A model generated the notes under the pieces. The model ran no database searches and was not told the origin of the DNA. It saw only the letters and a program-made list of their open reading frames with translations. This document shows, one piece after another, positions 1 through 64,000 of a DNA stretch of 64,000 nucleotides. Position numbers and translations under genes: made by a program. Every line of letters starts with the position of its first letter. Within the stretch, counting starts at the first letter, position 1. This stretch comes from Lysobacterales bacterium (GTDB lineage: Bacteria > Pseudomonadota > Gammaproteobacteria > Xanthomonadales > SZUA-5). The stretch lies in the NCBI GenBank assembly GCA_022844135.1, contig JALHMG010000035.1, positions 1 through 64,000 of the forward strand, read 5' to 3'.

Positions 1-119
1 TGGTTCTTGGTTCTTGGTTCTTGGTTCTTGGTTCTTGGTTCTTGGTTCTTGGTTCTTGGTTCTTGGTTCTTGGTTCTTGGTTCTTGGTTCTTGGTTCTTG
101 GTTCTTGGTTCTTGGTTCT
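1..119 (+). repeat. F1 heptamer tandem array (TGGTTCT x17)
   Basis: Seventeen uninterrupted copies of the 7-bp word TGGTTCT begin at the first base of the window, so the true left edge is unknown. The array then degenerates into GGTTGG/GGTGGTTGG runs to about position 150. GG pairs recur every 7 bp with TTCTT between them, a two-tetrad G-quadruplex-compatible pattern. The same word, less regular and usually as an inverted pair, recurs near 5739-5894, 7965-8087, 28523-28651 and 30745-30827. The stretch from 150 to 302 before the RND gene shows no gene. The array can be read through as a repetitive hydrophobic peptide, but that is not a credible protein. Confidence 0.95.
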
Positions 120-302
120 CGGTTGGTGGTTGATGGTTGGTGGTTGGTGCAGCCCGCAAAGCTGAAGGCTGCATCCACAACTCGCTTCGGCGTGTCGAAA
201 TCTCGCCTCATCGGCGCCTCTCAACGTTTCGGCGAACACCTGGCTGCGCTTCGATGAAGGCCGGCGCAACATGCGCCATCGCACTTCGTTTCGAGCCACG
301 CC

Positions 303-3300
303 ATGCACGCGCAGCGACCCTTGTACGAACGCCAACGCTGGCCGCTGATCGGCATCGCGTTGCTCGCCTGCATCGGCGGCGCGTTGGCGCTTCTTCGGTT
401 GCCCGTGCAGCTGCTGCCGGACGTCGAAGCGCCGACGATCTCGATCTTCTCGGGCTGGCCGGGCGCGGCGGCCAGCGAGGTCGAGCGCGCAATCACTGAA
501 CCGCAGGAAACCGCCATGCGCGGCATCGAAGGCCTGCAGGACATCGCCGCCAACGCCAGCGCCGGCGGTTCCTGGATCGAACTGACTTTTGCGCCCGGCA
601 CCGATCTCGACCCGGTGTTCATCGATGTTGTCGGGCGCCTGCAACGGGTGCCCGCGCTGCCGCGCGACGCGACGCCGCCGGTCATCAGTCGCGGCAGCGA
701 TGGCCCCGAGCGCACGCTGGTCTACTACTTCGTGCAACTGCTGCCGGGATTTCCGGGGCCCGTGGAAAACTATCAAGCGCTGATCCAGCGCGAAATGCTG
801 CCGCGGCTGGAGAGGATTCCTGGCGTTGCCAGCGCGCGCATCAACTCGGGCGCCGATCGCGAATTGCGGATCGAGATCGACCCGGTGCGAATGGCGGCGC
901 TGGGGATCGAGTTGCCGACCTTGGTGCGCGACCTGAGCGCTCTGGACGATGTGTCGGCCGGTGCCGTAGAACTCGGGCGCACGTCCTATGCCGTGCGCCT
1001 GCATGGGCGGTTCGAACCGGCGGCGCTGGACGCGATTCCAGTCGGGCGTATCGATGGCCGGACGGTGCGTTTGTCCGAGATCGGAAGCGCCCGCTTCCAG
1101 CGGCCGGATCGTGTCGGCTTCAGCTATCAGAACGGCAACCCGGCGTTGACGGTGCAGTTGTTCCGGGAACCGGGCAGCAATGTACTGACCACCATCGACG
1201 CGCTCGACGTGGAAATCGAGAAGCTCAGCGCCAGCGTGTTGCGCCCAGCCGGCCTGGAAGTTCGCAAATCCTTCGAGCCCGGCATCTTCATACGCCGCGC
1301 GGTCGGCTTTCTGCTCGGCAATCTGGGCCTGGGATTGCTCGCAGCGCTGGCACTGCTCTACCTGTTCTTGCGCGATATGCGGGCGACGCTGCTGATCGCC
1401 GTGGCGGTGCCCGTGTCGCTGCTCGCGACCACGCTGGTGCTGGCAGCGCTCGGGCGCAGCTTGAACATCATCTCGATCGCAGGACTGGCGTTCGCCATCG
1501 GTATGGTCATGGACGCGACCATCGTCGTCGTCGAGGCGGCGATGCAGCAGCGCGCGGCCGGACGGTCGTGGCTCGATGCGTCGGCGCGCGCCGTGGCTCG
1601 CGTGCGCGGCGCGCTGATTGCCGCAACTGCGACCACTGTTGCCGTGTTCATCCCGGTGCTGGCGCTCAAGGACGTCGAAGGTCAGGTGTTCGCCGATCTG
1701 GCGCTGACCATTGCCGTGGCGGTGACGGTGTCGCTGGGTGTCGCGCTGTGGATCGTACCGGCGCTGTTGCCGTTGATCCTGCGCCGCGAAGTGCCGGACG
1801 CACGCTGGAATATGCTGGCCGGCCGCCTGTCGTCGTTATCGGCAAGCCCGCAACGCGCACTGGCCATCGCCCTCGGCTTGAGCGTCCTGCCGCTGCTCGC
1901 CGCCGTGTGGCTCGCGCCGCCGCGCGATTACCTGCCGCCAGTCAAGCGCGCCGCCGTGGATGCCTTTATCCAAACGCCGCCGGGCATGGGCGCCGAGCGT
2001 CTGGAGCGCGAAATCGTGCAACCGATTCTGGCGCGCATGCAGCCGTATATGGACGGCAAGCAGGAACCCAGACTGCTGAACTACTACGTGATCACCTGGG
2101 CGAACGGCGCGACCATCGGCGCGCGCGTTGTCGATCCAAGTCAAATCGGCGCGCTGGAAAAGCTGCTCAACGAAGAGGTGCTGGTCGGGCTTCCCGATGT
2201 GCGCGCGTTCGCCTCCGAGGGCGAGTTGTTCGGCGGCATGGGCGGCTCGGCGCGCGCGGTGTGGATGCATGTGCGCGGTCGCGACCTGACCGCGCTGCGT
2301 TCCACCGCCGATCGACTGGAGACGCACCTGAGCGAGCGATTCCCCGGCGCGCGTGTGCAGCAGATGCCGAATGCCGGCGCCGCCGGGCGCGAGATTGCGG
2401 TGATCCCCAACGACGCCGCGCTCGCCGAGCATGGCGTATCGCGCGCGTGGCTCGCCGATGCGCTTCGCGTGCTCGGCGATGGCCGCTTCATCGGCGAGTA
2501 TTTCGATGGCGAACGGCGCTTGCCGATGCGCGTTGCGGCGCCCGCCTTCGTCGATCTCGACACCTTGAGCGCCGCGCCGCTGGCCACGCCCACCGGAACG
2601 GCGAGCTTGAGCGAACTGGCGTCTATCGAGATCAAGCGCACGCCTGCCGAGTTGCGCCGGGTCAACTTTGCGCGTGCCATCACGGTGACCATCGATCCGC
2701 CGCCTGAAACCTCCCTCGAAGACATGCTGCGTGCGCTGGAAGAGGAGGTGATCCCGGGCCTTCAGTTGCCAGGCGATGTCAACATCGAGATGGCCGGCAG
2801 CGCCAGTCGTCTCGACGCATTAACCCGCGCGCTGGCCGAAAACCTGTTGCTGGCGTTGACCATCCTCGGCGCCATCTTGCTGCTCCTGCTGCGCCGCGTC
2901 GACGACACGTTGATCGTATTGGCCACCTTGCCATTGGCCGCGCTCGGCGGCGTGCTCGGCTTGAACGTGCTCGGCTGGTTTACGCCGCAGCCGCTGGATC
3001 TGCTCACGATGATCGGTTTCGTGATGCTGCTGGCGATGGTGGTCAGCAACGGCGTTCTGCTGGTGGAAGCGGTACGCGCCAACGAGCAGCGCGGCAGCGA
3101 TTTCGATAGCGCTATCCAGGCGGCGCTCGCCGAACGCCTGCGGCCGCTCGCGCTCGGCGCGCTCACTGGCGTCGTGGGCGCTTTGCCATTGGCGGTAAGC
3201 CCAGGCCCGGCGGCATCCATTTACCGCGGCCTGGCGGCCGTCACCTGCGGCGGCGTGTTGGCCTCGCTGCTGCTGGTGGCCGTGCTGGTGCCAGCGGCGA

Positions 3301-3374
3301 TGCGCGTGTCGCAGCGCCTCCGAGCGAAGTCGATGGCGACCCAACCAACCGAGCACATTGGAGCTAGCGTATGA
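303..3374 (+). CDS. RND-family efflux transporter permease subunit
   Basis: Inner-membrane proton-driven pump of the resistance-nodulation-division superfamily, 1023 aa, the usual length. An N-terminal helix (about residues 13-32) is followed by a periplasmic porter domain, a membrane block from about residue 335 (FLLGNLGLGLLAALALLY), a second periplasmic domain, and a second membrane block from about residue 840. The TM4 motif reads MVMDATIVVVE with one acidic residue (Asp404); AcrB has Asp-Asp here, while CusA-type pumps have a single Asp followed by Ala, so proton relay may be closer to the HME/CusA type. The stop overlaps the next start (ATGA), so permease and adaptor are translationally coupled, in the less common permease-first order. 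The substrate is not deducible. The ATG is chosen for family length; no strong ribosome-binding site is visible. Confidence 0.9.
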   Translation: MHAQRPLYERQRWPLIGIALLACIGGALALLRLPVQLLPDVEAPTISIFSGWPGAAASEVERAITEPQETAMRGIEGLQDIAANASAGGSWIELTFAPGTDLDPVFIDVVGRLQRVPALPRDATPPVISRGSDGPERTLVYYFVQLLPGFPGPVENYQALIQREMLPRLERIPGVASARINSGADRELRIEIDPVRMAALGIELPTLVRDLSALDDVSAGAVELGRTSYAVRLHGRFEPAALDAIPVGRIDGRTVRLSEIGSARFQRPDRVGFSYQNGNPALTVQLFREPGSNVLTTIDALDVEIEKLSASVLRPAGLEVRKSFEPGIFIRRAVGFLLGNLGLGLLAALALLYLFLRDMRATLLIAVAVPVSLLATTLVLAALGRSLNIISIAGLAFAIGMVMDATIVVVEAAMQQRAAGRSWLDASARAVARVRGALIAATATTVAVFIPVLALKDVEGQVFADLALTIAVAVTVSLGVALWIVPALLPLILRREVPDARWNMLAGRLSSLSASPQRALAIALGLSVLPLLAAVWLAPPRDYLPPVKRAAVDAFIQTPPGMGAERLEREIVQPILARMQPYMDGKQEPRLLNYYVITWANGATIGARVVDPSQIGALEKLLNEEVLVGLPDVRAFASEGELFGGMGGSARAVWMHVRGRDLTALRSTADRLETHLSERFPGARVQQMPNAGAAGREIAVIPNDAALAEHGVSRAWLADALRVLGDGRFIGEYFDGERRLPMRVAAPAFVDLDTLSAAPLATPTGTASLSELASIEIKRTPAELRRVNFARAITVTIDPPPETSLEDMLRALEEEVIPGLQLPGDVNIEMAGSASRLDALTRALAENLLLALTILGAILLLLLRRVDDTLIVLATLPLAALGGVLGLNVLGWFTPQPLDLLTMIGFVMLLAMVVSNGVLLVEAVRANEQRGSDFDSAIQAALAERLRPLALGALTGVVGALPLAVSPGPAASIYRGLAAVTCGGVLASLLLVAVLVPAAMRVSQRLRAKSMATQPTEHIGASV

Positions 3375-4516
3375 ACATCAGCTTTTGCGACAAAGACCGA
3401 GGGCACGAGGGCACAGCGAAGGGCGGAACCAGGCTTCTGCAAGGTGGAGCCCGCTCGCCTTCAGCAATCCTGGCAATCGCAACATTCCTATTGCTTCTCG
3501 CGACCACGACTGCCGCCCAAACCCCGCCCTCGGTCGTCACCGCGACCGCACGCGCCGAAATGCTCGCGCCAACACGCGAGTTGATCGGCACCATCGTGCC
3601 GGCACGCGAGTCGGTGCTCGCGGCACCGGTGGGAGCGCGCCTCGTGAGCATCAAAGACACCGGCACGCGCGTTGCGAAGGGCGATGTGGTCGCCACGCTC
3701 GATGTGGCCGAACTTGAACTCGCATTGCAGCGCGAACGCGCGCGACTCACGCGTCTCAAGGCCGAGCAGGCGCTCGCCGCACGCCAACGCGATCGCTTGA
3801 ATGCGTTGCGCGACGCTGTGCCCGCCGCGCAGCGCGACGAAGCGCACGCGCGCTTCGAAGTGCTCGCCGCCGAAATCGCCGAAGCGCGCGTGGCGCTCGA
3901 ACTGACCGAACTGCGCGTCCGCGATTCGTCCTTGCGCGCGCCCTTCGCCGGCACCATCGTCGCCGAACTCAAACAGCCCGGCGAGCAGGTGCAAAGCGGC
4001 GAAGGCGTGGTTCGATTGATGGACACCGGCGACACCGAAGTCGATGTCGCGGTGCCGGTGGATTGGGCGACGGGCAGCAACTCCGGGGCTTCAGTGCGCG
4101 TCGATGCCAGCACGGGCTTCGCCTCTGCCGAACTGCAATCGCTGGTGCCCGGAGACGCCGATACGCGCCAGTTGCGCGCGCGCCTGAAGCTCAAGAACAT
4201 CCTCGCGCCGATCGGCGCCAGCGTGCGCGTCGCCTGGCCCTCCGCAGCTCCGGTCGTCGCCGTCACGGTGCCCGGCGATGCGCTGATCCAGCGCGACGAG
4301 GGCTACTACGTGCTGCGCGTCGACGGCGATATCGCGCGGCGCATCGACGTCGAACCCAGCACGCGCGTCGCCGATCGCGTCGCCGTAATCGGCGCCATCG
4401 GCCCAGGCGATGAAATCATCATCCGCGGCGGCGAGCGGCTCGCGGATGGCGATAAGCTGCAGGTGTTACGAGAGGCGCTGGTGGGAGCGGCGCTGTGCGC
4501 GGGTGCGAGTTGTTGA
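3371..4516 (+). CDS. RND efflux periplasmic adaptor (membrane fusion) subunit
   Basis: Periplasmic adaptor of the HlyD/AcrA type, 381 aa, linking the RND permease just upstream to an outer-membrane channel. A hydrophobic segment at about residues 31-49 (ending TTTAAQ) is a probable signal peptide. The lipoyl half-motifs (APVGARLVSIKDTGTRVAKG and LRAPFAGTIVAELKQPGEQV) flank an alpha-helical hairpin rich in Ala, Arg and Glu at about residues 115-180, followed by beta-barrel and membrane-proximal domains. Residues 10-15 are encoded by two F2 octamers (GAGGGCAC, 3399-3414), so the N-terminus before the signal peptide is unusually long and charged. No alternative in-frame start was found after the repeat. 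The ATG overlaps the permease stop. Confidence 0.88.
   Translation: MNISFCDKDRGHEGTAKGGTRLLQGGARSPSAILAIATFLLLLATTTAAQTPPSVVTATARAEMLAPTRELIGTIVPARESVLAAPVGARLVSIKDTGTRVAKGDVVATLDVAELELALQRERARLTRLKAEQALAARQRDRLNALRDAVPAAQRDEAHARFEVLAAEIAEARVALELTELRVRDSSLRAPFAGTIVAELKQPGEQVQSGEGVVRLMDTGDTEVDVAVPVDWATGSNSGASVRVDASTGFASAELQSLVPGDADTRQLRARLKLKNILAPIGASVRVAWPSAAPVVAVTVPGDALIQRDEGYYVLRVDGDIARRIDVEPSTRVADRVAVIGAIGPGDEIIIRGGERLADGDKLQVLREALVGAALCAGASC
3399..3414 (+). repeat. F2 octamer pair inside RND adaptor gene
   Basis: Two copies of GAGGGCAC lie in frame in the N-terminal coding region of the adaptor, preceded by CAAAGACC. Similar leaders ending in AAAG(N)CGAGGGCAC precede the F2 arrays near 20150-20188 (reverse strand) and 21648. 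Confidence 0.8.
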
Positions 4517-4613
4517 GCGAACTCAAGTTACTCGAAACCGCCCTGCCAGCTACCGCGAGTACTGGCGCGAAACGTGATCTCGCGAATCATCGCACAGACC
4601 CAGATCGCGTCCA

Positions 4614-5735
4614 TCAGCCCTCCTTTCTGGCGTACGGACTGTGGGCGTCAAGTTCGGCGCGGTAGTGCCTGAGCGACTGCGCCTCACGATCGAGCGCACT
4701 GCGAATTGCGGTGCGAAAACCTGGGTGGCGGATGTAGTGCGCCGAGCGCGTGCGCGTGGGCAAGAAGCCGCGCGCGATTTTGTGCTCGCCTTGCGCGCCG
4801 GGTTCGAAAGTGCGCATGCGATTGGCGATCAGATGTTCGATGCCCTGGTAATAACAAAGCTCGAAATGCAGGCCCGCGTAATCGGCATCGGCGCCCCAAT
4901 AGCGGCCGTACAGCGTGTGCGTGCCGCGTATGAATACGGCCACGGCGTGCAGGCGCCGATCGCGCCACGCGCCGGCAACGTGCAGCGCGCCGGGCACGCG
5001 TTCGCGTAAGTGCGAGAAGAAGGATCGTGTCAGCGCTGGCGTATTGCCCTTTCGATCAAAGGTGTCGCTATAGAGCGCGTGGATCGCATCGAGATCGGCC
5101 TCGTCCAGATCGACGTCTTTTTTCCAGACGATGTCGAAGCCATGGCGCCGCGCATGCTCACGCTCCTGGCGAATGTTCTTGCGCTTCTTGCTGCTGAGCG
5201 CGTCCAGAAAATCCTGGAAATCGCGATAACCCGGATTGCGCAAGTGGAATTGCCAGTCGAAGCGCGGCAGCCACGGATCGTGCGCGAGCGCGGCGGCGTC
5301 CGGCTCGGTCAGAAAATTCAGGTGCGCGCTCGAAAGCTTGCTGCGATCCACAAGCTGCCGGATCGATGCGGCCAGTCTGCCGCGCTCAGCGCCCAGAAGG
5401 CGCGGGCCGGTGACTGGCGAGTACGGCACGGCGATCAGCAGCTTCGGGTAATAGTTGAGCCCACTGCGCGCATAGGCATCGGCCCACGCCCAATCGAACA
5501 CAAACTCGCCGTGCGAGTTGGTTTTCAAGTAACCAGGCGCGGCGGCCACGAGTTGCCTGCCTTCGCGCAGCAGCAGCGGCATCGGCGCCCAACCGAGCTC
5601 GCGTCGCAAACTGCCGCTGTCCTCCAGTGCCGAGAGAAACCCGTGGCGCACGAACGGCTGTTCGCTGCCGGCAAGCGCGTTCCAGGCGTCGGCATCGATG
5701 TCGCGGATGGAGGAGTGGACGAGGAGTTCGGGCAT
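4614..5735 (-). CDS. FemAB-like / COG3146-type acyltransferase-fold protein
   Basis: 373-aa cytoplasmic protein resembling the FemAB-like family (GNAT-fold, often annotated as peptidoglycan biosynthesis/recognition). Recognisable segments are NALAGSEQPFVRHGFLSALE near the N-terminus, FDWAWADAY, the basic SSKKRKNIRQEREHARR at about residue 185, LYSDTFDRKG, and the C-terminal FEPGAQGEHKIARGFLPT with RSAHYIRHPGF. These are typical of the family; the substrate is unknown. It lies downstream of recG in the same direction across an F1 repeat element, and no obvious Shine-Dalgarno sequence precedes its ATG because the repeat abuts the start. Possibly co-transcribed with ridA-recG. Confidence 0.82.
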   Translation of the reverse strand: MPELLVHSSIRDIDADAWNALAGSEQPFVRHGFLSALEDSGSLRRELGWAPMPLLLREGRQLVAAAPGYLKTNSHGEFVFDWAWADAYARSGLNYYPKLLIAVPYSPVTGPRLLGAERGRLAASIRQLVDRSKLSSAHLNFLTEPDAAALAHDPWLPRFDWQFHLRNPGYRDFQDFLDALSSKKRKNIRQEREHARRHGFDIVWKKDVDLDEADLDAIHALYSDTFDRKGNTPALTRSFFSHLRERVPGALHVAGAWRDRRLHAVAVFIRGTHTLYGRYWGADADYAGLHFELCYYQGIEHLIANRMRTFEPGAQGEHKIARGFLPTRTRSAHYIRHPGFRTAIRSALDREAQSLRHYRAELDAHSPYARKEG

Positions 5736-5738
5736 GCT

Positions 5739-5894
5739 TGGTTATTGGTTCTTGGTTATGGGTTCTTGGTTATTGGTTTTTGGTTCTCGAACACATGGTC
5801 CACATCGTGCGCATGGGCAGCCTCAGCATGCGGACCATGGGTCCGCGTACCAAAAAGCCAAAGCCCGATAACCGAGGACCAGGAACCAGGAACC
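5739..5894. repeat. F1 inverted pair with central F4-type palindrome
   Basis: GGTT-rich words (5739-5788) face the complementary AACC-rich arm (about 5850-5894), about 60 bp apart. The centre carries GCGGACCATGGGTCCGC (5830-5846), the palindromic core of the F4 repeat. The element fills the gap between the recG stop and the start of the FemAB-like gene and could fold into one large hairpin in the transcript. Confidence 0.8.
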
Positions 5895-5898
5895 TGCT

Positions 5899-8016
5899 TC
5901 AAGCCTTAGCGTAATGCACCGCCGACCCGACCCAGCGCTTGACCAGCATCTCCGCTGTGCGTGGCTCTGATTCGATAAGCGGACCGGCAAGGCGCTGGGC
6001 TTCCATCAGCCAATGTGCATCGCGCGCCAGATCCGCGACGCGAAAGCTGGCAAGACCCGTCTGCCGCGTGCCGAGCACTTCGCCGGGGCCGCGCAACGCA
6101 AGATCGCGCTCGGCGATCACGAAACCGTCCTGGCTGTCGCGGAGCACCTGCAGGCGTTCGCGCGCGGTCTCGCCCAGCGGCGGTTCGTAGAGCAAAACGC
6201 AGCTCGACTCGACCGCGCCACGGCCGACGCGGCCGCGCAACTGGTGCAGCTGCGCCAGCCCCAGACGCTCGGGGTTCTCGATGATCATGAGACTCGCGTT
6301 GGGTACATCCACACCAACTTCGATGACCGTCGTGGCGACCAGCAGCTGGACGTCGCCATCGGAAAACGCCTGCATCACTGGCGCGCGGTCGTTCGGCTTC
6401 ATGCGCCCATGCACCAAGCCAACTCGCACGCCGCGTAGCGCGTCGATCAACTCGGCCGCGGTGTTTTGTGCCGCCTGCGCCTGCACCTCGTCGGACTCTT
6501 CAATGAGCGTACACACCCAGTAGACCTGCCGCCCGGCCGCGCAAGCGTCTTTGATGCGGCCAATGACTTCCAGACGGCGCTGGCGACTGACGGCAACGGT
6601 CTGGATGGGCGAGCGTCCGGGCGGCAGCTCATCGATCACCGACACATCCAAGTCCGCGAACTGGGTCATCGCCAGGGTGCGCGGTATCGGCGTGGCGGTC
6701 ATCACCAGCTGATGCGGCCGGCGCTCGCCAAAGCGGCCCTTTTCGGCAAGCGCGAGACGCTGATTAACGCCGAAGCGATGCTGCTCGTCGATCACCGCCA
6801 GACCGAGCGCGCGAAACGCGACCGCATCCTGCATCAACGCGTGGGTGCCAACCGCCCACTGCGCATCGTTCGCGAGCGCCGCGAGCGTGGACTCGCGCGC
6901 ACGCCCCTTGACTCTTGCACTCAAATTGACACCAAACAAGCCGAGCGGCGCGAACCAGCGCTCGAGGTTGCGCCGATGCTGCTCGGCCAGCAATTCCGTC
7001 GGCGCCATCAAGGCCGCCTGCACGCCGCTTTCGATGGCCGCCAGCATCGCAAGCGCGGCAACAATGGTCTTGCCCGATCCCACATCGCCCTGCACCAGCC
7101 GCAGCATCGGCGCACTGCTCGCGAGATCGCGATCGATCTCACCCAGCACTTTCTTCTGGGCGCCGGTCAGCGCAAAACCCAGGCTGGCGAGGAGTCGCTC
7201 GCGCAGTCGCCCCGTCGCGCGCAACACCGGCGCGCGCTCGCTACGCACCCGCTGGCGCACCAGCCGCAGCGATAGATGGTGCGCCAGCAGTTCCTCCAAC
7301 GCCAGGCGATCGCGCGCCGGATGTTTGCCGAGCTTGAGCGCGTCGGCCTCTTGGCGATTGGCGGGTCGATGCAGCGCGCGAATGCTGTCGGCGAGGCTGG
7401 GCCATTGTTTCCCAGACGGCATCCAGCCATCGCTCTGCGGCAGCTGCGCTAACGCCGCATCGATGGCGCGCAGCAGCCGCGCGGGACCCAGGCCCTGGAT
7501 CGTGGGATAAATCGGCGTCAGTGCGCCAGCGACCTCGACCGACTCATGCTCGCCGATAAACTTGTAGCGCGGATGCACGATCTCCAGCGAATGCGGTCCG
7601 GCCTTGACATCGCCGAATAGCAGCACGCGCTGACCGACCTTGAAACTGTCGGCCTGCGCCTGCTTGAAGTAAAAGAATCGCAGCATCATGCGCTGCGCGC
7701 CATCGCCGACGATCACGCATAAGCTGCGGCGCTTGCCAAAACGAATCTCGGCATGTTCGACCTTGGCGATGAACTGGGCGCTGCTGCCCGGCCGCAACGC
7801 ATGCATCGGCAGGACTTGTGTGCGGTCTTCAAAGCGCAGCGGAAACGTAAACCAAAGATCGCTTAAGCTGACGAAGCCAGCGGCCTCCAGGTCGTCGAGC
7901 AGCGCTTTGCCGAGAGATTTAAGGACGCGCACCGGCGAGGCGCCGGCGACAGCAAAGGCGTCCTGGTTCTCGGTTCCTGGTGCTGGGTCCCTGGTTGTAG
8001 CGGTTGCGATTTGCAA
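5899..8016 (-). CDS. recG: ATP-dependent DNA helicase RecG
   Basis: Branched-DNA helicase that reverses stalled forks and processes Holliday junctions. An N-terminal wedge/OB domain contains FPLRFEDRTQV and LRFFYFKQAQ. The superfamily 2 motor follows: Walker A GDVGSGKT near residue 311, DEQH box with RFG near residue 408, MTATPIPRT, VHGRMKPNDR, ATTVIEVGVDVPNAS and QLRGRVGRG. The C-terminus is intact. Two starts are possible. A TTG at 8016, which has GAAAGG about 8 bp upstream, gives 705 aa with an N-terminus (TRDPAPGTENQD) encoded by the F1 repeat. A GTG at 7932 (MRVLKSLG) excludes the repeat but leaves a short N-terminus. Downstream of ridA in the same direction. Confidence 0.95.
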   Translation of the reverse strand: MQIATATTRDPAPGTENQDAFAVAGASPVRVLKSLGKALLDDLEAAGFVSLSDLWFTFPLRFEDRTQVLPMHALRPGSSAQFIAKVEHAEIRFGKRRSLCVIVGDGAQRMMLRFFYFKQAQADSFKVGQRVLLFGDVKAGPHSLEIVHPRYKFIGEHESVEVAGALTPIYPTIQGLGPARLLRAIDAALAQLPQSDGWMPSGKQWPSLADSIRALHRPANRQEADALKLGKHPARDRLALEELLAHHLSLRLVRQRVRSERAPVLRATGRLRERLLASLGFALTGAQKKVLGEIDRDLASSAPMLRLVQGDVGSGKTIVAALAMLAAIESGVQAALMAPTELLAEQHRRNLERWFAPLGLFGVNLSARVKGRARESTLAALANDAQWAVGTHALMQDAVAFRALGLAVIDEQHRFGVNQRLALAEKGRFGERRPHQLVMTATPIPRTLAMTQFADLDVSVIDELPPGRSPIQTVAVSRQRRLEVIGRIKDACAAGRQVYWVCTLIEESDEVQAQAAQNTAAELIDALRGVRVGLVHGRMKPNDRAPVMQAFSDGDVQLLVATTVIEVGVDVPNASLMIIENPERLGLAQLHQLRGRVGRGAVESSCVLLYEPPLGETARERLQVLRDSQDGFVIAERDLALRGPGEVLGTRQTGLASFRVADLARDAHWLMEAQRLAGPLIESEPRTAEMLVKRWVGSAVHYAKA

Positions 8017-8087
8017 TGGCTATGCCTTTCGCCCGCGAAGTTCCACACGGCAAACCGACAACCAACATCCAGCAACCAGCAACCGCT
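7965..8087. repeat. F1 inverted pair between ridA and recG
   Basis: A GGTT-rich arm (about 7965-8005) and a complementary AACC-rich arm (about 8050-8087) flank about 45 bp. The right arm ends exactly at the ridA stop codon. The left arm overlaps the first codons of recG if the TTG start is used. The layout matches the F1 pair downstream of recG, whose outer end also abuts a stop codon in a CTTCAA context. Confidence 0.75.
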
Positions 8088-8468
8088 TCAAAGCTCCATC
8101 ACCCCATCCATCTCTACGCGCGCCCCACGCGGCAATTCGCGCACGCCCACGGCCGCGCGCGCCGGATAGGGCGATTTGAAGTACTGCGCCATGATCTGGT
8201 TAACCGTTGGGAAATGGCTCAAATCCGTGAGGTACACGTTGAGTTTGGCGATGTGTTCCAGCCCGCCGCCAGCCGCCTGACAAACCGCCTTGAGATTGCC
8301 GAAGACCCGATGGATTTCGCTCTCGATCGAGCCGTTGTCGAGCTTGCTGGTGACCGGATCCAGTGGGATTTGCCCACTCAGGTACACCGTGTTGCCGACC
8401 TTCACCGCTTGCGAATAGGTCCCGATTGCGGCCGGGGCATGTTCGGTTTGGATGATTTCGCGGGCCAT
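8088..8468 (-). CDS. ridA: RidA-family enamine/imine deaminase
   Basis: 126-aa RidA (YjgF/YER057c/UK114) protein, normally a trimer that hydrolyses reactive 2-aminoacrylate and related enamines made by PLP enzymes. The start MAREIIQTEHAPAAIGTYSQ gives the family length. Conserved segments include AIGTYSQAV, LSGQIPLDP and the C-terminal signature AAVGVRELPRGARVEMD with its substrate-binding Arg. An upstream in-frame extension to 8594 is not conserved-looking and is rejected. It sits upstream of recG, and its promoter region diverges from lepA. A second RidA-family gene lies at 46551. Confidence 0.95.
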   Translation of the reverse strand: MAREIIQTEHAPAAIGTYSQAVKVGNTVYLSGQIPLDPVTSKLDNGSIESEIHRVFGNLKAVCQAAGGGLEHIAKLNVYLTDLSHFPTVNQIMAQYFKSPYPARAAVGVRELPRGARVEMDGVMEL

Positions 8469-8628
8469 CGCGCTGGTTCCTGATCGAAAGATGTCGCCAA
8501 TTCTGCCCATCGGAACGGAATTTGTGCAAAAACCGACCGAACTCTCGCATTCGTCGTGCTTTAATCCGCGCTCTTTGGCGCCCAGCGGCTCCACTGCTTA
8601 GCGCCACTTCGGACATTTTCGCAATTCC

Positions 8629-10422
8629 ATGAAGCACATCCGCAATTTTTCGATCATCGCCCACGTCGATCATGGCAAGTCGACGCTGGCCGACCGCTTT
8701 ATCCAACTCTGCGGCGGGTTGGAGGACCGCGAGATGGAAGATCAGGTACTCGATTCGAACCCGATCGAACGCGAACGTGGCATCACGATCAAGGCGCAAA
8801 GCGTGTCGCTGCCGTACCGCGCCGACGACGGGCAAGTTTACGAGCTGAATTTCATCGACACGCCCGGACACGTGGACTTCTCCTACGAGGTCTCGCGCAG
8901 TCTGGCGGCGTGCGAAGGCGCGTTGCTGGTGGTCGATGCGGCGCAAGGCGTCGAAGCGCAATCGGTTGCCAATTGCTATACGGCCGTCGAGCAAGGCCTC
9001 GAAGTGGTGCCGGTGTTGAACAAGATCGATCTGCCATCGGCCGAACCGGATCGCGTGCGGCAGGAGATCGAAGATGTCATCGGCATCGATGCCACGGATG
9101 CGCTGGAAATCAGCGCGAAGACCGGGCTCAACGTGCGCAGCGTGCTGGAAGCGATCATCCAGCGCATTCCGCCGCCGCAAGAGAGCACCGATCCGACGTT
9201 GAAAGCGCTGATCATCGACAGTTGGTTCGATAACTACTTGGGCGTGATCTCGCTGGTGCGCGTGATGCAAGGCGAGATCAAAGTCGGCGACAAAATCCTC
9301 ATGATGAGCACCGGCCGCACCTGGCAAGTCGAGCAGGTGGGCGTGTTCACGCCCAAACGCGTGATGCGCGACAAGCTCAGCAACGGTCAGGTTGGTTTCG
9401 TCTCGGCGGCGATCAAGGAAGTACACGGCGCGCCGGTGGGCGACACCATCACTTTCGCCAAGGGGTCGGCCACCGAGCCGCTGCCAGGCTTCCAGAAGAT
9501 CAAGCCGCGCGTGTTCGCCGGACTATTCCCCACCGAAGCCGATGACTACTCGGCGCTGCGAGAAGCACTGGAGAAACTCAAGCTCAACGACTCCGCTTTG
9601 CAGTTCGAACCCGAGTCCTCCGAGGCGATGGGCTTCGGCTTTCGCTGCGGCTTCCTGGGCATGCTGCACATGGAGATTGTGCAGGAACGTCTGGAACGCG
9701 AGTACGATCTGGACCTGGTGACAACTGCTCCGACAGTGATTTATCAGGTGCTGCTGAAGAACGATCAGGTTGTCGAGCTCGATAACCCGGCCAAGCTGCC
9801 GACGCCATCGGAGATGATCGAAATCCGCGAGCCGATCATTGTCGCCAACGTCCTGGTGCCGCCGGATTACGTGGGTCCCGTGATCAAGCTGTGCGAAGAG
9901 AAGCGCGGTCGGCAGAAGTCGATCAATTACCTCGGCACCCAGGTGCAGATCAGCTACGAGATGCCACTTGCGGAAGTGGTACTGGACTTCTTCGATCGCT
10001 TGAAGTCGGCCTCGCGCGGCTATGCCTCGTTCGACTATCACATCGATCGCTTCGAAGCGGGTCCGTTCGTGCGCCTGGATATACTGATCAACGGCGATCG
10101 AGTCGACGCCTTGAGTTTGATCGTTCATCGCAGCCAGGCGGACCGTCGCGGACGCGACCTCGCGGAGCGCATGCGGGAACTCATTCCGCGCCAGATGTTC
10201 GATGTTGCAATCCAGGCGGCGGTCGGTGCGCAGATCATCGCGCGATCGACGGTAAAGGCGTTACGCAAGAACGTGCTTGCCAAGTGTTATGGCGGCGACG
10301 TATCGCGCAAGCGCAAGCTCCTGGAGAAACAAAAGGCCGGCAAGAAACGCATGAAGCAAGTGGGCCGCGTGGACATCCCGCAGGAAGCGTTCCTGGCCGT
10401 ACTGCAAACGGACGATAAATAG
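8629..10422 (+). CDS. lepA: Elongation factor 4 (LepA)
   Basis: 597-aa ribosome-associated translational GTPase that back-translocates or remodels stalled ribosomes; usual length. The G1 motif AHVDHGKST is at residues 11-19, followed by RGITIKAQ (G2), DTPGHVDF (G3) and NKIDLPSA (G4). The EF4-specific part is intact: [18 protein letters not shown], the C-terminal domain from about residue 490, and the Lys-rich tail [18 protein letters not shown]. First gene of a rightward run; lepB begins 8 bp after its stop, the classic lepA-lepB arrangement. Confidence 0.98.
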
Positions 10423-10429
10423 GCAAGCA

Positions 10430-11254
10430 ATGGATTTTGCGCTGATTTTGGTAGTACTGACAGGTGTGACCGGCTTTGTCTGGGCCGTCGATTCGCTGTT
10501 CTTCAGAGCCAGGCGACTGGCGCTGGTCAATGTGCCGGGCATGAGCGATGCGGCCGTTGCGCAAGCAGGCGCGGCGCCAGCGGCGCGCGATCCGGTGATC
10601 GTCGAGTACTCCAAATCGTTTTTCCCTGTGATTCTGGCAGTGCTGGTCATTCGCTCGTTTCTTTTCGAGCCCTTCACGATTCCATCGAGCTCGATGGTCC
10701 CAACCTTGTTGATTGGCGACTTCATCCTGGTCAACAAATACGCCTATGGCTTGCGACTGCCGGTGGCGAACACCAAGATCGTCAGCATCGGCCTGCCGGA
10801 ACGCGGCGATGTGGTCGTATTCCGGCCGCCGCACAAGCCCAACACCAACTACGTCAAGCGCCTGGTGGGCATGCCAGGAGACGAAATCGCGTATTTCAAC
10901 AACACGCTTTACATCAATGGCGTCGCCATCCAAAGCACACCCGTAGGACGGTACTTTGGCGAGGGGAGCAACGATGAGTCGACCGGCGCTGAGCTGCGCA
11001 CAGAAGACTTGCTGGGTGTCGAACACCAGATTTTGCTTGCGGGCAACCGCATGGGCATCCAAAATTCATGGACGGTGCCCGAAGGTCACTACTTCATGGT
11101 CGGCGACAATCGCGATAACAGTGAGGACAGTCGGGTGTGGGGCTTCGTCTCGGAAAAGAGCCTGGTGGGCCGTGCGGAGTTCGTATGGATGCATTGGGAC
11201 TGGAAAATCCGGGGCTTTGTGTCCTGGGGGCGCATTGGCACAAGCGTGGAGTGA
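10430..11254 (+). CDS. lepB: Signal peptidase I
   Basis: 274-aa inner-membrane serine protease that removes Sec and Tat signal peptides. Two N-terminal membrane segments (about residues 3-25 and 63-80) precede the catalytic domain. The catalytic Ser is Ser88 in PSSSMVPTL and the general base Lys is Lys143 in YVKRLVGMPGD; box E GDNRDNSEDSR is present. Family-typical spacing and length. It lies 8 bp after lepA and 3 bp before the DUF4845 gene, so these are probably one transcript. Confidence 0.97.
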   Translation: MDFALILVVLTGVTGFVWAVDSLFFRARRLALVNVPGMSDAAVAQAGAAPAARDPVIVEYSKSFFPVILAVLVIRSFLFEPFTIPSSSMVPTLLIGDFILVNKYAYGLRLPVANTKIVSIGLPERGDVVVFRPPHKPNTNYVKRLVGMPGDEIAYFNNTLYINGVAIQSTPVGRYFGEGSNDESTGAELRTEDLLGVEHQILLAGNRMGIQNSWTVPEGHYFMVGDNRDNSEDSRVWGFVSEKSLVGRAEFVWMHWDWKIRGFVSWGRIGTSVE

Positions 11255-11257
11255 GCG

Positions 11258-11632
11258 ATGAGTACGAGACAAACGCAGTTGGGCATCACGCTGATGGGAT
11301 TCCTGATCGCCATCATCATTGCGGGCATTTTCATTATGTTCGCCGCCAAAGTTGTGCCGATGTACACGGAGTTCAGCTCAGTAAAAACGGCGATGGAAAC
11401 TTATGCCCGACAGCCGGGAGCGGCGAATCTCCCAGCAGATGAAATGTGGAGCAAAATCGATCGGATCTTCTCTACGCAGTACGTGACCAGCGTCAAGCGT
11501 AACAACATCCAGATCATCAAAAAAGGCCCGCCGCGGTTGGTCGTCAATTACGAGGTGCGCGCACCGCTGTTCTACAACCTCGATATCGTCGGGCGCTTTA
11601 CGCACGAACAACCGCTTAGCGCAGGACGCTGA
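11258..11632 (+). CDS. DUF4845 family single-pass membrane protein
   Basis: 124-aa protein of the DUF4845 family, which sits between lepB and rnc in many gamma- and betaproteobacteria. One N-terminal hydrophobic segment (about residues 9-30, GITLMGFLIAIIIAGIFIMF) anchors a small extracytoplasmic domain containing KIDRIFSTQYV and PPRLVVNYEVR. The N-terminal QLGITLMGFLIAI resembles a type IV pilin/prepilin leader, but the family is usually not described as a pilin. Function unknown; operon position suggests expression with signal peptidase and RNase III. Confidence 0.9.
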   Translation: MSTRQTQLGITLMGFLIAIIIAGIFIMFAAKVVPMYTEFSSVKTAMETYARQPGAANLPADEMWSKIDRIFSTQYVTSVKRNNIQIIKKGPPRLVVNYEVRAPLFYNLDIVGRFTHEQPLSAGR

Positions 11633-11635
11633 CAT

Positions 11636-12319
11636 TTGTCCACGTTGGCAGCGCGCAATCCGCTGGCCGCTCACGGTGTGGCGCTCGATGCGGCGCTGCT
11701 CACGCGCGCACTGACGCACCGCAGCGCCGGGCGCGAGAACTACGAGCGACTGGAGTTCCTGGGCGATGCGCTGGTCAATACCATCGTCAGCATCGGGCTT
11801 TACCAGCGCTACGCGCGCGCTGCCGAGGGCGACTTGACGCGCCTCCGTGCGGCATTGATTCGCGAGTCGAGTCTGGCGGATATCGCGCGCTCCCTGAATT
11901 TGTCGGACTACCTGCTGCTCGGCAGTGGCGAGCTGAAGAGCGGTGGATTTCGGCGCGATTCGATCTTGGCAGATACGCTGGAGGCGCTGGTCGCCGCGGT
12001 GTTCCTGGACCGCGGCTGGGACGAATGCCGCCTGCTCGTTGAGCGTTTGTTCGAACGCGCCTTCGCGACCGTCGATCCTGACGCTGCGAAAGATCCCAAG
12101 ACCCGTCTGCAAGAACTGCTGCAAGGTCGTGGCCTTGGACTGCCGGAGTATCGGCTCATCGATAGCCATGGCAAAGATCACGACAAAACCTTCGTGATGG
12201 CCTGCGAGGTACCTGCGCTCGGCACCTGTGAGCAAGCCGTTGGTCGCAGCCGCAAGCATGCCGAGCAATCCGCAGCGGAAGCGGTTCTTCGGCGGCTGAG
12301 CGAGGGCGCGAGCACATGA
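11636..12319 (+). CDS. rnc: Ribonuclease III
   Basis: 227-aa double-strand-specific endoribonuclease for rRNA precursor processing and mRNA turnover. A TTG start at 11636, 3 bp after the DUF4845 stop, gives the standard N-terminus. The signature ERLEFLGDALV spans residues 37-47 with catalytic Glu40 and Asp44; the second acidic pair follows in DTLEALVAAVFLDRGW. The C-terminal dsRNA-binding domain begins near DPKTRLQELLQGRG and ends with KHAEQSAAEAVL. The stop overlaps the era start (ATGA), so the two are translationally coupled. Confidence 0.97.
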   Translation: MSTLAARNPLAAHGVALDAALLTRALTHRSAGRENYERLEFLGDALVNTIVSIGLYQRYARAAEGDLTRLRAALIRESSLADIARSLNLSDYLLLGSGELKSGGFRRDSILADTLEALVAAVFLDRGWDECRLLVERLFERAFATVDPDAAKDPKTRLQELLQGRGLGLPEYRLIDSHGKDHDKTFVMACEVPALGTCEQAVGRSRKHAEQSAAEAVLRRLSEGAST

Positions 12320-13200
12320 GCTTTCGCGCTGGCCATGTGGCGTTGATCGGCCGACCCAATGTGGGTAAATCCAGCCTGCTCAATGCCTTTGTCGGAGCGC
12401 ATCTGGGCGCAGTTTCGCCCAAGCCTCACACCACGCAAAAACTGCTGCTGGGCGTGCGCACTTTCGAGAACGCGCAGATCGCGTTCGTCGATACACCGGG
12501 TCTGCAGAAACGGCGTCCGAATGCGGTGCACAAGTCCATGGATCGCGCCTTTGACCGTGGCCTGTCGTCCGTCGATCTGGTGGTCCTGGTCGTCGAGGCC
12601 GGCGCCTTCAATCCTGGCGATCGTGCGGCGCTGGAGCGCGCCAAACATACCGAGCGACCGATCGCTCTGGTGATCAACAAAGTCGATCTCGTCAAGAACA
12701 AAAGCGAACTGTTGCCTTACATCGACAAGCTCAGCCGCGAACATGCCTTCGCGGCCATCCTGCTCGTCAGTGCGCGCAAAGAGAATGGTACCGAAGAGGC
12801 GGTCAAGCGCCTGGCGGAACTGCTGCCCACCCAGGAGCCGTTGTATCCGGCCGATACGCTCACCGATCGCAGCGAGCGCTTCCTGGCCGCAGAGTTGATC
12901 CGCGAACAACTGATGCGGCAACTGGGCGACGAGGTACCGTATGCCTGCGCGGTGGAGATCGAAGCGTTCACCGTCGAAGGGGCCCTGCGGCGTATCCATG
13001 CCACGATTTGGGTCGAGCGCGATGGCCAGAAAGCCATTGTCATCGGCGAGGGCGGGCAGCAGCTCAAGTTCATCGGCAGCAAGGCGCGCGAGGCGATGGA
13101 AGCGCTATTCGATGGTCGCGTGCATCTGGAGCTATGGGTCAAAGTGCGTGCCGACTGGAGCGATAACGAGCGCGCGCTGAAACAACTCGGATTCGAGTAG
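12316..13200 (+). CDS. era: GTPase Era
   Basis: 294-aa GTPase that binds the 3' end of 16S rRNA and helps mature the 30S subunit. The G1 motif GRPNVGKSS is at residues 12-20, G3 is DTPGLQ, and G4 is NKVDLV. A C-terminal KH domain contains AIVIGEGGQQLKFIGSKARE, the GxxG loop that contacts RNA. Length and layout are typical. The ATG lies within the rnc stop, and recO follows after 5 bp. Confidence 0.98.
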   Translation: MSFRAGHVALIGRPNVGKSSLLNAFVGAHLGAVSPKPHTTQKLLLGVRTFENAQIAFVDTPGLQKRRPNAVHKSMDRAFDRGLSSVDLVVLVVEAGAFNPGDRAALERAKHTERPIALVINKVDLVKNKSELLPYIDKLSREHAFAAILLVSARKENGTEEAVKRLAELLPTQEPLYPADTLTDRSERFLAAELIREQLMRQLGDEVPYACAVEIEAFTVEGALRRIHATIWVERDGQKAIVIGEGGQQLKFIGSKAREAMEALFDGRVHLELWVKVRADWSDNERALKQLGFE

Positions 13201-13205
13201 TCGCG

Positions 13206-13904
13206 ATGCGCGTCGTCGCGCAGGCGCTGTTCGTACTTCATCGCCGGCCGTATTCGGAAACGAGCTTTCTCATCGAAGCACTGACGCCAGACTTCGGCCG
13301 GATCGGTTTGATCGCGCGCGGCGCGCGCGGCGGCAAACGTGGCCTTGCGGCTTTGCTGCAACCCTTCCAGCCCCTGCTCGCAGATTTCGTGCACGGCCCC
13401 GAATTGGCTCGACTCAGCGCCGCCGAGGCCGCCAGCGCCAGCTATTCCCTGCTCGGCGAGCGTTCACTGGCCGGGCTTTATCTCAACGAGCTGCTGGTCA
13501 AGCTGCTGCCGCGAGGCGAACCGGCCGCGACGCTGTTCGCGCGATACGCCCAGGCGCTTTCCGATTTGTCGACGGCCCCCGATATCGCCTGGCAGCTGCG
13601 CCGCTTCGAACGCGACGCCTTGGGCGAGATGGGATGGTTGATCGATCTGCTGCGGGACATCGACGGGACGACCATCGACGTCGCCGCACACTATCGGATC
13701 GTCCCAGAGCTAGGCTTGGTGCGCGACGAACGCGGTTGGTCGGGAGCAGCCATCGCGGCGCTGGGGAACGACCATGCCATTCCAACGCCAGCGCAACTGA
13801 CCCAGATGCGCGGGTTTTTGCGTGAGCTGCTGCTCCCGCACATGAGCGCCCCGATGGTCGCCTGGGGCATGGTGGCGGCGCTTCGCGAGCTCGGCGGCAA
13901 ATAG
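13206..13904 (+). CDS. recO: DNA repair protein RecO
   Basis: 232-aa RecFOR-pathway protein that loads RecA onto SSB-coated single strands. The N-terminal OB fold contains ALFVLHRRPYSETSFLIEAL and FGRIGLIARGARG, typical of RecO; the all-helical C-terminal domain follows (LAGLYLNELLVKLLPRGEP). No zinc-binding Cys cluster is present, as in many proteobacterial RecO proteins. It is the last gene of the lepA-to-recO run; pdxJ, often next, is not found here. Confidence 0.94.
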   Translation: MRVVAQALFVLHRRPYSETSFLIEALTPDFGRIGLIARGARGGKRGLAALLQPFQPLLADFVHGPELARLSAAEAASASYSLLGERSLAGLYLNELLVKLLPRGEPAATLFARYAQALSDLSTAPDIAWQLRRFERDALGEMGWLIDLLRDIDGTTIDVAAHYRIVPELGLVRDERGWSGAAIAALGNDHAIPTPAQLTQMRGFLRELLLPHMSAPMVAWGMVAALRELGGK

Positions 13905-13967
13905 CAGTCGCGGTCGCCCAAGGCCTCGACGCCAGCGACACATCAGATCCAGTTTGATTGTGAGGCT

Positions 13968-14411
13968 ATGTCTGCCCGAATGCGCCAATTGCTGCTCAAC
14001 GTCGCTGCCACCGACGCATTGGCGTGCGTGGACGAGCACGGTTGGCGCAGCCGTTGCCTGCACTGCAGGACTGCGGTCGGTCTGTCGATCACGGGAGAGC
14101 CGTGGCCTGGCACCACGCTCGAACACATCGTGCCGCGCGCGTGGTTCGGTAAGACCTCGGCGCGAGCGCTGACAACCGCATTCGCATCGCCGGACGATCT
14201 GCGCAATCTGGCGCTCGCCTGTGCGCGTTGCAACCATGGCAAAGGCAGGCGCAGCGATGTCGACGGGCCGAGCAATTCGCGAGCGCGCGAGGTGGTCGCC
14301 GCGCTCCTGGCGGCTCGCGCCATGCGTTGGCGCGATCCGCCCGCTTTGATCAGCGCGTCACTCGCAGCGCGACCAGCGGCGGCGCAAACATCGCCAAAAA
14401 AGCGACGTTGA
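13968..14411 (+). CDS. HNH endonuclease-like protein
   Basis: 147-aa protein with an HNH/zinc-ribbon core. A first CxxC (CLHC, about residues 30-33) is followed by LEHIVPRAWFG with the catalytic His, NLALACARCNHGKGRRSD with the second CxxC, and the final His of the HNH fold. Length and motif order match small standalone HNH proteins. The last 62 bp overlap convergently with the 3' end of the opposing membrane-protein gene. Target and role are unknown; there is no phage or restriction context beside it. Confidence 0.75.
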   Translation: MSARMRQLLLNVAATDALACVDEHGWRSRCLHCRTAVGLSITGEPWPGTTLEHIVPRAWFGKTSARALTTAFASPDDLRNLALACARCNHGKGRRSDVDGPSNSRAREVVAALLAARAMRWRDPPALISASLAARPAAAQTSPKKRR

Positions 14412-14781
14412 ACAGCGCGTTCTGCCAGTGGCCGCTGGCCAGTGAGTAACTGGTGTCTGGCACGAACCAGGCACCAAGAGATACCACCAGCATCCACCAC
14501 GCCTCGCGCTCGCCGCGCGCCAGCGGCCCGCGCGCGACAAGGAACATCAGCGCCGCCCATCCGGCCATCACGGCGCCGAGAACGGCGTGTACCAGATCGA
14601 TATAGGTCAAGGCGACACCGTAGCGAGCATCAATTGCGGCGATATCGCCATACAAGATTGCCCCGAACAGCGCGCGCGTGAGCGCCGGCGCGAGCACCAG
14701 CATCAGGCCGAACAGTGCAGTAATCGCCAGCGCGATTTTGAGCCATAGCAGCCAACCGATGCGTGTCACGCGATTCTCCAT
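14350..14781 (-). CDS. Small four-helix membrane protein, unknown function
   Basis: 143-aa hydrophobic protein starting MENRVTRIGWLLWLK, with about four membrane segments: LKIALAITALFGLMLVLA, a middle pair including LVHAVLGAVMAGWAALMFLV, and a C-terminal segment ending NVAFLAMFAPPLVAL. RGEREAWW sits in a loop. The family is not recognised with certainty. An upstream in-frame extension to 14889 is poor in hydrophobic sequence and rejected. The 3' end overlaps the HNH gene convergently. Confidence 0.65.
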   Translation of the reverse strand: MENRVTRIGWLLWLKIALAITALFGLMLVLAPALTRALFGAILYGDIAAIDARYGVALTYIDLVHAVLGAVMAGWAALMFLVARGPLARGEREAWWMLVVSLGAWFVPDTSYSLASGHWQNALFNVAFLAMFAPPLVALRVTR

Positions 14782-14912
14782 AGCTTCCTTTGCCAAGCGA
14801 CCATAGCGCGGAGATGGTCGGTGGGTTAATCGTCGTTGAAAGTTCTCGTCTGGCAGCGCTGCTCGCCATACGCTTGGATTGCTGAGCAAAAACTTCGTGC
14901 AGGAGAACGACC

Positions 14913-15552
14913 ATGACTCGCGATTTCACGCCACCGATGACCGACCTCAACACCACGCCGCTGATCGATGTGATGCTGGCCCGGATGTTTCATGAGGGAA
15001 CGCGGATGATCGCGAAGGGCTTTGTGCCGGAATCGAGGCGCGAGGAGGAGGAATGGTTGTTCCATTGCGACGACGAGCAACGAAGAGTCCGGGGCAAAGA
15101 ACGAGCGAGCGCCGCGTTAGCGAGGAAATGGCTGCGGACAGACTGTCAATTCGATTAAGTCAACGAATTCCGCGCCGTTACGAAGAAGTCAGTCCATTTC
15201 CTCGCGACCTCATGAAATGTCCGGGCTAGTGCTGCTGATCATCTTTATGATCGCAGCGCCGGTGCTGGCGCATCGTGTGCCGGTACCGATGCCCAGCAGC
15301 GATGGGCCATCCGCACAGGCGCGCAAACTGATCGAGGTGAGCATGGTCGATGGACAAACGCAGTATCGGCTCGACGACGAACCGATCGCGCTGAGCGCGC
15401 TCGGCGCCGAGTTTTCGGCGTGGGCGGCGATGGGTCACGCGCAGCCCACCGTGCAACTGCTCGCTGCCGAAGACGTGCGCTTCGAGGACATCGCCAGCGT
15501 GCTGGCCAGCGGTCGGCGGGCGGGCGTTCGCCAGATTGGCCTGGCGCCGTGA
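14913..15552 (+). pseudogene. ExbD/TolR-family gene interrupted by a MITE-like element
   Basis: The N-terminal piece (14913-14979) encodes MTDLNTTPLIDVML, the ExbD/TolR cytoplasmic and early transmembrane motif with its essential Asp. The coding sequence resumes at 15230 with VLLIIFMIAAPVLAHRVPVP, the rest of the helix, and runs to the end of a normal periplasmic domain (15552). Between them is a 246-bp element (14980-15225) plus a duplicated tetramer. Removing the element and one tetramer restores GTG ATG CTG GTG CTG CTG, exactly the family sequence VMLVLL, giving an intact protein of about 130 aa. As it stands, translation from the first ATG stops inside the element. An ATG at 15217 could restart the C-terminal part but would lack the Asp. 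No exbB/tolQ partner is in the window. Confidence 0.93.
14980..15225. mobile_element. MITE-like element, copy 1 (inside exbD)
   Basis: A 246-bp element bounded by 18-bp terminal inverted repeats, CCCGGATGTTTCATGAGG on the left and CCTCATGAAATGTCCGGG on the right (two mismatches as inverted arms). It is flanked by CTGG (14976-14979) and CTAG (15226-15229), a 4-bp target duplication with one change. It encodes no transposase, so it is non-autonomous. Internal sequence (GGAATCGAGGCG, GGAATGGTTGTTCCATTGCG) matches copy 2 at 42563-42895 in inverted orientation. The mobilising transposase is not in the window. Confidence 0.92.
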
Positions 15553-16145
15553 GGTTCATTTTATTGGCAATCGCATGCGCGGCTACCGGAGCCAGCATCG
15601 CCGCGCCGGCACTTCAGCCGTTAACGCTGGCGCGCGCGCAAACCTTGCAATACGCGGTCGACGGCATCATCGAGCGCGGATTCGACATCGATGGCAGTTT
15701 GCTGATTCTGTCGCGCACCGGCACGTTTGCGGGAGAGGGCGAAGCGCGCGAGGCGCGGCTCTACGCCACGCTGTTCGCGCCTGTGGCGGACGGTTTCCAG
15801 CAGCAATGGCAGATCAAAGACCAAGTGCGCGATTGTCCGCTCGATCTGACGCTCGACTTCACTGCTGAACCGGTCGCCGTGGCCGATGCGGATGCCGACG
15901 GGGTCAACGAGGTCTGGGTCAGTTATCGCCTCGCTTGCCAGGGCGATGTCAGCCCCACTGATCTGAAACTGATTGGTTACGAAGGTGGGCAAAAGCTCGC
16001 GCTCCGCGGCACGTCGAGACTCAGCTACGGCGAGCACACTGAAGGCGGCAGTTACACCGCCGATGCCGCCGTCAAGGCCGCGCCTGCGATTGCCGCGTTC
16101 GCCGACGCCTACTGGCAGCGCGTGCGCGAAACGGGCATCGAATAA
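15549..16145 (+). CDS. Secreted/periplasmic protein of unknown function
   Basis: 198 aa from a GTG at 15549, which overlaps the exbD stop (GTGA) and gives a clear signal peptide (FILLAIACAATGASIAAP). The mature part has an Asp-rich segment, VADADADGVNEVWVSYRLAC, resembling the calcium-type motif of FG-GAP/beta-propeller or surface-polysaccharide-associated proteins; two Cys flank it. An ATG further upstream at 15420 is in another gene's coding sequence and is rejected. The gene appears coupled to exbD, so the MITE insertion may also affect its translation. Family not firmly identified. Confidence 0.75.
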   Translation: MRFILLAIACAATGASIAAPALQPLTLARAQTLQYAVDGIIERGFDIDGSLLILSRTGTFAGEGEAREARLYATLFAPVADGFQQQWQIKDQVRDCPLDLTLDFTAEPVAVADADADGVNEVWVSYRLACQGDVSPTDLKLIGYEGGQKLALRGTSRLSYGEHTEGGSYTADAAVKAAPAIAAFADAYWQRVRETGIE

Positions 16146-16163
16146 GTACGCAGGTTGATGCGC

Positions 16164-17657
16164 TTAGCGCCCGCTGACGCGCGTCATCAGCGCCAGCACG
16201 CGGCCCGGTTCGGCGCCGACCTGATCCCAGCCAAAACGCCAGCTCCAGTTATGCTCGCCCATGGTCCCTGGGATGTTCATCCGGCTTTGGCCGTTATGCC
16301 CGAGCGTGTCCTGGAACTGGCAGATGGCGATGTTGGCCACCGAGTTCATGCAGCCGCGAATCATCGCCCAGTGCGCATCGTGTTCGCTGGCGGGCAGGTA
16401 CGCGCCCGCGTAAGCGCGTTCGGCGTCGCTGGCGATGTGCCACCAGCCGCGAACGGTATCGTTGTCGTGTGTGCCGGTGTAGGCCACGCAGTGCCGCGGA
16501 TAGTTGTGCGGCAAGAATTCGTCGCTGCCGTCGGTGCCAAAACCGAACTGCAGAATCTTCATGCCGGGAAAACCGCAGCCATCGCGCAGTTCGATCACAT
16601 CGGGCGTAATCAAACCCAGATCCTCAGCCACGATCGGCAGCTCTCCCAGCGCCGACTTGAGTGCGTCGAACAGGGCTTTGCCGGGACCCGGCAGCCACCG
16701 GCCTTGCTCCGCCGTAGGGCAGCTCGCCGGGATTTCGTAGTAGCCGGCGAAGCCGCGGAAATGATCGATGCGGAACACATCGGCCTGATGCAGCGCACGC
16801 TTCAGGCGCGCAGTCCACCACGCATAGTTTTCTACCGCCATGCGCTCCCACCGATACAGAGGATTGCCCCAACGCTGTCCCGTCGGCGCCATCGCATCGG
16901 GCGGACAGCCGGCGACAACCGTGGGTTGGAAATCGCTATCGAGATAGTACAAGTCCGGGCGCGCCCAGCAGTCTGCGCTGTGATGCGCGATGAAGATCGG
17001 CAGATCGCCCATCAGCGCGACACCGCGCTCATTCGCATAGGTCTTGAGGGCGATGCTTTGGGTATCGAAGCACCATTGCACGAAGGCCCAAAAGCCGACC
17101 TCGCTGGCGTGTTCGAGACGCGCCGCAGCGAGAGCTGCAGCGTCGCGGTCGCGCACAGGTTGCGGCCAATGCCACCACGCCGCGCCGGCATTCGCCGCTT
17201 CCAGCGCCATGAACAGCGTGTAGTCGTCCAGCCAGCTTCGATTTTCCTCGCACCATGCGGCAAGTGCGGCTTTGTCCGAGCCGCTTGCGCGCGTCCGGAA
17301 GCCGTGCTCGGCGCGACGCAATTGCTCGATGCGCCACGGCACGACGCGGCCGAAGTCCACGCGATCGCTGCGAAAGCCGCCCTCAGGCAGGCTCGGATGC
17401 TCCAACCACCCGGCCGCCATCAGTGGCTCCAGAGCCACCATCAGCGGACTGCCGGCAAAGGCGCTCACGCTCTGGTACGGCGAGTTGCCAGGGCCGATCG
17501 GATTGATCGGCAGAATCTGCCAGATGCGTTGCCCCGCCTGGCTCAGCCAGTCGACGAACTGAAACGCACCGGGCCCAAAATCGCCGATGCCGTGCGGGCC
17601 GGGCAAAGACGTGATGTGCAACAAGACGCCCGAGGCGCGGCGGGTGAGATCGATCAT
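16164..17657 (-). CDS. malQ: 4-alpha-glucanotransferase (amylomaltase)
   Basis: 497-aa GH77 enzyme that disproportionates maltodextrins, recycling short glucans from glycogen breakdown into chains usable by phosphorylase. N-terminal RASGVLLHITSLPGPHGIGD is the family start. Catalytic parts are visible: DVFRIDHFRGF with the nucleophile Asp, IVAEDLG with the acid/base Glu, and YTGTHDNDTVRGW with the transition-state Asp. Length is typical of the short amylomaltase form. It is the last gene of the leftward glycogen locus; the 220 bp separating it from glgX show no gene. Confidence 0.95.
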   Translation of the reverse strand: MIDLTRRASGVLLHITSLPGPHGIGDFGPGAFQFVDWLSQAGQRIWQILPINPIGPGNSPYQSVSAFAGSPLMVALEPLMAAGWLEHPSLPEGGFRSDRVDFGRVVPWRIEQLRRAEHGFRTRASGSDKAALAAWCEENRSWLDDYTLFMALEAANAGAAWWHWPQPVRDRDAAALAAARLEHASEVGFWAFVQWCFDTQSIALKTYANERGVALMGDLPIFIAHHSADCWARPDLYYLDSDFQPTVVAGCPPDAMAPTGQRWGNPLYRWERMAVENYAWWTARLKRALHQADVFRIDHFRGFAGYYEIPASCPTAEQGRWLPGPGKALFDALKSALGELPIVAEDLGLITPDVIELRDGCGFPGMKILQFGFGTDGSDEFLPHNYPRHCVAYTGTHDNDTVRGWWHIASDAERAYAGAYLPASEHDAHWAMIRGCMNSVANIAICQFQDTLGHNGQSRMNIPGTMGEHNWSWRFGWDQVGAEPGRVLALMTRVSGR

Positions 17658-17877
17658 GGTGTCAGTCCGGTCGCGCGCAGGGCGCCACAGTAGCCATCGT
17701 GCTTCGCGCTATAGCGCGGCGCTACGTTTTTTGCCTTACGAATACGATTGCGAAGCGCGCTTGATCGTCGCCGACCTATCGCGGCCCGCGCGGCGCGATG
17801 CTGTGAGATTGTCCGGTGCGACAAAGCGGCCGCGAATGGCCGGAATAGATGCGCCACGCGTGGTCCAAGGGGCAGAC

Positions 17878-19905
17878 TCATCGCAGCACCACCAGCGCTC
17901 GTCCGGGCACGTCGAAGGCGCTCGCCTTGCTCCCTTCGCAAAACTCGCCGCTGCTATCGAGCACCACGCTCACTTCGGCGCCGACAGCAAAGCGCCGTGC
18001 GGTCGCGTCCGGATTGAACGCGATCCGCAGCCGCGGCTCGGCGGCGCCCGCCGGCCACAGCTCGCACAAGAAGGCAGCTTCGTAATGGTCGTGCCAATCG
18101 TGGACTTGCATCGGCAGGCCATCGGGCGTGCGCCAATGCACCTGCGCGCAGGCGCCGTTCGATGTGAACCAGGCATCGTGATGCAGCAGGGGCTCGCTGC
18201 GCCGCAGCGCAATCAGGCGCGCGGCGAACGCGGCAAGTTCCGTATCGGCCTGCGCCCAGTCGATCCACGACACTGGGTTGTCCTGGCAATAGGCGTTGTT
18301 GTTGCCGCGCTGAGTGCGTCCGAGCTCGTCGCCGGCCAGCAGCATCGGCGTACCCTGCGCCAGCAGCAGCGTTGCCAGCAAGGCGCGGCGCACGCGGCGG
18401 CGCGTTGCCGCGATCGCAGCGTCGTCGATCTCGCCCTCCACGCCGAAGGCGCATGCGATCTCGCCGCTGCGACCATCCCGCCCACCCTCGCCGTTGGCGT
18501 CATTGCGCTTGCGCTCGTAGCTGGTCAGGTCGGCAAGCGTAAAACCATCGTGCGCGGCGATGTAGTTGACGCTCGCGGTCGGCCGTCTGGCGCCGTGATG
18601 GAATACATCGCTGGACGCGCAGAAACGCCGCGCGAATTCGCCGCGCGTGACCGGGCGATTCAGCCAATAACCGCGCACGCTGTCGCGAAAGCGATCGTTC
18701 CACTCGAAAAGCGGCGCCGGAAAGCGGCCGAGTTGGTAGCCGCCGGGTCCGGCATCCCACGGCTCGGCGATCAGACGCGCATGACGCAGCACCGGGTCTT
18801 GTTTGAGCGCGATGAAGAACGCGCAGGCCGCATCGAAGCCGTGCGCCGTGCGGCCCAGAGTGGCGGCGAGATCGAAGCGAAAACCATCGACGCCCAGCTC
18901 CTCGCGCCAATAGCGCAGGCTGTCGAGCACGAACTCGGTCACGCGTGGATGCGCCACGTTCAAGGTATTGCCGCAACCGCTGAAATTCTCTCCGCGCGAG
19001 CGATCGTCGCCCGCCAGCCGATACCAACTGGCGTTGTCGAGCCCGCGAAAACTCAAAGTCGGTCCCAGCTCGTCGCCCTCGGCGCTATGGTTGTACACCA
19101 CATCGATGAGCACTTCGATGCCAGCCTGGTGCAGTACCTGGACCATCGTGCGGAAGGCTTCGCGGCTGCCGTAATGCGCCTGCGGGGCGAAAAAGCCGAG
19201 CGTGTTGTAACCCCAATAATTGCTCAAACGTCTGGCTTCCAGCGCCGCTTCGCTGACCGCGAATTGCACCGGCAAGAGGCACAGGGAGGTGATGCCGAGG
19301 GCATGAAAATGCGCGATGGCCGCCTTCGATGCGAGTCCGGCAAAGCGCCCGCGATCCTCATTGGCGATGCCCGGATGCTGCAGCGTGAATCCGCGCACAT
19401 GCAGCTCATAAATCACCGCGCGTTCGCGTGGCGTCTGCGGCCTGGACCACTCGACACGCGGCAGCGGGGGCGCCACGCGCGCCTTTAGAGCCAGAGCGGC
19501 GTTATCGCGCGCATCGAAAGCGCGCGCACCCTGCGGATCGCCGAGCGGATAGGCGTAATGCAGCTCGTGATGATGGAAACGGCCGACGATCTCTCGCGCA
19601 TACGGATCGAGCAGCAACTTGTGCGCGTTGAAGCGCTGCCCGTCGTCCGGCGCAAACGGGCCGTGCGCACGATAGCCGTACACCAGCCCCGGCCCCGCGC
19701 CATCCAGGAATCCCGCGAACACCCCGTGATCCGGCCCATGCAGCCGGTAGCGCTTCAACTCGCGCGTGCCCTCGCTGTCGAACAGGCACAGCTCGATGGC
19801 ATCGGCATGCTCCGACCACAGCGAAAAATGCACGCCATCGGCGCAAACCGTGGCGCCGAACGGGAGCGGTCGCGGGGCGGAGAGGGCGGACGGGAGGGCG
19901 GTCAT
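17878..19905 (-). CDS. glgX: Glycogen debranching enzyme GlgX
   Basis: GH13 isoamylase-type enzyme that hydrolyses alpha-1,6 branches on phosphorylase-limited glycogen. The start MTALPSALSAPRPLPFGATV gives 675 aa; an in-frame extension to 19971 is not conserved-looking. The CBM48 N-terminal domain contains GVHFSLWSEHA. The catalytic barrel shows VIYELHVRGFT, DVVYNHSAEGDE, VDGFRFDLAATLG (nucleophile Asp), LIAEPWDAGPGGYQLGRFP (acid Glu) and AAHDGFTLADLTSYERKRND. Flanked by malQ downstream and, beyond a large F2 hairpin, glgB upstream. Confidence 0.95.
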   Translation of the reverse strand: MTALPSALSAPRPLPFGATVCADGVHFSLWSEHADAIELCLFDSEGTRELKRYRLHGPDHGVFAGFLDGAGPGLVYGYRAHGPFAPDDGQRFNAHKLLLDPYAREIVGRFHHHELHYAYPLGDPQGARAFDARDNAALALKARVAPPLPRVEWSRPQTPRERAVIYELHVRGFTLQHPGIANEDRGRFAGLASKAAIAHFHALGITSLCLLPVQFAVSEAALEARRLSNYWGYNTLGFFAPQAHYGSREAFRTMVQVLHQAGIEVLIDVVYNHSAEGDELGPTLSFRGLDNASWYRLAGDDRSRGENFSGCGNTLNVAHPRVTEFVLDSLRYWREELGVDGFRFDLAATLGRTAHGFDAACAFFIALKQDPVLRHARLIAEPWDAGPGGYQLGRFPAPLFEWNDRFRDSVRGYWLNRPVTRGEFARRFCASSDVFHHGARRPTASVNYIAAHDGFTLADLTSYERKRNDANGEGGRDGRSGEIACAFGVEGEIDDAAIAATRRRVRRALLATLLLAQGTPMLLAGDELGRTQRGNNNAYCQDNPVSWIDWAQADTELAAFAARLIALRRSEPLLHHDAWFTSNGACAQVHWRTPDGLPMQVHDWHDHYEAAFLCELWPAGAAEPRLRIAFNPDATARRFAVGAEVSVVLDSSGEFCEGSKASAFDVPGRALVVLR

Positions 19906-20035
19906 TCGGCCACACCACCACGGACGTTCCGCAGTTGCGAGCCCCGGGCATTGCGCGGCCGTGGAAGACATCGCCGGGTGTTTGCGAGCAGCCTAGGCGC
20001 TCCAAGATGCGCCTCGATATGCCGCTTGACGACCA

Positions 20036-20188
20036 GAGTGAGGGCACGAGGGCACGAGGGCACGAGGGCACGTGTACTCCGAGCCGCCATGCACAAGAAC
20101 CGCATCGATGTGTGCCGATGCTCTTCCAACACGGCAAAGCCGAAAAGTGCACGTGCCCTCGTGCCCTCGTGCCCTCGTGCCCTCGCTC
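20036..20188. repeat. F2 octamer inverted pair (39-bp arms)
   Basis: The left arm (20036-20074) holds four tandem GAGGGCAC octamers; the right arm (20150-20188) holds four GTGCCCTC octamers. The 39-bp arms are complementary with one mismatch and enclose a 75-bp loop, a very stable hairpin. GGG triplets recur every 8 bp on the G-rich strand of each arm, fitting the G3-N5 quadruplex pattern. The element fills much of the 328-bp glgB-glgX gap (19906-20233), where no gene was seen. Confidence 0.95.
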
Positions 20189-20233
20189 TTTGCAGGAGAT
20201 CTTTTGCGGCACTAATTGTCGGGACGATCGTCC

Positions 20234-22561
20234 TCACGCCGCCACCAGAAACACCACCGCCAACGGCGGCAAGGTCAGTTCAATGGCGCCATCGCGCGCT
20301 TCGATCGTGCCTGCGCCGTTACCCACGTTGCTGCCGCCGTAGAAGGTCGAATCGGTGTTAAGCGCCTCGCGCCAGCGCGAATGGCGTACACGGTTCAATG
20401 GCACGCGATAGCCATGGCGCACGATCGGAGTGAAATTGCAGACAACGATCGCCGCCTGGTCCAGCTCGTCGAAGCGCGCCCACGCCAGGACACTGTTCTC
20501 GCGATCGTCGCCGATCAGCCAGTCGAAGCCTTGCGGCGAATGGTCCAGCCGGTGCAACGCGGGGGTGTCTCGATACAGTCCGTTGAGGTCGCGCACCAGA
20601 CGCTGCACGCCCGCGTGGCGCGGATCGTCGAGCAGTTCCCAGGGCAACGACGCATCGTGATTCCATTCGCTCGTTTGCGCGAACTCCTGGCCCATGAACA
20701 GCAGCTTCTTGCCGGGATGGCCCCACATGAATCCGTAGTAAGCGCGTAAATTCGCAAAGCGCTGCCAGTCGTCGCCCGGCATTTTGCCCAGCATCGAGCG
20801 CTTGCCGTGCACCACCTCGTCATGCGAGATCGGCAGCAGATAGTTTTCGCTGAATGCATACACCAGCCCGAAGGTCATCAGATCGTGGTGCCAGCGCCGA
20901 TGGATCGGATCCTCGGCGATATAGCGCAGCGTGTCGTTCATCCACCCCATGTTCCACTTGAAGTGAAAGCCAAGGCCGCCCGCGTATGTCGGCGCCGAAA
21001 CCCGTGGAAATGCGGTCGACTCCTCGGCGACGGTGATCGCGCCAGGACAGGCGCTGCCGAGATCCTCATTGATCTCCTTGAACAGCGAAATCGCCTCCAG
21101 ATTCTCGCGGCCACCGAAGGCATTCGGCACCCACTGACCATGCTCGCGCGAGTAGTCGCGGTAAAGCATCGAGGCCACGGCATCGACGCGCAATCCGTCG
21201 AGGCCAAAACGCTCCACCCAATAGCGCGCGCTGCCCTTCAAGAAGGTGCGCACCTCGGTGCGCGCGAAGTTGTAGATCAACGTATTCCAATCGCGGTGGA
21301 AGCCTTCTTTGGGATCGCCGTATTCGTAAAGCGCAGTGCCATCGAACTGCGCCAGCCCATGCGCATCGGACGGAAAATGCGCCGGCACCCAATCGAGCAG
21401 CACGCCCACGCCATGCGCGTGACAGGCAGCAATAAAATCCTGGAAGTCCTCGGCCGTCCCGAAGCGCGAGGTCGGCGCGTACATTCCGGTCGGTTGATAA
21501 CCCCACGAGCCGTCAAAGGGGAACTCGGCGATGGGCATCAGTTCGATGTGGGTGAAGCCGAGTGAGGCGGCGTAGGCGGGAAGGGATTGGGCGAGGGAGC
21601 GCCAGGTTGGCGATGTGTCGCGGGAGTTCGCATCTGAAGTCAAAAGCGAGGGCACGAGGGCACGAGGGCACGAGGGCACGCGCTCCGTTCGAACGATCAA
21701 CCGCGAATGGTTTTCTGGGCTATCGAAACCATGGTTGAAGCGCGGATCGTCTCGATGTGCAAGTGCGCTTGCTCTTGCCTCTTTGTCGGTAGCATCGGCA
21801 TGCCCATTCGCAAGCCGTGCCCACGACCCCACATGCACCTCATACACGCTGATCGGCGCATGGCGATCGTTGGCGGCGGCGCGGGGTGCGGGCAAGGGCC
21901 GCAACTGCGGCAACCGCGCAACACGCGAAGCGGTGTTGGGACGCAGCTCTGCAGCGAAGGCGTAGGGATCCGATTTGGCGACCAGCGCGCCATTCGCGCC
22001 AACGATCTCGAACTTGTAGAGATCGCCAATCGCGGCGTGCGGGATGAAGATTTCGAAGACGCCTGCGCGATGGCGCAGGCGCATCGGATGACGGCGGCCG
22101 TCCCAGTTGTTGAAACTGCCAACCACACTGACGCGACGCGCGTTCGGCGCCCAAAGGGCAAAACGTACACCGGACACATCGTCAATCGTCAGCGGATGGG
22201 CGCCGAGCATCTCGAATGGTCGGCCATGACGACCCTCGCGCAGCGCGTCGAGCGCTGAATCGTCTAGCAGCGCGCCGTAAGCGAAAGCGTCGGCATAGCT
22301 GCCGCGCGTGCCATCGTGCCAGGTCACCCGCAGACGATAGTTGCAGCGCGTGGGCAAGCGCGCCTCGAAGAAGCCATCGTCGTGCCGCCGCACGAGCGCC
22401 GCCAGCAACGTGCCGTCGACATCGACCGCATCGACCGCCATCGCGCCTGGCAGCAACGCACGCAGCCAGTGCATGCCATCGAGGGTGTGCAGGCCGAGCA
22501 CCGCAAACGGATCGCTGTGTTCGGCGCGCAGCAGGGCGGCAATGGAGGCGGTGGGCGTCAT
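20234..22561 (-). CDS. glgB: 1,4-alpha-glucan branching enzyme GlgB
   Basis: GH13 enzyme that introduces alpha-1,6 branches into glycogen; 775 aa from MTPTASIAALLRAEHSDPF. A duplicated CBM48-type N-terminus (HSDPFAVLGLH; FEMLGAHPL; VVGSFNNWDGRRHPM) precedes the barrel with YEVHVGSW, DWVPAHFP, LDGLRVDAVASMLYRDYSRE (nucleophile Asp), TVAEES (acid Glu) and ISHDEVVHGKRSML. Between YEVHVGSW (about residues 240-247) and the PTWRSLAQ helix lie about 70 residues, whereas E. coli GlgB has about a dozen; part of the extra stretch (RVPSCPRALVPS, about residues 294-304) is encoded by F2 octamers. The frame is open throughout, so the enzyme may tolerate the expansion. Confidence 0.96.
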   Translation of the reverse strand: MTPTASIAALLRAEHSDPFAVLGLHTLDGMHWLRALLPGAMAVDAVDVDGTLLAALVRRHDDGFFEARLPTRCNYRLRVTWHDGTRGSYADAFAYGALLDDSALDALREGRHGRPFEMLGAHPLTIDDVSGVRFALWAPNARRVSVVGSFNNWDGRRHPMRLRHRAGVFEIFIPHAAIGDLYKFEIVGANGALVAKSDPYAFAAELRPNTASRVARLPQLRPLPAPRAAANDRHAPISVYEVHVGSWARLANGHADATDKEARASALAHRDDPRFNHGFDSPENHSRLIVRTERVPSCPRALVPSLLTSDANSRDTSPTWRSLAQSLPAYAASLGFTHIELMPIAEFPFDGSWGYQPTGMYAPTSRFGTAEDFQDFIAACHAHGVGVLLDWVPAHFPSDAHGLAQFDGTALYEYGDPKEGFHRDWNTLIYNFARTEVRTFLKGSARYWVERFGLDGLRVDAVASMLYRDYSREHGQWVPNAFGGRENLEAISLFKEINEDLGSACPGAITVAEESTAFPRVSAPTYAGGLGFHFKWNMGWMNDTLRYIAEDPIHRRWHHDLMTFGLVYAFSENYLLPISHDEVVHGKRSMLGKMPGDDWQRFANLRAYYGFMWGHPGKKLLFMGQEFAQTSEWNHDASLPWELLDDPRHAGVQRLVRDLNGLYRDTPALHRLDHSPQGFDWLIGDDRENSVLAWARFDELDQAAIVVCNFTPIVRHGYRVPLNRVRHSRWREALNTDSTFYGGSNVGNGAGTIEARDGAIELTLPPLAVVFLVAA
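21648..21679 (+). repeat. F2 octamer array (x4) inside glgB
   Basis: Four perfect GAGGGCAC copies on the plus strand lie within the glgB coding region, read as GTGCCCTC on the coding strand. The repeat belongs to a roughly 170-bp in-frame expansion of glgB that has no counterpart in the standard enzyme. Confidence 0.93.
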
Positions 22562-22569
22562 CGTGTATC

Positions 22570-22694
22570 GGGGCAAGGGGCGAGGGGCGCGGGGAACCGG
22601 CTTGAACGCGCAGGGCTAAGGCGCGGCCATGGCCGCCCGAAAGCGGCCAGCAACAACACTCGGCACGCGCCCCGTGCCCCGTGCCCCGTGCCCC
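22570..22694. repeat. F3 inverted pair between glgB and glgP
   Basis: A G-rich arm (22570-22594, GGGGCAAGGGGCGAGGGG) faces a C-rich arm of four CCCC tracts separated by GTG (22670-22694). On the minus strand, the strand transcribed as mRNA here, the right arm reads GGGG-CAC-GGGG repeated, a textbook four-tract G-quadruplex motif. The loop contains the 14-bp palindrome GCGGCCATGGCCGC (22623-22636). It lies in the glgP-glgB gap. Confidence 0.88.
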
Positions 22695-22715
22695 GCTCCA
22701 AAGCCTTCCGCGTGG

Positions 22716-25034
<2,319 letters not shown>

Positions 25035-25249
25035 CGTGATCGCCTGCTTTTGCACCGCGGGACTTTAATCGGCGGGCGTCCTCGCGGCGGCATACGTGCA
25101 ATCGTATTCAGGTGCAGCGTATCGATAGACCGTTCTCGGGGACGAAGCCGGACGCGCCACCGCCCCACTCCTCGGTTAACTCAGGACGCGTCAACCGTCC
25201 TCGGCCCCACGCGTTCCAGTGCTTGCCTGTCCTCAACCACGGAGCTTCC

Positions 25250-25489
25250 ATGAAAACGATTCGCCAAATCACCGCCCTTGTTGCAGCTGCCGGCCTCGGT
25301 GCACTGGCCACACACGCGCTCGCGGATCAACCGCTGATGGAGTCCGCGTTGAGTCATCTGGAAGCCGCAGAGCGCAATCTTGAAGCCGCTACTGCCGATA
25401 AAGGTGGTCATCGCGTCGAGGCGCTGCGGTTAGTGCGCGCTGCTCAAGCCGAAGTGCGCCAGGGGATTCGCCACGATCGGCGCAATTGA
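25250..25489 (+). CDS. Small secreted helical protein, unknown function
   Basis: 79-aa protein with a cleavable signal peptide (MKTIRQITALVAAAGLGALA, cleavage near ALA|DQP) and a short helical mature part. The segment AAERNLEAATADKGGHRVEA, followed by a basic tail ending RHDRRN, resembles a widespread family of small proteobacterial periplasmic proteins with a KGGHR motif and no established function. The start has a signal peptide directly after it; an in-frame extension to 25112 is rejected. It diverges from glgP, with which it shares the upstream region. Confidence 0.8.
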   Translation: MKTIRQITALVAAAGLGALATHALADQPLMESALSHLEAAERNLEAATADKGGHRVEALRLVRAAQAEVRQGIRHDRRN

Positions 25490-25568
25490 GCTTGGCGAAC
25501 ATCGGTCGGCTCGATGGTAGCCCTCGCCGTCGTGGAGCGAGTCGACTTTCGTCTCTGCCGACTTGAAC

Positions 25569-25591
25569 GCCCGGCGGCTGCGCCGCCGGGC
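25569..25591. terminator. Strong GC hairpin between convergent genes (possible terminator)
   Basis: Perfect 10-bp arms GCCCGGCGGC / GCCGCCGGGC with a TGC loop. It lies between the ends of two convergent genes (small secreted protein and anti-sigma factor). No U-run follows on either strand, so intrinsic termination is uncertain. The rest of 25490-25698 shows no gene. Confidence 0.5.
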
Positions 25592-25698
25592 CGGGCGTCA
25601 TAGCAGCGCTATGGCGACCGTGAGGACGATCGGCTTGCGCGGCATGCATTCGGGTCGAAAGACGCGGACATAATTCCAGTTATTTTTGGGACACCACA

Positions 25699-26412
25699 CT
25701 AGCGCCCACCCGCCGCGAGCAGCCGCGGCCTGGCGTTGTGAAGCTCGGTCTCGACCGCGTCGAAATCGCGGCTACTTTCCGCCAACAGGACCAGCGCTCC
25801 ATCCAGATACGGCACGGCGCGCACGGCCATGCCATCCATGCGTGCATCCATGCGCTCGACCTTCGCATCGCGCGGAAACAGCAGCGCTGTGACCGGGCCA
25901 GCGTCCTGGCGCACGACCATGTGCAAGGCGATGCGCGATTCGACCGGACAGCGGCTCAAATAATTGAGCGGCAGGCGTTGGCCATCGATGGCGAGCCCGG
26001 CGGTGGCGAAGGTGCGTTCGATGAGCGGCGCCGGCACGCGCTCGGTGCGGGTCAACGCGAACGGCTCATGGCTCAGATGCGCGGTCGCGTCGGCCATCAG
26101 CAGATGGGTCGCATCCGGCGCCGCGCCGCGCCACAGCACGGCAGCCAGCGCCACGCTCGCCGCGATTGCGGCGGCCCAGCCCAGCCACTGCCTCGGGCGC
26201 GCGACTGCACGCTCCTGCGCCAGGCGCGCCAACAGGCGCTGCTCGAATTCTTCCGGTACCGGCACCGCCAGCGCCGCCGCCAGTTCGCGCTCGAACGCGC
26301 GCGCATCGCGCAGCGCGGCTTGCGCCTCGTGGCCGAGCTCAGCGCTGGCATCGTCGAGCCGCGCCTCGCTGGGATCGACCATCAGCGCACGACGAAACTC
26401 AATAAAGTTCAT
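25699..26412 (-). CDS. DUF3379-type anti-sigma factor
   Basis: 237-aa protein with an N-terminal cytoplasmic helical region (FIEFRRALMVDPSEARLDDA, ELGHEAQAALRDARAFE), one membrane segment at about residues 79-97 (WLGWAAAIAASVALAAVLW) and a periplasmic domain, the layout of DUF3379 proteins encoded beside ECF sigma factors. It probably sequesters the sigma factor at the membrane until a signal relieves it. The ATG at 26412 has GGGGA at good spacing and overlaps the sigma gene end by 14 bp; an ATG two codons upstream is less likely. Confidence 0.85.
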   Translation of the reverse strand: MNFIEFRRALMVDPSEARLDDASAELGHEAQAALRDARAFERELAAALAVPVPEEFEQRLLARLAQERAVARPRQWLGWAAAIAASVALAAVLWRGAAPDATHLLMADATAHLSHEPFALTRTERVPAPLIERTFATAGLAIDGQRLPLNYLSRCPVESRIALHMVVRQDAGPVTALLFPRDAKVERMDARMDGMAVRAVPYLDGALVLLAESSRDFDAVETELHNARPRLLAAGGR

Positions 26413-26911
26413 GGACATTCCCCATCGGCTCGGCGCGCAGCAGCGCTTTCAGCTTCGCGCGAGCGCGAAACACTTGCGTCATCACCGCTTGCGCCGTGAT
26501 GCCCAGTTGCTCAGCGATTTCCTCGCAACTGAAACCGCCGATCAACTGCAGCAACAGCGGTTCGCGATACTTGGCTTCGATGCGCCCGATCGCGTCGCGC
26601 ATTTCCTGCACTTCGGTCATCGCATGCGCCGAGGGCGAGTCGTCATCCTCGATGACCACATCCTGGATATCGTCGATGGGCGGCACCTTGCGCTCGAAGA
26701 GCCGCGCGTGTTCGCGCCGGATGATCGTAAACAGCCACGCCTTCGCGGCTTTTTCGTCGCGCAGATCGGTGCGCGAGCGCCATGCGCGCAAGTAAGCTTC
26801 CTGGACCACATCCTGAGCCACGGCCTCGTCTTTGGCCAGCCAGAACGCGAAGCGATAGGCATCGCTCGCGTAGCGACGAACGAAGGCATCGAAGGCGGCA
26901 GCGTCGGACAT
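26399..26911 (-). CDS. ECF-family RNA polymerase sigma factor
   Basis: 170-aa group 4 sigma factor. Region 2 is DAYRFAFWLAKDEAVAQDVV followed by QEAYLRAWR; region 4 is YREPLLLQLIGGFSCEEIAE followed by QLGITAQAVMTQVFRARAKL, with the helix-turn-helix. Region 3 is absent as expected. Its end overlaps the anti-sigma gene, so the pair is co-translated. The 356 bp before the divergent adaptor gene (26912-27267) hold no other gene and may contain its autoregulated promoter, which cannot be assigned by eye. Confidence 0.93.
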   Translation of the reverse strand: MSDAAAFDAFVRRYASDAYRFAFWLAKDEAVAQDVVQEAYLRAWRSRTDLRDEKAAKAWLFTIIRREHARLFERKVPPIDDIQDVVIEDDDSPSAHAMTEVQEMRDAIGRIEAKYREPLLLQLIGGFSCEEIAEQLGITAQAVMTQVFRARAKLKALLRAEPMGNVHELY

Positions 26912-27196
26912 GCAACTCCCGTTTCAGTGGCGGCCACGATGGTCGCTGCAATCAAGACCCGCCTGACGGCAACTAGCTTTCACCATGCCACGATCGAAAG
27001 GCTGAGCCCAGACATTTCACGCCGTCGTGCCGGCGCGAACATCGACATCCCACCGTTCGCCGTCACTTCCCCGGGCCTGGTCGACCCTTCCCTGGTGTAG
27101 TGCGACCATTCAAGGCGCGTCTGCAAACCGTTGCGACGCTCGTCCGCGACGCGTCCGCGACCGTGTCCGCGGACAGATGCGTACGAGAGAAATCCA

Positions 27197-27213
27197 TTAA
27201 ATCAATGATTTAA
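27197..27213. promoter_or_regulatory. Inverted repeat upstream of export operon (candidate operator)
   Basis: TTAAATCAATGATTTAA is a perfect 8-bp inverted repeat around one central base, AT-rich in an otherwise GC-rich region. It lies about 55 bp before the adaptor start, where a repressor or activator dimer could bind. No regulator is adjacent, so its identity is unknown. Confidence 0.5.
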
Positions 27214-27267
27214 GATTTGGCATGGGTGCTGCATATCCGCATTTCGTCCACGCCAAACACTGTGTCC

Positions 27268-28518
27268 ATGATCAAAGATACCTCCGCCACCGACCGCACC
27301 GTTGGTCCGATCCGCAGGCGCACGCACATGGCCTGGTGGTTGGGCGGCGCGGCACTCGTGGCCATCATCGCTGGTCTGCTGATGCCGGTGTGGCTGGCCG
27401 AGGAAACGCTGCCGCGCGAGCGCGTGCGACTGGCGGTTGTCGAACAAGGTACATTGGTGCGAGACGTCAGCGCACAAGGCCGTGTGGTCGCAGCGCGCTC
27501 GCCCTCGCTCTACACCTTGAGCGCCGGCATCGTGCGCTTCGAGAAGGAACCCGGCGCCCAGGTCAAGAAGGGCGATGTGCTCGCCGTGATCGACAGCCCT
27601 GAGCGCATGAGCGAACTCAAGCGCGAGGAGGCGGCACTGGCCAAGTTGCGCGCCGAAGTGCAGCGCCAGGCGATCGGCAATCGCCGCGTCGAACTGGAGA
27701 AGAAGCGCGCCATCGACGCCGCCGAGATCGCCTGGCGCGCCGCCAAACGTGAAGCCGAACGCGCCCAATGGGCGTTCGATAAGGGCGCCATCGCCGAAGT
27801 CGATTACAAGCGCACCCAGGACACGCTCGCCGGCGCCGTGACCACGCTCGATGCGGCGCGCGCCGATCTAGAACTGGAACGCGACGCGTTGAAGCTGTCG
27901 CTGCAAACCTTCGATGAAGAGGCCGGTCGCCAGCAATTGCTGGTCGACGAATTAAACCGCCAGGTGCGCGCCCTGGAAGTACGGGCACCGTTCGACGGCA
28001 TCGTCGGCAACTGGCTGACGACCGACATGGCCTCGGTAGCGCCGAATCAGGCGCTGCTGACGGTGGTCGATCTGACCGAGCTGGAAGTCGAGGCGGCGGT
28101 GCCGGAGGTATATGCGGAATCGCTGAATCCCGGACAGCCCGCAGAAATCACCGTCGGTGGCGAGCGCTTGCGCGGGGAACTCAGGCTGGTTTCGCCCGAG
28201 GTGCAGAACGCACAAGTGCTGGCGCGCGTGCGCCTCACCGATCCGGCAGCGTTGCGCCAGAACCAGCGCGTGCAAGTGCGCGTGCTGCTGGAGGAAAAGC
28301 CGGACGTGCTGATCGTCGAGCGCGGCCCGATCTTCGAGCGCGATGGTTCCTTCGCCTGGGTGGTCGAAGGCGACGTCGCGCGGCGCCAGCCGATCCGCCT
28401 CGGCGCCAGTTCGGTCACCGAATTCGAAGTGATCAGCGGATTGGCGGCCGGACAACAAGTCATTGTTGCCGGCATCGATGAGCTGCGCGGTGTGGATGAA
28501 GTGTTGTTGACGCGCTGA
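27268..28518 (+). CDS. HlyD/MacA-type periplasmic adaptor
   Basis: 416-aa membrane-fusion protein from an ATG at 27268 (MIKDTSATDRTVGPIRRR). One N-terminal membrane segment (AWWLGGAALVAIIAGLLMPV) is followed by the lipoyl half LYTLSAGIVRFEKEPGAQVK, a long charged coiled-coil hairpin (about residues 110-220), the second lipoyl half VRAPFDGIVGNWLTTD, and beta-barrel domains. It is the first gene of an adaptor-ATPase-permease-permease export operon. A TTG further upstream would add an unconserved leader and is rejected. Confidence 0.9.
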   Translation: MIKDTSATDRTVGPIRRRTHMAWWLGGAALVAIIAGLLMPVWLAEETLPRERVRLAVVEQGTLVRDVSAQGRVVAARSPSLYTLSAGIVRFEKEPGAQVKKGDVLAVIDSPERMSELKREEAALAKLRAEVQRQAIGNRRVELEKKRAIDAAEIAWRAAKREAERAQWAFDKGAIAEVDYKRTQDTLAGAVTTLDAARADLELERDALKLSLQTFDEEAGRQQLLVDELNRQVRALEVRAPFDGIVGNWLTTDMASVAPNQALLTVVDLTELEVEAAVPEVYAESLNPGQPAEITVGGERLRGELRLVSPEVQNAQVLARVRLTDPAALRQNQRVQVRVLLEEKPDVLIVERGPIFERDGSFAWVVEGDVARRQPIRLGASSVTEFEVISGLAAGQQVIVAGIDELRGVDEVLLTR

Positions 28519-28522
28519 GGCG

Positions 28523-28651
28523 GGTTGCGGGTTCTCGGTTGTTGATTGCTGGTTCTTAGATAAAGCCAGATCCACAACCTTTGAATCGTCCCAGTGCCTG
28601 CGAAAAGCGAAGAAGCACAACCAAGAACCAAGAATCAAGAACCAGGAACCT
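28523..28651. repeat. F1 inverted pair before the ABC ATPase gene
   Basis: A GGTT-rich arm (28523-28557) and an AACC/AAGAACC-rich arm (28617-28651) flank about 60 bp. The right arm ends AGGAACCTGCC directly before the ATPase ATG, so the repeat supplies the apparent Shine-Dalgarno sequence (AGGAA). Confidence 0.82.
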
Positions 28652-28654
28652 GCC

Positions 28655-29353
28655 ATGTTGACAATGAAATCGCTGAAGAAGGTCTACCGCACCGCGCTCG
28701 TCGAGACGCATGCGCTGCGCGACTTTTCGTTGACCGTCAAGGCCGGAGATTTTGCGGCGGTGACCGGACCTTCGGGCAGCGGCAAAACGACGTTCCTCAA
28801 CATCGCAGGGCTGCTGGAGGAGCACACCGACGGTCTCTATGAACTCGACGGGATCAACGTTGCGGGGATGAACGACGATCAGCGCTCGGCGCTACGCAAT
28901 GAGAAGATCGGCTTCATTTTCCAGAGCTTCAACCTGATCGCAGACCTGGATCTTTACGACAATGTCGATGTGCCGCTGCGCTATCGCGGCTTTCCCAAAG
29001 CCGAGCGTAAGCGCCGCATCGTCGAATCGCTGACCCGCGTCGGATTGGGCTCGCGCCTGCATCACTATCCGGCCGAGCTATCCGGCGGCCAGCAGCAGCG
29101 CGTCGCAATCGCGCGCGCGCTGGCCGGCACGCCGAAGCTGCTGCTGGCCGACGAGCCGACCGGCAATCTCGACACAGTGATGGCGCGCGGGGTGATGGAG
29201 CTTCTGGAGGAAATCAACGGCCAGGGCACGACCATCGTCATGGTCACCCATGACCTCGAACTGGCGCGCCGCGCCGGGCGTCACGTACACATGGTCGATG
29301 GCCAGATCGTCGATATCGCCGAAACCGATTTCGCGCGGCTGCGCGCTGCCTGA
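28655..29353 (+). CDS. ABC transporter ATP-binding protein (MacB/LolD type)
   Basis: 232-aa ATPase of the FtsE/LolD/MacB group. Walker A is GPSGSGKTT (about residues 38-46), Q-loop FIFQSFNLI, signature LSGGQQQR, Walker B LLLADEPTGNLD, and H-loop VMVTHD. It energises the two permeases encoded next. Its ribosome-binding site lies in the F1 repeat immediately upstream. Separate ATPase and permease genes differ from the fused MacB of E. coli. Confidence 0.95.
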   Translation: MLTMKSLKKVYRTALVETHALRDFSLTVKAGDFAAVTGPSGSGKTTFLNIAGLLEEHTDGLYELDGINVAGMNDDQRSALRNEKIGFIFQSFNLIADLDLYDNVDVPLRYRGFPKAERKRRIVESLTRVGLGSRLHHYPAELSGGQQQRVAIARALAGTPKLLLADEPTGNLDTVMARGVMELLEEINGQGTTIVMVTHDLELARRAGRHVHMVDGQIVDIAETDFARLRAA

Positions 29354-29430
29354 GGCCAAGCGTCGTTGAATTGACCTTTGACTATTCACCATCGACCGGC
29401 GCACCGTCGGACAGTTGGAGACCGGATTCC

Positions 29431-30741
29431 ATGACCAGCTACTACCTCAAACTCGCCCTGCTCGCCCTGCGGCGCACGCCCGTGCTGTCGTCGTTGATGG
29501 TGCTCGCCATCGCGCTCGGCCTGGCGACGGCGATGACCGCATTCACCGTGCTCTACCGGATGAGCAACAACCCGATTCCGCACAAGAGCGACGTGCTGCA
29601 CGCGGTGCAGCTCGATGCCTGGTCGCCCGATCAGGCCTATGACCGCGAAACCAATCTGCCGCCGAATCAGCTGACCCATGGCGATTCGCGCCGACTGATG
29701 GCGCTCGATGATGGTTATCGCAAAACCGGGATGTGGCGCTCCCGAGTGGTGGTGGTCCCGGAGGACACCAATGTGCGCCCACGCAACGCCTCGGCGCGCT
29801 TGGTGGCCCCGGATTTCTTCCCGATGTTCGATACGCCCTTCCTGCACGGACAGGCCTGGAGCGCAGAGCAGGAGGCCAGCGCCGCGCGCGTCACCGTGAT
29901 CTCGCGCGAACTGGCTGAGCGCGTGTTCAACAGAACCGATGTGGTGGGCGAGCGCATCTATTTCGACAACGAAAACTTCCAGATCGTCGGCGTGCTCGAC
30001 ACCTGGAAACTCTCGCCATTGTTCTATGACATCACCAACGACGTATTGAACGACCCGGAAGACGTGTTCCTGCCGTTCTCGGTCGGCACAGCCAAGGAAA
30101 TGGACATCCACGGCAACGTCAACTGCTGGCAGTCGCCCGGCGAAGGCTTCAAGGGTTTGATCGATTCGGAATGCATCATGACGCAGTTCTGGGTGGAACT
30201 GCCCGACGCCGCAGCCCGCGAGCGCTACCTGTCGTTACTCGATGGTTACGTCGCCGAGCAACGCAAAGCCGGTCGCTTTGCGCGCCCGAACAATCACCGC
30301 GTAACGGCAGTCATGCCGTGGCTCGAACAAAACGAGGTGATCCCGAACGACACACGTATGTTCGTCGGCATTGGTGTCGCCTTTTTGCTGGTGTGCCTGC
30401 TCAACGCCACCGGTCTCCTGCTGGCCAAGTTCCTGCGCAAGAGCGGCGAGATCGGCTTGCGCCGAGCGCTGGGCGCACCCAAGCGCGAAGTATTCAAGCA
30501 GCACCTCATCGAGTCCGGACTGATCGGCATTTTCGGGGCGGTGGCTGGACTGTTGCTGACGCTCGCGGGCCTTGCCGCCATCCGCGCGTTGATGCCGCGC
30601 TTCGAGGCCATCGCGCAGCTCGATCTGGCGCTGTTCGCCGCCCTGTTCGCCACGGCCCTGATCGGAGCCATTGCTGCCGGTGCTTATCCGGCGTGGCGCG
30701 CCTGTCAGGTGATGCCGGCATCGCAGCTCAAAACCCATTGA
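29431..30741 (+). CDS. MacB/FtsX-type ABC transporter permease, subunit 1
   Basis: 436-aa permease from MTSYYLKLALLALRRTPVLS. One N-terminal helix (SSLMVLAIALGLATAMTAFT) is followed by a MacB-type periplasmic core domain (VTVISRELAERVFNRTDVVG) and three C-terminal helices with the FtsX-family cytoplasmic motif EIGLRRALGAPKREVF. It probably pairs with the related permease downstream in a heterodimeric exporter acting on periplasmic substrates through the adaptor. Substrate unknown. Confidence 0.9.
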   Translation: MTSYYLKLALLALRRTPVLSSLMVLAIALGLATAMTAFTVLYRMSNNPIPHKSDVLHAVQLDAWSPDQAYDRETNLPPNQLTHGDSRRLMALDDGYRKTGMWRSRVVVVPEDTNVRPRNASARLVAPDFFPMFDTPFLHGQAWSAEQEASAARVTVISRELAERVFNRTDVVGERIYFDNENFQIVGVLDTWKLSPLFYDITNDVLNDPEDVFLPFSVGTAKEMDIHGNVNCWQSPGEGFKGLIDSECIMTQFWVELPDAAARERYLSLLDGYVAEQRKAGRFARPNNHRVTAVMPWLEQNEVIPNDTRMFVGIGVAFLLVCLLNATGLLLAKFLRKSGEIGLRRALGAPKREVFKQHLIESGLIGIFGAVAGLLLTLAGLAAIRALMPRFEAIAQLDLALFAALFATALIGAIAAGAYPAWRACQVMPASQLKTH

Positions 30742-30744
30742 GGC

Positions 30745-30827
30745 TCTCGGTTGGCTGCTGGTTCTTGGAGACGCAAGAGCAACAGCCGCAAGCCGGATCC
30801 GACACCGAAAAGGAACCAGGAAACAGC
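30745..30827. repeat. F1 inverted pair before the second permease gene
   Basis: A CTCGGTTGG/CTGGTTCTTGG arm (30745-30768) faces AAAAGGAACCAGGAAACAGCC (30807-30827), which directly precedes the ATG and again supplies an AGGAA Shine-Dalgarno sequence. The spacer shares the CAAGCC-GATCC pattern with the F1 element at 28523. Confidence 0.72.
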
Positions 30828-30828
30828 C

Positions 30829-32046
30829 ATGGAAATCGCCCCGATCTTAAAAAGCTTGCGCAAGAATCCCGTCGCCGGTTTGCTCATCAGTGCGCAGATC
30901 GCGTTGACACTGGCGATTCTGGCGAACGTACTGTTCGTAGTGACCGAACGCGTGGCGACGATGTCGATGTCGAGCGGCGTCGATGAGCCCAATGTGTTCA
31001 CGTTCGGCAGCCAGAACATCGGCAATTCGCGGGTGCCGGTCGACGGCACGCTGGCCGATCTTGAAGCCATCAACGCCCTCCCGGGTGTGATCGCTGCCAC
31101 CACCCAGATCGGTGTACCGATGGGTCAGAGCGGCTGGCAGACCTCGATCACGCTCAAACCCGAGGAGCAAACCGAGGGACCGGAGCGCGTCGCTGCGGTG
31201 TACATGGGTGGCGAGCGCTTGCTGGATGCGCTGGGCGTCAAGCTGCTCGAAGGGCGCAATTTCCGCGCCGACGAAGTCACCCCGTGGATGTCCGGCGATC
31301 AGCCCAAACCGCCGGTGGTACTGATCAGCAAGGCTCTCGCCGAAAGGCTCTTTCCCGGCGAATCGGCGCTCGGCAAGATGATCAATATCACCGGCGACCC
31401 GGGCGAGCCGGCGCAGCAGGTGATCGGCATCACCGACTCGCTGGCTTCGCCGTGGCCGCGCTCGCGCAATCCAGATCGCATCGTGTTTGTGCCGCTGCGA
31501 CCGTCCGGATCGACGAGCTTTGTCGTCCGCACTGAACCTGGCGAGCGCGATCGCGTGATGGCTGGGATCGAGGAGGCGCTGTTCGCCGTCGATCGCAACC
31601 GCATTGTCGATGGTATTCGCGATTTCGAAGCCATTCGCGATAACGCCTTCGAGAGCGATCGCTCCATGGCAGTGGTGCTGAGCGCGATCGCTCTGGCGCT
31701 GCTTGCCGTGACCGCTTTCGGGATCGTCGGCCAGGCGAGCTTCTGGGTCACCCAGCGCACCAAGCAGATCGGCACCCGTCGCGCGCTCGGCGCCAAACGC
31801 AGCGATATCCTGCGCTATTTCCAAACCGAGAACGCGCTGATCACGCTGCTCGGCATCGCCGCCGGCAGCGCGCTCGCCATCGCGGTCAATGGCCTGTTGG
31901 TCAAATACCTGAGCTTCGGCGCCCTGCCGTGGAACTGGCTACCGCTCGGTGCGCTGATCGTACTCGTCCTCGGCCAACTCGCGGTGCTCGGCCCAGCCCT
32001 GCGTGCCACGCGCATCGCGCCGGCGATCGCGACGCGTACGGCTTGA
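30829..32046 (+). CDS. MacB/FtsX-type ABC transporter permease, subunit 2
   Basis: 405-aa permease from MEIAPILKSLRKNPVAGLLI, with an N-terminal helix (ALTLAILANVLFVVTE), a MacB-type periplasmic domain (VLISKALAERLFPGESALGK) and C-terminal helices with QIGTRRALGAKRSDILRYF. Clear paralogue of the preceding permease, consistent with a heterodimer. Last gene of the export operon; the small genes downstream face the other way. Confidence 0.9.
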   Translation: MEIAPILKSLRKNPVAGLLISAQIALTLAILANVLFVVTERVATMSMSSGVDEPNVFTFGSQNIGNSRVPVDGTLADLEAINALPGVIAATTQIGVPMGQSGWQTSITLKPEEQTEGPERVAAVYMGGERLLDALGVKLLEGRNFRADEVTPWMSGDQPKPPVVLISKALAERLFPGESALGKMINITGDPGEPAQQVIGITDSLASPWPRSRNPDRIVFVPLRPSGSTSFVVRTEPGERDRVMAGIEEALFAVDRNRIVDGIRDFEAIRDNAFESDRSMAVVLSAIALALLAVTAFGIVGQASFWVTQRTKQIGTRRALGAKRSDILRYFQTENALITLLGIAAGSALAIAVNGLLVKYLSFGALPWNWLPLGALIVLVLGQLAVLGPALRATRIAPAIATRTA

Positions 32047-32103
32047 CGGCGGTCGCAAAGCGGATGGGAGAATTCGGGCCGCGGATCGGCTTATCAATGC
32101 GGT

Positions 32104-32361
32104 CTACGTCCTGCGCTTCATCACGAGAAGTGCAAGCAATTGCAGCAACGAGAGCGGAGCAGTGATGGCCAGCAGGTAAGGGCTGTAGATGAGGCCGAGC
32201 ACCAATAACCAGCTGGCATCCATCCCGCTCACCGAACACCCGTGGGTGCATGTCAGACACCAACCGTTGCACCACTGCGAGTGCACGAACTCCGCCAATA
32301 CCCAAAGCGCAAAAGGAAACAGCGCTGGGAGCACCGCAATCAAAGCTTCGGTCCTGCCCAT
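32104..32361 (-). CDS. Small membrane protein, unknown function
   Basis: 85 aa with two likely membrane segments (LIAVLPALFPFALWVLAEFV and LLVLGLIYSPYLLAITAPLS) and a Cys-rich loop between them (CNGWCLTCTHGCS). Starts 2 bp after the end of the next gene upstream, suggesting one transcript. Family not recognised. Confidence 0.55.
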   Translation of the reverse strand: MGRTEALIAVLPALFPFALWVLAEFVHSQWCNGWCLTCTHGCSVSGMDASWLLVLGLIYSPYLLAITAPLSLLQLLALLVMKRRT

Positions 32362-32363
32362 CC

Positions 32364-32687
32364 TTATCGTCGATCACCGGGCTTTGGCGAAGGTTGGCCC
32401 ACGAAGCTGCGTAGCCCGAGCAGACGAAGCCCTTTTGCCAGCAGCGAAAACAAGGCAACAGCAGCCAGCGCAACAAAGGCCCAAACCGCACCGTAGGTAA
32501 TCCAGAACGGCCAGTGCGATCGCTGAACGAGTGGCAGGTTGTGCTGCCCGACATCGCAATGCAGAGTCAGGCCTGCAAAGCTACCACCTGCGTCCACACA
32601 CGCATCGCCCTCCAACAAGATCAGGGCAAGCCACGCCGATAGCACCAGAGCGACCGCGAACCACAATGAGCGAAGCGGAATTTTCAT
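32364..32687 (-). CDS. Small membrane protein, unknown function
   Basis: 107 aa with two likely membrane segments (SLWFAVALVLSAWLALILL and WITYGAVWAFVALAAVALFS) separated by a periplasmic loop with two Cys (ACVDAGGSFAGLTLHCD). It sits 2 bp upstream of the other small membrane protein in the same direction. Function unknown; the tandem pair with matched Cys-bearing loops suggests a joint role. Confidence 0.6.
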   Translation of the reverse strand: MKIPLRSLWFAVALVLSAWLALILLEGDACVDAGGSFAGLTLHCDVGQHNLPLVQRSHWPFWITYGAVWAFVALAAVALFSLLAKGLRLLGLRSFVGQPSPKPGDRR

Positions 32688-32770
32688 AAGCGGAGTATTG
32701 GGTCGAAACGGCGCGAATGCTTAACAGGGCGCCGTTCGTCTCTAGTTTTGCCGTCGCAAGCCTCAACGTC

Positions 32771-35700
32771 TCACCGCGCCCGCAGCTCGGCAATCCGCTT
32801 GGCGATGCGCTTGGGCGAGATCGCCTCGGCGGTGCCGAGTTCCTGGGCGAATAACGAGACGCGCAGCTCTTCGATGAGCCAGCGCAATTCGTCGTTGTTC
32901 AGCGTGGCTTGCTCGCGCTGGAACGGAATCACGTCGAGCAATTTCGCCTGGTCTTTGGCCGGCTCGCGCTTGAGGCGTTCGATGCGCAGCACGAGCGCCT
33001 GCAGGTAGCGCGGGTAATGTTGCAGGCGCGCCATGGGAACGCTGGCGGCGAAGCCGGGGGCGATCAGGCGCTGCAGATGATCGCGGGCATCGGCGAGGTT
33101 GGCGGTGGCGTGACCCATCAGCAGCGGCGTCAATTCGGCGCGCGCTTTTTTGGCCTTTTGCAAGATGTCGTCGAGCAGCGCGGCGCGCGCTTGCACGCGC
33201 TCGCCGAGTTGCTTGCGAATGCGTTCGACAAGCGCATGGAAGGCGCTGGCGCTGCGCACGCTGGCGCGTGTCGCTGCCAGATCCAGCAGCGATGCAGCAA
33301 CGATGTCGCTGCGCAGGCTGTCGACCGGCGCAACAACGCCATACGCGAGCGCGGCATCGTTGCTCAGCTTGATGTGCCGCTGCCAATAGCGCTGCACCTC
33401 GAGCGTGTGCCGGCGCAACAAGGTCAGCACGCCGCTGGCGTGCGCCTCGCGTGCCTCGCTGGCATCGGCGAAGGCGCGCACGCCAACGCGCTCGCCCTGC
33501 GCAACGAGCGCCGGAAACGCGGAAATGGCGCCATCGACGATGGCTTCGGGCAGATCGAACGCCGGCCAGTCGCTCAAACCGTCGGCCCAGTACTGCTTGT
33601 CCATACGCGCGGCGAAGGCATCGCGCGCGGCTTGTGCGTATCGCTCCTTCAGCAGCGCCAGGCTGCGGTCGTGATCCAGCGCCTGGCCGTCGGCGTCGAT
33701 CACGCGCAGGTTGAGTTTCAGATGCGGCGACAATTCGGTATCCGAAAAATCGCTGGCCGCTATGGCGACGCCACCGACGCGCGTCAGGAACTCCGCCAGC
33801 GCGTCGACGAAGGGCGCTTTGCGTGGCGGCGTGGCTTCGAGAAAAGCGCGCGCGAAATCCGGTGCGGGAACCACGTGACGACGCAGCGCTTTGGGCAAAG
33901 ACTTGATCAGCGCGGCGGCTTTCTCTTCGCGCCAGCCGGGCACCAGCCAATCGATGTCGGATTCGCTGAGACTCATCAGCACATTGAGCGGAATCGTCAG
34001 CGTGGCGCCATCGCGTTCGCCGTTGGGATCGAAGGCATAGGCCACCGGGAGTTTTTGTCCCGCCAGTTCCAGCGTGTCCGGGAAACGCTCGCTTTCGTCG
34101 CCGCGCGCTTCGGCAACCACCAGATCGTCGAGTGTCCACTTCAGCGCTTCGCACACCTCCGGCGGCGCGTGACGCAGCCAGCGCTGCAGTTGATGCGCGT
34201 CGAGCACATCGGTGGGAATGCGCGTATCGAACCATTCGGCCAGCTCGATCTCGTCGCGCAGAAGGCCGCGGCGGCGCAGCTTTTCTTCCTTGTCTTTGGC
34301 TTGCTGGCGCAGCGCATCGTTATGCGCCAGAACCGGATGGCGCGCCGGGCCCTCGCCGCGCACCAATTGATGGCGAATCATCAGCGCGCGCGCGGTGATC
34401 GGATCGGCGCTCGCATAGTTGATGCGGCGGCGCTGCACGATCGGCAACCCAAACAGCGTGACATCTTCAAAACCGACGGCGCGCCCGCCCTTGAGGTCCC
34501 ACGTCGGCTCGTAGTGCTGGCGTTTGCTCAGGTGCTGACACGCCGGCTCGATCCACGCCGGATCGATGCGCGCGTTCATCAGCGCATAGAGTTTCTCGGT
34601 TTCCAGAATCGTCGCGCTGACGATCCACGGCGGGCCGATCTTCGCTTGACCTGAGCCCGGAAAAATCTGCAACGATCGCCCACGCGGACCGCGATAGCGC
34701 TGCTTATCGTCCTTGCGCGCGACGTGCGTGACGTAGGCGGTGAGGAAGGTGCGGTGGAGGGTTTCGTAGGCCTCTTTGGTGTTGGGCGATGAGAAGCGGG
34801 GCACGGGAAGAGCAGCGGAGCGCTCACTCGATGCTGACTGCATTTGGCCCGGCCAAACGAGCGCGCTGGTGTGACCCGTTCTTTCCCGTGCCCCATGCCC
34901 CGCGCCCCGTGCCCCGCTCTTGAGATGCTCCCCGCTCGCAGGCTCGCCGCCCCACCCCAACTCCCCCACCAACACCCGCAACTGCCGATGCAGCTCGCGC
35001 CATTCGCGCATGCGCAGGTACGACAGGAACTGCGCTCTACACCACTCGCGCAATTGGCTTTGCGTGCGCTCTTCGTGCTCGTGCGTGTAGCGCGTCCACA
35101 GGTTCACGAGCGTCAAGAGATCGCTCTTGTCGTGCACGTCGATCTGATGCGCCGCGTCCGCGAGGCCCCGCGCTTCCGCCGGTCGTTCCCGCGGATCCTG
35201 GATCGATAAGCCAGCGGCGATCACCAGCGCTGTCTCGAACTGATCGGTGTGGCGGGCGGCGACCAAAAAGCGCGCCAGGCGCACGTCGATCGGCAGACGC
35301 GCCATGTCGCGACCGATCGGATTGAGCACGCGCTTGTCATCCAGCGCGCCGAGTTCGCTCAGCAATACATAGCCGTCGTCGATAGCTCGGTCGCTGGGCG
35401 CGTCGATGAACGGGAAGCGTTTGGGATCGCCCAGGCCCAGGTCGAGCATGCGCAAGATCACGCCCGCCAGGGACGAGCGCAGCAACTCGGGGTCGGTATA
35501 CGGCCGGCGCTTCTGGAAGTCGGCCTCGTCGAACAGGCGCACACAAATGCCGCTGGAGGTGCGCCCGCAACGACCCGCGCGCTGATTCGCTGCCGCCTGA
35601 CTGATCGGCTCGATCTGCAGGCGCTGCACTTTGGCGCGCTGGCTGTAGCGATTGACGCGCGCCAGACCAGTGTCGATCACGAAGCGAATGCGTGGCACTG

Positions 35701-36751
35701 TGATCGAGGTCTCGGCGACATTGGTCGCCAGCACTACGCGCCGACCGGTGCCGGGCTGGAATACGCGCTCTTGTGCGGCGCTCGACAGTCGCGCATACAA
35801 CGGCAAAATTTCGGTGTGCGGCAAACGCCGGCCTTCGAGAGCTTTGTGCACATCGCGAATCTCGCGCTCGCCCGGCAAGAACACCAGAAAGTCGCCGCGC
35901 GGATCGGATGGCGTAAGCTCATCGATGGCTTGCGAGATGCCGCGCACCAACCCCTGGTCTGCGCGCTCGTCGTTATCGCCCTCGATGGGGCGATAGCGAA
36001 TCTCCACCGGATAGCCGCGGCCCTCGATTTCGATGACCGGCGCGGCGGAGAAATGTCGCGCGAAACTGTCGGTATCGATCGTCGCCGAGGTAATGATCAG
36101 CTTCAGATCCGGCCGTCGCTGCAGCAGGTTCTTCAGGTATCCGAGCAAGAAATCGATGTTCAGACTGCGCTCGTGCGCCTCATCGACGATCAGCGTGTCG
36201 TAGCGGCGCAATTGCCGGTCGCTCTGCGTCTCGGCGAGCAAAATGCCGTCGGTCATGAACTTGATCAGCGTTTGCTCGCTGACCTGATCCTGGAAGCGCA
36301 CCGCAAAACCCACTTTGTCGCCGAGCGCCGTTCCGGTTTCCTCGGCAACGCGCCGCGCGATGCTCCGCGCCGCGATGCGCCGCGGCTGCGTGCAGCCGAT
36401 CACGCCGCGCGTGCCGCGCCCGGCCATCAGCGCAAGCTTGGGCAATTGCGTGGTCTTGCCCGAACCGGTGGCGCCCGCCACGATCACCACCGGATGTTTC
36501 TCGATCGCCGCCACCAGAGCCGGTGCGTGCGCCGCGATCGGCAGCTCTTCGGGGATCGCCAGCTTCGGCACACTCGCCGCGCGCGCGGCCACGATCGCTT
36601 CGGAGGATTCCAGCAGGCGAACCAGGGCTGCCACGCGCGGGTCCTCTGGCGCGTCCTGCGGCAACGCCTTCCACAGCGCATACAGGCGCGGAAAGTCGCG
36701 CGCAGATGCGCGCGCAATGCGCTCACGTAGTTCGCGGTGGGTGGCTGCCAT
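32771..36751 (-). CDS. hrpA: ATP-dependent RNA helicase HrpA
   Basis: 1326-aa DEAH-box RNA helicase. Motif I is AGATGSGKTTQLPK, motif II DEAH in LIVDEAHERSLN, motif III ITSATIDTD, motif VI QRAGRCGRTSSG. The HA2, OB and long C-terminal DUF3418 domains follow and look intact. About residues 611-652 (LKSGARGAGHGARERTGHTS and what follows) form an insertion between QLRVLVGELG and the conserved EAYETLHRTFLTAYV segment, where E. coli HrpA has only about ten residues. The insertion is encoded by an F3 inverted pair, in frame and without a stop. Confidence 0.95.
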   Translation of the reverse strand: MAATHRELRERIARASARDFPRLYALWKALPQDAPEDPRVAALVRLLESSEAIVAARAASVPKLAIPEELPIAAHAPALVAAIEKHPVVIVAGATGSGKTTQLPKLALMAGRGTRGVIGCTQPRRIAARSIARRVAEETGTALGDKVGFAVRFQDQVSEQTLIKFMTDGILLAETQSDRQLRRYDTLIVDEAHERSLNIDFLLGYLKNLLQRRPDLKLIITSATIDTDSFARHFSAAPVIEIEGRGYPVEIRYRPIEGDNDERADQGLVRGISQAIDELTPSDPRGDFLVFLPGEREIRDVHKALEGRRLPHTEILPLYARLSSAAQERVFQPGTGRRVVLATNVAETSITVPRIRFVIDTGLARVNRYSQRAKVQRLQIEPISQAAANQRAGRCGRTSSGICVRLFDEADFQKRRPYTDPELLRSSLAGVILRMLDLGLGDPKRFPFIDAPSDRAIDDGYVLLSELGALDDKRVLNPIGRDMARLPIDVRLARFLVAARHTDQFETALVIAAGLSIQDPRERPAEARGLADAAHQIDVHDKSDLLTLVNLWTRYTHEHEERTQSQLREWCRAQFLSYLRMREWRELHRQLRVLVGELGWGGEPASGEHLKSGARGAGHGARERTGHTSALVWPGQMQSASSERSAALPVPRFSSPNTKEAYETLHRTFLTAYVTHVARKDDKQRYRGPRGRSLQIFPGSGQAKIGPPWIVSATILETEKLYALMNARIDPAWIEPACQHLSKRQHYEPTWDLKGGRAVGFEDVTLFGLPIVQRRRINYASADPITARALMIRHQLVRGEGPARHPVLAHNDALRQQAKDKEEKLRRRGLLRDEIELAEWFDTRIPTDVLDAHQLQRWLRHAPPEVCEALKWTLDDLVVAEARGDESERFPDTLELAGQKLPVAYAFDPNGERDGATLTIPLNVLMSLSESDIDWLVPGWREEKAAALIKSLPKALRRHVVPAPDFARAFLEATPPRKAPFVDALAEFLTRVGGVAIAASDFSDTELSPHLKLNLRVIDADGQALDHDRSLALLKERYAQAARDAFAARMDKQYWADGLSDWPAFDLPEAIVDGAISAFPALVAQGERVGVRAFADASEAREAHASGVLTLLRRHTLEVQRYWQRHIKLSNDAALAYGVVAPVDSLRSDIVAASLLDLAATRASVRSASAFHALVERIRKQLGERVQARAALLDDILQKAKKARAELTPLLMGHATANLADARDHLQRLIAPGFAASVPMARLQHYPRYLQALVLRIERLKREPAKDQAKLLDVIPFQREQATLNNDELRWLIEELRVSLFAQELGTAEAISPKRIAKRIAELRAR
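34796..34915. repeat. F3 inverted pair inside hrpA
   Basis: Arms GGGGCACGGGAA (34798-34809) and TTCCCGTGCCCC (34883-34894) are perfectly complementary; the right side continues as four further C-tracts to 34915. The loop carries the perfect hairpin TTTGGCCCGGCCAAA (34843-34857). On the hrpA coding strand the C-tracts read as G-tracts with 3-nt loops, a G-quadruplex-compatible stretch within the mRNA. Confidence 0.9.
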
Positions 36752-36826
36752 GGATGGTTGTTTCGATTCGGGAGGCGGAGTCTAGCCTCGGCGAGGCGAC
36801 TGATACATCGCCCGTTTGCTCTCGGC

Positions 36827-36860
36827 GCATCATGATGCAGTACACTACGCATCATGATAC
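36827..36860 (+). promoter_or_regulatory. Paired palindromes upstream of toxin-antitoxin operon (candidate operators)
   Basis: GCATCATGATGC (36827-36838) and GCATCATGATAC (36849-36860) are two near-identical palindromes whose starts are 22 bp apart, about two helical turns. A TACACT hexamer between them could be a -10 element. This layout suits cooperative binding by a ribbon-helix-helix antitoxin dimer and autoregulation. Confidence 0.7.
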
Positions 36861-36873
36861 AAAGGAGGTTGCC

Positions 36874-37131
36874 ATGCGCACCACGATCACGCTCGAGAGC
36901 GATGTCGAGAAACTGATCCGCCGTGAAGAGCGCAAGGGGAGGAGCTTCAAGGACATCGTGAATGTCGCCATACGGCGTGGATTGACTCAAGCGCCGACAA
37001 CCTATGAGCCGGTCTTCCCGACGTTCGATTTGACCCTTCGCCCTGGCGTCGATCCGAACCAGAATTTCAATCGGCTTGCCTCCGCAATCGAAGACGAGGC
37101 GGTACTCGCGAAACTGAGTCTGGGCCGCTGA
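36874..37131 (+). CDS. VapB-type antitoxin
   Basis: 85-aa antitoxin. The N-terminus TTITLESDVEKLIRREERK followed by SFKDIVNVAIRRGL is a ribbon-helix-helix DNA-binding fold; the C-terminal part (DPNQNFNRLASAIEDEAVLA) is the likely toxin-wrapping tail. An AAAGGAGG ribosome-binding site precedes the ATG at 36874. Its stop overlaps the toxin start (ATGA). Longer upstream starts would run into hrpA's leader and are rejected. Confidence 0.88.
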   Translation: MRTTITLESDVEKLIRREERKGRSFKDIVNVAIRRGLTQAPTTYEPVFPTFDLTLRPGVDPNQNFNRLASAIEDEAVLAKLSLGR

Positions 37132-37556
37132 TGTATCTGGCCGATTGCAATGTTCTGATCGCGTCAGCGATGGTTGAGCACCCGCACCATTCGCTGGCGC
37201 AGGGATGGATGGCGGAGGCGCTCAAGAGTGCCCGCCCTTTCGGCTTGTCGCCCATCGTAGCGCTGGGCTTTATCCGCATCGTCACACAGGGGCGAATCTT
37301 CAACAAACCTCTGACCGCAACACAGGCTGGGGAGTGGCTGGATGTCATCTACCGGGCGCCAGGTTATGTGCAACCCGAACCTTCGCCCCAGCACATGCGC
37401 GAGGTCATTGCTCTGCTCGCGCGGCTCGGAACGGCGGGAAATCTCGTCAACGATGCGCATCTGGCTGTACTGGCCATCGAGCATGGCGCGACGTTAGTTT
37501 CCTTCGATCGCGACTTTCTGCGATTTCCAGGATTACAACTGCACCTGCTTGGATAA
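37131..37556 (+). CDS. VapC-type PIN-domain toxin
   Basis: 141-aa PIN-domain ribonuclease. The first catalytic Asp is in MYLADCNVLI (Asp5), further acidic residues are in TAGNLVNDAHLAVLAIEHG, and the fourth acidic site is in LVSFDRDFLRFPG. Translationally coupled to the antitoxin by ATGA. The likely target is tRNA or rRNA, as known for VapC proteins, but specificity cannot be read here. The cassette sits between hrpA and tdk. Confidence 0.88.
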   Translation: MYLADCNVLIASAMVEHPHHSLAQGWMAEALKSARPFGLSPIVALGFIRIVTQGRIFNKPLTATQAGEWLDVIYRAPGYVQPEPSPQHMREVIALLARLGTAGNLVNDAHLAVLAIEHGATLVSFDRDFLRFPGLQLHLLG

Positions 37557-37561
37557 GCCGC

Positions 37562-38182
37562 TCACGAAAACAATGTCCCCTGCTTCAGCGGCAGCGCGCC
37601 ATCGCCGTCGAAAATGCGTTTGAACTCGGCGCGCGACACCGAGACGTAGCGCTCGTTGCCGCCGATCTCGACTTGCGCGCCCTGGGTAATCGCGCGGCCC
37701 TGCTCGTCGACGCGCACCACCATCGTCGCTTTGCGGCCGGTGTGGCAGATGGTCTTGATTTCGCTCATGGAATCGGCCCAGGCGAGCAGGTACTGCGAGC
37801 CTTCGAACAGCTCGCCCTGGAAGTCGGTACGTAAACCGTAGGCGAGCACCGGAATGTTCAAGTGATCGACGATATCGGTGAGTTGCCAGACCTGCGATTT
37901 GCTGAGGAACTGCGCCTCATCGACCAGCACACAATGCAGCGGGCCGTTAGCGTCGATATCGGCCGTGGTGGCCAGGAACAAATCCTCGCTGCGTTCGAAA
38001 GCGCGCGCTTTGGCCTTTAACCCGATGCGCGATTGCACCAGTCCTTCGCCGTAGCGGTTGTCGATGCGCGGCGTCAGGATCAGCGTGCGCATGCCGCGCT
38101 CGTGATAGTTGTGCGCGCTTTGCAGCAACACCGTGGTCTTTCCGGCGTTCATGGCCGAGTAGTAGAAGTAGAGTTTGGCCAT
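37562..38182 (-). CDS. tdk: Thymidine kinase
   Basis: 207-aa type II thymidine kinase for thymidine salvage, from [17 protein letters not shown] with the P-loop. DEAQFLS is the DxxQF motif with the catalytic acidic residue; [16 protein letters not shown] is the lasso/lid region. Compared with E. coli Tdk, the zinc ligands are mostly missing: CHTGRKA has one Cys where E. coli has CFCG, and YVSVSRAEF replaces the CRKH pair. Structural zinc may be lost. An extension to 38320 would be encoded by F3 repeats and is rejected. Confidence 0.93.
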
Positions 38183-38208
38183 ATGGGGCTTTATGAGCGA
38201 GGAGCGAG

Positions 38209-38307
38209 GCACGGAGCACGGGGCGCAGCTTGGCGGCGGTACGCGAATCGCGAGGGTCGCTCGCAAGCGATTCGCTGCGCCCCCGTGCCCCGTGCCCCGT
38301 TCCCCCG
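38209..38307. repeat. F3 inverted pair between dnaG and tdk
   Basis: A GCACGGAGCACGGGGCGC arm (38209-38229) faces CCCC tracts separated by GTG (38279-38307). The loop has its own inverted repeat, GCGAATCGC (38243-38251) / GCGATTCGC (38267-38275). Same architecture as the F3 elements at 22570 and inside hrpA. Confidence 0.85.
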
Positions 38308-38316
38308 TATCCTGCG

Positions 38317-40017
38317 TCAACTCTTTCGCGCCAGCAACGCCCGCAGTTCCAACTTCTCTGCCTCATCGAGCGCACCGCTGCGTAATTTCTCGCTGAGCGC
38401 CTGACGGCGGTCGGCGTCGCTTTGCTCGATCAGTTTCATCAGCGCGCTCAGCAAGTCTTCGCGCCAGGCGGCCTCATCGCCCGGCACCTCCGAGATGGAG
38501 AGCTTGACCAGCGCATCGCGGGTGCTGCCTTCGAAGTGTTCGATGAGTTCCGTGGCGCTGGCGAGCGGCCTGGCGCGGGCGAGATGCAGCAACTCTCGCA
38601 GCACCTCGCTGCCCGGCTTGTCGACGCGCTCAAAGCCGCTCGGCAATTCGATATCGAGCGCCAGCTGCGGCCTGGCGAGCAGCAGCGCCATCGCTTGCCT
38701 GACCAAAGTCCGCGGCGCGCCCGCCGGGCGCGGCTTGCGGACCGGCGCAGGCTCGGTCGGCACGGTCACGCGCTGCGCGCCGCTGCGATCGGCGAGCGCC
38801 TGGCGCATCAGGTCGCGAAAAGCCCCGTCGGGCATGGTGTCGATCAGCGGCCGTGCGCGCGCGGTGAGGCGCGCGCGGCCGTCGATCGAGGTCATATCGA
38901 TATCGCTCTGGAGCGTGGCAAAGAAGTAGTCCGAGAGCGGCTGCGCCTGATCGAGCCGCGCGCGAAATCCGCTCGCGCCTTCCTTGCGTACGATCGTGTC
39001 TGGATCCTCGCCGTCGGGCAGGAACAGAAAATGCGCCTGCCGACCGTCCTTCAATCGCGGCAGCGTCGACTCCAGCGCGCGCCACGCCGCCGCAACGCCA
39101 GCGCGGTCGCCATCGAAGCAGAACACCACGCCCTCCACGTTGCGATACAGAAGCTCGGCATGGTCTTTGGTGGTGGCGGTGCCGAGCGTGGCGACGACTT
39201 CCTCGACGCCGTGCTGTGCCAGCGACACGACATCCATATAGCCCTCGACCACGACCAGCCGCCCCGACTTCTGCGCCGCAGCGCGCGCCAACGACAAACC
39301 GTACAGCTCGCGGCCTTTGTGGAACAGGGCCGTCTCTGGCGAGTTCAGATACTTGGGTTCGCCCTGATCGAGAATGCGTCCGCCGAAGGCCATCGGCCGG
39401 CCGCGGCGGTCATGAATCGGGAACATCACGCGATCACGAAACTTGTCGTAAGCGTGACCGTCGTCGCGCGTCGACAACAGGCCTGCGGCAGCCAAGGCAT
39501 CGCGTCGCGCGTTGCCGATCGCACCGAGCAGGCCATCCCAGCGATCCGGCGCGTAGCCAAGCTCGAAGCGCTCGATCATCGCCGCGCTGACGCCGCGCTT
39601 CTCGAAATAAGCCATCGCCCGCGGGTGCTTTGGAAGTTGCGCACGGAACCACTGATTGGCCTCGGCGATCACCGCATACAGCGGCGCCAGAGCGTCTTGC
39701 TCATCCGCTCGGGTCTTATCGCGCGGGACTTGCATCCCGACGTGCGCGGCCAGCGTTTCGATCGCGTCGGGGAAGCTTAAGCCATCGTAGTCCATCACGA
39801 ACTTGATCGCCGAACCGTGTGCGCCGCAGCCGAAGCAATGGAAAAACTGCTTTTGCGGCACCACGGTAAACGACGGGCTGCGCTCGTCGTGGAACGGACA
39901 GCGCGCCTGATACTCCTTGCCCGCGCGCTTGAGCGGCACGCGCGCATTGACGATGTCGACGATGTCGACGCGCTGCAGCAGCTCGTCGACGAAGGTCTCG
40001 GGAATGCGCCCGGCCAT
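38317..40017 (-). CDS. dnaG: DNA primase
   Basis: 566-aa primase. The zinc domain is [11 protein letters not shown]...FHCFGCG (CHCC ligands). The TOPRIM core has [12 protein letters not shown] and [14 protein letters not shown] with acidic metal ligands. A C-terminal helicase-binding domain follows ([20 protein letters not shown]). The usual neighbours rpsU and rpoD are absent: truC lies upstream and tdk downstream, so the classical macromolecular synthesis operon is broken up here. Confidence 0.97.
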
Positions 40018-40046
40018 GACTCAGGCGCTCGGAGCGTGCAGCAGTA

Positions 40047-40763
40047 TCACGATGTCGGTGCTCCAGTCGCAGCGTCGATACTGGGATGATCGAACAGTGC
40101 GCATGCCTTCGTCATCGGTGAATCGAGCGGCGCGGTCACGGTCAGCCACTGGCCGTCGGTAGCGAAAAAGCGCAGCTCGACAGCATGCAACAACAGCCGG
40201 TGGATCCCGAAATGGCCACGGAACAAGCGGTTGTGGTCGCCCTTGCCATACTTCACATCGCCGACAATGGGATGCGCGATGTGCTTGAGGTGGCGCCGAA
40301 TCTGGTGATGCCGTCCCGTGTCCGGGCGCGCAGCGACGAGCGAATAGCGCGCTTCCAGATAGCGACCAAGAGCAATCGGCACGGTCAGTGTGCCTAGCGT
40401 GACGAAGGCCGTGCGCGCATCTTTGGGCGCTCGGCCGTCGCGACCCGAGAGCGGCGCGTCGACCACGAACTCGGCCGCCGTGTGTCCACGCACGACGGCG
40501 AGATAGCGCTTCTCGACACGACGCGTGGCGAACTGTTCGGTGAAGTACGCCGCCGTGCGCGGATCGAGCGCCAGCAGCAGCACGCCGCTGGTGGCGTGAT
40601 CCAGCCGGTGCACGGCGTGCACGCGCGCAACGCCCAGTTGCTGGCGCAACTGGTCGACCAGCGTCGTCGTACAGGGGCCGGTGTAGCTGGAGCTATGCAC
40701 CGACAAACCGATTGGCTTGTTGACCGCCAGCCAGCCCTGGCCGGTGGCGAGAATTTCGATCAT
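40047..40763 (-). CDS. truC: tRNA pseudouridine(65) synthase TruC-like
   Basis: 238-aa RluA-family pseudouridine synthase. The catalytic motif HRLDHATSGVLLLAL carries the nucleophile Asp; PDTGRHHQIRRHLKHIAHPI followed by KYGKGDHNRLF matches TruC more than RluA/C/D. There is no S4 domain. Thus it probably modifies U65 in tRNA. Located 30 bp upstream of dnaG, same direction. Confidence 0.88.
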   Translation of the reverse strand: MIEILATGQGWLAVNKPIGLSVHSSSYTGPCTTTLVDQLRQQLGVARVHAVHRLDHATSGVLLLALDPRTAAYFTEQFATRRVEKRYLAVVRGHTAAEFVVDAPLSGRDGRAPKDARTAFVTLGTLTVPIALGRYLEARYSLVAARPDTGRHHQIRRHLKHIAHPIVGDVKYGKGDHNRLFRGHFGIHRLLLHAVELRFFATDGQWLTVTAPLDSPMTKACALFDHPSIDAATGAPTS

Positions 40764-40830
40764 GGCGCATCACGAATAGCGAAAAGCGAGTCGTAAGTGG
40801 TCGCGCCCAGCCACAAAGCGACCTCACCAT

Positions 40831-41601
40831 TTACGACTCACTACTCTTCTTGCCCAGCGCCCAACGCACAATCGCCGCAGCGATCGCATCGCCGTGTGCC
40901 AGGAATGGCGCGTGACCGGCCGGCCATTGCGCATAACTGCCGCCGCTCGCCTCGCTCGCCCAGCGCATCGCTTCCGGCGGCACGAGGCGATCGCGTGCGC
41001 CAGAGAGCCACAAGCTTGGCACCGCCAGGTCGCGCAGGCGCGCACGATAGTCGCGATGCGCCAGCCAGTTCAGGCCGATATTCAGTACCTCGGGCCGCGG
41101 TGCCGGCCGCGATGCCCACATCGCGCGCAGACTTCGCAACTCGCTGCGCGCAGCGTCGTCCCCATGGACCTCAAGCGCCAAAAAGCGCTCGATGGTAGCG
41201 GCGTAATCGCGCTTCAGCTCGCTGGCGAAACCGGTAAACACCGAATCGTCGACGCCGTGAGGCCAATCGGCGCGACGCACAAAACACGGTGAACTGGCGA
41301 TCAATGCCACACCGCCGACCTCGTGCGGCGCCTGCAAGGCGGCATCCAGGGCCAGTTGCCCACCCAGCGACCAGCCGAGCCAGCGGGTACCGGCAGGCAC
41401 TTGTGCCAGCAATCGTTCCACCGAATGCGACAGGTCCGCGCCAGGGTCCTCGCTGGAGTTGCCGTGGCCCGGCAGATCTACGATCCAGCACTGGAATCGG
41501 TGCCGCAGGCGCTCCACGAGCGGCATGAAGACGCCGCCATGCATAGCCCAGCCGTGCATCAACAGCAGCGGCGAACCGCTGCCGATGATGTCGATATGCA
41601 T
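40831..41601 (-). CDS. bioH: Pimeloyl-ACP methyl ester carboxylesterase
   Basis: 256-aa alpha/beta hydrolase that demethylates pimeloyl-ACP methyl ester at the gate of biotin synthesis. The nucleophile elbow GWSLGG places Ser78; Asp204 (GARDRLVPP) and His230 (GHAPFLAH) complete the triad. LLLMHGWAMHGGVF gives the oxyanion region. The ATG overlaps the preceding gene's stop. Other bio genes are not in the window, but the motifs fit BioH well. Confidence 0.9.
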   Translation of the reverse strand: MHIDIIGSGSPLLLMHGWAMHGGVFMPLVERLRHRFQCWIVDLPGHGNSSEDPGADLSHSVERLLAQVPAGTRWLGWSLGGQLALDAALQAPHEVGGVALIASSPCFVRRADWPHGVDDSVFTGFASELKRDYAATIERFLALEVHGDDAARSELRSLRAMWASRPAPRPEVLNIGLNWLAHRDYRARLRDLAVPSLWLSGARDRLVPPEAMRWASEASGGSYAQWPAGHAPFLAHGDAIAAAIVRWALGKKSSES

Positions 41602-42476
41602 TACTTGACCGGTTGCAGCGAGACGTTGGTCGCGCCGAACAGGATTTCATCCCATTTGGTGACGGTCAGCTGCTGGCCATCGAACAGCATCATCACCGGT
41701 CCCTCAGGTTTGGGTTCGGTATCGAACAGTTGCATCATGAGTTGCGAATCGCGCTGCAGCCATTGGCCCTTGGCCTTGCGCGACAGGTTTTCGCCCCAGG
41801 CGAGTGTCAGCGTGCCATCGGTCGCGAACTGAATATCGATCGGCTGTCCATTGCTAAGTTTTCCAGCGTAATGGGTGCTGATCGGCATGCGGCGCTCAAG
41901 GATTTCGCGACGCTCATCGTAAATCGCCATGGTCGAAATCACGGCCTCGGCGTTGCTGCGCAACGCCTTGAACCGCGCGCTCTTGCCGTTGTCTCCGCGC
42001 TCGACGACATACGCGTACTCGGGATCGGTGATCACGATGCGTCCGGTGGCCTTGCCGCTGTTGGCGAGTTCGCGAAACGGCTTGAGCGGCGCGCGGTAGA
42101 AGGTCAACAAGCGTTCGCGTTTATCGCCATCGACCAGATCGATGATGAGTCCGGATTGCGCCAGCGCGTGCAACGCGGATGCTTGCTCAGGCAACACCTC
42201 GGTGGCCACGACATCGTCGGCGCGCCAATCCTCCGGCAACATCAGGCTGATCTGCGGCGCGACAGCGATCACGCGACCCGGCATGGTTTGATTCTCTGCC
42301 GCGCGCATCGCAGCAGGAGCCCACGTTGGCAGCGATGGGTCGGCCTGATGCGCCTCGGTCACCAGCATCGGCTTGCTTTCGGTCTGCGGCGCAGCCGCTT
42401 GCTGCGCCTCGGGCTTGGCATCCTGCGCTGCCGCGGCGGTGGCGAACAGCACTGCGAAGAACAACATCGAACGCAT
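41601..42476 (-). CDS. Secreted protein of unknown function
   Basis: 291 aa with a signal peptide (MRSMLFFAVLFATAAAAQ), an Ala/Gln/Pro-rich linker and a beta-rich domain (ISLMLPEDWRADDVVATEVL, RIVITDPEYAYVVERGDNGK, YAGKLSNGQPIDIQFATDG). No lipobox Cys. It overlaps the bioH start by one base (TAATG), suggesting coupling. Function not recognised. Start at 42476 chosen because the longer extension lacks a signal peptide. Confidence 0.72.
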   Translation of the reverse strand: MRSMLFFAVLFATAAAAQDAKPEAQQAAAPQTESKPMLVTEAHQADPSLPTWAPAAMRAAENQTMPGRVIAVAPQISLMLPEDWRADDVVATEVLPEQASALHALAQSGLIIDLVDGDKRERLLTFYRAPLKPFRELANSGKATGRIVITDPEYAYVVERGDNGKSARFKALRSNAEAVISTMAIYDERREILERRMPISTHYAGKLSNGQPIDIQFATDGTLTLAWGENLSRKAKGQWLQRDSQLMMQLFDTEPKPEGPVMMLFDGQQLTVTKWDEILFGATNVSLQPVK

Positions 42477-42562
42477 ATAAATCCTCAACTTAGCTTCAAG
42501 TGTGATGGCGAGACTTCGCCTCAGACCGACGAGCATGTGGGCTTCGCTCGCCGGGAACCTAA

Positions 42563-42895
42563 CCCGCATATTTCATGAGGTCGCGATGAAATGGCTTGAT
42601 TTCGTTGTAACGGCGCTGAAATCTTCGAATTGGTTGAATTGACAGACTGTCCGCTGCCATTTCCTCGCTAACGCGGCTGCGCTTCCTGCTTTGCCCCTCC
42701 GGCCAGCGCATCCATGCGCTGGCGTTCGGCGGCGCGCCGCATGCGGCGCAAAATCCCGCCTCACCCTCGCTCGTTCTTCGCGCCGCACTCTTCGTTGCCC
42801 GTCGTCGCAATGGAACAACCATTCCTCCTCCTCCCGCCTCGATTCCGGCGCAAAGCCCTTTGCGATCTTCCGCGTTCCCTCATGAAAGATGCGGG
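42563..42895. mobile_element. MITE-like element, copy 2
   Basis: 333 bp bounded by CCCGCATATTTCATGAGG and CCTCATGAAAGATGCGGG, with perfect 4-bp direct flanks CTAA (42559-42562 and 42896-42899). It matches copy 1 (14980-15225) in inverted orientation, but has about 85 bp extra in the middle, including a GCGCATGCGGCGC-type GC-rich stretch. No transposase. It lies between the secreted-protein gene and speE; the rest of this gap, to 43024, shows no gene. Confidence 0.92.
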
Positions 42896-43024
42896 CTAAC
42901 CGACATACCCTGCCGAGCGCTTCGCGCTCGCGCCCCTTGACTCGAAGGGGCTGAGGCAGGAGCCTGACGTGAGACTGCACCTGTGGCCCGGAGTTCAAGC
43001 AGACTCGAACTCAAGGCGCCCCGT

Positions 43025-43885
43025 TCAGCCTTCCGGAAAGGCGCCTTTCATGAACTCGGGCATCGCCAGCGCACCGCGATGGATGTCGACATTGTAATAG
43101 CGGGTTTCGAACTTCTTGGTGGCGGCGCCGCGTTCGCGGAAGCTGTTCAGGTCGATGCCCTTGCGCGCCATCGTGCAGCTCCACCAACCTGAGGGATAAC
43201 AAGGCTGCGGAAAGCACAGCGTGCGCAGATGGGTAAAGCCCGCACCCTTCATCTGCGTGCGCATGGCAGTGATCAGCGGCAAATGAACCAGCGGCGATTC
43301 GCTCTGTTGAACCAGGATGCCCCCCGGTTTCAGCGCGCGCAGGCAGCTCTGGTAAAAGGCGCGATTGAACAGTCCTTCCGCCGGGCCCACCGGATCGGTC
43401 GAATCGACGATCACCACATCCAGCGCTTCGGGCTCATGTTCGGCCATGTATTTGATGCCATCGCCGAAGAGCAATCGGGCGCGCGGATCGCCGTTGCTGT
43501 CGCACAACTCCGGGAAGTACTGCTCGGCCAGGCGCGTCACGCGCTCGTCGATATCGCACTGCACGGCTTCTTCGACTTCTTCGTGCTTCAAGACCTCACG
43601 CAGTGTGCCGCAATCGCCGCCGCCGATGATCACCACGCGCTTGGCGCGCGGATGCGTGTACAGCGCGGGGTGGCTCATCATCTCGTGATAGAGAAAATTG
43701 TCGCGCGTGGTCAACATCACGCAGCCATCGATGACCATCAGGTTGCCCCAATCGGTGGTCTCGTAAATATCGATGGTCTGAAAAGGCGTTTTCTCGGAGT
43801 GCAGTAAGCCTTTGATCTTGAATGAAATTGCTGAGTTCGAACCGGCGTGGGCCTCAGAAAACCAGTTCTGATCGAGTGCGTGCAT
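43025..43885 (-). CDS. speE: Spermidine synthase
   Basis: 286-aa aminopropyltransferase converting putrescine and decarboxylated SAM to spermidine. N-terminal WFSEAHAGSNSAISFKIKG and the beta-hairpin are typical; VVIIGGGDCGTLREVLKHE is the dcSAM-binding motif, IVDSTDPVGPAEGLF holds the catalytic Asp, and QQSESPLVH follows. Length matches the E. coli enzyme. speD and speA are not adjacent. Confidence 0.96.
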   Translation of the reverse strand: MHALDQNWFSEAHAGSNSAISFKIKGLLHSEKTPFQTIDIYETTDWGNLMVIDGCVMLTTRDNFLYHEMMSHPALYTHPRAKRVVIIGGGDCGTLREVLKHEEVEEAVQCDIDERVTRLAEQYFPELCDSNGDPRARLLFGDGIKYMAEHEPEALDVVIVDSTDPVGPAEGLFNRAFYQSCLRALKPGGILVQQSESPLVHLPLITAMRTQMKGAGFTHLRTLCFPQPCYPSGWWSCTMARKGIDLNSFRERGAATKKFETRYYNVDIHRGALAMPEFMKGAFPEG

Positions 43886-43930
43886 GCGGGAAAACCTATC
43901 GAAGGAATGTGTTGCGGTCGACGATTCTAG

Positions 43931-44126
43931 CCCGAATGTGTGTCAATCAGGTCGGTCAGGGCGAGCCGCCGGTCGCCGTTCCCTCAGCGTTGACGCCGAT
44001 AGTCGGGCCCGCAGGTTCCATCGTATTGGCAGAGGCGCAATAGCAGGCCTGCCCGCGCGGACCTTCCGGCGGGATTCCGGGGCGAAGCCAGTGGCGGTTA
44101 TCGGCGTTCCTCATGAACTGTCTGGG
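43931..44126. mobile_element. Degraded MITE-like remnant at the dctQ 3' end
   Basis: The right end CCTCATGAACTGTCTGGG (44109-44126) matches the copy 1 terminus at 16 of 18 bases, and the adjoining GATTCCGGGGCGAAGCC stretch matches the body of copies 1 and 2. A possible left end, CTAG followed by CCCGAATGTG, begins at 43927 but is weak. Most of the internal sequence is diverged. The last codons and the stop of dctQ lie inside the right terminus. Confidence 0.6.
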
Positions 44127-44622
44127 CCAGGATTTTGCAGGCATTGGCCAGGGCTTGCAGGATAAGCAGCACAGCGAAGGCCGGAATGAGGCCCTTGATG
44201 ACCCATAAGTGGGCCAGACCGCCGGGCTCATTGGAGCGCTCGCCGATGGCGAAGCTGGTGGCGACATAGCGCCAGCTGACCACCAGCACGAAGATCGCAA
44301 ATGGCAACACAATGAGCATCACGCCACCCAGTTCGACCCATCTTTTCGTTCTCGGCGAGAAACGCTTGCTGAGCACATCGACGCGCACATGCTCGTCGCG
44401 CGCCATCGCGAACGAGGCGCCGAGCAGGAAAACCGCGGCATTGAACGCCAGCACCAGTTCCCGCAGCCACGCCTCGGAAAAGCCGAAGGCGTAGCGCGTC
44501 AGCACAACCGCAAACATGCCGACGACGCCGAGCACGACCAGCACGCCCAGACAGCGGCCGATGGTTTCCGCAGGCCAGCCGAGGATGCGTGCCGTCTTTT
44601 CCAGTACGTTAGCGGAGGTCAT
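44098..44622 (-). CDS. TRAP transporter small permease (DctQ-like), orphan
   Basis: 174-aa four-helix protein from MTSANVLEKTARILG. Helices include LGVLVVLGVVGMFAVVLT and ELVLAFNAAVFLLGASFAMA; DEHVRVDVLSKRFSPRTKRW is the characteristic DctQ loop. The large permease DctM and binding protein DctP, needed for transport, are not beside it. Its C-terminal residues (QTVHEERR) and stop are encoded within a MITE remnant, so the 3' end may be altered. The start overlaps the end of the kef gene by 14 bp; an upstream ATG at 44643 is less likely. Confidence 0.82.
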   Translation of the reverse strand: MTSANVLEKTARILGWPAETIGRCLGVLVVLGVVGMFAVVLTRYAFGFSEAWLRELVLAFNAAVFLLGASFAMARDEHVRVDVLSKRFSPRTKRWVELGGVMLIVLPFAIFVLVVSWRYVATSFAIGERSNEPGGLAHLWVIKGLIPAFAVLLILQALANACKILAQTVHEERR

Positions 44623-46396
44623 CGTCGGCCTCGAATAGCGCAATCAGATCGCGGCGCGCCTGATCGCTGGATTGGATCAGCGCCGATTCGTCGTCGTACA
44701 CCAGATGTTGCTCGAACAGCAGTTTTTCGTCGAATGCACGGAAACGCTCCACACGCTCGGCGGCATCGCCCGGCGCCACGCCCAATTCCTCCAGCACCTT
44801 CTGGGCCATCAGCAGGGAGCTATGCAGCGTTTCGCGAATGATCGGTTCGATTCCCAGGTCCATCAGCTTGAAGGCGTGTTGGCGGTTGCGCGCGCGGGCA
44901 ATAATTTTGACCTGCGGATAGAGACGGCGCACCGTGCGTGCGACGCGAACCGAATGCTCGGCATCGTCGATGGCGAGAACGAACACTCTGGCCTCGCCGA
45001 CCCGTGCGGCGCGAAGCAACTCCGGACGCGCCGGGTCGCCGAAATACAACTTAGAGCCGAAGCGCCGACTCATATCCACCTGTTCGGCGGAGGGTTCGAT
45101 CACCGTGAACGGCGTCTGGTGCGCTGCCAAAATGCGCCCCGGCACTTGCCCGACGCGGCCGAAACCGGCGATCACCACATCGGCATGCTGGTCGGGAATC
45201 GTGTCGAATTCGCGTTTGGCCGTATGGGCAGCCGCGTGGCGGTCGGCGAAGGCGGCCATGCCGAGCACCATGAAGGGCGTGCATGCCATCGCCAGCGCTA
45301 CCACCAGATTCAAGAGGCCCGCCAGATCTGCGCCGATCAAACCCGAGCCTTGCGCGGTGGCAAACACAACGAACGCAAATTCGCCGCCCGAGGCCAGCAG
45401 CGCCGCGAGCAACAGGCTCTGGCGATGCGCGTAACCAAAGGCGCGCGCCACCGCCCACATCGCCGCCACCTGCACCAGCAGCACGCCGACGAGGAGGCCG
45501 AGCACCAGCGCCGGCGCCGAATACAGTCGCTGCAATTCGAGGCTCATGCCGACGCCCATGAAGAACAGTCCCAGCAGCAAACCCTTGAACGGCTCGATGT
45601 GCGATTCCAGCTCGTGGCGATACTCCGAATCGGCCAGCAGCACGCCAGCGAGGAAGGCGCCCAGCCCCATCGACAACCCGACTTCATGCATCAACAACGC
45701 TGTGCCGAGGACCACCAGCAGGGCCACCGCCGTGAACACCTCGACGCTGTCGGTTTTTGCCACCGCGCGGAACACCGGGCGCAACAGATAGCGACCGGCC
45801 ACCACTACCAGCGCGATGGCACCCACAACCAGCGCCGCAGACACCCACGGATCGCGGTTCGTTTGCGCCACTTCGCCCGCGGCCAGCAGCGGAATCAGCG
45901 CCAGTACCGGGACGGCCACCAGATCCTGGAACAGGAATACGCCGAAGCAGCCGCGGCCGTGTTCGGCAGTCAATTCGCCGCGCTCAGAGAGAATTTGCAC
46001 GCCGAACGCAGTGGACGACAGCGCCAGGCCGAAGCCTGCGATGATCGCAGCCACTGTCGGCAGCCCCAGCCACCAGCCGGCGAGCGCGAACACGGCGGTG
46101 ACCAGGAACATTTGCGAGGCGCCAAGTCCGAACAGTACCCGGCGCATCACCCACAAGCGCTGCGGCGACAGTTCAAGGCCCAGCACGAACAGCAACATGA
46201 CGACGCCGATTTCGGAGAACGTCAGCACCGTTTCCGGATCGGACACCAGCTTCAGCGCTTCCGGACCCACGACCACGCCGGCCAGCAAATAACCGAGCAC
46301 CGCGCCCATCTTCGCCTGCTTGCTGATGACGACGGCGACGATCGCCGCTGCCAGGAACACGACCGCGTACAACAAGAAACCGTGAGCGTCGTGCAT
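44609..46396 (-). CDS. Kef-type potassium/proton antiporter with RCK domain
   Basis: 595-aa monovalent cation:proton antiporter of the CPA2 family. About twelve membrane segments include GYLLAGVVVGPEALKLV and FSEIGVVMLLFVLGLELSPQ; a C-terminal Rossmann RCK/TrkA-N domain begins DVVIAGFGRVGQVPGRIL. In E. coli KefB/KefC the efflux is gated by glutathione adducts; whether that holds here is unknown. Followed by overlapping dctQ. Confidence 0.92.
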   Translation of the reverse strand: MHDAHGFLLYAVVFLAAAIVAVVISKQAKMGAVLGYLLAGVVVGPEALKLVSDPETVLTFSEIGVVMLLFVLGLELSPQRLWVMRRVLFGLGASQMFLVTAVFALAGWWLGLPTVAAIIAGFGLALSSTAFGVQILSERGELTAEHGRGCFGVFLFQDLVAVPVLALIPLLAAGEVAQTNRDPWVSAALVVGAIALVVVAGRYLLRPVFRAVAKTDSVEVFTAVALLVVLGTALLMHEVGLSMGLGAFLAGVLLADSEYRHELESHIEPFKGLLLGLFFMGVGMSLELQRLYSAPALVLGLLVGVLLVQVAAMWAVARAFGYAHRQSLLLAALLASGGEFAFVVFATAQGSGLIGADLAGLLNLVVALAMACTPFMVLGMAAFADRHAAAHTAKREFDTIPDQHADVVIAGFGRVGQVPGRILAAHQTPFTVIEPSAEQVDMSRRFGSKLYFGDPARPELLRAARVGEARVFVLAIDDAEHSVRVARTVRRLYPQVKIIARARNRQHAFKLMDLGIEPIIRETLHSSLLMAQKVLEELGVAPGDAAERVERFRAFDEKLLFEQHLVYDDESALIQSSDQARRDLIALFEADDDLR

Positions 46397-46550
46397 GGCG
46401 AGTTCGATTCTTGGGTTACTTGCAGTCTATCTTGGTTCCATGGTTTACGTTTCGAGGATTGCGATGATGGCGCCCGCGAGCTCGGCAAGTTATTGATCCA
46501 ACAACTGTTATCCCGCAGTATGTCGAGGTCGCCCAATAGCGGGATAACCC

Positions 46551-46964
46551 ATGGCGCAACGCAACACGCCCGGCTTGCTGCAGCCCAGCAATCCGACCAC
46601 AGTGGCGGCACCCGACGGGCACTTCTCACAAGCAATGCTTGGGCCCGTCGGCGCGCGATGGCTGTTTGTGTCCGGGCAAGTCCCGCGAGCGCCCAATGGC
46701 GAGACGGTGGGCGCGGGCGATATGACCGCGCAGGCTGAGCAAGTGTTTGCCAATCTCGCGGCGATCCTGGCGGCCCACGGCGCGAGCTTTGCCAATGTGG
46801 CGAAAGCCACGATCTTCGTCACTGACATTCAACGCAGTGCCGACGTCGCCGCCGTTCGCCAGCGTTACTATGGCGACGCGAAACCCGCCAGCACCTGGGT
46901 AGCCGTCAGTGCCTTGGGCGATCCCGACTGGCTGCTGGAAGTCGAGCTGATTGCCCTGGTGTAG
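46551..46964 (+). CDS. RidA-family protein (second paralogue)
   Basis: 137-aa RidA-superfamily protein: GHFSQAMLGPVGARWLFVSG, QVPRAPNGETVGAGDMTAQA, and FANVAKATIFVTDIQRSADV. It lacks the exact C-terminal PxGARVE catalytic signature of true RidA (it has ASTWVAVSALGDPDWLLEVE), so it may belong to an Rid2-7 subgroup with a different substrate. Divergent from the kef gene. Confidence 0.88.
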   Translation: MAQRNTPGLLQPSNPTTVAAPDGHFSQAMLGPVGARWLFVSGQVPRAPNGETVGAGDMTAQAEQVFANLAAILAAHGASFANVAKATIFVTDIQRSADVAAVRQRYYGDAKPASTWVAVSALGDPDWLLEVELIALV

Positions 46965-47039
46965 CCAACCCCATCGCCAGCATTTGCCTTTTTCCATCGA
47001 GTCTCTACCATCGGCGCGTCTTTCCGATGGACTCTCATC

Positions 47040-47816
47040 ATGCGCAGCAAAGCCGAAATCGTCAGCAACTGGTTACCGCGCTACACCGGCGTGCCGCTCG
47101 GTGAGTTGGGCGAGTACGTCTTGCTCACGAATTTCGGCGGCTATGTGACTCTGTTTGCCGAGCGTACCGGGGCACCGGTGCGCGGCTCGGATCGCCCGAT
47201 GCCCAGTGCCACGCACGATGGCATCTCGATGATCAACTTCGGCATGGGCAGCGCCAATGCAGCTACCGTGATGGATCTGTTGAGCGCCATCAAGCCCAAA
47301 GCGGTGCTGTTTCTCGGCAAATGCGGTGGATTGAAGCGCAAGAATCAACTCGGCGATCTGGTGCTGCCGATTGCGGCGATTCGCGGCGAAGGCACTTCCA
47401 ACGACTATCTGTTACCCGAGGTGCCGGCGCTTCCCGCCTTCAGCCTGCAGCGCGCCGTGTCGACGATGATTCGCGATCTGGGTCACGACTACTGGACCGG
47501 CACCGTCTACACCACCAATCGCCGCGTCTGGGAGCATGACGAGGACTTCAAAGAGTACCTGCGCAAAACGCGTTCGATGGCGATCGACATGGAAACCGCC
47601 ACCGTCTTTGCTGCAGGCTTCGCCAACAGCATTCCCGCGGGCGCGCTGCTGCTGGTGAGCGACCAACCGATGGTGCCCGAGGGCGTAAAGACCGAGGCCT
47701 CCGATCGCGTCATCACCGAAAGCTTCGTGTCGCGCCACATCGAGATCGGCATCGAGGCGCTCAAACTTATCCGGCGTCACGGCAAGAGCGTCAAGCACTT
47801 GCGCTTCGACGAATAG
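47040..47816 (+). CDS. amn: AMP nucleosidase
   Basis: 258-aa nucleoside-phosphorylase-fold enzyme that cleaves AMP to adenine and ribose-5-phosphate. Key segments: MINFGMGSANAATVMDLLSA, LGKCGGLKRKNQLGDLVLP, AAIRGEGTSNDYLLPE, and MAIDMETATVFAAGF with the ribose-binding Glu, then LLVSDQPMVPEGVKTE. This is the short Amn form without the N-terminal domain of E. coli Amn. Followed by a strong intrinsic terminator. Confidence 0.92.
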   Translation: MRSKAEIVSNWLPRYTGVPLGELGEYVLLTNFGGYVTLFAERTGAPVRGSDRPMPSATHDGISMINFGMGSANAATVMDLLSAIKPKAVLFLGKCGGLKRKNQLGDLVLPIAAIRGEGTSNDYLLPEVPALPAFSLQRAVSTMIRDLGHDYWTGTVYTTNRRVWEHDEDFKEYLRKTRSMAIDMETATVFAAGFANSIPAGALLLVSDQPMVPEGVKTEASDRVITESFVSRHIEIGIEALKLIRRHGKSVKHLRFDE

Positions 47817-47844
47817 GCGTCGCGCTTTGGCGCGACGCTGTTTT
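47817..47844 (+). terminator. Intrinsic terminator after amn
   Basis: Arms GCGTCGCGC and GCGCGACGC form a perfect 9-bp stem around a TTTG loop, followed by TGTTTT. It starts 1 bp after the amn stop and separates it from the convergent metX-hom gene. Confidence 0.85.
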
Positions 47845-47846
47845 GG

Positions 47847-50000
47847 TCATGCGGTCAGGCGCAGCTGAATCTGCGGCACCACCGATAGCTGCCGCAGCAC
47901 CTGCTCGATATCGGCGAGCACAGCGGCAGCCGTAATGCGCACGCCAGCGCCCGCGCCTGAGATGACGATGGGCGGATCGCGATGGATCTCGGTGCGCAGC
48001 ACGATGCGGTTCTCGGTACCCCGGGCGGCGGCCAGCGGGTCGTCCGCGTCGACTTCCGCAAGCCCGACGCTGGCGCCACTCTCCAACGTGTAGCGCGCGC
48101 GAAAAACCAGGCGCTTGCCCGCGGCTGCGGCTGCCTCGCTTCGCGCTCGCCATGCTGCCTCGTGCGCATCGATGGCGTCCTGCCAATGGCCGCCCGGATC
48201 GAGCGCCAGCAGCGGCGACAGCACGATGCGCCCGGCCTCCGCGTCGAGTCCCGCTGCGCGCAACAGAATCGCCAGTTTGCGACGAACATCGTCGCCACCC
48301 AGGTCGGCGCGCGGATCGGGTTCGGCCAATCCTTGTTGCACGGCCTCGGCAAGCGCCTGACGCAGGCTTGCGCCGTCCTGGGTTCGCGTCAGCACATATC
48401 CCAGCGTACCGGAAAGGCCGGCCTCGATGGCCAGCACGCGGTCTCCTGCGGCGCGCAGTCGCTTGAGTGTAGAGATCACAGGCAGCCCGGCGCCAACGGT
48501 GGCGGAGTAACCGACAGGTGCGCCGTGTTCTATGGCATCGCGCAAGCGCGCATCGTCGCCGGCAAAGGCGATCTTGTTCGGCGTGACCACTGCGATCCCA
48601 GCCTGCAGCAAACGCGCGGTGTTCGCGGCAATGGCTTCGCTGGCGGTGCAATCGACCAGGATCGCGGGGCGTGCGCCGCCGATGAGCGTTTCGATCAGCG
48701 CTTGCCCATGACCGCCGGCATGCGCAGCGAGGCGCTCGGCCGCCAGGCCAAAGGGCAATCCGTCCGGGGCACCGATCGCAGCGCGCGAACTGGCCACGCC
48801 CACCAGCTGTATCGGCAACTGAACCTCGGGCCTGGCAAGCAACGCCAGCAATTCGCGCCCAACCCGGCCGGTAGCGCCGATCAGTACCAGCGGCACGCGC
48901 GAAGCGCTGGGCCCGCTGCGCTTGACCCAGCGCGTCGGCACGGCTTCGGCCGTAGCCACTGGCGCCAGGAGAAAACCCTGTACGATCGGATCAAGCTTCG
49001 CCGCGTCGACCAGAAATCCATCGTGGCCGTAGAGGGTATCGAGTGTCGCCAGTTTGCCGTTCGGCAAGCCGCGCGCAAGGCGCGCCTGTTCGCTTGGGTA
49101 ATACAACTGGTCGCTATCGAGGGCGACGACCAGCGCCGGTTGCTGCACGCGGGCGAGCGCCGCATCGACGTCCTGGCCTTGCGCGAAGTCGAAGGCGTTC
49201 ATCGCTTCCGTCAGGCGCACGTAGGCGCCGGCATCGAAACGCCGCACCAGTTTCTGTCCCTGATGATCGAGGTACGACAAGACCTGGAAATGCCCGTCTT
49301 CGCGCTGTGTGCGCGCGAAGCGCTCGTCCAGCTCCTGCGCCGAGCGATAGGTCAGATGCCCTAATTGGCGCGCCAACGCCAGACCTTCGCTGGGCGCAGC
49401 ATCGCTTGCGAAATCGCCGCCGCGCCAATTCGGGTCGCGGCGAATGAATTCGAGTTGCAAGCGCGCTTGCGCCAACGCTTGCGGCGGTTGGCGCCAGCTG
49501 GTGGCGATCAGCGCAAGGCGCTTGACGCGCGTTGGCTCCTGTCGCGCCCATTCGAGCACCTGGAAGCCACCCATCGAGGCGCCGATCACCAGCTCGATGC
49601 CGCGCACGTCCAGGGCGTCGGCCAGCAGGCGCTGATGGCGAACAATGTCGGCCACGCTGATGGCCGGGAAGCGGCTGCCCAGGCGCTCGCGGTTGTCGTC
49701 CAGCGTCGCCGGCCCGAGCGAGCCGTAGCAACTGCCCAGCGTATTGGCGCAAACGATGAAGTAGCGCTCCGGGTCCAGTGTTCGCCCGCGCCCGAACAAT
49801 CCGCGCCACCAGGTCTCGACATCGCTCGAAGCGGTGAGCGCGTGGCAGACCCAGATGACGTTGTCGCGCGCGGCGTTCAACGTTCCCCAGGTCTGGAAGG
49901 CGATGGTAGCGTTCGGTAAATCGCCGCCACCATCGAGCGGCAGCGCTTGCGAAGGCGTGAAGCTGCGCAATGCCGGTGGACAATGTGCGGCGATCGCCAT
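47847..50000 (-). CDS. MetX-Hom fusion: homoserine O-acyltransferase / homoserine dehydrogenase
   Basis: 717-aa bifunctional protein from MAIAAHCPPALRSFTPSQ. Residues 1 to about 345 are a MetX-type alpha/beta hydrolase: nucleophile Ser142 in GASMGGFQVLEW, Asp297 in LDSDQLYYPSEQ and His326 in YGHDGFLVD complete the triad. Residues from about 369 are homoserine dehydrogenase: NAD(P)-binding GATGRVG at 375-381, VVTPNKIAFAGDDARL, GLSGTLGYVLTRTQ, and AEPDPRADLGGDDVRRKL. No aspartokinase or ACT domain. One chain would thus make and acylate homoserine. Acetyl- versus succinyl-CoA choice is not deducible. Lies 1 bp downstream of metY. Confidence 0.93.
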   Translation of the reverse strand: MAIAAHCPPALRSFTPSQALPLDGGGDLPNATIAFQTWGTLNAARDNVIWVCHALTASSDVETWWRGLFGRGRTLDPERYFIVCANTLGSCYGSLGPATLDDNRERLGSRFPAISVADIVRHQRLLADALDVRGIELVIGASMGGFQVLEWARQEPTRVKRLALIATSWRQPPQALAQARLQLEFIRRDPNWRGGDFASDAAPSEGLALARQLGHLTYRSAQELDERFARTQREDGHFQVLSYLDHQGQKLVRRFDAGAYVRLTEAMNAFDFAQGQDVDAALARVQQPALVVALDSDQLYYPSEQARLARGLPNGKLATLDTLYGHDGFLVDAAKLDPIVQGFLLAPVATAEAVPTRWVKRSGPSASRVPLVLIGATGRVGRELLALLARPEVQLPIQLVGVASSRAAIGAPDGLPFGLAAERLAAHAGGHGQALIETLIGGARPAILVDCTASEAIAANTARLLQAGIAVVTPNKIAFAGDDARLRDAIEHGAPVGYSATVGAGLPVISTLKRLRAAGDRVLAIEAGLSGTLGYVLTRTQDGASLRQALAEAVQQGLAEPDPRADLGGDDVRRKLAILLRAAGLDAEAGRIVLSPLLALDPGGHWQDAIDAHEAAWRARSEAAAAAGKRLVFRARYTLESGASVGLAEVDADDPLAAARGTENRIVLRTEIHRDPPIVISGAGAGVRITAAAVLADIEQVLRQLSVVPQIQLRLTA

Positions 50001-50001
50001 G

Positions 50002-51336
<1,335 letters not shown>

Positions 51337-51338
51337 TT

Positions 51339-51354
51339 AGACGTCTAGACGGCT
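51339..51354. promoter_or_regulatory. Tandem met-box-like sites upstream of metY
   Basis: Two adjacent octamers, AGACGTCT and AGACGGCT, lie 24 bp before the metY GTG start. AGACGTCT is the known MetJ met-box consensus of enterobacteria and relatives, which binds as tandem octamers. The position and the methionine genes downstream support a repressor site. No metJ is in the window. Confidence 0.75.
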
Positions 51355-51522
51355 AGTGGTATGGAAGGCTACGCCAGCGCCTGCGCGTTCGTCAAGCGCG
51401 GGCTGGATCGATTTGCCATGCGGCAAACTGCGAGCGGCTTCACATCGTTTCTATCGTTCTGGCGTTGGCGCCTTTGCTAAGGTTGCGGCGCTATTTCGCC
51501 AATGGTCTGAAGGTGCTGCGCC

Positions 51523-53445
51523 ATGCGCTGGCTTGCTCTTGCTCTCGTTTTCGCCGCGTTCGCCGTTGGCGCGCAAAACCGCGTTTTTTATGCTGGCGGC
51601 GCAGACCGCGAGCGCTTCAACGATGTGCACCGTTTGTCGGACGGCACCTTTCTGATCGCCGGGCAAGCGCAAAACTTGAACTGGATCGGCACGGAAGTAC
51701 CGCGCATCGCGTTGGCAGCCAGCGGGATCGATTCGGCATCGCCCGGAAACATTGGGTTCCTGCTGCACCTGTCGAGCGATTTGTCGACGCAGTTGCGCGT
51801 GGCGCATTTCCCGGTCGGCACGGTGCGCGATGTGTTCAAGATCCGCTCCACCGAAGTACCCGGCGCGGCCACCGGGCAGATCTTTCTCTCCGGCAGTCGC
51901 GACAGTGCCAACGATGGCTACTATCTGGCGCGGCTCAACGGCAACTTCGTGACCGCGCTACCGAGCGCGTTGGCGATGAGCTTCAATGTGCGCGCCAGCG
52001 GCGATCACAAAGATCGCCAGCCCTGGGACGTGGATGGCGCGGGCAATGTGTTTTACGCCACGGGTCGCGGCTTCGATACCAACTGGGCGGCCATCGAAAC
52101 CATCGACGCCAACGGTGCGCGGCGCGTGATCGAGCATTGGCACGCGCACTGGAGTGGCAGCGACCCGAACTTCAGCGAGTGGGATGGCACACCGGCCTCC
52201 AGCTACCCGAACGCAGCGACCGCGCCGCTGCGCTACAGCGCCGTCGTGATGAAGGTCAATCGCCGCGGCAGCCTGCGTTCCACGACGGCCGCCGATTACG
52301 CGCAAACGGGTAACGATGCCAACGGTAACAGCGGACGCATCGGCAGATTTCCAGACGACTATTACCATTCCGGGCATTGCGAGCTGTCGGGCACCAACAC
52401 CTGCCCGAACACCGGCCCCGGCTACACCGGTTATCGCGCCACTACCGCGCGCACACAGCGTGTCGGTGGCATAGCGCTCGATCGCCGCAATGGCGATCTG
52501 TACTTCGGCTACAGCACCCAGTCGGTGTTGCCCGGCGGCAACCCGGATTTCGAGCCGGCGATTGTGGCGATGAGCCCAAACGGCCAGTTGCGCTGGTGGG
52601 ATCGGCTCTATCAGGAGACCACCGCAAACTCCTCGCCCGATCAGTATGTCGATGGCCTCGCGATCGACCACACCAACAACCGCCTCATCGTGCTGGCGCG
52701 CACGCACGGCAATAACACCATCAATCTCTGGCGCGGCAACGCGATAGCGCTCAATCCGGGCGGCAGCGCTTTCCAGAACCAGTTCACTGGCACCAATGGC
52801 AATATCCACATCAGCTGGCTCGGCAGTTTTCGCCTCGCCGATGGCCGCATTGCGGCGGCCTCGTATCTGGCGGAGTTTGTCGAGGGCAGCACCAACTACG
52901 GCACCGCGCATCCCGATCCTTTGCTCGGCGGCTGGCCCAATCCGAACACCGGCTGGCCCGATGTCAACACCACGCGCTGCGGGGCCGACGCCGGTTTCAG
53001 CGGCGAAATCGCGATTGCCGCCGATGGCGCAGTTGGCGTACTGTGCAAGGGGCGACGCACGCTCACCACCATCGATGCGCACCAGCAGATGCCGCGACCG
53101 AACCAGACCAATCCACCCGTCGGCGCCTGGAATCAGTTCGTGCGTGTTTACGCACCGGACTTGAGCGCTGTGCGCTACAGCTCGCTGCTGGTTGGCGCCT
53201 GGGATGCCAGCGGCGCTGGCGGCGACAACACGCGCATCGCTGGAATCGCATTCGCGCCCAGTGCCGTACTGGCGGTGGGCTCAAACCTCGCCGATGCCAG
53301 CAACCTGCCGATCGGCAATCCGGTGCCCACCAGCAATCCGGCGCCGTGGGGCGCGGCGACACCCAGCGGCGAAAACGGCATCGTTGCGCGCCTGACAGGT
53401 ACACGGCTCAGCGCGGATAACCTGTTCGCTCACGGATTCGAATAA
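51523..53445 (+). CDS. Large secreted protein with C-terminal GFE tail
   Basis: 640 aa with a signal peptide (MRWLALALVFAAFAVGAQ). The mature protein consists of repeated segments of roughly 60-80 residues with aspartate/glycine motifs such as GGIALDRRNGDLYFGYST, VDGLAIDHTNNRLIVLART and SGEIAIAADGAVGVLCKG, suggesting a beta-propeller. Cys pairs occur in HCELSGTNTCPN. The C-terminus is NLFAHGFE; secreted proteins of this order often end with a similar F-x-x-GFE tail. Function unknown. Its stop overlaps the next start (TAATG). Confidence 0.85.
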   Translation: MRWLALALVFAAFAVGAQNRVFYAGGADRERFNDVHRLSDGTFLIAGQAQNLNWIGTEVPRIALAASGIDSASPGNIGFLLHLSSDLSTQLRVAHFPVGTVRDVFKIRSTEVPGAATGQIFLSGSRDSANDGYYLARLNGNFVTALPSALAMSFNVRASGDHKDRQPWDVDGAGNVFYATGRGFDTNWAAIETIDANGARRVIEHWHAHWSGSDPNFSEWDGTPASSYPNAATAPLRYSAVVMKVNRRGSLRSTTAADYAQTGNDANGNSGRIGRFPDDYYHSGHCELSGTNTCPNTGPGYTGYRATTARTQRVGGIALDRRNGDLYFGYSTQSVLPGGNPDFEPAIVAMSPNGQLRWWDRLYQETTANSSPDQYVDGLAIDHTNNRLIVLARTHGNNTINLWRGNAIALNPGGSAFQNQFTGTNGNIHISWLGSFRLADGRIAAASYLAEFVEGSTNYGTAHPDPLLGGWPNPNTGWPDVNTTRCGADAGFSGEIAIAADGAVGVLCKGRRTLTTIDAHQQMPRPNQTNPPVGAWNQFVRVYAPDLSAVRYSSLLVGAWDASGAGGDNTRIAGIAFAPSAVLAVGSNLADASNLPIGNPVPTSNPAPWGAATPSGENGIVARLTGTRLSADNLFAHGFE

Positions 53446-53891
53446 TGTCGCATCGCGCTTTGTTGATTCTGCATGGCATCGCCGCAGCAGTGTGGCTTGG
53501 CGGGCTCGCAGGGCTGGCGCTCGGCTACCTGCCCGAAGCGTGGCGCACGCGCGATCCGCGGCTGCTCGTCGATGCGATAGCGCGCTTCGATCGGCTTGGC
53601 CTGCCGGCGCTGATCGTTGCCATCATCACCGGCTGCATTCTGGCCTATCACTGGCTGCCGGAAACGGCGCTCTGGTTCAATCGCGAACTGCCGCATGGCG
53701 CGGCGATACTGAGCAAATTCTCGCTGCTGATTCTGGCGCTGTTGATCTACGCCTACCAACGCGCACGCGTGCTGCCAACGCTCGGCCCGGAGCGCATACC
53801 CCGGCTCGGTCTGTGTCTGATGCTGCAGTTGGTTCTGGCCACATTGCTGCTGATCGCAGGCAGCGCGTTCCGGTTTACCGGCTACGTTTGA
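53445..53891 (+). CDS. CopD-like small integral membrane protein
   Basis: 148 aa with four likely membrane segments: LILHGIAAAVWLGGLAGLAL, LGLPALIVAIITGCILAYHW, ILSKFSLLILALLIYAYQRA and LGLCLMLQLVLATLLLIAGS. His residues in helices 1 and 2 recall the CopD domain of copper-resistance membrane proteins. Coupled to the secreted protein by TAATG. Specific role unknown. Confidence 0.75.
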   Translation: MSHRALLILHGIAAAVWLGGLAGLALGYLPEAWRTRDPRLLVDAIARFDRLGLPALIVAIITGCILAYHWLPETALWFNRELPHGAAILSKFSLLILALLIYAYQRARVLPTLGPERIPRLGLCLMLQLVLATLLLIAGSAFRFTGYV

Positions 53892-53938
53892 CCGCGATTC
53901 AAGTTTGAGCGTCGACAGTGCGCTCTTGTTCGGGTTTT

Positions 53939-54278
53939 GGTTCGCGGACCCATGGTCCGCAGCTCTGGCTTTGGTTCGCGGACCCATGGTCCGCAGCTCT
54001 GGCTTTGGTTCGCGGACCCATGGTCCGCAGCTTTAGCTCTGGTACGCGGACCCATGGTCCGCAGCTTTAGCTCTGGTACGCGGACCCATGGTCCGCAGCT
54101 TTAGCTCTGGTACGCGGACCCATGGTCCGCAGCTTTAGCTCTGGTACGCGGACCCGTGGTCCGCAGCTTTAGCTCTGGTACGCGGACCCATGGTCCGCAG
54201 CTTTAGCTCTGGTACGCGGACCCATGGTCCGCAGCTTTAGCTCTGGTACGCGGACCCATGGTCCGCAGCTTTGGCTGT
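53939..54278 (+). repeat. F4 34-bp tandem array (10 units)
   Basis: Ten direct 34-bp units, each containing GCGGACCCATGGTCCGC (7-bp arms around CAT) and a GCAGCTTTAGCTCT-type tail; unit 7 has one substitution (GTGG). A single inverted, diverged unit follows at 54320-54343 after a TGCCTCAG...CTGAGGCA stem (54279-54320). Every unit can form a hairpin; the array has no spacers, so it is not CRISPR. It occupies most of the gap between the CopD-like gene and ppc (53892-54471), where no gene was seen. Confidence 0.96.
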
Positions 54279-54471
54279 TGCCTCAGCGCTCTTCGACTTG
54301 AAGCCCCGCAATCTGAGGCATGCGGAGCATAGGTCCGCGTACCCAGAAGCGCGCAGGCACAGCACACCTCCGACAGCGTTCCCAGCCCTCCTGCATTCGA
54401 ATGCGCTGCGGCAAACGCGTTCCGGGTCTGCTACGCTGCGCTGCAGCATTTTGTTCATCGAGGAGGCGCCC

Positions 54472-57177
54472 ATGCCGCGGTCCGTCGTATTCGAAGCACG
54501 CGATCAGCGATTGCGCGAGGATGTCAGCCTGCTCGGGCGCCTGGTCGGCGAGATGCTCACCGATCAGCTCGGCACCAGCTTCTTCTCGCTGCTGGAGCAG
54601 GTCCGCGGATGTGCGATTGCGCGCCGCGAGGGCGAGACGGAACGCCTCGCCGAACTGTCTGCGCTGTTAAGCAATTTGCCGACGACGACCGCGCTCGATC
54701 TGGTGCGCGCGTTTTCGAGCTACTTTCAGCTCGTCAACATCGCCGAGCAAGTGCATCGCATTCGTCGCCGTCGCGAATTCCAGGCGGCCGATGCGGGCCC
54801 GCAACCCGGCAGTATTCTCGACACACTGCAACGCCTGAAAGCCGATGGCGTCGATGTCGACACGCTGCGCAGCAGCTTGCGCAAACTGCTGCTGGAACCG
54901 GTGTTTACCGCGCATCCCACCGAAGCGACCCGGCGCACCTTGCTGGAGAAAGAGCAGCGCATCGTGCGCGGCCTGATCGAGCGTTTGGATGCGGGGCAAA
55001 CGCCACAGGAAGATCGCGCGCGGCTGGCGCAGATCCGAATGCATATCACTGCGGCGTGGCAGACGGCCGAGTTTTCCGATGTGCGACCTACGGTCGAACA
55101 AGAGCGCGAGCACGTGCTGTTCTATTTGTCGGATGTGCTCTATCGCGCCATCCCTGCGTACTACTGGGAGTTCGAGCGCTGCCTCGCCGCGACCTATCCC
55201 GGCGTATCGCTGCTCGGCATGCGCCGCCCATTGGTGCGTTTCGGCACCTGGGTGGGCGGCGATATGGATGGCAATCCGAACGTCGGCGCGACCACCATTC
55301 GCGAAGCGCTCGCAGCGCATCGACGTGTGCTGTTCGCCCGTTATCAAACCGAAATCAAGGAATTGGCGCTGATCCTGAGCCAGTCGAGCGCGCGGGTCAC
55401 CATCGATACCGCCGTGACCGATCGCGTCAAGCACTACGCCAGGCAGCACCGTCGCGCCTGGAGCGCGATCGCCGAACGCTATCGCGACATGCCGTATCGG
55501 TGTTTGTTGACGCTGATGTCGGCGCGATTGCAAGCCACGCAGGAGGGACGCGGCGGTTACGAAGGGCCGGGCGAGTTTCTGAGCGATCTGGACGCCATCG
55601 CCCTGTCGTTGACGCGCAACGGCGGGCGCCACGCCGGCTTACATCCGTTCCAGCGTTTCCAGACGCGCGCCCATACCTTCGGCTTTCATCTCGCGGCACT
55701 GGATGTGCGTCAACACGCGGCCGTGCATCGCCAGGCGCTGGCGGCGCTGGGCATTACCGATTTGCATGCAGCGATCGCCGCTGAGCCTGGTTCGCGGAAC
55801 CATGGTCCGCTTGCTGCGCCTGGCCATCCGCCAGATGCGGACCGTGGGTCCGCGTACCAAGACGCGCGCGCCGTGCTGGAGGTGTTCGTCGCCCTCAAAG
55901 AAGCGCACGCGCGTTATGGCCCCGCTGCGCTCGGGGTGTTCATCGTCAGCATGAGCGAGAGCGCCGCAGATACGCTGAGCGTGCTCGCATTGGCGCGCAT
56001 CGCCGGCACCGACCCGGACTTGCTGGATGTGGCGCCGCTGTTCGAAACGGTCGACGATCTGGCGGCAGCGCCGACGATTCTGCGCGAGCTGCTCGACGAT
56101 CCGGTGTATCGCGCGCATTTGCGCGCCCGAAACAATCGCCAGATCGTGATGCTCGGGTACTCCGACAGCAATAAAGACGGCGGCATCGCCGCGTCGCGTT
56201 TTGCGCTGCAGGAGGCGCAGGCGGAACTGTCGCAGATCGCGCAGAGCGCCGGCATCGACCTGAGCTTCTTCCACGGCCGCGGCGGCACCGCCTCGCGCGG
56301 TGGCGGTCGCACCGAGCGCGCGGTCGTTGCCTCGCCCACCGGCAGCGTCAACGGCCATTTGCGGCTCACCGAGCAGGGCGAGGTGATCCATCGCAAGTAC
56401 GGCATCCGCGCCATCGCGCTGCGCAATATCGAGCAGGCGTTCTCAGGCTTGCTGGTGGCGACCACCCGCAAAGAAGCTGATCGCCGCGAGAGCCAGTGGC
56501 GACAGGTGATGGCGACCATTGCCGATGCGTCGCGCACGCACTACCGCGAGCTGATCTACAACGATCCGGAGTTCGCCGACTATTTCCGTGCGGCCACGCC
56601 GATCGATGTGATCGAGCGCATGAAGATCAGCTCGCGCCCGAGCCTGCGCAAGGGCAACGCCTTTCGCATCGAGCAGCTTCGAGCCATTCCCTGGGTGTTC
56701 GCCTGGTCGCAAAGCCGCCACGGTTTGCCCGGCTGGTATGGCCTGGGCACCGGCATTGAGCGCGCCATCGCGACGCATGGCGCGGAAGTGCTTACCGACA
56801 TGACCGCCGACTGGCCGTTCTTCCGCTTGCTGCTGGAAGACGTGGAAATGGTACTGGCCAAGAGCGACAGCGATATCGCCGCGCGCTACTCGGCGTTGTC
56901 GCCGCTGCACGCACGCTACTGGCCTTCGATCGAAGCCGAATGGCAACGCACCGAGCGACTGATCCTGGCGCTCAAGGGCGAAAGCCAGTTGCTCAATTAC
57001 GACCGTCGCCTGCAGCGCACGATTCGCTTGCGCAACCCCTACGTCGATCCGATCAGTGTGCTGCAGATCGATTTACTGCTGCGCTGGCGCGGCGGCGAGC
57101 GCCAGGACGATGCGCTGTTCGAGGCGCTGGTCAGCACCGTCAACGGCATCGCGCGGGGGTTGCAGAATACGGGTTAG
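54472..57177 (+). CDS. ppc: Phosphoenolpyruvate carboxylase
   Basis: About 901-aa anaplerotic enzyme making oxaloacetate from PEP and bicarbonate, from MPRSVVFEARDQ with a GAGGAGG ribosome-binding site. Catalytic His148 is in FTAHPTEATRR; GYSDSNKDGG, FFHGRGGTASRGGG and the C-terminal LRNPYVDPISVLQIDLL are conserved. Residues about 440-463 (PGSRNHGPLAAPGHPPDADR and following) are encoded by an F4 inverted pair, in frame, between TDLHAAIAAE and RAVLEVFVALKEA. An upstream start would translate the F4 region before the gene and is rejected. Confidence 0.97.
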   Translation: MPRSVVFEARDQRLREDVSLLGRLVGEMLTDQLGTSFFSLLEQVRGCAIARREGETERLAELSALLSNLPTTTALDLVRAFSSYFQLVNIAEQVHRIRRRREFQAADAGPQPGSILDTLQRLKADGVDVDTLRSSLRKLLLEPVFTAHPTEATRRTLLEKEQRIVRGLIERLDAGQTPQEDRARLAQIRMHITAAWQTAEFSDVRPTVEQEREHVLFYLSDVLYRAIPAYYWEFERCLAATYPGVSLLGMRRPLVRFGTWVGGDMDGNPNVGATTIREALAAHRRVLFARYQTEIKELALILSQSSARVTIDTAVTDRVKHYARQHRRAWSAIAERYRDMPYRCLLTLMSARLQATQEGRGGYEGPGEFLSDLDAIALSLTRNGGRHAGLHPFQRFQTRAHTFGFHLAALDVRQHAAVHRQALAALGITDLHAAIAAEPGSRNHGPLAAPGHPPDADRGSAYQDARAVLEVFVALKEAHARYGPAALGVFIVSMSESAADTLSVLALARIAGTDPDLLDVAPLFETVDDLAAAPTILRELLDDPVYRAHLRARNNRQIVMLGYSDSNKDGGIAASRFALQEAQAELSQIAQSAGIDLSFFHGRGGTASRGGGRTERAVVASPTGSVNGHLRLTEQGEVIHRKYGIRAIALRNIEQAFSGLLVATTRKEADRRESQWRQVMATIADASRTHYRELIYNDPEFADYFRAATPIDVIERMKISSRPSLRKGNAFRIEQLRAIPWVFAWSQSRHGLPGWYGLGTGIERAIATHGAEVLTDMTADWPFFRLLLEDVEMVLAKSDSDIAARYSALSPLHARYWPSIEAEWQRTERLILALKGESQLLNYDRRLQRTIRLRNPYVDPISVLQIDLLLRWRGGERQDDALFEALVSTVNGIARGLQNTG
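55789..55858. repeat. F4 inverted pair inside ppc
   Basis: A GGTTCGCGGAACCATGG unit (55789-55810) faces an inverted ATGCGGACCGTGGGTCCGCG unit (55835-55858) 24 bp away, in frame in ppc. Each unit carries the F4 palindrome and together they can form one larger hairpin. Confidence 0.93.
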
Positions 57178-57373
57178 CGGCGACGCGCTGGCCTGCGTGG
57201 GCGTTTCGACAAGGCACTCTTCATTGCGGCTAGCGATTAACGCCAGATGCAGAAGAACTGGTTCCCCGCCTACGCGGTGCCGACGTGGCTGGCGTGATCG
57301 ACTCAGGCACGCGTGCGGTAGGAAGCCGCATTGGGAGTTGCCCGATAATGTGCGGGCGGGATAAAGTCAACGC

Positions 57374-57928
57374 ATGAATACAGCCCGCAAATTTGCCACT
57401 TACGACGACATACTGGCGTCTCCGGACACGGTGATCGCTGAACTCATTCACGGCACGCTCTATCAAATGCCACGGCCCGCGCCTCGACATTCACTGTCTG
57501 CTGTGCGCATCTCGTCATTTGTCGACGGTAGATATCGGAGCGGGGGTCCAGGCGATTGGTTGGTGCTAAGCGAACCCGAGATTCACCTCAGTGGTCATGT
57601 GCTGGTTCCCGACTTGGCGGCATGGCGCCGAGAGCGCTTGCCAACGGTGCCGAGCGAAGCGCATATCGACATCGCGCCAGACTGGATTTGCGAAGTCTTG
57701 TCACCCGGCACCACACGCTACGATCGCACTGTCAAAATGCCCATTTACGCTGTCGAGAAGGTGGCCTACGCATGGTTGATCGACGTGCAGGCACAGACGC
57801 TCGAAGCTTACGAGCGCGACGAAAAAGGCCGCTGGGTGTTACTGGGCACATTTGCCGGAAGCGAGCCCGTTTATCCGCCGCCGTTCGATGCTCTGCCGTT
57901 CGCGCTCGACGACCTGTGGGTGCTGTAG
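57374..57928 (+). CDS. Uma2-family (DUF820) putative endonuclease
   Basis: 184 aa of the Uma2/DUF820 restriction-endonuclease-like fold: ELIHGTLYQMPRPAPRHSL, VPDLAAWRRERLP and ICEVLSPGTTRYDRTVKMPI with the E-x-L-S motif and K, then YAVEKVAYAWLIDVQAQTLE. The PD-(D/E)xK-type residues are present. Often found in variable numbers in genomes, role unclear. Stands alone; the 196 bp before it show no gene. Confidence 0.87.
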   Translation: MNTARKFATYDDILASPDTVIAELIHGTLYQMPRPAPRHSLSAVRISSFVDGRYRSGGPGDWLVLSEPEIHLSGHVLVPDLAAWRRERLPTVPSEAHIDIAPDWICEVLSPGTTRYDRTVKMPIYAVEKVAYAWLIDVQAQTLEAYERDEKGRWVLLGTFAGSEPVYPPPFDALPFALDDLWVL

Positions 57929-57984
57929 ACCAGACTCAAATCAGCCATTCGCTGTCTCGACTGACATCGCCGCCGGCAGAGGCC

Positions 57985-58407
57985 TCACGCCTTGCCTAAA
58001 ATCGACGCCGTCGCGATCAACTCTTCCAGCAGCGCCATCGACACCTTACCCGACACCGCATACGGATCCAGCGCCGCGCGCTCGCTGTACTTGAGCAACA
58101 CCGAGGGGTTGACCTTGCCCAAGTTCACCTGGCCCATGGTCCATCCAGCGAAGCGCCGCTCGGTGACCTCCTCGTAGTGCAGCAGGGTCACGTTGGAATG
58201 GCGCTTGTCGGCCGAAATCAGGTTGTACAGCGCATTCACCTGGTCGCGCCCGCCCTCCAGCACTTGCATGTACACATCGCCGCCGTGGCACAAGATGCCG
58301 GTGATCCCGCGCTCCGGGTTGTACTTGCGGGACGAATCCAGAATCGCCTGGATCACTTTGGGTGAAGCCGCCGCCGCGCGGCTGGCGTACAACAAGCGAA
58401 CGAGCAT
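57985..58407 (-). CDS. BLUF-domain blue-light photosensor
   Basis: 140-aa protein that is little more than a BLUF flavin domain plus a short C-terminal helix. The residues of the photocycle are present: Tyr7 in LVRLLYASRA, Asn30 in RKYNPERGITGIL, Gln48 in VYMQVLEGG and Trp89 in RRFAGWTMG. No output domain, so it probably acts through a partner protein. Start at MLVRLLYAS; an upstream extension to 58470 is not conserved. The 228 bp on to folE contain one REP-like element only. Confidence 0.92.
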   Translation of the reverse strand: MLVRLLYASRAAAASPKVIQAILDSSRKYNPERGITGILCHGGDVYMQVLEGGRDQVNALYNLISADKRHSNVTLLHYEEVTERRFAGWTMGQVNLGKVNPSVLLKYSERAALDPYAVSGKVSMALLEELIATASILGKA

Positions 58408-58493
58408 GGGTTTATTCCTTTCAAAGCGAACTTGAGAAATTAAGCGACACCGGCCTCCGGCGCGCGACAATCTCGAATCGAAGTCAGACCAGC

Positions 58494-58532
58494 CCCCCTC
58501 TCACGCCTGGGCGGGAGAGGGATGGGGTGAGG
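58494..58532. repeat. REP-like CCCTCTC/GAGAGGG inverted repeat
   Basis: CCCTCTC and GAGAGGG arms flank ACGCCTGGGCGG, followed by ATGGGGTGAGG. This closely resembles a common REP-type intergenic element of many gammaproteobacteria (a CCCTCTCCC...GGGAGAGGG stem followed by GGGGTGAGGG). It lies between the BLUF gene and folE. Confidence 0.75.
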
Positions 58533-58635
58533 ATGGAGCCTCAGCCTGCAGAGCGACCCGCATCATCGCCCGCACCAAATCGACATAGGAATCGAAATTT
58601 CATGCCGTCCCGAAGGGAGTCGGATCGACCCCTCA

Positions 58636-59331
58636 CTACCGATTTAGCAAACTCAAAAACTCGCGGCGCAGATTCGCGTCTTTCAAGAACGATCCGCGCA
58701 TCACGCTGTTGATCATCTTCGAGTCGCTGTCCTTCACGCCGCGCCAGTGCATGCAGAAGTGGTCCGCCTCCATCACCAGCGCCAGACCATCGGGCTGCAT
58801 CATCTCGTACAGCAAGGAGGTCAACTGTGTCACCGCTTCTTCCTGGATTTGCGGGCGGCTCATCACCCAATCGCACAAGCGCGCGTACTTCGACAGGCCG
58901 ATCAGATTCGAATGCTCATTCGGCATCACGCCCACCCACACCCGGCCGATGATCGGGCACAAGTGATGCGAGCAGGCGCTGCGCACTTTAATCGGCCCGA
59001 CGATCATCAGCTCGTTCAACTGCTCAACGTTCGGAAACTCGGTGACCGTCGGCGCCGGCACATAGCGGCCGCGGAACACCTCGTTCAAATACATCTTCGC
59101 CACCCGCCGCGCCGTGTCCTGGGTGTTGTGATCACTCGTGGTATCGATCACCAGACTCTCCAGCACCGCCTTCATCTTGCCTTCCACCTCGCCAAGGAGC
59201 AGTTCCATCTCCCCCGGCTCGATGAACTCAGCGATATTGTCGTTGGCATTGAAGCGCTTGCCGGCAGCGACAATGCGCTCGCGGATCCGATCGGACACCG
59301 CGTCGGCAATTGGGGACGAAGACTTGGGCAT
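58636..59331 (-). CDS. folE: GTP cyclohydrolase I
   Basis: 231-aa zinc enzyme opening GTP to dihydroneopterin triphosphate for folate. Zinc ligands are in RSACSHHLCP (Cys, His) and HFCMHWRGVKD (second Cys); PIIGRVWVGVMPNEHSNLIG and SKYARLCDWVMSRPQIQE are typical. Length standard. Start MPKSSSPIADAVSDRIRER accepted. No other folate genes nearby. Confidence 0.96.
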   Translation of the reverse strand: MPKSSSPIADAVSDRIRERIVAAGKRFNANDNIAEFIEPGEMELLLGEVEGKMKAVLESLVIDTTSDHNTQDTARRVAKMYLNEVFRGRYVPAPTVTEFPNVEQLNELMIVGPIKVRSACSHHLCPIIGRVWVGVMPNEHSNLIGLSKYARLCDWVMSRPQIQEEAVTQLTSLLYEMMQPDGLALVMEADHFCMHWRGVKDSDSKMINSVMRGSFLKDANLRREFLSLLNR

Positions 59332-59490
59332 GGCGGGGGGCTAAGTCGGGACGGGCTAATGCTGGCACAGAGAGCGTGGGTTTTGCGTTGGCGAGTGGAT
59401 ACACACGCCCCATGGAACTGGTGACCGGCATGGCTGGATTCGCACACAAGGAATCCATGCCGACTATTGGACCAGCTGCGTCAAAGGTTT

Positions 59491-59504
59491 GCGGTCCGCG
59501 TACC
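59491..59504 (-). repeat. Relic of F4 repeat
   Basis: GCGGTCCGCGTACC is the right end of an inverted F4 unit (compare 54329-54343 and 55847-55858), but its partner arm is missing. It lies in the 478-bp intergenic stretch 59332-59809, which holds no convincing gene. Confidence 0.6.
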
Positions 59505-59672
59505 AGCGACGTATTGGTACCGTTGAGGCGATGACCGGCAAAGCGGCGGCGCTCAAACAGCGGAGCCTTTTTGCCAACCGGTGAGCAGCCCTACCCGCGC
59601 ATTCTTGACGCAGCTCGCGTCTTCGCGCGTTGCTGGCTCGCCAAAAATCACTGCGCCCCGACGAGTCGGTTT

Positions 59673-59696
59673 AGACGTCTACACATCTGGACGTCC
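59673..59696. promoter_or_regulatory. Three tandem met-box-like octamers, no met gene adjacent
   Basis: AGACGTCT, ACACATCT and GGACGTCC follow one another without gaps. The first equals the MetJ met-box consensus and the octamer spacing matches tandem MetJ sites. No methionine gene is beside it: it lies between folE and the small gene downstream of the RHS gene. It could be a displaced promoter or chance; compare the similar site at 51339. Confidence 0.5.
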
Positions 59697-59809
59697 AAAT
59701 CCATGGTGCACCGCTTCAAAATGCGACTGCCGTCGTTTCGTGCTCGTTTTTCTCGTTTCGTCGCCGCGGATCATAGTTCAGCGAATCCTTTGGAATATTC
59801 CGGTAATCC

Positions 59810-60379
59810 TTACTGTATCCCACAATTATGCGTCTGCGCACTGATCAGCGTTCGCGCCTCGGATACGGTTTGCGAGTTTTGAACGGACTCCAGAATTGGC
59901 GACCTTAAGGCGCGTTCAAACTTCGCTATTTCATTGCAGTTTTGTTGGTTCATCCGAAGGTAGTCCGTCACCCAACGTGCTGGCGCAAGGCCATCCCAGA
60001 CGAATATGACCTGCCTAAGAGTGCCCACTGCAGCTTCATTCGGAAGCTCACCCAATAAAAATTGGAGAGTGTATCTGAGCATATAATACGGCGAGCCGCT
60101 CGTTATGTCTGAACGATTGATATCTAAAAGTCCAAGATAGGTCTCGCGCCATTCACCCTTAGGGGTTGTCGATCGTATTGATTGAATATCTCGATTTTCC
60201 GATATTTTCTCTATAATCTTTAGCGTAAGACTGCTCGCGCTGGGAGCGACGTTTCTCGAGGCCTGTCGGAATCTCTCAAAGCACGCATTAAGCGATTCAT
60301 TCTGGTGACAGTCAAAGGATTCTGCGTAGCAACTCGCGCCGTACATAAAAATCCCGACAAGTAAGAAAAAAGTCTTCAT
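59810..60379 (-). CDS. Secreted protein downstream of RHS gene (candidate partner/immunity)
   Basis: 189 aa with a signal peptide (MKTFFLLVGIFMYGASCYAE). The mature part is helical, with Cys residues (FDCHQNESLNACFERF; QTHNCGIQ) and conserved-looking YLGLLDINRSDI and YMLRYTLQFLLGE. It starts 10 bp after the RHS stop, as polymorphic-toxin immunity genes do. Its base composition is more AT-rich than the surrounding genes, suggesting later acquisition. Family unknown. A longer upstream start would enter the RHS gene and is rejected. Confidence 0.7.
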   Translation of the reverse strand: MKTFFLLVGIFMYGASCYAESFDCHQNESLNACFERFRQASRNVAPSASSLTLKIIEKISENRDIQSIRSTTPKGEWRETYLGLLDINRSDITSGSPYYMLRYTLQFLLGELPNEAAVGTLRQVIFVWDGLAPARWVTDYLRMNQQNCNEIAKFERALRSPILESVQNSQTVSEARTLISAQTHNCGIQ

Positions 60380-60389
60380 TCTGTTGGTC

Positions 60390-63300
60390 TCAAAAGCCAG
60401 GGGATCGTCGGCGCGGTGGCGGCGGGAGAAAAGGCGGGTGATCTTCACGACCACTGGCTCGATCGTCACCGATATACACCCATTCGAAGCTATCATATTC
60501 CTCACCTTCAAACCTGCTCTGAGTCTCAAGTACTTGCTGTGGTAAATAATCTCGAGTTTCCTTTCCACAATTGTCCCGACATATCATTATTCCAGACGCG
60601 ATTCTTTCGTAATCTTGATATGTCATGTTGTAATTGAATCGCAACATCCAGCAAGAGATCACCATTGTAAATCCGGGCCCGTTGGGTCCATAACCTGCCT
60701 CTCCGCCGGACGGTGCACACATGGCAACAATATCTCGAAATCCTTTACGGTTAGAATATCGTCCGGTGGCGGACCACGACCCTTCCAAGTAATAATTCTT
60801 GCACTCCAAGCCGAAACTGTCTGCACCAGCGTAGGGTCCACTTTCGACGTAAGTGAATGTCGAAAAGCCCCCCCGCAACCCAATCGGATCACTCTCAACG
60901 TACCGTCCTGTCCCCGGCTCATAGTCCCGGAAGTAGTTGTAGTGAAGCCCGGTCGCATCGTCATACAATTGACCGGGGAAGCGCAAGCGGAAATAGGTGG
61001 CGGTGCCGTTCGTATCGGGGTCTTTGTCGTCGCGTTGAGCGCCGAAGGCGTTGCTGCCGGTTTCCGACTGTTGGTTTAAGCGCCAGCGCCACACCACGGT
61101 ACCGGCCGCTTGCCCGCCTTGGGCTTGCAGATTCGACAGCGCGCGCGGGGTGTTCAGATGATCGCTGTGGATGGCGTGCACACCGGTCACCGCTAGCGTT
61201 GAGCTAAAGATGCGCGCGACGGGGACATCGTCGAACCACACAACTTCTTCAAATCGCCTGGGCTCACCGGTGGATTTGACCGCGCCAGATTCTATTTGCC
61301 CCCATTCGGGATAAATTATGGATGCAATCTGGCCGGACCGATCGTAGACGAAAAACTCAAACGGTGAGCCGTACAACACGCCGCTTAGTCGTTGCGTTGC
61401 CACTCGCTCGCCTTTTGCGTTGTAGCGCCAATAGCGTTCAGGGAAGTAGCCGTGTGTAGCTCCTTCCACTGCAAAGGTCGCCAACCGGTTTCGAACGCTG
61501 TACAAAGCGACCTCGGCACCTAGATGCCCGGTTAGTGTGTTCCCATTGGCATCGTGGGTGCGCTGTCCCTCTTTGCCGTCGATCTCCACAAGGAGGTGGC
61601 TGTTTGAGCCATAGGTGAACTGTCGAGTTGTAATAGGATTCGGTGGGAACGGCGATTCGACAATATGTGTAAGCCGATTTCCGGTGGCATCGTAAGTGAA
61701 CGACTCGGAACCTGCTCCACTGATTGATATCAGACGATCTAGACGGTCATAAATCAATGCCTGGATGCCTTCGCTGCCTCCGACTTCGACGATGTTGCCC
61801 ACATCATTGGTCGTAAAGTCATAGTTGATCGCCGCGCTGGTCACGGCATCCGGCCAGTAGTTCTGATCCCAGACTTTATTGAGCGTTTCACCGTTGCCGA
61901 AGTTCAGTTGTTTGATCGGTCCGAACGGCTGATAGCTGGCGCTGGCGACGAGCGGCAGCGAGAAGCTGCCGCGGCTGGCGGTGGCGGAGACGACTCGTCC
62001 CTGGCTGTCGCGTACGTACGTAATGTCGATGCCCGATGGATAGGTCATGCCGATTAATCGATCGGCGACGTTGTAGCTGTAGACCGTCGTCAGCACGGTG
62101 TTGTAAGTCGTCTGCACCTTGCGCCGCAGGTTGCCGCGATGGTCGTAACAGAACTGAGTCTGACCGGTCTCGTCGGTCATGCGCGTCATTTGTCCGATGA
62201 CGACCTGCTCGCCAGCGGCGCATACCGACTGCAAGGTGTCGTAGAAAAACGCGACGTTCTGCGTGGGATCGCTGGGGTAGGTGATGGCGGTTAGGCGATT
62301 GGCGGCGTCATAGCTGTAGTTGGACAGCACGCCGCGCGAGTCGGTTTGGGTCAGCCGATTGCCGGCAGCGTCGAAGGTGAAATTCGAGACGCCGGTGTCG
62401 GGGCTGTTGAGTTGAGTCTGGTTGTTGAGACCATCGAAGGCGTAGTTGGTATGCAGGTTCTTCGGATCAATGACCTTACGTAAGTTATCGCGCGCATCGT
62501 ACTCGTAGCCTACGGTGGCGTTGATCTCGCCGGTAGTCGCTGCCGTGTCTTTGTCCTGGATCGATTGAATCAAGCGATTCAACGGGTCGTAGTCATTGTC
62601 GCTAATGCGGCCCAACGGATCGGTGGTGAGATCGACATTGCTGTTCTGATCGTACGTGTAGGTGGTTTTCTTTACGCCAGGATCGTCGAGATTGCTGGCC
62701 GATGCATACGGCGCGTTGATGGTGCTGCGCAGTTGCCCGAGCGCGTTGTATTGACGCGCGAGCAGGCGTTTCACGCTGCCGGTGGTGTCGCGCATTTCTT
62801 CCTTAATGCGATTACCAGCCGCATCCAGCGTGTAGACGATGGCATCGCGCGCTTCTATTCCAGTCACCGGCAAGGGCCCTGCGCACCGACTGATATTTGG
62901 CAGGTAAGTGGTTTGCACCAGCGCGGTGATCCGATGCGCCGTGTCTCGGCAGTACTCGATGCCGATACCGTCGGGCTGTAGGATGCGCTTCACCTCGCCG
63001 TAGAATTCGTACTCCATGCGCATCGTTGCGTCGACTGCAAAGGGATCGTTGGAAGGCGCTCGAACGATTCGCTGCGTAAGGCGACCTTCGGTATCGTAAA
63101 CGAGATCGGTGATGGTGCCGTTCGGATCCACCGAACGCGTATTGCGTCCGCGAAAATCGTATCTGGGGAAGCTTCGCACATGTCCGAGCGCGTTCGTGAT
63201 GCTGGCGAGGTCGCCCTCGCGATGGCAAGGCCCATTTGTGGCACAGTTTTCTTGGGTCGTCGTGAAGGTGTGATAGGCATAGGTGGTGATGTCAGCCACG

Positions 63301-64000
63301 CCCACGCGTGGGCCGTCGATCTGGCGCAGCCAGCCAACAGTGGCGGCTGTACATCCGGGCGCGCCAACGGTGCAGTAGGTTCGTCGAGTCTGGCGAACGC
63401 CGACGGGCGCGTCGTTGGCGCTGCCGCATGCGTAACTCAGAGCATTGGATACCGAAGGGTCGTACTCGCAGCTTGCCAGTACCTTGCCGGAGCTGTCGTA
63501 AACCCAGCGTTCGACGCTTTGCAGCGAAGGTGGCCACGCATGAGAGGGCGGGCCCGCGCACTGAACCTTGCCAGCGCAGACCGCGCGTTCGGTCGGCAGG
63601 CCCAGCGACGCATCCCAAGCGGTGCCGATCGCACGCGTGCTCGTTGTTGCAGGGTTCCCGGCTGAGTTCTGCAATCCCTCCCACATCAACGTTTGAAAGG
63701 CGCCGGTGTAGAAGTACTGCGTGACGAACCCACGCTTGTCGGTGCTGCGGCACAGGCGCCAGTCGTTGGCGGCCGCGTTGCCGCAGGTGGAAGGGCTTTG
63801 CGCGTTGTAAACCCGCGAAGATGTGCCCGAGCCGTCGACCACGCCATTGGCAAAATGCAGGGCATTGAGTTCTGCGTTGACGCCCAATGCCGGAATCTGG
63901 AAGGTGCGCACGTCGCCCAGGGGTTGCGTGACTTCCACCGAGCTCGGCGCAGTATCGCTGTTGCCGACGTAGTTGAGCTGCACGCGACCTGCATTGAGCA
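60390..64000 (-). CDS. RHS/YD-repeat protein with variable C-terminal domain (5' end outside window)
   Basis: About 1200 residues visible; the reading frame runs open through the window edge at 64000, so the N-terminus is missing. Many YD-type repeats occur (GNRLTQTDSRGVLSNYSYDA, SYDAANRLTAI, YDATGNRLTHI, NVADRLIGMTYPSGIDITYV). The core ends with FRDYEPGTGRYVESDPIGLRG near 60890, the usual RHS core boundary, followed by about 160 residues of variable C-terminal sequence (ECKNYYLEGSWSATGRYSNR onward, DYERIASGIMICRDNCGKET) that is more AT-rich. Such tips are often toxins; none of the known toxin motifs was recognised. A small secreted gene follows after 10 bp. Confidence 0.93.
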   Translation of the reverse strand, partial: LNAGRVQLNYVGNSDTAPSSVEVTQPLGDVRTFQIPALGVNAELNALHFANGVVDGSGTSSRVYNAQSPSTCGNAAANDWRLCRSTDKRGFVTQYFYTGAFQTLMWEGLQNSAGNPATTSTRAIGTAWDASLGLPTERAVCAGKVQCAGPPSHAWPPSLQSVERWVYDSSGKVLASCEYDPSVSNALSYACGSANDAPVGVRQTRRTYCTVGAPGCTAATVGWLRQIDGPRVGVADITTYAYHTFTTTQENCATNGPCHREGDLASITNALGHVRSFPRYDFRGRNTRSVDPNGTITDLVYDTEGRLTQRIVRAPSNDPFAVDATMRMEYEFYGEVKRILQPDGIGIEYCRDTAHRITALVQTTYLPNISRCAGPLPVTGIEARDAIVYTLDAAGNRIKEEMRDTTGSVKRLLARQYNALGQLRSTINAPYASASNLDDPGVKKTTYTYDQNSNVDLTTDPLGRISDNDYDPLNRLIQSIQDKDTAATTGEINATVGYEYDARDNLRKVIDPKNLHTNYAFDGLNNQTQLNSPDTGVSNFTFDAAGNRLTQTDSRGVLSNYSYDAANRLTAITYPSDPTQNVAFFYDTLQSVCAAGEQVVIGQMTRMTDETGQTQFCYDHRGNLRRKVQTTYNTVLTTVYSYNVADRLIGMTYPSGIDITYVRDSQGRVVSATASRGSFSLPLVASASYQPFGPIKQLNFGNGETLNKVWDQNYWPDAVTSAAINYDFTTNDVGNIVEVGGSEGIQALIYDRLDRLISISGAGSESFTYDATGNRLTHIVESPFPPNPITTRQFTYGSNSHLLVEIDGKEGQRTHDANGNTLTGHLGAEVALYSVRNRLATFAVEGATHGYFPERYWRYNAKGERVATQRLSGVLYGSPFEFFVYDRSGQIASIIYPEWGQIESGAVKSTGEPRRFEEVVWFDDVPVARIFSSTLAVTGVHAIHSDHLNTPRALSNLQAQGGQAAGTVVWRWRLNQQSETGSNAFGAQRDDKDPDTNGTATYFRLRFPGQLYDDATGLHYNYFRDYEPGTGRYVESDPIGLRGGFSTFTYVESGPYAGADSFGLECKNYYLEGSWSATGRYSNRKGFRDIVAMCAPSGGEAGYGPNGPGFTMVISCWMLRFNYNMTYQDYERIASGIMICRDNCGKETRDYLPQQVLETQSRFEGEEYDSFEWVYIGDDRASGREDHPPFLPPPPRRRSPGF

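Follow-up and report, generated by a model that had tools for sequence, protein, structure and literature searches.

Intragenic REPs of the GTAG or CGTC type have been described as singlets, dimers and clusters within open reading frames, mostly of known proteins (PMC3733652). According to that study, REP dimers or groups code for 20-30 amino acids and larger regions for 43-82 amino acids, most REPs are intergenic, and loops and linkers are suggested to tolerate them. The REPINs of P. fluorescens SBW25 are described as inverted REP doublets with a predicted hairpin, which are treated there as segments of 71 and 110 bp, are linked to RAYTs and are primarily extragenic (PMC3116915). REPs in inverted orientation on both sides of a RAYT gene have also been reported (PMC2817692). 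The palindromic elements of Rickettsia, about 150 bp long, are found in open reading frames in nearly half of the cases and lie in frame inside unrelated conserved genes (PMC10969869). Enterobacterial RU elements are MITE-like repeats of 103-168 bp with open frames that are part of annotated genes, and the abstract of that report states no link to a RAYT (PMC2759123).

The window analysed here is a stretch of 64,000 nucleotides from a Lysobacterales bacterium (GCA_022844135.1, contig JALHMG010000035.1, positions 1 to 64,000), in which two opposed units of a repeat family termed F4 lie inside ppc, the gene of phosphoenolpyruvate carboxylase. Like the REPs of PMC3733652, F4 is in part intragenic, sited in loops or linkers and mostly intergenic, but its tag is GTAC rather than GTAG or CGTC, and its longest coding stretch, in a hybrid sensor kinase, amounts to about 160 amino acids as compared to the 43-82 given there. 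The F4 hosts are Ppc, a PxpC-like protein and the hybrid kinase, while the main text of that study contains none of the terms phosphoenolpyruvate, carboxylase and histidine kinase; the literature searched, which for that study means its main text, gave no account of a REP lying within ppc. In contrast to the SBW25 REPINs as described (PMC3116915), F4 occurs mostly in tandem clusters, with few copies in genes, and its RAYT differs from those presented in PMC2817692 in being flanked by arrays of 8 and 11 units with the tag GTAC. F4 does not belong to the Rickettsia palindromic elements as characterized in PMC10969869, being rarely genic, consisting in ppc of a 72-bp pair of 23-bp REPs and residing in a host other than Rickettsia. 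It shares with the RU elements (PMC2759123) the property of a small mobile repeat coding within genes, but it is RAYT-linked. Since in-frame intragenic REPs are on record, as are the Rickettsia palindromic elements, the ppc case is a clean new example and not a new kind of element. What is new is the ppc instance itself, a family with the tag GTAC, a kinase linker of about 160 amino acids coded by REPs and a hint of a preferred frame based on three genes.

F4 as a RAYT-linked REP family

The F4 unit (TGGTACGCGGACCCATGGTCCGC) is 23 bp long, with a stem of 7 bp and a loop of 3 nt. In the genome searched, a draft assembly of 5.34 Mb in 75 contigs, the exact core was found in 225 copies and headed matches with up to three mismatches in 310 copies (165 forward, 145 reverse). 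The respective numbers for a reversed-pattern control were 0 and 7. F4 is thus a short palindrome within the range of about 20-40 bp and of high copy number, as is typical of REPs. Because the consensus tag beside the stem is GTAC, where the published superfamily has the canonical GTAG, it was not filed as a GTAG REP but as a RAYT-linked REP with a GTAC tag; the F4 element of the earlier note is accordingly a REP/REPIN with a RAYT. Single palindromes at L205, L207, L208, L210 and L211 were called on both strands (29 bp), with head-like sequence on either side.

Four Y1_Tnp matches are present in the genome and one of them, at locus L021 (G000:C25), is flanked by F4, with 8 units on the forward strand before the gene and 11 on the reverse strand after it, i.e., by inverted REPs. 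The encoded protein passes the REP_Tyr_transpos model NF047646 narrowly (81.9 bits, cut-off 80). RAYT relatives of 54 and 52% identity adjoin 7-3-7 palindromes with other stems (GCGGGC...GCCCGC), and a third relative (46% identity) adjoins a different palindrome of 8-3-8 type. At L019 and L020 string search found no complete F4 core, other repeats being present, and L022 holds a partial match without an array. At L020 the Y1_Tnp gene (G000:C18:90591-90935) is accompanied by long direct repeats that contain no F4 core, and about 30 codons nearby read X.

Concerning the placement of the family, we examined 51 clusters, which are part of those in the genome: 40 came from the window, from 30 pieces of 40 kb chosen regardless of F4 and from targeted stretches including L021, and 11 were further targeted ones, all targeted clusters being drawn from among the matches listed. 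A single unit with 4 mismatches (L046:35620), probably due to chance, was kept in this count. According to a simple codon-usage gene finder the large pieces are 87% coding, yet 3 of the 51 clusters were located fully inside supported genes, as expected for a mostly intergenic RAYT-linked REP. Four others (L110, L132, L206 and L214) touch a gene start or edge or a weak gene call. Within the 1.2 Mb chosen regardless of F4, one of 13 clusters is genic, namely that of the kinase, and one is an edge case. Twenty large open frames around other clusters were also considered; for 18 of them no Pfam family was matched convincingly, and these were taken as spurious, while the kinase and a carboxyltransferase stood. 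An example of an intergenic copy in the window is the unit at 5830-5852 (reverse strand), which has a FemAB-like gene on one side and a RecG-like gene on the other and is accompanied by a degenerate partner with 5 mismatches at 5781-5803.

The exact core is absent from the seven other genomes of the bacterial family that were searched besides the congener G004. The latter has 4 F4-like matches with up to three mismatches vs. 5 in the reversed control; all four come from two palindromes with exact cores, which were not counted as members of F4, being without the TGGT head. A close RAYT was not found in G004 either, where the best match had an E-value of 4e-4.

The inverted pair inside ppc and its origin

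The ppc gene (54472-57177, forward strand) encodes a protein of 901 amino acids. The frame is complete, PF00311 being covered from position 1 to 919 of 919 (E=6e-258), and the score against NF000584 is 867 bits compared to a cut-off of 815. The insert at 55788-55859 comprises 72 bp, or about 24 codons, inside residues 439-463, with the heads of its two units pointing outward. Its left arm (55788-55810, forward strand) carries a rare GGTTC variant, codes for G-S-R-N-H-G-P and has 2 mismatches to the F4 unit; a spacer of 26 nt (55811-55836, forward strand) follows; the right arm (55837-55859, reverse strand) codes for A-D-R-G-S-A-Y and has 1 mismatch. The earlier note, made from the letters of the window, had described an in-frame pair of opposed F4 units within a loop of Ppc, which is borne out by our analysis, although the span it gave (55789-55858) corresponds to the inner 70 bp of the full insert.

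Neighbouring F4 units are oriented heads-outward in 26 cases, heads-inward in 4 and directly, in tandem arrays, in 164. Nine of 25 listed outward pairs, among them that of ppc, measure 70-73 bp. For the ppc pair as single-stranded DNA, a folding energy of -28.6 kcal/mol (z = -6.8) was computed, which none of 200 shuffled sequences equalled. Favoured inverted doublets (26 vs. 4), a preferred length (9/25) and a fold into a single hairpin are the hallmarks of a REPIN, and the ppc insert is one: two inverted REPs and a spacer, of fitting size and fold.

The site of the insert is a loop that differs in length and sequence among relatives. The E. coli PEPC structure 1fiy aligns to residues 13-901 of Ppc, but poorly at the insert. 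In an AlphaFold model based on a four-row alignment (mean pLDDT 59), residues 437-458 are predicted as coil between helices, with pLDDT below 50 at residues 441-458.

We consider it probable, at roughly 0.8, that the ppc pair is a REPIN insertion mobilised by a RAYT, within a family purged where harmful and tolerated in variable loops. Judging from what is known of such families, the RAYT at G000:C25 is the most likely agent of its movement in trans, its two inverted REPs and spacer folding into one single-stranded hairpin, and it would have landed in a Ppc loop that was already variable among relatives. With six open frames and a net change that is a multiple of three, the predicted Ppc frame would have been kept and about 24 mostly polar residues gained. 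Gene-breaking insertions of F4 were presumably removed by selection, which would explain why F4 is nearly always intergenic and why its rare genic copies are in frame in variable or inter-domain stretches. The direct basis of this reading consists of the F4 family, the RAYT flanks, the architecture of the pair, its position, its frame and the fact that the congener lacks the headed family; from these we infer mobilisation by the RAYT, the direction and date of the insertion, translation in the cell and the neutrality of the peptide.

The date was considered by comparison with one congener, G004, whose ppc is about 81% identical at the DNA level and whose Ppc is identical to that of the MAG L016. 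In G004/L016 the orthologue has 889 amino acids instead of 901. The G004 loop is 36 bp shorter in an alignment that is not clean, and the difference in ppc length is a multiple of three. Neither an empty site nor a target duplication was found at base resolution in the G004 ppc, with its about 81% identity and its loop that is not cleanly alignable. An insertion after the split of the congeners fits the absence of the headed F4 family from G004. Alternatively, the REPIN may have entered ppc before the split and decayed in G004, a rival on the date which is compatible with the mechanism proposed above. Part of the G004 loop does resemble the right F4 arm (as good in 0 of 832 gene windows and in 13 of 1,000 shuffles), and the two proteins are alike at this point (EADR-SAH in G004, DADRGSAY here). 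However, the matches of the left arm (47/832 windows, 78/1,000 shuffles as good) and of the whole insert (152/832 and 60/1,000) to the G004 loop were not significant, and G004 is devoid of both headed F4 units and a close RAYT. An earlier entry thus seems rather unlikely to us, though it is the alternative that fares best.

A large F4 array lies between ppc and the preceding gene, and the earlier note had regarded a local transfer from it as plausible. The array is indeed present, as 10 direct units of 34-bp period at 53938-54266 (forward strand, intergenic, 5' of ppc), but it is located 1.4-1.5 kb upstream of the pair and not 1.3 kb as had been stated. Its first three units carry GGTTC, and it is closed by an inverted unit with its head outward (54322-54344, reverse strand), which leaves about 130 bp to the start codon of ppc. 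The variant provides the argument for copying or conversion of the ppc pair from the array, instead of insertion of a dispersed REPIN: GGTTC, with T at position 5, occurs exactly in five units genome-wide, i.e., the three of the array, the left arm of ppc and C6:154486, and in the sampled sequence it was found in 4 of 231 units (up to three mismatches), all within the window. This is, however, one base common to the array and one arm, which could reflect conversion of that arm or coincidence. Furthermore, the array consists of 34-bp direct repeats, and its terminal spacer of 55 nt is unlike that of ppc (18,305 of 20,000 shuffles as good).

The ppc spacer was also compared with the spacers of the 24 other pairs. 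Positions 55816-55831 match, at 15 of 16 bp and at an equal distance from the right arm, the spacer found in the REPIN array of the kinase gene (L049), which lies on another contig. The gapped score was reached by 7 of 20,000 shuffles, and the ungapped comparison anchored at the right (16/21) by none of 20,000. The spacers of the REPINs at L050 and L034 agree with it at 14 of 21 positions each with the register kept (gapped score reached by 86 and 178 of 20,000 shuffles, respectively), while ten others compared in register agree at 4 to 12 of 21. These matches point to dispersal of whole REPINs. Copying of the whole array is not supported, because the ppc spacer matches the kinase-gene REPIN and not the neighbouring array, so that of the proposed local transfer the shared GGTTC of the left arm stands and the spacer speaks against it. 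The two observations would be compatible if one arm had been converted. Overall, a local origin of the pair appears improbable, and somewhat more so than an entry before the split.

Further genic repeats

In addition to ppc, F4 clusters were found inside two genes, those of a hybrid sensor kinase and a PxpC-like carboxyltransferase, and all three are in frame. The kinase gene (G000:C9; L049:5566-10032, reverse strand) has its F4 stretch at L049:6373-6856, where nine units fill residues 1059-1220, between the HATPase_c domain (937-1045) and the receiver domain (1242-1351). The resulting linker of about 160 amino acids proceeds largely in steps of 108 bp (36 amino acids), and the orthologues in G004 and G001 have shorter and different linkers. 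The second gene (G000:C44; L137:1398-2930, reverse strand) encodes a CT_A_B carboxyltransferase that resembles PxpC but scores under the cut-off of the PxpC model. Its F4 stretch (L137:1693-1890) holds five units in steps of 42 bp, at the point where the domain match splits into two stretches, and the protein is here 77 amino acids longer than in G004, G002 and G001.

According to the earlier note, frame-breaking insertions as frequent as in-frame ones would count against its reading, which was not the case in the part that was tested. Both neighbours of 15 same-strand intergenic clusters were compared with Pfam, and in none did one family continue across the element, although at three of them (L032, L106 and L130) one neighbour is without any family. 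The EAL domain to the left at L106 is incomplete, but the truncation affects its start, on the side remote from F4. This check covered same-strand clusters other than L046, L136, L205, L212 and the edge case L206, and at the array upstream of ppc it concerned ppc alone, which is intact. At L032 it extended to 118 of the 308 residues of one neighbour, and at some loci, L124 and L128 among them, one neighbouring gene runs off the end of the stretch.

The earlier note had also stated that three conserved enzymes of the window carry three different repeat families. The gene names GlgB and HrpA proved correct, and the statement holds for Ppc and GlgB, while it is doubtful for HrpA. In glgB, a 207-bp segment (21611-21817, reverse strand; residues 254-322) is almost wholly missing from four orthologues, GlgB being 62-67 amino acids longer there than these relatives. 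It consists in part of a non-F4 family with GAGGGCAC 8-mers, which elsewhere forms inverted pairs, e.g., 20035-20078 and 20146-20192. In hrpA, a run of CCCCGTG heptamers, also distinct from F4, occupies a variable linker (34885-34919, reverse strand). As every relative aligned has here a linker of its own sequence and length, and the protein of the congener is longer, the heptamers need not be an insertion, and HrpA is a weaker case of one than GlgB.

Other repeats of the window include arrays of TTGGTTC-type heptamers at 1-145, 5737-5785 and 28618-28650, one of which lies directly beside a degenerate F4 unit. Two long repeats of about 119 and 131 bp are common to 14979-15229 and 42559-42896, with order and spacing changed, and are possibly the ends of another mobile element.

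Reading frame and implications

It had been emphasized that the repeats inside genes are without a stop codon. The frame in ppc is indeed open, but this says little: neither the F4 unit nor the ppc insert has a stop in any of the six frames, so their openness is no evidence of selection, and we rejected an argument for selection on this ground. The units that read head-first share one frame, of the GTRTHGP type, in all three genes (1/1, 5/5 and 4/4 units); an overlapping call with 4 mismatches at L137:1699 (phase 0) was left out of this count, since it represents the palindrome already called at 1693. For the opposed arms, ppc and the carboxyltransferase agree in frame, whereas the kinase uses another. 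The steps of the two genic arrays, 42 and 108 bp, are both multiples of three, and among the other array loci 4 of 19 (L130, L132, L136 and L139) proceed mainly at multiples of three. With three genes, these data are a hint of one preferred frame for genic F4 units.

The shared frame and the two step lengths could be taken to mean that the insert has been selected for, its peptide or mRNA hairpin altering the stability, regulation or translation of Ppc. Nevertheless, three genes would share one frame by chance in 1 of 9 cases, purifying selection alone predicts that the frame is kept, and the site is a loop variable in relatives; we thus regard a selected function as very unlikely. Assembly error or chance similarity, for which the draft state of the assembly could be invoked, is extremely unlikely given the control counts of 0 and 7 against 225 exact cores and 310 headed matches, the 77 F4 matches compared with 7 in shuffled sequence (up to four mismatches) and the three in-frame cases in conserved genes.

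Insertion of a RAYT-mobilised REPIN therefore remains our preferred reading. A more speculative idea, which we hold to be rather doubtful at present, is that this lineage draws protein linkers from its REPINs: one surviving frame would yield a polar, flexible peptide of the GTRTHGP type, and subsequent amplification by whole codons (42 or 108 bp) would produce repeat linkers such as the one of about 160 residues between the kinase and receiver domains.

In one genome and its relatives, the ppc case shows in what way core enzymes can take up a RAYT-linked REPIN family to which genes are otherwise almost closed, and genic REPINs test by nature where in a protein inserted DNA is tolerated. The kinase and the carboxyltransferase suggest that insertions of this type are able to expand to long linkers made of repeats, by which new protein sequence might arise.
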